Positions 1 to 10,023 of a DNA stretch of 10,023 bases are shown here, piece by piece. The stretch covers positions 1 to 10,023 of the forward strand of contig JAQXNP010000194.1 in assembly GCA_029098065.1 (NCBI GenBank). Reading direction: 5' to 3'. The first letter of the stretch is position 1. Each line of letters begins with the position of its first letter. A model generated the notes under the pieces. It had not been told where the DNA came from. It saw nothing but the letters and a program-made list of their open reading frames with translations, and made no database searches. Source of the DNA: Clostridiales bacterium (GTDB lineage: Bacteria > Bacillota > Clostridia > Oscillospirales > Oscillospiraceae). A program made the position numbers and the translations under genes.

Positions 1-416
1 AATTCTTCCTCGGTGCAGTCAGGGCCCACAAAGGTGGTCTCGATGCCCATCTTGGCCATGGTCACCGAGATGAGGTTGAAGGTGCCCCCGTAAATGGAGG
101 AGGAGGCCACGATATGGTCGCCGCAGTTGCAGATATTGAAGAGGGCAAAGAAGTTGGCCGCCTGGCCGGAAGAGGTGAGCATGGCGGCGGAGCCGCCCTC
201 CAGCTGGCAGATCTTGGCCGCCACATAGTCGTTGGTGGGGTTCTGGAGGCGGGTGTAGAAATACCCGCTGGCCTCCAGGTCAAAGAGCTTGCCCATATCC
301 TCGCCGGTGGCGTATTTGAAGGTGGTGGACTGGACGATGGGAATCTGCCGGGGTTCGCCGTTGCCGGGTGTGTAGCCTCCCTGGACACAGATGGTCTCGA
401 TGCGCTGATTGCTCAT
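1..416 (-). CDS. metY: O-acetylhomoserine sulfhydrylase (aminocarboxypropyltransferase), N-terminal part, cut by window edge
   Basis: This is a PLP-dependent enzyme of the Cys/Met metabolism (trans-sulfuration) family. It makes homocysteine from O-acetylhomoserine and sulfide in the cytoplasm, the direct-sulfhydrylation route to methionine. The reverse-strand reading frame starts MSNQRIETICVQGGY and stays open for 138 codons to the window edge. Family marks are YFYTRLQNPT at residues 52-61 (the Y-x-R-x-x-N-P-T segment that binds PLP phosphate across the dimer), SSGQAAN at 82-88, and SSSIYGGT at 105-112. The PLP lysine lies outside the window; the family is usually about 420-430 residues. The ATG at 416 has AAAGGAG nine bases upstream. 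A methionine-type T-box leader directly precedes it, which independently supports a methionine gene. Cystathionine gamma-synthase/lyase relatives are less likely given the long N-terminal region and the context. Confidence 0.93.
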   Translation of the reverse strand, partial: MSNQRIETICVQGGYTPGNGEPRQIPIVQSTTFKYATGEDMGKLFDLEASGYFYTRLQNPTNDYVAAKICQLEGGSAAMLTSSGQAANFFALFNICNCGDHIVASSSIYGGTFNLISVTMAKMGIETTFVGPDCTEEE

Positions 417-444
417 ACTGTCTTGCTCCTTTCGGTATTGGGGA

Positions 445-720
445 TAAAAAACAGCTTTCGTCCCAAAGTGTTGCTTTGAGACGAAAGCCGTAAAACTTCC
501 GCGGTACCACTCAAATTGCGCCGGTCCGAACCGGACGCCCCTCATAGGGCCCAGCAGCCCTTCCGCCCTGACGCGGCGCGTTCGGGAAGGCCCTACCGGC
601 TTCATGCCCTCGAACCCTCCAGCTCAGGAGCCATAGGACCTGGAGACCCTTGCCGCCGGCTCTCACCCTCCGCCGGTTCTCTGGGGGCGCCTGTCTCCGT
701 CCCTCTCCTTCATCGCTTTT
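445..720 (-). promoter_or_regulatory. T-box riboswitch (methionine) leader of metY
   Basis: The T-box leader senses uncharged tRNA and antiterminates metY transcription. The conserved T-box GAGTGGTACCGCGG reads on the minus strand at 512-499. The base of Stem I contains a clean kink-turn: AGC (717-715), GATGA, AGGAG (709-705) pair with CTCCT (630-626), GA, GCT (623-621). Above it, GGAGAC and GTCTCC pair, and the distal arm has AGAGA and GGGTGAGA elements. The codon at the expected specifier position, just 5' of a G and the CTCCT strand, is AUG (634-632), so tRNA-Met is the predicted effector. A terminator follows at 446-488. Confidence in a T-box is very high; the specifier assignment rests on manual folding and agrees with the downstream gene. 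Confidence 0.95.
446..488 (-). terminator. T-box regulated (attenuator) terminator
   Basis: The minus strand has GCTTTCGTCTCAAAG, a five-base loop, then CTTTGGGACGAAAGC (488-454), a 15-pair stem with one G-T wobble pair. It runs into GTTTTTTA, so it has a classic U-tract. It lies between the T-box motif and the metY ribosome-binding site, as expected for a transcription-attenuating T-box. Confidence 0.93.
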
Positions 721-726
721 GGCATC

Positions 727-755
727 ATTATAGGGTGCCCGGGCTGGTTTGTCAA
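727..755 (-). promoter_or_regulatory. Sigma-A promoter of the metY T-box transcript
   Basis: On the minus strand a perfect -35 TTGACA (755-750) is separated by exactly 17 bases from a perfect -10 TATAAT (732-727). Transcription would start near 720, immediately before the Stem I base of the T-box. Confidence 0.93.
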
Positions 756-767
756 GGAAAACCCTGT

Positions 768-796
768 TTGCAAAAGCCTCCCCGCTATGATACACT
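768..796 (+). promoter_or_regulatory. Candidate promoter of the XRE-type regulator
   Basis: TTGCAA (768-773), a 17-base spacer and TACACT (791-796) preceded by TGA give a weak -35 with an extended -10. It lies back to back with the metY promoter. It would leave a leader of about 125 bases before the ATG. This is plausible but not a consensus match. Confidence 0.45.
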
Positions 797-841
797 GCCT
801 CTGAAAACCGCTTCCGGCTGTTTTTTGCCGGAATCCTTTCC

Positions 842-878
842 CGCAACCCATAGTTGCGCGATAATTGGTGGCCGCAAC
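842..878 (+). repeat. Three alternating CGCAAC/GTTGCG half-sites in the regulator leader
   Basis: CGCAAC (842-847), GTTGCG (853-858) and CGCAAC (873-878) alternate in orientation. The middle one can pair with either neighbour, with loops of 5 or 14 bases. Each outer copy sits in an exact nine-base direct repeat, CCGCAACCC (841-849 and 872-880). A separate perfect hairpin, TTCCGGC / GCCGGAA, lies just upstream (812-833). The three half-sites could be an operator or alternating RNA hairpins. Neither role is shown. Confidence 0.4.
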
Positions 879-927
879 CCGGCTTTTCCGGTAGGATAAC
901 GCCATCCAGCGAAGGAGGTATGGTCAT

Positions 928-1275
928 ATGCGAATCACCCTGTTCACCACAATCATCAGCCTGGTATTCTGGGTTCCCCTGATCCTTCTGTTCGTGCTGA
1001 TCGTCAAGGCCCTGCTCAAGTACATCCGCTCCTCCGGCCCCCGCCCGGAGGACCCGGCCGCGGGAAAAACCCTGGGCGAGGCTCAGAAGGCCCGGCGAAC
1101 CTCCTGCGGCATGACCCAGGAGTTTGTGGCAGAGCGTCTGGGTGTCAGCCGGCAGGCCGTCTCCAAATGGGAGAACGGCACCTCCGACCCCAGCACTTCC
1201 AACCTGCTGGCACTGGCCAGACTCTACGGCGTCTCCGTGGAGGAACTGCTGGCCGGAACGGAGGGGCAGGCATAA
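928..1275 (+). CDS. XRE-family HTH regulator with N-terminal transmembrane helix
   Basis: This 115-residue protein is a predicted membrane-tethered transcription regulator; its target is unknown. Residues about 5-27 are a continuous hydrophobic helix, followed by basic KALLKYIR, which predicts a cytoplasmic C-terminus. A short Pro/Gly-rich linker leads to a Cro/C1-type helix-turn-helix domain at about 50-108. Its core is MTQEFVAERLGVSRQAVSKW, with the recognition helix around 74-82, and it ends in the usual LARLYGVSVEELL. The ATG at 928 has AAGGAGG nine bases upstream; an ATG at 920 is too close to that site. The gene diverges from metY and converges on galU, so it appears monocistronic. Small XRE regulators of this kind often control their own promoter, but no partner gene is evident here. 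Confidence 0.85.
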   Translation: MRITLFTTIISLVFWVPLILLFVLIVKALLKYIRSSGPRPEDPAAGKTLGEAQKARRTSCGMTQEFVAERLGVSRQAVSKWENGTSDPSTSNLLALARLYGVSVEELLAGTEGQA

Positions 1276-1303
1276 AAACAGGCGGCGCCGTCGGCGCCGC
1301 CTG
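1272..1303 (-). terminator. GC-rich hairpin, minus-strand terminator; also the left end of the intergenic element
   Basis: CAGGCGGCGCCG (1279-1290) and CGGCGCCGCCTG (1292-1303) form a perfect inverted repeat, in practice a 10-pair stem with loop CGTCG. On the minus strand it is followed by TTTTTAT, so it could end galU transcripts that read through. On the plus strand it starts four bases after the regulator stop codon but has no U-tract. Confidence 0.65.
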
Positions 1304-1513
1304 AAACTGTCTCAAAGCCTCGCAGAGTTCGCGCCCGCAGGTGCGAATGAAATGGAATCCATTTTCTCCGGCGACATGTGCGTCGGAGAAAATACATTAC
1401 GGCCCGCAAACGTGGGAGCCGTACGCCTTTGGCGGACGGCGAGTGCGCTGCGGCGGGCCGCGTCCCTTTTGTCAAAAAAGCTCTGCTTTTTTGACAAGCT
1501 GAGGCGCCGCCTG
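1279..1513. repeat. Hairpin-rich intergenic element bounded by 11-bp inverted repeats
   Basis: The outer ends are CAGGCGGCGCC (1279-1289) and its exact inverse GGCGCCGCCTG (1503-1513). The right end is also an exact direct copy of 1293-1303. Inside are several further inverted repeats: TTCGCGCC/GGTGCGAA (1328-1347), AATGG/CCATT (1351-1363), ATTTTCTCCG/CGGAGAAAAT (1361-1393), CGGCCCGC/GCGGGCCG (1400-1460) and TTGTCAAAAAAGC/GCTTTTTTGACAA (1469-1497). No convincing protein is encoded. The structure fits a dispersed REP/MITE-like intergenic repeat or a structured RNA. No second copy occurs in this window, so its repetitiveness is inferred. Confidence 0.6.
1469..1497. terminator. Bidirectional terminator-like hairpin between convergent genes
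   Basis: TTGTCAAAAAAGC, loop TCT, GCTTTTTTGACAA is a perfect 13-pair hairpin. It has six Ts in the 3' arm on either strand. It lies 22 bases beyond the galU stop codon and also downstream of the regulator. It is AU-rich, so its terminator strength is uncertain. Confidence 0.6.
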
Positions 1514-1518
1514 TCCGT

Positions 1519-2391
1519 TCACAGCGTTTTTGCCTTTTCCAGCAGGAACTGCCGGAGCCACGCCCCCGTCTCCGGATGATCCAGAGCAAAGTCAATGGTG
1601 GCCTCCAGAAAGCCCTTCAGGTTTCCGGTGTCGTAGCGGCGGCCCTCAAAGTCCACCGCCACCATCTTCTCCCGGCCGCACAGGGTCTTGAGTCCGTCGG
1701 TGAGCTGGATCTCCCCGCCGTAGCCGGGGGCCTGGTTCTCCAGAATGTCAAAGATCCCCGGCCGCAGCACATACCGGCCCAGGATGGCATAGTTGGAGAA
1801 CTTCTCCGCCAGCGTAGGCTTCTCGTTCATGTCGGAGACGGAGAAGATCCGCTCCTCCAGAGGGGAGACCTTCACCGAGGAATACTTGGAGATGGCCTCA
1901 TCCGCCACCTGCTGGACGCCCACCGCCGAGGCGTCATACTTCTCGGCGGCGGCGATGAGCTGGCCGATGACCGGCCTTGAGGCCCGCATGATGTCGTCCC
2001 CCAGCAGGACCGCAAAGGGCTCGTCCCCCACGAACCGCTTGGCCCGCCAGATGGCGTGGCCCAGCCCCTTGGTCTCCTTCTGGCGGACATAGAAGACATT
2101 GGCAAGGTCGGCCGCCCGCCGGACTTCCTCCAGCTCTTTCTCCTTGCCGGAGGCCTCCAGACGGCGCTCCAGTTCGGGATAGTAGTCGAAATAGTCGTCC
2201 ATGGCCGACTTGGCCCGGTTGGTGACGATGAGGATATCCTCAATGCCGGCGGCCACCGCCTCCTCGACGATGTACTGGACCACCGGCTTGTCCACCATGG
2301 GCAGCATCTCCTTGGGCACCGTCTTGGTGGCCGGGAGCATCCGGGTCCCCAGGCCGGCGGCAGGGATGACAGCCTTGCGTACCTTCTTCAT
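1519..2391 (-). CDS. galU: UTP--glucose-1-phosphate uridylyltransferase
   Basis: GalU is a cytoplasmic enzyme that makes UDP-glucose from UTP and glucose-1-phosphate. UDP-glucose feeds envelope polysaccharides, glycolipids and galactose metabolism. The 290-residue length is normal for bacterial GalU. The nucleotidyltransferase signature is at the N-terminus: AAGLGTRMLPATKTVPKEML at 11-30, then DKPVVQYIVEEA at 34-45. Further family blocks are LLGDD at 129-133, GRYVL at 205-209, GGEIQLTD at 225-232 and YDTGNLKGFLEA at 253-264. The ATG at 2391 has AGGAGG seven bases upstream. It follows queT by 24 bases on the same strand, with no terminator between them, so the two are probably co-transcribed from the queT promoter. 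Close relatives such as glucose-1-phosphate thymidylyltransferase lack this motif combination. Confidence 0.96.
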   Translation of the reverse strand: MKKVRKAVIPAAGLGTRMLPATKTVPKEMLPMVDKPVVQYIVEEAVAAGIEDILIVTNRAKSAMDDYFDYYPELERRLEASGKEKELEEVRRAADLANVFYVRQKETKGLGHAIWRAKRFVGDEPFAVLLGDDIMRASRPVIGQLIAAAEKYDASAVGVQQVADEAISKYSSVKVSPLEERIFSVSDMNEKPTLAEKFSNYAILGRYVLRPGIFDILENQAPGYGGEIQLTDGLKTLCGREKMVAVDFEGRRYDTGNLKGFLEATIDFALDHPETGAWLRQFLLEKAKTL

Positions 2392-2415
2392 ATGTAGACC
2401 TCCTGACTTCAGCGT

Positions 2416-2943
2416 TCAGATGGCGGAAAGCCGTCGCTCCGGAATCATGGTGCGGAAATATCTCACACGGGGCAGAACATAGAGCAGGAGCATCCCCAGC
2501 ACATAGCAGGCCCCCAGTTCCCCCAGTCCCACGGTCAGGCCGTTGAACACCCAGGCGGCGGGGAGGGCGGCGGTAAAGCCTCCCGCCTCGGCCCAGCCGA
2601 TGGTGAAGCCCACCAGCACCGCGTTGCAGATCACCGGAGGCAGAGGGGCCATCCACCTGTTTTTTACCCGGCTGGTCCAGAGGGCGGCAATGAGTGTGGC
2701 CGCCGAGCCCACCACGATATCCAGCGGGCCGTACGGGGAGAGCAGATTGGTGATGAGACATCCCACAAATAGTCCCGGCACTGTGGCCGGGAACAGGAAG
2801 GGCAGTACGGTGAGAGCCTCGGCAAAGCGGAACTGGATGGGCCCGAAGGTGAGCCCGAAGATGTTGCCGAAATAGCTCATCACGGCGTAGAGGGCGGCCA
2901 CCATGGCCGCCAGGGTCAGATCCCGGGTGGAACATTTGCGCAT
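2416..2943 (-). CDS. queT: QueT-type ECF transporter substrate-binding (S) component, queuosine precursor uptake
   Basis: This 175-residue integral membrane protein is the substrate-specific subunit of an energy-coupling-factor transporter. The family imports queuosine precursors (preQ1/preQ0) for tRNA modification, working with shared EcfA/A'/T subunits that are not in this window. The hallmark block GPIQFRFAEALTVLPFL lies at 34-50, followed by VPGLFVGCLITNLLS at 55-69 and GPLDIVVGSAATLIAALW at 72-89. About five to six hydrophobic segments span residues 8-158. The ATG at 2943 has GGAGG ten bases upstream, and that site can be masked by an upstream strand (see the leader entry). It is the first gene of a probable queT-galU operon. 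The substrate is assigned from the family; the leader would agree if it proves to be a preQ1 riboswitch. Confidence 0.88.
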   Translation of the reverse strand: MRKCSTRDLTLAAMVAALYAVMSYFGNIFGLTFGPIQFRFAEALTVLPFLFPATVPGLFVGCLITNLLSPYGPLDIVVGSAATLIAALWTSRVKNRWMAPLPPVICNAVLVGFTIGWAEAGGFTAALPAAWVFNGLTVGLGELGACYVLGMLLLYVLPRVRYFRTMIPERRLSAI

Positions 2944-2951
2944 AAGAACAA

Positions 2952-3077
2952 GACCTCCATTTTTTGTTTAGAATATGTGCGCCCCATACAGGGCCGGAGG
3001 TCCCTTTCCCCGGGGGCATGGCGCAGCGCCCCCGGACGGCATTCTCTCCGGCCGTTGGACTGGGTGGGGAACCAGTC
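2952..3077 (-). promoter_or_regulatory. Structured queT leader, candidate translational riboswitch (possibly preQ1 class)
   Basis: The 5' leader folds by eye into three helices: P1 GACTGG/CCAGTC (3077-3072 with 3063-3058, loop TTCCCCAC), P2 GGCCGGAG/CTCCGGCC (3053-3046 with 2999-2992) and P3 CCGGGGGC/GCCCCCGG (3035-3028 with 3017-3010). The P1 loop TTCCCC can also pair with GGGGAA at 3011-3006, which would make a pseudoknot. GACCTCC (3002-2996) overlaps the 3' strand of P2 and is exactly complementary to the ribosome-binding site GGAGGTC (2958-2952). Either P2 forms or the ribosome-binding site is masked. PreQ1 riboswitches are known upstream of queT, including in this bacterial family. Membership of a named class is not established here. 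Confidence 0.65.
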
Positions 3078-3083
3078 GAGGGC

Positions 3084-3092
3084 ATTATACCA
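3084..3092 (-). promoter_or_regulatory. Extended -10 promoter of queT-galU
   Basis: On the minus strand TGGTATAAT carries a perfect -10 (TATAAT, 3089-3084) with the TG extension. The -35 at 17-base spacing, TTCCTT (3112-3107), is poor and overlaps the spoIIQ terminator. Transcription would start near 3077, at the first base of leader helix P1. Confidence 0.75.
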
Positions 3093-3103
3093 CAGACCGC
3101 TTC

Positions 3104-3146
3104 AAAAAGGAAGAGGGGCCGGAGGCTTTCATCCTCCGGCTCCTCT
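3104..3146 (-). terminator. Terminator of spoIIQ
   Basis: The minus strand reads AGAGG-A-GCCGGAGG, loop ATGAAAG, CCTCCGGC-C-CCTCT (3146-3112), then TCC and five Ts (3108-3104). It lies 17 bases after the spoIIQ stop codon. This is a strong intrinsic terminator with a single mismatch in the stem. Confidence 0.85.
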
Positions 3147-3162
3147 CAAAAGGGCGTCTGAT

Positions 3163-3888
3163 TCACCGCTGGGGCAGGTACTCCAGGGGATCCACGCTCA
3201 CTCCGTCCCTGGTCATGGACAGGTGGAGGTGGGACGCCTCCGCGCTCTCGGCGATGGCGGTGGCCCCCACCGAGCCGATGATATCCCCGGTACGCACCGT
3301 GTCTCCGATCTCCACCGCCGGCACCTCCTCCAGATTGGAGCAGGTGCTCATCACGCCGTCGGCGTGGAGGATGACCACGGTGGAGCCCATCAGGTCATCC
3401 TGATAGATGTCGCTCACGGTCCCCCCTGCGGGAGCCATCACCTGGGTGCCCGCGGGGGCGGCGATGTCGATGCCGTCGTGGGCCCGCCAGTCCCCCATGG
3501 TCTCGTCATAGGCCAGGGTCTCCACCGCATAGCCCCGCAGCACCTCGCCCTTCACCGGCCAGGTAAAGACAGAGGCGGTCGCCGTCCCCATCTCCCCTCC
3601 CGTGGTCTGAGGGGCCTGAGTGGCCCGGGGCGTGGGCTGGGCCGTGGGGGCCGGAGTCTGAACCGGCCCGGGTGCCGCTGTGGCGGGCGGTTCCGCTGTG
3701 GGACGGGCCGTGGGAACGGCTGACACCGTCACTTTGGCCGGTCCGGCCACAGTCTGATCCGCTTCACCGGTATTGGAAAAAAGATAATAGCCCGAGACTC
3801 CAAGCGCCGCGACGCACAGGAGGAGGACTATGTAGAAGCCCTTCCCCGCCATGAAGTCTACGACGCGGTCTTTTATCGGTCGTTTCAT
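3163..3888 (-). CDS. spoIIQ: SpoIIQ-like forespore membrane protein, M23/LytM peptidase domain
   Basis: This 241-residue protein is probably SpoIIQ, the forespore-membrane partner of SpoIIIAH in the engulfment zipper and feeding channel of sporulating cells. A short basic N-terminus (MKRPIKDR) precedes one transmembrane helix at about 18-37. A Pro/Thr/Ala-rich linker (about 58-97) follows, then an M23 (LytM) domain at about 107-238. Zinc ligands are visible: H137 and D141 in HDGIDI, and H220/H222 in HLHL. The usual catalytic His of the Y-x-H-L motif is replaced: the matching segment is CSNL with N185. Loss or alteration of catalytic residues is known in SpoIIQ. The sigma-F-like promoter immediately upstream supports the name over a generic M23 peptidase. 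GGAGG lies 12 bases before the ATG. It is transcribed alone. Confidence 0.78.
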   Translation of the reverse strand: MKRPIKDRVVDFMAGKGFYIVLLLCVAALGVSGYYLFSNTGEADQTVAGPAKVTVSAVPTARPTAEPPATAAPGPVQTPAPTAQPTPRATQAPQTTGGEMGTATASVFTWPVKGEVLRGYAVETLAYDETMGDWRAHDGIDIAAPAGTQVMAPAGGTVSDIYQDDLMGSTVVILHADGVMSTCSNLEEVPAVEIGDTVRTGDIIGSVGATAIAESAEASHLHLSMTRDGVSVDPLEYLPQR

Positions 3889-3910
3889 TGGTTTTTAACA
3901 CCTCCAAGGC

Positions 3911-3941
3911 TAAGTTTTGCCTGCTCCGTTCTCCTTTATAC
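3911..3941 (-). promoter_or_regulatory. Sigma-F-like (forespore) promoter of spoIIQ
   Basis: On the minus strand GTATA (3941-3937), 15 bases, then GGCAAAACTTA (3921-3911) fit the Bacillus sigma-F pattern GYWTA-N15-GGNRANAMTW at every defined position. The predicted start near 3905 falls at the ribosome-binding site, so the leader is very short. Confidence 0.7.
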
Positions 3942-3960
3942 CCCTTTCTTCAAAAAGTTC

Positions 3961-3990
3961 TTGACTTTATTTCTGCCGCCGGGGTATCAT
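3961..3990 (+). promoter_or_regulatory. Distal sigma-A-like promoter of the adaptor/ABC/SLH operon
   Basis: TTGACT (3961-3966), an 18-base spacer and TATCAT (3985-3990) each match the consensus at five of six positions. The transcript would carry a leader of about 190 bases containing a CCCGGG/CCCGGG hairpin (3998-4020) and the GAATCAT/ATGATTC repeat. Confidence 0.55.
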
Positions 3991-4062
3991 GCATTCACCC
4001 GGGCCGAAAAAATTCCCGGGCTGCCGCGTTTTTCGTACTTTCTCTCCGGGTTTTCGGCGTTT

Positions 4063-4091
4063 GAATCATCTTAACCGTTTTTTAATGATTC
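4063..4091. promoter_or_regulatory. Inverted repeat next to the proximal promoter, candidate operator
   Basis: GAATCAT (4063-4069) and ATGATTC (4085-4091) are a perfect seven-base inverted repeat with a 15-base AT-rich centre. It lies immediately upstream of the extended -10 promoter at 4116-4124, where an activator or repressor could bind. No known regulator motif is recognised. Confidence 0.4.
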
Positions 4092-4115
4092 GTTTACATT
4101 TCTTTCTTGTTCCCA

Positions 4116-4124
4116 TGGTATACT
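4116..4124 (+). promoter_or_regulatory. Proximal extended -10 promoter of the adaptor/ABC/SLH operon
   Basis: TGGTATACT is an extended -10 (TATACT, 4119-4124). The best upstream -35-like box, TTTACA (4093-4098), is 20 bases away, too far for a standard sigma-A promoter. Such promoters often need an activator. The start would be near 4131, 55 bases before the first gene. Confidence 0.6.
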
Positions 4125-4185
4125 GCGGACGATAGCGGATGCTGAGAAACATTCCAAACATTCAGGTTTTCGAAGGAGAATCCAT

Positions 4186-5877
4186 ATGGCAGAACAGACC
4201 GCCGGGACCTCCGTCCAGGAGAAGCCCAAGTTCCAGGCACCAAAGAAGAAAAAAAAGTGGGTCAAGCGGCTCGTCATCATCGTGGTCCTTGTGGCTGTGC
4301 TGGCCTTGATCCTGAGCCAGTGCATGAATCAGGGCAGGCAGGGACTGGCGGGCGGATACATCCCCGCTGCCGCCTCCATCCAGGATATGACTGTCACCGT
4401 CAGCGGTCCGGGCACGATTCAGCCCAACGACTCCTATAAGGCCACCACTCTGGTCAAGGGGGAGATTCTTTCCGCTCCGTTCGAAGAGGGGGACGCCGTC
4501 CACAAGGACGATGTGCTCTTCACCATTGATGCCAGCGACGTGGAAAGCTCCATCAAGCAGGCCCAGACCAGCGTGGAACAGGCCAAGTTGTCCGTTCAAT
4601 CGGCCCAGCTCAACTATGACAGCCTTCTGCGCACCCGCCGGGACAATGCCGAGGATCGCCAGGTGAAGGCCAACGCCGCCGGCGTGATCAACAAGCTCTA
4701 TGTGGACCCCGGAGACAATGTGAGCATTGGTACCCCGATTGCTGAGATCCTGGATCGGGACAACATGAAGCTCACCGTCCCCTTCCACTCCTCTGACGCC
4801 GCCTCCCTCTTTGCGGGACAGACGGTCACCGTCACTGTCAGCGGTACCGCGGAGACCCTCTCCGGCACCATTTCCGAGATCGCCGCCACCGACTCGGTGG
4901 GAGCCGGCGGCACCCTGACCCGCAATATCACCGTAGTGGTGCGCAACCCCGGCGCCCTCTCCGAGTCCTCCTCCGGCACCGTCCTGGCGGGCGGCGTCTC
5001 CTCCGCCGCCTCCGGCACCTTTACATACAACGTCAGCAAACAGCTGGTAGCCAAGTACTCCGGCGAACTGCAGACTCTCTCCATCAAAGAGGGAGACCGG
5101 GTGACGGAGGGCCAGGTGGTGGGCGAATTCAAGGAGACCGACATGCAGGACCAGATCGACGCCGCCGCCATCTCTCTGGAAAACGCCAAGCTCACTCTGG
5201 AGAATGCCCAGGACACCCTGGCCCGGGCCAGGGACAATCTGGACGACTACACCATCACCTCTCCGATCGACGGCACGGTCATTGAGAAAAACTATAAAGC
5301 GGGGGACAATATCGACCCCTCCAGCGTCTCCTCCGGAGCCGCGGCCTATATGGCGGTGATCTATGATATGTCCCGTCTCACCTTCGACCTCAATGTGGAT
5401 GAACTGGATGTGGTCAAGCTGAAGGTTGGGCAGAAAGTGCTCTTCACCGCAGACGCGCTGGACGGGCAGTCCTTCACCGGCATCGTGGAGAAGATCAACA
5501 TCAACGGCACCACCGTCAACGGGCGGACCACCTATCCCGTCACTGTGTCGGTGGACGGAGACGGACTCACCCTCGCCGGCTCCGGGCTTTATCCCGGAAT
5601 GAATGTCTCCGCCAACATCATCGTGGAAGAGGTGGGCTCCGTCCTGACCATCCCGGTGGACGCCCTCTCCCGGGACGGCACCGTCCTGGTGGCCGGCGAG
5701 GGCGCCCTGAACGACAAGGGCGAACTGGTCGATCCCTCCAAGCTGGAAAGCCGGGAGATCACCGTGGGCCACAGTGACTCCGACTATATCGAGGTCCTCT
5801 CCGGGCTGGAGGAGGGCGAGACCGTCTACATCCAGAACAACGCCTCCAGTGTCATGTCCATGATGATGGGAGGCTGA
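4186..5877 (+). CDS. MacA/HlyD-like membrane fusion (adaptor) protein with internally duplicated core
   Basis: This 563-residue membrane-anchored adaptor probably works with the ABC transporter encoded just downstream. After a Lys-rich cytoplasmic start there is one transmembrane helix (about 28-44); the rest is extracellular. The first unit has a lipoyl half-motif (about 89-114, KGEILSAPFEEGDAVHKDDV), a helical hairpin (about 116-155), the second lipoyl half (about 160-188, AGVINKLYVDPGDNVSIGTP) and a beta-barrel to about 255. The same order repeats: YSGELQTLSIKEGDRVTEGQ (291-310), helices about 318-353, SPIDGTVIEKNYKAGDNIDP (359-378), and a barrel to about 482, followed by a C-terminal membrane-proximal domain. 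MacA-type adaptors normally carry one such unit in about 370-400 residues. AAGGAG lies seven bases before the ATG. Cys46 is not in a lipobox. Substrate unknown. Confidence 0.88.
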   Translation: MAEQTAGTSVQEKPKFQAPKKKKKWVKRLVIIVVLVAVLALILSQCMNQGRQGLAGGYIPAAASIQDMTVTVSGPGTIQPNDSYKATTLVKGEILSAPFEEGDAVHKDDVLFTIDASDVESSIKQAQTSVEQAKLSVQSAQLNYDSLLRTRRDNAEDRQVKANAAGVINKLYVDPGDNVSIGTPIAEILDRDNMKLTVPFHSSDAASLFAGQTVTVTVSGTAETLSGTISEIAATDSVGAGGTLTRNITVVVRNPGALSESSSGTVLAGGVSSAASGTFTYNVSKQLVAKYSGELQTLSIKEGDRVTEGQVVGEFKETDMQDQIDAAAISLENAKLTLENAQDTLARARDNLDDYTITSPIDGTVIEKNYKAGDNIDPSSVSSGAAAYMAVIYDMSRLTFDLNVDELDVVKLKVGQKVLFTADALDGQSFTGIVEKININGTTVNGRTTYPVTVSVDGDGLTLAGSGLYPGMNVSANIIVEEVGSVLTIPVDALSRDGTVLVAGEGALNDKGELVDPSKLESREITVGHSDSDYIEVLSGLEEGETVYIQNNASSVMSMMMGG

Positions 5878-5880
5878 ACC

Positions 5881-6666
5881 TTGGAACATCTCATCGAGCT
5901 CAGAGACGTCTACAAGATCTACCAGATGGGCGATGAGGCAGTCCATGCCCTGGACGGCATCAGCCTCACCATTGACCGGGGGGAGTTCGTGGCCATCGTG
6001 GGCTCCTCCGGGTCGGGCAAGTCCACCGCCATGAACATCATCGGCTGTCTGGACGTGCCCACGTCGGGCACCTATCATTTGGCGGGAGTGGATGTTTCCA
6101 CCATGGATGATGACCAGCAGGCGGAAATCCGAAACAAAATGCTGGGCTTCATTTTCCAGCAGTACAATCTGATTCCGAAGCTCAATGTCCAGGAAAACGT
6201 GGAGCTGCCGCTTCTCTACGCGGGCGTGGGCGCGGAGGAGCGCCACCAGCGGGCCATCCACGCCCTGGAGCGGGTGGGGCTGGCCGACAAGCAGAAAAAC
6301 CTGCCTTCCCAGCTTTCCGGCGGGCAGCAGCAGCGGGTATCCATCGCCCGGGCTCTGGCCGGAAGCCCGTCGGTGATCCTAGCCGATGAACCGACCGGCG
6401 CTCTGGATTCCCGCACCGGCCGGGAGGTCCTCGCCTTCCTTCAGAAACTCAACGCCGAGGGAGATACGGTAGTCCTCATCACCCACGACAATTCCATCGC
6501 CGTGAGGGCCAGGCGCATTGTCCGTCTCCAGGACGGGCGGATCATCTACGACGGCGACGCCCACGACCCCCGGGCCGTGGTACAGCCGGTAGAGTTTGCC
6601 GGAGACGCCTCCTCAGAAGATGACGGCTTCGCCGCTCTTATTGGAGAGGGGGCGGCTGATTTATGA
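5881..6666 (+). CDS. MacB-type ABC transporter ATP-binding protein
   Basis: This 261-residue cytoplasmic ATPase belongs to the LolD/MacB/SalX-type ABC group and should power the adjacent FtsX-like permease. Walker [10 protein letters not shown] is at 41-49, the Q-loop FQQYNLIP at 92-99, the signature LSGGQQQR at 145-152, Walker B VILADEP at 165-171, the D-loop GALDS at 173-177, and the switch His at 202. All catalytic residues are present. The start is a TTG at 5881: GGGAGG lies seven bases upstream, overlapping the end of the adaptor gene, and the protein then begins [13 protein letters not shown] as family members do. The gap after the adaptor stop is only three bases, and the stop codon overlaps the permease start by four bases (ATGA). 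About 35 extra acidic C-terminal residues follow the core domain. Confidence 0.95.
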
Positions 6667-7883
6667 ACTTCAGCCAGTCATTCCGCCTCGCCATCAAATC
6701 CCTGCTTACCAGCAAAATGCGGGCCCTCCTCACCATGCTGGGCATCATCATCGGCGTGGCCGCCGTCATCATCATCACCAGCCTGGGCAACGGGATGCAG
6801 AACTACATGAACCGTAAGTTTGAGCAGATGGGCTCCAATCTGGTTCAGGCCCAGGTAATGAATGACGGCTCCTCCCGCAGCGTAGACGCGGATGATATGT
6901 ATCAGCTGGTGGATAAATACCCCCAGTATCTCTCCGGCGTGACCCCCTATCTCTCGGTCCAGGCCGTTGTGCGGCAGGGCACGGATGAGTTCAGCCACAC
7001 CTCTGTCTATGGCGTCAGCGAAACCTTTTACAACGCGGAAAAGGGCGCCACCATGACGGGTTCCGATCTGGCCGCCGGCCGGTTCCTCTCCTATGTCGAC
7101 GTGGAGCGGGTCCAGAGCGTTTGTGTCGTAGGGGCCTATCTGGAACAGGAGGCCTTCGGCGGGGATGCCCTGGGCAAGGTCCTGACCATTTCAGGCTCTC
7201 CCTTTACCGTGGTAGGCGTTCTGGACACCTTGGCAGACTTGACCGAGGGCAGCTCAGACGACACCATCTATGTCCCTTATACCTGCGCCGAACGGCTGGG
7301 CGCGGGCGGCCAGTTCTCCATCTATCTGTTTACCAGCACCAGCCGGGATACCGCCTCTGCCGCCAAGGGACTGGTGGAGAACCGGCTGTTCAAGACCTTT
7401 CAGGATACCGACTACTATTTCGTCATGACCTCCGCCGAAATGATGGACGCCATGGACTCCATGGTCAATCTGCTGATGGCCATCCTCACCCTCATCGCCG
7501 CCATCTCTCTGCTGGTGGGCGGCATCGGCATCATGAACATCATGCTGGTATCGGTCACAGAACGAACCCGCGAGATCGGCGTGCGCAAATCCCTGGGGGC
7601 CAAGCAGAAGGATATCCGCAGTCAGTTCATTATTGAGGCGGGCACCACCTCAGCCATCGGCGGGACACTGGGCATCATCCTGGGCATCATTATGGCCAAT
7701 GTCATCACCAACGTGATCGCTTTCGTCCTCGGCACCGGCAACGATGGTTTCGTTGCCGTCCCTACCATCGGCGGCATTGCCGTGGCCTTCGGCGTATCGG
7801 TGGCCATCGGCATCCTCTTCGGCTACCTGCCCGCCAACAAGGCAGCCAGACTGAATCCCATCGACGCGCTGCGGTACGACTGA
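6663..7883 (+). CDS. MacB/FtsX-type ABC transporter permease
   Basis: This 406-residue membrane protein is the permease partner of the preceding ATPase. It shows the MacB layout: TM1 at about 21-41, a large extracellular MacB_PCD-type domain (about 42-265), then three helices at about 268-296, 325-357 and 367-389. The hallmark stretch GGIGIMNIMLVSVTERTREI lies at 286-305, followed by GVRKSLGA, and the C-terminal PANKAARLNPIDALRYD at 390-406. Unlike enterobacterial MacB, the ATPase is a separate protein, as is normal in Firmicutes. Family members export peptides, antibiotics or lipoproteins, or act as mechanotransmitters; the sequence does not say which applies here. The ATG overlaps the upstream stop codon, indicating translational coupling. 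Confidence 0.94.
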   Translation: MNFSQSFRLAIKSLLTSKMRALLTMLGIIIGVAAVIIITSLGNGMQNYMNRKFEQMGSNLVQAQVMNDGSSRSVDADDMYQLVDKYPQYLSGVTPYLSVQAVVRQGTDEFSHTSVYGVSETFYNAEKGATMTGSDLAAGRFLSYVDVERVQSVCVVGAYLEQEAFGGDALGKVLTISGSPFTVVGVLDTLADLTEGSSDDTIYVPYTCAERLGAGGQFSIYLFTSTSRDTASAAKGLVENRLFKTFQDTDYYFVMTSAEMMDAMDSMVNLLMAILTLIAAISLLVGGIGIMNIMLVSVTERTREIGVRKSLGAKQKDIRSQFIIEAGTTSAIGGTLGIILGIIMANVITNVIAFVLGTGNDGFVAVPTIGGIAVAFGVSVAIGILFGYLPANKAARLNPIDALRYD

Positions 7884-7908
7884 TCTTCCAGAACAAGGAG
7901 CGACAGAT

Positions 7909-9792
7909 ATGAAAAAAATCTTCTTACCCGCCCTTCTCTGCGCGGCCATGGTGACCGCCATGCTCCCCGCGCCGGCCCAGGCCGCCTCCTCCACGGTTTC
8001 CGAGACCGAGATGGCCCAGGTCCTCGCCGCCCTGGATATCATGGTGGGAGACCAGAACGGCAACCTGAATCTGGATGACAGCGTCACCCGGGCCCAGTTC
8101 ACCAAGCTCACCATCGCCGCCTCTCCCATGGGAGACAGCGTGGGGGCCGCCACCACCGTCTCCCCCTATCCCGATGTCCCCTATACGCACTGGGCCGCCC
8201 CTTATGTGGAGGCCGCCGTATCCGCCGGTTACGTCAACGGCTTCCTGGACGGCACCTTCCATCCCGATGAGACGGTGACTCTGGCCATGGGCGTCACCAT
8301 GGTGACCCGCCTGCTGGGCTATACGGACACCGACTTTTCCGGCGCCTGGCCCTCCGGCCAGATGACTCTCTATCACAACCTGGATCTGGACGAGGGCATT
8401 TCCGCCGGCCAGGACTCCCCCATGACACGCCGGGACGCCATGTGCCTTTTCTACAATCTGCTCACCGCCAAGACCAAATCAGGGCAGGTCTATCTCACCA
8501 CTCTGGGCCACTCTCTCACCGCTTCCGGGGAGATGGACCGTCTGTCTCTGATCAACTCCGCCATGAAGGGTCCGGTGATCCTTGACGGAGACTGGCAGAG
8601 CAAGGTGGACTTCCCCGTCTCCACCGCGAAGGTATACCGCAACGGCAGGGTCTCTTCTCTGGACGCCCTGCAGTCCAATGATGTGATCTACTGGTCGGGT
8701 TCCATGCGCACTCTCTGGGCCTATTCCAGCAAAGTCACCGGACTGTATCAGGCGGTAAGTCCTTCCTCCTCCAATCCCGCCTCCGTCACGGTGGCCGGCA
8801 AGACCTATGCCATTGAGACTTCCGATGCCGCCTACGCCCTGTCCAATCTGGGTTCCTTCAAAACCGGAGATTCAGTGACCCTTCTGCTGGGCCGGGACGG
8901 GGGTGTGGCCGCCGTGGTGCCGGCAGGCAGTGTCTCAGGCACCCGCTACGGCGTGGTCACCTCCGTCTCCAACAGCAGCTACACGGACACGGATGGGAAC
9001 AACTACACGGCCAAGACCGTGACCCTTACCGCCACCGACGGAAACAGCTACTCCTATCCAGTGGGCGCCAACTCCTCCCTAAAAGCGGGCGACCTGATCC
9101 AGGTGACCACCGCCGGCGGCAGCGCCCAGGTCACCCGCCTGAGCCAGAGCTCCATCTCCGGCAAGGTCAATGCCGCCGCCACTCAGATCGGGACCTTCAA
9201 ACTGGCCGATGACGTGGAGATCCTGGACATGAACTCCGATGGCGCCGCCCGCCGGATCTATCCCAGCCGTCTGTCCGGGATCCGTCTGGACAGCAGCGAT
9301 GTGAAGTTCTACCGCAAAAACTCCTCCGGCGAGGTGGATGTCCTCATCCTGAACGACTTTACCGGCGACCTCTGCTCCTACGGCGTCCTCACCAGTGTCA
9401 GCGAGGTGGATCAATCCGCGGGCGGGATGTCCGCCCTCTACGGCAGCTACCAGTATGATGTGGGCGGGCAGACCTACACCTACGTCCTGCAAAACGGGGT
9501 TCTGAACCTCTCCACCGGTCCGGTGAAGATCGAGGGCAGCCTTCTCTCCCCCAACAAAATCTCCAAGCTCACCCCGGTGAAGCTCCAGTCTCTGGACAGC
9601 ACCAGCGCCGTTGACCAGTCGGGCAATACCCTTCCTGTTTACGACTCTGCCGCGGTTTATGAACTGGAAAACAACGTCTACCGGCTCTCCAGCCTGGAGC
9701 GGGTCCGTACCGGCTATCACCTCACCGGTTACTATGACAAGGATCCCGCCGACGGCGGCTGCCTCCGGGTGATCGTGGCCCGTCCTGCCTGA
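7909..9792 (+). CDS. Secreted SLH-domain (S-layer homology) surface protein
   Basis: This 627-residue exported protein is probably held to the cell wall by N-terminal SLH domains. The signal peptide is clear: MKK, a hydrophobic core, then a likely cut after AQA (residue 25). SLH-like segments lie at about 33-72 (ALDIMVGDQNGNLNLDDSVT, then RAQFTKL), 85-138 (YPDVPYTHWAAPYVEAAV, then AGYVNGFLDGTFHPDETVT) and a weaker one at about 150-188 (RRDAMCLFYNLL). The rest, about 220-627, is beta-rich, Ser/Thr/Gly-rich and seems to contain about 70-residue repeats (GVVTSVS at 348-354, GVLTSVS at 492-498). No enzymatic domain is recognised. AAGGAG lies eight bases before the ATG. It follows the permease by 25 bases with no terminator, so it is the fourth gene of the operon and probably functionally linked to the transporter. 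Confidence 0.88.
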   Translation: MKKIFLPALLCAAMVTAMLPAPAQAASSTVSETEMAQVLAALDIMVGDQNGNLNLDDSVTRAQFTKLTIAASPMGDSVGAATTVSPYPDVPYTHWAAPYVEAAVSAGYVNGFLDGTFHPDETVTLAMGVTMVTRLLGYTDTDFSGAWPSGQMTLYHNLDLDEGISAGQDSPMTRRDAMCLFYNLLTAKTKSGQVYLTTLGHSLTASGEMDRLSLINSAMKGPVILDGDWQSKVDFPVSTAKVYRNGRVSSLDALQSNDVIYWSGSMRTLWAYSSKVTGLYQAVSPSSSNPASVTVAGKTYAIETSDAAYALSNLGSFKTGDSVTLLLGRDGGVAAVVPAGSVSGTRYGVVTSVSNSSYTDTDGNNYTAKTVTLTATDGNSYSYPVGANSSLKAGDLIQVTTAGGSAQVTRLSQSSISGKVNAAATQIGTFKLADDVEILDMNSDGAARRIYPSRLSGIRLDSSDVKFYRKNSSGEVDVLILNDFTGDLCSYGVLTSVSEVDQSAGGMSALYGSYQYDVGGQTYTYVLQNGVLNLSTGPVKIEGSLLSPNKISKLTPVKLQSLDSTSAVDQSGNTLPVYDSAAVYELENNVYRLSSLERVRTGYHLTGYYDKDPADGGCLRVIVARPA

Positions 9793-9809
9793 CGCTTGTC
9801 CCAACATTC

Positions 9810-9849
9810 AAAACAGCCGCCCTGATCCATATCATCAGGGCGGCTGTTT
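9810..9849. terminator. Bidirectional terminator closing the operon
   Basis: AAACAGCCGCCCTGAT (9811-9826), a seven-base loop and ATCAGGGCGGCTGTTT (9834-9849) form a perfect 16-pair hairpin. It lies 18 bases past the SLH gene stop codon. Plus-strand transcripts end in GTTTCCTATT; minus-strand transcripts get a better TTTTGAA tail. It therefore probably serves both convergent genes. Confidence 0.85.
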
Positions 9850-9870
9850 CCTATTCTCTGATCCGGTTCC

Positions 9871-10023
9871 TCACAGGGCCAGCCCGACACACCACATGGC
9901 TGTGGCCAGCAGAGCGCCGATGGCGATGTAGCCGGGAGCAGGTATTTTCTGATACCAGCGGGTCTGATTCTTTTTCACGTACCCGTCTGCCACCCGGCGC
10001 GCCTCCTCCACCACCTGCTCTGC
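9871..10023 (-). CDS. C-terminal end of an unrecognised membrane protein, cut by window edge
   Basis: The last 50 codons of a minus-strand frame are open to the window edge and end in TGA at 9873-9871. The visible part starts AEQVVEEARRVADGYVKKNQ, charged and probably helical. It then has a Pro/Gly turn (KIPAPGY) and a hydrophobic stretch (IAIGALLATAMWCVGLAL) that looks like a single C-terminal transmembrane helix. The shared terminator at 9810-9849 lies just beyond the stop codon in the right orientation, which supports a real gene. No family is recognised and no function is proposed. Confidence 0.55.
   Translation of the reverse strand, partial: AEQVVEEARRVADGYVKKNQTRWYQKIPAPGYIAIGALLATAMWCVGLAL

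Follow-up and report, generated by a model that had tools for sequence, protein, structure and literature searches.

Type III of the class I preQ1 riboswitches was reportedly defined in a 2014 paper, and the features used here come from later papers. As described in PMC11625349 and PMC10622847, elements of this type have UU after the 5′ strand of P1 and AC before its 3′ strand, a pyrimidine-rich loop, four to five A residues before P2, a linker whose length varies, and the Shine-Dalgarno (SD) sequence within P2. Type III is further marked by a loop of 9 nt with an L2 of three nucleotides. The type III leader of Escherichia coli yhhQ is reported as a structurally proven preQ1 aptamer (PDB 8fza; PMC10622847), with GGUUAAUC as its linker (PMC11625349, PMC10622847). 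We read the K-12 yhhQ leader as AUUGGG-UUCCCUCAC-CCCAAU-GGUUAAUC-AAAAAGG, in which the linker is identical to the published one.

The window, that is, the whole stretch of 10,023 nucleotides of Oscillospiraceae DNA that was analysed, carries queT on the minus strand (2943-2416), which encodes the queuosine-precursor ECF transporter subunit (Pfam QueT, E 3e-43). The galU gene (1519-2391, minus strand; TIGR01099 above cut-off) follows after 24 bases, the spacing already given by a first-pass annotation of this DNA, and we infer that the two genes are probably on one transcript. Among 49 fetched queT loci of relatives, galU is present in 34, some genomes being counted twice. The leader element spans 3077-2953 of the minus strand, directly 5′ of queT. 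An extended -10 promoter element, TGGTATAAT, was read from the sequence at 3092-3084 (minus strand) and stops 6 nt short of P1. Of the 90 leaders examined, 77 have a -10-like hexamer (at least 5/6 match) close to P1, and its end lies 6-7 nt 5′ of P1 in 72 of these 77. Because of this position and of the spacing kept in relatives, transcription probably starts at P1, as the annotation had proposed. A two-box promoter scan called no promoter in the leader region of the window. In the interval that separates queT from the M23 peptidase gene, a GC-rich hairpin with a T run behind it was seen by eye (3147-3104, minus strand); it is likely a terminator, and it is absent from the list made by the automated scan.

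The genome set held 15 relatives from the window's own genus, and the close named records were from Pseudoflavonifractor, Flavonifractor and Oscillibacter. We found queT in 47 of 60 relatives and in 193 of 250 genomes of the family. Leaders were read at 30 loci of the 60-relative set, at 40 of 50 loci from the search that gave the named close records, and at 80 more, which were the best-ranked ones not yet read among the queT loci of the 250 family genomes. The core described below was recognised in 18/30, 12/40 and 60/80 of these leaders, respectively. Some leaders without it have class I type I-like elements and some have nothing recognisable; L005, L045 and L015 are truncated at the end of a contig, and L008 is without a leader. 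The core table has 91 rows, including E. coli and some duplicate genomes, and its 44 unique cores are the fairer count. Automatic core finding mis-parsed several leaders, and the table was partly curated by hand (25 manual entries, ten tails corrected). P1 of L104 is mis-registered in it, which gives odd P1 pairs in the core count. L104 (core found) and L090 and L119 (core missed) belong to genus g62 and have an A-type tail, and their insertion greatly exceeds the others in length; no P1 could be placed in L090 or L119.

All core features of the window lie on the minus strand and were read from the sequence. The P1 hairpin has the stem 3077-3072/3063-3058 and the loop UUCCCCAC (3071-3064). Within this loop, CCA (3065-3067) has 2959-2957 as its partner, and these are the first three bases of UGGAGGU (2953-2959), which is the SD sequence and also provides the 3′ strand of the pseudoknot helix P2. 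The A-rich strand of loop 3, UCUAAACAAAAAA, occupies 2960-2972; AAAAAA precedes UGG in the window and a similar A run is found in relatives, and UCUAAA occurs in this strand in 34/34 leaders of the alignment called A3.

Pairing in P1 and P2 was seen across the 44 unique cores, and the fourth pair of P1 appears as U-A, U-G, C-G, A-U or G-C. For P2, the loop CC and the SD GG are invariant across 42 anchored unique cores, and the pair next to CC is A-U in 37, G-C in 2, G-U in 1 and U-A in 2. L103 and L109 were excluded from this count, since anchoring their loops would have required a look at the SD. For the loop UUCCCUCAC (E. coli, L153 and L154) the anchor was set manually, so that pairing is favoured in those rows. 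When tails were shuffled among the 36 distinct loop/tail combinations, the 36 pairs observed at this one position were never reached in 5000 tries (mean 30.5), a test that is lenient owing to the anchoring rule. Wider sets of P2 positions gave permutation p-values of 0.002-0.03. The covariation of P2 is modest: one position carries it, and further P2 positions are not convincing.

The loop has 9 nt in 61 of the 91 rows and 8 nt in 17, the commonest loop being UUUCCACAC. Its first base is U in 86/91 rows and its last base is C in 83/91; the last base is U, not C, in L044/L096, L093, L095, L115 and L137. The window has an 8-nt loop, and the register of this shorter loop is uncertain: the conserved register gives three contiguous pairs with the SD and another register gives four. 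These comparisons identify the ribosome-binding site as what the P1 loop pairs with throughout the family (CCA:UGG); the result is an H-type pseudoknot whose third loop is rich in A.

This arrangement is close to that of type III. Both have an H-type pseudoknot, a pyrimidine-rich loop, an A run before the SD, and the SD strand in P2; both lie 5′ of a queuosine-precursor transporter gene; and in most members here the loop also begins with UU and ends with AC. The window loop is UU..AC, and 29/44 unique cores begin with UU and 29/44 end with AC. However, type III is found before yhhQ in Pseudomonadota, whereas the present element precedes queT in Bacillota, and its P2 has UGG instead of AGG with a matched change in the loop (CCU:AGG to CCA:UGG). 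Most members here also have a structured insertion in loop 3, so that the window has a linker of about 98 nt against 8 nt in type III, besides its loop of 8 nt against 9 nt. The majority loop UUUCCACAC has the length of E. coli UUCCCUCAC and differs from it at two positions, one of which is the covarying P2 base. In two leaders of genus g238 (L153 and L154), the E. coli loop UUCCCUCAC and the tail AUCAAAAAGG stand before queT letter for letter. The length between P1 and the A run is variable, usually with conserved structure, and compact forms exist.

The Rfam model of preQ1-I (RF00522) gave no match in the window or in the 60 relatives. The same model is blind to the proven type III element of E. 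coli K-12 (L087, 4176-4211), even with E up to 10, and thus its silence on the window is no argument against type III. Class I types I and II, which RF00522 describes, share the H-type pseudoknot and the A-rich loop 3 with the leader, but they differ in loop sequence and length and in the lack of a model match. Loops like those of class I type I (UUCG...CCAUCC) were observed before queT in L057-L059, L063-L067, L157, L163, L164, L166, L023 and L027; the last two match RF00522 below the cut-off only.

The preQ1-II model (RF01054) matched neither the window nor any of the 60 relatives, and the control, Lactococcus lactis, was matched. This class is likewise found before queT with the SD in a pseudoknot, and according to PMC11625349 it has an extra hairpin before the SD strand, as here. 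For preQ1-III (RF02680), no match was obtained in the window or its genome, and 6 of 394 genomes of the order matched. preQ1-III also precedes queT in this order and is a large RNA with a separate arm, but its conserved sequence is different (six members compared, all of one other family). Nine weak Rfam matches round the leader (mir-671 and others, E 1 to 8.5) were taken as chance. Close to queT loci in relatives, there is a T-box match just below the cut-off (L019, 3023-3239) and a TPP match above it (L030, 428-539). A search of openly licensed papers found no description of a preQ1 riboswitch in Oscillospiraceae. The first-pass annotation, which could not confidently match the leader to a published consensus, had considered a GC-rich member or a new class possible. 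The Rfam searches for the three classes agree with the missing match, and the leader most likely has, in place of either suggestion, a core like that of type III into which a structured domain is inserted.

The insertion of the window consists of two hairpins on the minus strand. The first is a long arm in loop 3 (2992-3053) with a base stem (3053-3046/2999-2992), a conserved internal loop, which is GCCG/GGGGAAAGG in the window's clade, and an upper stem (3035-3028/3017-3010). The two stems are the helices that the first-pass annotation had named P2 and P3. The second is the hairpin H3, with the stem 2989-2985/2977-2973 and a loop containing GGCGC (2983-2979), which is the partner of GCGCC (3020-3024) in the apical loop of the arm. 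We aligned 30 arm-bearing leaders (A2), for which RNAalifold gave 25 pairs, 17 of them with at least one double change that keeps the pair; the three helices of the annotation, P1 included, were thereby upheld as covarying in related leaders. The base stem has compensatory changes, for example in 12/30 leaders at single pairs, and two pairs of H3 have double changes in 11/30 and 7/30 leaders. In A3 (34 leaders), double changes were found at 8 of 18 predicted pairs. The energy of the single-sequence fold of the window is unremarkable (z -1.43; 21/200 shuffles fold as well).

The kissing contact between the two hairpins joins GCG and two bases of the arm loop to CGC and the two bases before it in the H3 loop, and it was found in 30/30 leaders. 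With GCG and CGC used as anchors and left out of the count, 60/60 scored pairs were formed, against a mean of 53.3 with shuffled partners, and 0/20000 shuffles reached this value. Such shuffling ignores relatedness, and the dereplicated form, which has only six distinct combinations, gave 12/12 pairs against 8.5 (p 0.016). Double changes occur in L098, L102, L118, L128 and L137, from four genera; examples are GCGUC:GACGC and GCGUG:CACGC replacing GCGCC:GGCGC. H3, the kissing contact, and the pairing of the P1 loop with the SD (3067-3065:2959-2957) were absent from the first-pass annotation.

The insertion is not the same in all leaders. The long arm with a hairpin, as in the window, is found in the 30 leaders of A2; a two-hairpin insertion with invariant GUUCGUUC and GUUCUCUAAA is found in the 34 leaders of A3, which form a Flavonifractor-type clade; and 10 leaders have two simple hairpins. 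By eye, L160, L020, L178 and L182 have one hairpin. The compact L156 and the hairpin-bearing L160 share genus g47 and make a natural pair with and without the insertion.

The leader could belong to a new class of queuosine-precursor riboswitch, in which the inserted domain forms or shares the pocket and the likeness to type III is convergent. The invariant letters of the insertion in 34 leaders, together with the covarying kissing contact, exceed what a linker needs; the bases flanking the pocket change in some species; and Rfam gave no match. However, in the same family compact leaders with no insertion (L153, L154 and L156) stand before queT, and one and the same core occurs with two types of insertion whose conserved letters differ. 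We regard such a class as unlikely.

The first-pass annotation had proposed another mechanism of switching, in which the 3′ strand of the arm, GACCUCC, quits its helix and masks the SD, while TTCCCC of the P1 loop pairs with GGGGAA. All of its sequence elements are in the window where it had placed them, including GACCTCC at 3002-2996 and GGAGGTC at 2958-2952. The complementarity of these two strands is exact over 7 bp and also occurs in the minimum-energy fold, and TTCCCC:GGGGAA forms 6 bp in the window, with at least five contiguous pairs possible in 21/30 arm-bearing leaders. Neither pairing is conserved across the family. The mask has at least six contiguous pairs in 13/30 arm-bearing leaders and the exact ACCTCC is found in 8/30; the mask strand varies in step with its partner in the arm; and the arm is missing from other leaders with the same core, which keep the P1 loop. 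GGGGAA hardly varies, so that covariation cannot test its pairing with TTCCCC. As a family-wide switch this mechanism was rejected on low conservation, on the covariation of the strand with its arm partner, and on the arm-less cores, and we rate it as very improbable. The mask and TTCCCC:GGGGAA may act in the window's own clade.

To follow the element across genomes, we used a covariance model, R1, which was trained on A3 only, so that the sub-type of the window was absent from it. R1 detects the window element (2953-3077, E 1.8e-6). It matches 74 of the 250 family genomes, once each, and all 74 matches lie directly before queT; at least 25 of them are training sequences, which had been picked as lying before queT, and the remainder are independent of training. 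By eye, 72 of the 74 are just 5′ of a listed queT, and those of G511 and G531 precede Pfam QueT frames. Among 394 genomes of the order, 24 match R1: 21 of the same family, two of another family and one probable false match. Of the 21, 20 were already covered, and the remaining one (G358) was checked and has QueT; both matches in the other family precede Pfam QueT frames. The hit in G173 (E 2.2e-4) was taken as false, with a long open frame over the hit and no queT seen. A second model, R2, built from A2, matches 61 of the 250 family genomes. The family searches with R1 and R2 used stricter filters, by which weak matches were lost. Because a model without the window's sub-type finds the window, and finds its 74 family matches all before queT, the queT leader is, by this comparative evidence, a conserved structured RNA.

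Genes of the queuosine pathway bear on the ligand. QueA and TGT were found in 19 of 20 relatives; the queA of G000 is split into two pieces that lie on different contigs. For QueC, 17/20 genomes had a match, 16 of them above the 22-bit cut-off, with 32 bits as the best score and frames of 247-526 aa; these marginal matches would be other PP-loop enzymes. In the classification given in PMC6593275, QueA, QueG/H and TGT together stand for preQ1 salvage, and QueT is named a preQ1 transporter. Since QueA and TGT are present, QueC is marginal, and this gene set is read there as preQ1 salvage, preQ1 would be the natural candidate ligand. A frame 5′ of queT in L024, L026, L028, L029, L160, L162 and L167 ends in a cysteine-rich motif. 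This motif may be that of QueH, and queH-queT operons would be in keeping with preQ1 salvage. The context, namely QueT, with QueA and TGT in relatives, gives good support to a queuosine-precursor riboswitch. The first-pass annotation was right to mark a queT riboswitch candidate that known models miss, and it is its account of how the SD is controlled that did not hold.

A leader that regulates queT or galU without sensing a queuosine precursor, through a protein, another metabolite or temperature, would be consistent with galU lying close to queT in many relatives. The element, however, accompanies queT in two families, and the core of two leaders equals the preQ1 aptamer reported as structurally proven in PMC10622847. 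Regulation of this kind seems improbable.

Helices, kissing contact, gene association and promoter position are established by comparison of the sequences. On these we base the reading that the leader is probably a translation-repressing preQ1 riboswitch, with a core that works like class I type III and a structured insertion in loop 3; we infer the ligand, the pocket contacts, the direction of regulation and the role of the insertion. P1, its short pyrimidine-rich loop, the A-rich loop 3 and a second helix would form the H-type pseudoknot, in which CCA of the P1 loop would capture UGG at the start of the SD. preQ1 would sit between the two helices, where the C that precedes the 3′ strand of P1 (C3064 in the window) would read it. 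By stabilising the pseudoknot, preQ1 would hide the ribosome site, so that QueT, and perhaps GalU, would be lowered when the precursor is plentiful. The arm, H3 and the kissing contact would probably make a compact module that holds the strands of the pseudoknot close and tunes its formation.

Several results stand against this type III-like reading. The covariation of P2 is modest, and the window has a shorter loop (8 nt for 9 nt) and a much longer linker (about 98 nt for 8 nt) than type III. The final C of the loop is missing in 8/91 rows, six of which have U at or as that position and one A. The loop of the window also pairs over 6 bases with GGGGAA of the arm, against three contiguous pairs with the SD; this pairing is possibly an alternative state in the window's clade. 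The first and last bases of the loop change together in L006, L010 and L017 (G-C, A-U and G-C, respectively), and pairs of these flanking bases could close the presumed pocket. In L010 and L017, the A-to-G change in the loop is matched by U to C in the SD. Ahead of the A run, L006, L010 and L017 carry an additional hairpin, which they share with L016.

A more far-reaching suggestion is a fourth, separate preQ1 architecture, in which an SD-capturing H-type pseudoknot is fused to a second folded domain that has invariant loops and the kissing contact and that shares in sensing. The pocket may then be closed in L006, L010 and L017, with sensing moved to the insertion or lost, and species that have U for the reading C may bind a different ligand. 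We hold this suggestion as tentative and rather doubtful, and retain the type III-like core with its loop-3 insertion.

Oscillibacter-type leaders (L049, L110, L123 and L150) carry, after the strand AUGGAGG, a further SD at the gene, as well as a T run. A CCUCC strand between the two SDs can pair with either. The second SD, CCUCC and the T run are a candidate for an added expression platform. In computed folds without the P2 strand, the real SD is masked in 4/4 leaders; with the P2 strand, the alternative is clearly favoured in L123 only. The support that these predicted folds lend to a switch with interchangeable output is mixed. L030 resembles the leaders with a second SD, as does L184 by eye, and the window is without one.

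The pair of L156 and L160, together with the loops that have U for C, makes the kinetics of loop 3 and the ligand specificity directly testable. For annotation, it matters that a proven subtype escapes the Rfam preQ1 model. If the type III-like reading is true, class I type III would extend beyond Pseudomonadota, and a very small riboswitch fold would be able to carry a large, evolvable tertiary module in its loop 3. It would also explain how preQ1 uptake is controlled in many Oscillospiraceae, gut bacteria that apparently rely on imported preQ1.

What the first reader, a model, noticed from the sequence alone, without database searches (positions are those of the whole stretch)
2941..3092. 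queT leader with mutually exclusive helix and Shine-Dalgarno mask: a candidate riboswitch, perhaps a divergent preQ1 class
Seen: three perfect helices, a possible loop pseudoknot (TTCCCC with GGGGAA), and a strand GACCTCC (3002-2996) that is exactly complementary to the ribosome-binding site GGAGGTC but also forms the end of helix P2 with GGCCGGAG. The promoter places the transcript start at the first base of P1, so the whole 5' leader is the folded element. Known: preQ1 riboswitches of more than one class precede queT genes and act on translation. Inference: this leader senses a queuosine precursor. A GC-rich member or a new class is possible, because I cannot match it confidently to a published consensus. 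galU, only 24 bases downstream of queT, would share the transcript.
Basis: partly seen in the sequence, partly recalled or inferred. Interest (0 to 1): 0.7.

Follow-up and report, generated by a model that had tools for sequence, protein, structure and literature searches.

The report
Insertion-bearing preQ1-I-like riboswitch before queT
The RNA leader of a queuosine-precursor transporter gene in a gut bacterium looks like a very small known metabolite sensor (a class-I preQ1 riboswitch) into which a folded domain of about 87 bases with kissing loops has been inserted; relatives show a conserved family that the RNA family database does not match.

Summary
The leader is real. The window's minus strand carries a -10 box, a 124-nt RNA (3077-2954) and queT. 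Rfam finds nothing relevant. Homologous leaders were found in 117 of 400 sampled genomes of the family; all 118 matches lie at queT. Four helices covary strongly. A kissing pair between the P2b loop (3025-3020) and P3 loop (2983-2978), in none of my models, shows compensatory changes. The 5' hairpin plus the A-rich 3' tail read as a class-I preQ1 core, closest to type III: UU after P1, short pyrimidine loop, AC before the 3' strand, A-run, loop pairing with the Shine-Dalgarno. The new part is the insert between P1 and the A-rich strand. Relatives form a series: no insert (L108, L110), one hairpin, two hairpins, window type. Nine Oscillibacter-type leaders carry a relay (tail: anti-SD: SD) that fits ligand-dependent masking. 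Genomes tested have QueA; apparent QueC matches were ThiI or LarE in the six checked, so preQ1 salvage is likely. Its UUCCCC:GGGGAA knot remains possible as a second state in the window type, where it pairs better than loop and SD. Ligand binding is inferred.

The parts
3104..3147 (-). probable intrinsic terminator of the upstream M23-peptidase gene, just before the queT promoter
   Evidence: fold of 3150-3101: 14 pairs, -26.4 kcal/mol, followed by CCTTTTT; the consensus scan did not list it
3084..3089 (-). -10 box TATAAT, 6 nt before P1
   Evidence: -10-like hexamer 6-9 nt before P1 in 119 of 124 leaders with upstream DNA; 11 of 124 at a control position; no sigma-70 site in the two-hexamer scan
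3058..3077 (-). P1 hairpin (3077-3072 / 3063-3058) with loop UUCCCCAC 3071-3064; C3064 is the candidate specificity base
   Evidence: P1 99.1% and 99.4% of cells paired, with both-side changes at 3 of 6 and 6 of 6 pairs; P1 top pair G-C in 125 of 125
2971..3057 (-). inserted domain of 87 nt between P1 and the A-rich strand
   Evidence: absent in L108 and L110, graded in size in the relatives
2992..3053 (-). P2 (3053-3046 / 2999-2992), enclosing a conserved internal loop and P2b
   Evidence: 7 of 8 pairs with both-side changes
3010..3035 (-). P2b hairpin (3035-3028 / 3017-3010)
   Evidence: 8 of 8 pairs with both-side changes
2973..2989 (-). P3 hairpin (2989-2985 / 2977-2973)
   Evidence: 4 of 5 pairs with both-side changes
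3020..3025 (-). kissing strand UGCGCC in the P2b loop
   Evidence: run of 5 or more pairs with the P3 loop in 36 of 36 distinct loop pairs, compensatory types
2978..2983 (-). kissing strand GGCGCA in the P3 loop
2960..2970 (-). A-rich strand UAAACAAAAAA (L3-like)
   Evidence: A-run of 4 to 7 before the tail in 124 of 125 leaders
2957..2959 (-). UGG, proposed pseudoknot partner of loop CCA 3067-3065
   Evidence: at the A3065-U2959 position A-U 114, G-C 2, G-U 2 of 124
2954..2958 (-). Shine-Dalgarno GGAGG of queT
2416..2943 (-). queT, queuosine-precursor transporter component
   Evidence: PF06177, 148 bits
1519..2391 (-). galU, possibly co-transcribed
   Evidence: TIGR01099, 349 bits, over its cut-off; co-transcription inferred from the 24-base gap

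Best explanation
It is a translational OFF riboswitch for preQ1 built on a class-I (type III-like) H-type pseudoknot core. Transcription starts at P1. When preQ1 is bound between P1 and the loop:tail helix, the P1 loop (CCA, 3067-3065) holds UGG at the Shine-Dalgarno (2959-2957) while the A-rich strand lies along P1, so the ribosome cannot load and less QueT is made. Without preQ1 the tail is free; in the window type the loop may then pair with GGGGAA (3011-3006). The 87-nt insert sits where other class-I members have a short linker; its P2/P2b and P3 arms are joined by a kissing-loop pair, which would bring the ends of the insert together so that the core can form despite the long linker. Shown by comparison: the four helices, the kissing pair, linkage to queT, the core sequence signature, the promoter position. 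Inferred: preQ1 as ligand, SD masking in the cell, the role of the insert.
For: Covariation: window type 22 of 27 pairs, simpler types 20 of 20. Linkage: 118 of 118 R1 matches are at queT (109 of 109 loci tested by tblastn; the other 9 are queT loci). R1, built from nine two-hairpin leaders and no window-type leader, finds the window at exactly 2954-3077 with E 7.5e-5. Core: loop starts with U in 122, ends with C in 111 and with AC in 97 of 125. The E. coli yhhQ leader read from the genome has the same layout. Insert-free members occur in the same family. Loop:tail: CCA:UGG becomes CCG:CGG in L011 and L018, and at the other variable pair U-A (73) becomes C-G (4) of 124. Kissing: 36 of 36 against a shuffled mean of 26.5 and maximum of 31. 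Relay of tail: anti-SD: SD in the nine Oscillibacter-type leaders tested. Pathway: QueA in 15 of 15 genomes; the PF06508 (QueC) matches checked are ThiI or LarE, 6 of 6.
Against: No ligand data. In the window itself the loop:SD helix has only three contiguous Watson-Crick pairs and then a C-A mismatch (C-A in 25 of 124 leaders), and the loop pairs better with GGGGAA (6 pairs). The central C-G pairs of the knot were the anchors of my count, so they say nothing. The first pseudoknot tally showed no excess over shuffles, though its window-type loops were read wrongly. The single-sequence MFE prefers another fold. RF00522 does not match, although it also misses E. coli yhhQ. The published type III is said to be almost confined to gamma-proteobacteria and yhhQ (PMC10622847). 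A conserved internal loop in P2 is not explained.
Confidence: 0.8

Rival explanations
1. It is a divergent member of preQ1-III, the queT class of Ruminococcaceae.
For: Same gene, related bacteria, about 100 nt, several helices, SD at the 3' end (PMC11625349 section 7).
Against: RF02680 has no match in 150 sampled family genomes (strict filters, no control genome rang) nor in the window, but rings in 1 of 197 genomes of the order, in another family (68.4 bits), whose sequence is unlike ours. In preQ1-III the SD is said to pair with the P4 loop; here with the loop of the first hairpin.
Confidence: 0.03
2. The leader is a riboswitch for another queuosine precursor (preQ0 or queuine), using a class-I-like core.
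For: queT linkage alone does not fix the ligand; class I binds preQ0 too, more weakly (PMC11625349).
Against: QueA, which acts on preQ1-modified tRNA (pathway knowledge), is present in 15 of 15 genomes. QueC: 11 of 15 genomes pass Pfam's cut-off of 22 bits, best 29.5 bits, but the six matches checked by NCBIfam are ThiI (5) or LarE (1); the other 13 listed matches were not checked and QueF was not searched. PMC11625349 calls QueT a transporter of preQ1 exclusively.
Confidence: 0.1
3. One reading: P2's 3' strand GACCUCC leaves P2 and masks the SD, and the P1 loop pairs GGGGAA in the other state.
For: Both pairings are exact in the window and the MFE uses the first. Loop:GGGGAA runs of 5 or more in 29 of 37 window-type leaders, anti-SD runs of 7 or more (G-U allowed) in 18 of 37 (rows). 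GGGGAA is kept in 28 of 38.
Against: Exact anti-SD in only 13 of 38; P2 covaries without regard to it; GGGGAA is missing in 90 of 90 simpler leaders, which share the loop and the queT linkage.
Confidence: 0.1
4. A structured leader that is not ligand-responsive (mRNA stability, protein binding or temperature).
For: Covariation shows structure, not function.
Against: Linkage to queT, class-I signature, leaders that read like plain preQ1-I at queT in relatives (L053, L054, L087, L115; only weak RF00522 matches where any), and the SD relay.
Confidence: 0.05

Closest known systems
preQ1-I type III riboswitch (E. coli yhhQ; PDB 8fza as named in PMC11625349)
   Same: Short pyrimidine-rich loop, UU after P1, AC before the 3' strand, A-run, SD pairing with the loop; a linker of variable length is part of the published description (PMC10622847 section 4).
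   Different: The E. coli linker is 8 nt (GGUUAAUC, PMC10622847); here it is an 87-nt folded domain with two arms and a kissing pair. Gene is queT, bacteria are Clostridia.
preQ1-I type II (T. tengcongensis) and type I
   Same: H-type knot, A-rich strand, translation control at queT in some members (PMC11625349).
   Different: Longer loop and no such insert (loop lengths recalled). Leaders that read like plain type I occur at queT in other genomes of the same family.
preQ1-II
   Same: Hairpin loop pairs with the SD and a hairpin is embedded between P1 and the SD (largely recalled).
   Different: Much longer P1 loop and another pocket (recalled); no RF01054 match in the window or in 20 related loci.
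preQ1-III (RF02680)
   Same: queT leader, multi-helix, about 100 nt.
   Different: Different topology and sequence; no match in 150 family genomes.

Membership tests
preQ1-I (class I) | H-type knot: loop of the first hairpin pairs with the 3' tail holding the SD | tested here: inconclusive
   One variable pair A-U 114, G-C 2, G-U 2, not paired 6; the other U-A 73, U-G 12, C-G 4, not paired 35, of 124; fits, with few compensatory changes. In the window 3 pairs, then a C-A mismatch.
preQ1-I (class I) | A-rich strand before the tail | tested here: met
   A-run of 4-7 in 124 of 125
preQ1-I (class I) | C just before the P1 3' strand (specificity base), after A or U | tested here: met
   AC 97 and UC 8 of 125, AC in the window; 14 of 125 do not end in C in this alignment
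preQ1-I (class I) | match to RF00522 | tested here: not met
   not a fair criterion for type III, because the E. coli yhhQ leader (L086) and L108/L110 have no match either. In 150 family genomes none was over the cut-off, 4 weak
preQ1-I (class I) | binds preQ1 | not testable with these tools
   needs in-line probing or ITC
preQ1-I type III | UU after P1, AC before the 3' strand, short pyrimidine-rich loop | tested here: met
   TT first in 103, AC last in 97 of 125; loop 7-10 nt; 79% pyrimidine; consensus taken from PMC11625349 and PMC10622847, the original paper is not held
preQ1-I type III | short linker without structure | tested here: not met
   87-nt folded insert here; insert-free in L108 and L110. 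The papers call the linker variable in length, so I treat this as a variant, not as exclusion
preQ1-I type III | gamma-proteobacteria, yhhQ | tested here: not met
   queT; close relatives are titled Pseudoflavonifractor, Flavonifractor, Oscillibacter, Oscillospiraceae; a distribution, not a structure
preQ1-III | match to RF02680 | tested here: not met
   0 of 150 family genomes, 1 of 197 in the order
preQ1-II | match to RF01054 | tested here: not met
   window and 20 related loci

The most novel reading that the evidence does not exclude
The insert is not just a spacer: the conserved P2 internal loop (GCCGYC on one side, GGGGAA-GGGAC on the other) with the kissing pair forms a second sensing or docking module. 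It competes with the Shine-Dalgarno for the P1 loop and so controls whether the class-I core can close, giving a two-input or cooperative preQ1 switch.
Probability: 0.12. Interest if true: 0.8.

Novelty: new variant of a known kind. Interest (0 to 1): 0.58.

Why it matters
[quoted passage not shown] This family shows one in graded forms in living relatives, from no insert to a kissing-loop domain, and it shows queT leaders of gut Clostridia that Rfam does not match. It offers a natural series for asking how an inserted domain tunes a minimal aptamer, and a relay variant that moves the Shine-Dalgarno away from the aptamer.

Tried and rejected
Rfam at gathering and permissive thresholds: nothing relevant for the window; one weak PreQ1 match (L053) among 20 related loci. 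Single-sequence folding: uninformative. preQ1-III searched in the family and the order as a rival: rejected. MAFFT alignments of mixed insert types misplaced L014 and the window's tail; replaced by model-fitted alignments. A first pseudoknot tally read empty loops for the window type and gave no signal over shuffles (104 against 101.4); one search uses the right columns but misreads the tails of L207, L222 and L224. The two-hexamer promoter scan found nothing. A tRNA-like look of the inserts in L192, L201 and L225 was not confirmed. Plasmid search: no match. PDB search with QueT: no match. Kissing control in full: runs of 6 or more 31 of 36 against mean 21.1, maximum 27; Watson-Crick only, 5 or more 32 against mean 18.0, maximum 24; Watson-Crick only, 6 or more 14 against mean 7.8, maximum 14, so that one measure was reached by a shuffle; 244 of 380 cross-pairings of the 20 best-run types also reach 5, because many share GCGC. 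Rows dropped before counts: L055:1306 and L018:1677 (second, chance matches); L138:1481; L202, L220 and L016 (no complete P1); L164. still contains two chance rows, one.

Full report
Observation. On the minus strand the window reads: M23-peptidase gene, a strong hairpin with a T-run (3147-3104), TATAAT (3089-3084), the leader, queT (PF06177), galU. Folding of the single sequence is not remarkable (z -1.46), so I turned to relatives.

Relatives. queT loci (81 loci held; the upstream stretches found by tblastn are printed) showed a recurring pattern: a 5' hairpin GACNGG-UUUCCACAC-CCNGUC, one or more hairpins, then UCUAAA-AnAAAAUGGAGG. A covariance model from nine two-hairpin leaders and no window-type leader (R1) found 118 matches in 117 of 400 sampled genomes of the family, 33 of 106 genera, and placed the window leader at exactly 2954-3077 (E 7.5e-5 for one genome). 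All 118 are at queT: 109 of 109 fetched loci carry queT, with the leader printed directly before it, and the other nine adjoin queT genes listed. QueT itself is in 321 of 400, so many queT genes have other leaders or escape R1: the 30 queT loci include insert-bearing leaders, leaders that read like plain preQ1-I (L087, L088, L100, L115, L116), insert-free ones (L108, L110) and some with no obvious element. RF00522 itself gives no match over its cut-off in 150 family genomes and 4 weak ones. In the order, R1 matches 13 of 295 genomes, twelve of the window's family and one of another.

Structure. With model-fitted alignments, window-type leaders (A6, 40 rows, two of them chance matches) have 98.4% of cells paired and both-side changes at 22 of 27 pairs; shuffles give 81.5% and 13.3 on average, slid partners at most 45% and 10. 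Two-hairpin and simpler leaders (A5, 91 rows, one a chance match) give 96.9% and 20 of 20; shuffles 77.7% and 12.5, slid partners at most 40.7% and 13. The alignments are fitted to the structure, which favours it; the gap over slid versions is large.

Kissing loops. The P2b loop UGCGCC (3025-3020) can pair with the P3 loop GGCGCA (2983-2978). This pairing was in no model. All 36 distinct loop pairs have a run of five or more pairs; shuffled loop partners reach 26.5 on average and 31 at most in 500 trials (relatedness is not controlled, and one of the four measures, Watson-Crick runs of six, was reached by a shuffle). The compensatory types are telling: UGUGCC:GGCACA (L212, L213), UGUACC:GGUACA (L209, L210), UGCGUC:GACGCA (L218), UGCGUG:CACGCA (L016), GCGUCA:UGACGC (L198). 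Most other pairs share a GCGC core, which is why shuffles score high.

Core. P1's loop in 125 leaders starts with U in 122, with UU in 103, ends in C in 111 and in AC in 97; the top P1 pair is G-C in 125; an A-run of four to seven precedes the tail in 124. These are the marks that the reviews give for class-I preQ1 riboswitches, UU plus AC plus a short pyrimidine loop being those of type III (PMC11625349: sections 4 and 7 and passages; PMC10622847: section 4 and passages). The E. coli yhhQ leader, read from the genome, is AUUGGG-UUCCCUCAC-CCCAAU-GGUUAAUC-AAAAAGG; the window is GACUGG-UUCCCCAC-CCAGUC-[87 nt]-UAAACAAAAAAUGG. Two leaders of the same family have the core with no insert: L108 and L110. 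L223, L104 and L021 have one small hairpin; the Flavonifractor type has two; the window type has P2 extended by P2b and the kissing pair. That the series reflects the order of evolution is inference; I built no tree.

Loop:SD pseudoknot. At one variable pair A-U (114), G-C (2) and G-U (2) of 124 occur and 6 do not pair; at the other U-A 73, U-G 12, C-G 4, and 35 do not pair, mostly C-A 25 and G-A 8 (CC and GG were the anchors of the count, three tails are misread). So covariation is present but modest, and in the window the helix is CCA:UGG followed by a mismatch. Extra support comes from nine Oscillibacter-type leaders picked by eye (L044 and L149-L153, L162, L166, L167, the last eight being all R1-matched genomes of one genus): there the tail GGAGG is not the SD of the start codon; it can pair with a downstream CCUCC, which can pair with the true SD (9 of 9; in L167 the second pairing is CCUCC:GGAGG only). 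If preQ1 makes the P1 loop hold the tail, CCUCC is freed to mask the SD; the outcome is the same repression.

Result against this reading. In the window type, counted from the rows, the P1 loop has a run of five or more pairs (G-U allowed) with the GGGGAA strand in 29 of 37 leaders and with the SD tail in 16 of 37; in the window 6 against 4. GGGGAA is kept in 28 of 38 window-type leaders and occurs in 0 of 90 simpler ones, which have the same kind of loop. I therefore take loop:SD as the shared, older function and loop:GGGGAA as a possible second state added in the window type.

Transcript start. A -10-like hexamer lies 6-9 nt (mostly 6-7) before P1 in 119 of 124 leaders against 11 of 124 at a control position. 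The RNA therefore probably begins at P1.

Ligand. 15 of 15 genomes tested have QueA (in G000 split over two contig ends). PF06508 (QueC) gives 19 weak matches in 11 of 15 genomes, over Pfam's cut-off of 22 bits in those 11, best 29.5 bits. I checked six of the 19, including the window's own genome: five are ThiI and one LarE, all over NCBIfam's cut-offs. So de novo synthesis is not seen, with 13 matches unchecked and QueF not searched. A gut-microbiome survey treats QueA, QueG/QueH and TGT without earlier enzymes as preQ1 salvage (PMC6593275, passages). The ligand is thus most likely preQ1, by inference.

Exact ACCUCC occurs in 13 of 38 window-type leaders, a run of seven or more with G-U in 18 of 37, so masking of the SD by P2 is at best a lineage feature. 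The P2 internal loop is conserved (GCCG[CU]C in 36 of 38) with an unknown role.

Novelty. No Rfam 15 model matches these leaders in the window and in the loci scanned. Literature searches for preQ1 with queT/preQ1-III, Oscillospiraceae, Flavonifractor, kissing loop, insertion/variant and type III, and for candidate structured RNAs, listed no description that I recognised; of the papers listed I read only passages or sections of PMC11625349, PMC10622847, PMC13273304 (preQ1 in its reference list only) and PMC6593275. The defining paper on types I-III (McCown 2014) is not held, so I cannot exclude that some of these leaders were in its alignment. I rate it a new variant of a known kind.

Noticed in passing
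L044, L149-L153, L162, L166, L167, downstream of the tail: Relay expression platform: tail GGAGG, then CCUCC, then a second GGAGG that is the SD of queT, with mutually exclusive pairings in the nine tested.
   Followed up: partly
window 3045-3036 and 3009-3000: Strongly conserved P2 internal loop (GCCGYC / GGGGAA-GGGAC) in window-type leaders, no known role.
   Followed up: partly
L006, L007, L011, L017, L018, L055, L056: A further hairpin is inserted just before the A-rich strand in some close relatives (for example ACUGU-GGAGCC...GGCUC-UGAAUC), a fourth arm.
   Followed up: no
L192, L201, L225: Hairpins with arms AAGGTGAC / GTCACCTT inside the insert, a long one in L225; ARAGORN finds no tRNA.
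   Followed up: partly
L031: The AAAAAATGGAG tail appears twice before queT, with a complementary CTCCAT between the copies.
   Followed up: no
L108, L110: Insert-free type III-like preQ1-I leaders at queT in Clostridia, also not matched by RF00522.
   Followed up: yes
L093, L096, L102: queT leaders with GGGGTGTCTG-TAACCCCCGTTATCAAAACAGAAAGGA look like preQ1-I type II (reading from memory of the type II layout).
   Followed up: no
G001 (same genus): Two queT copies, one with a window-type leader and one with a two-hairpin leader.
   Followed up: no
window 3163-3888 (-) and 4186-7883 (+): M23 peptidase with a SpoIIQ-like match below cut-off; a divergent run of ORFs that read like a MacA/MacB-type export system (from the ORF list, not searched).
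   Followed up: no
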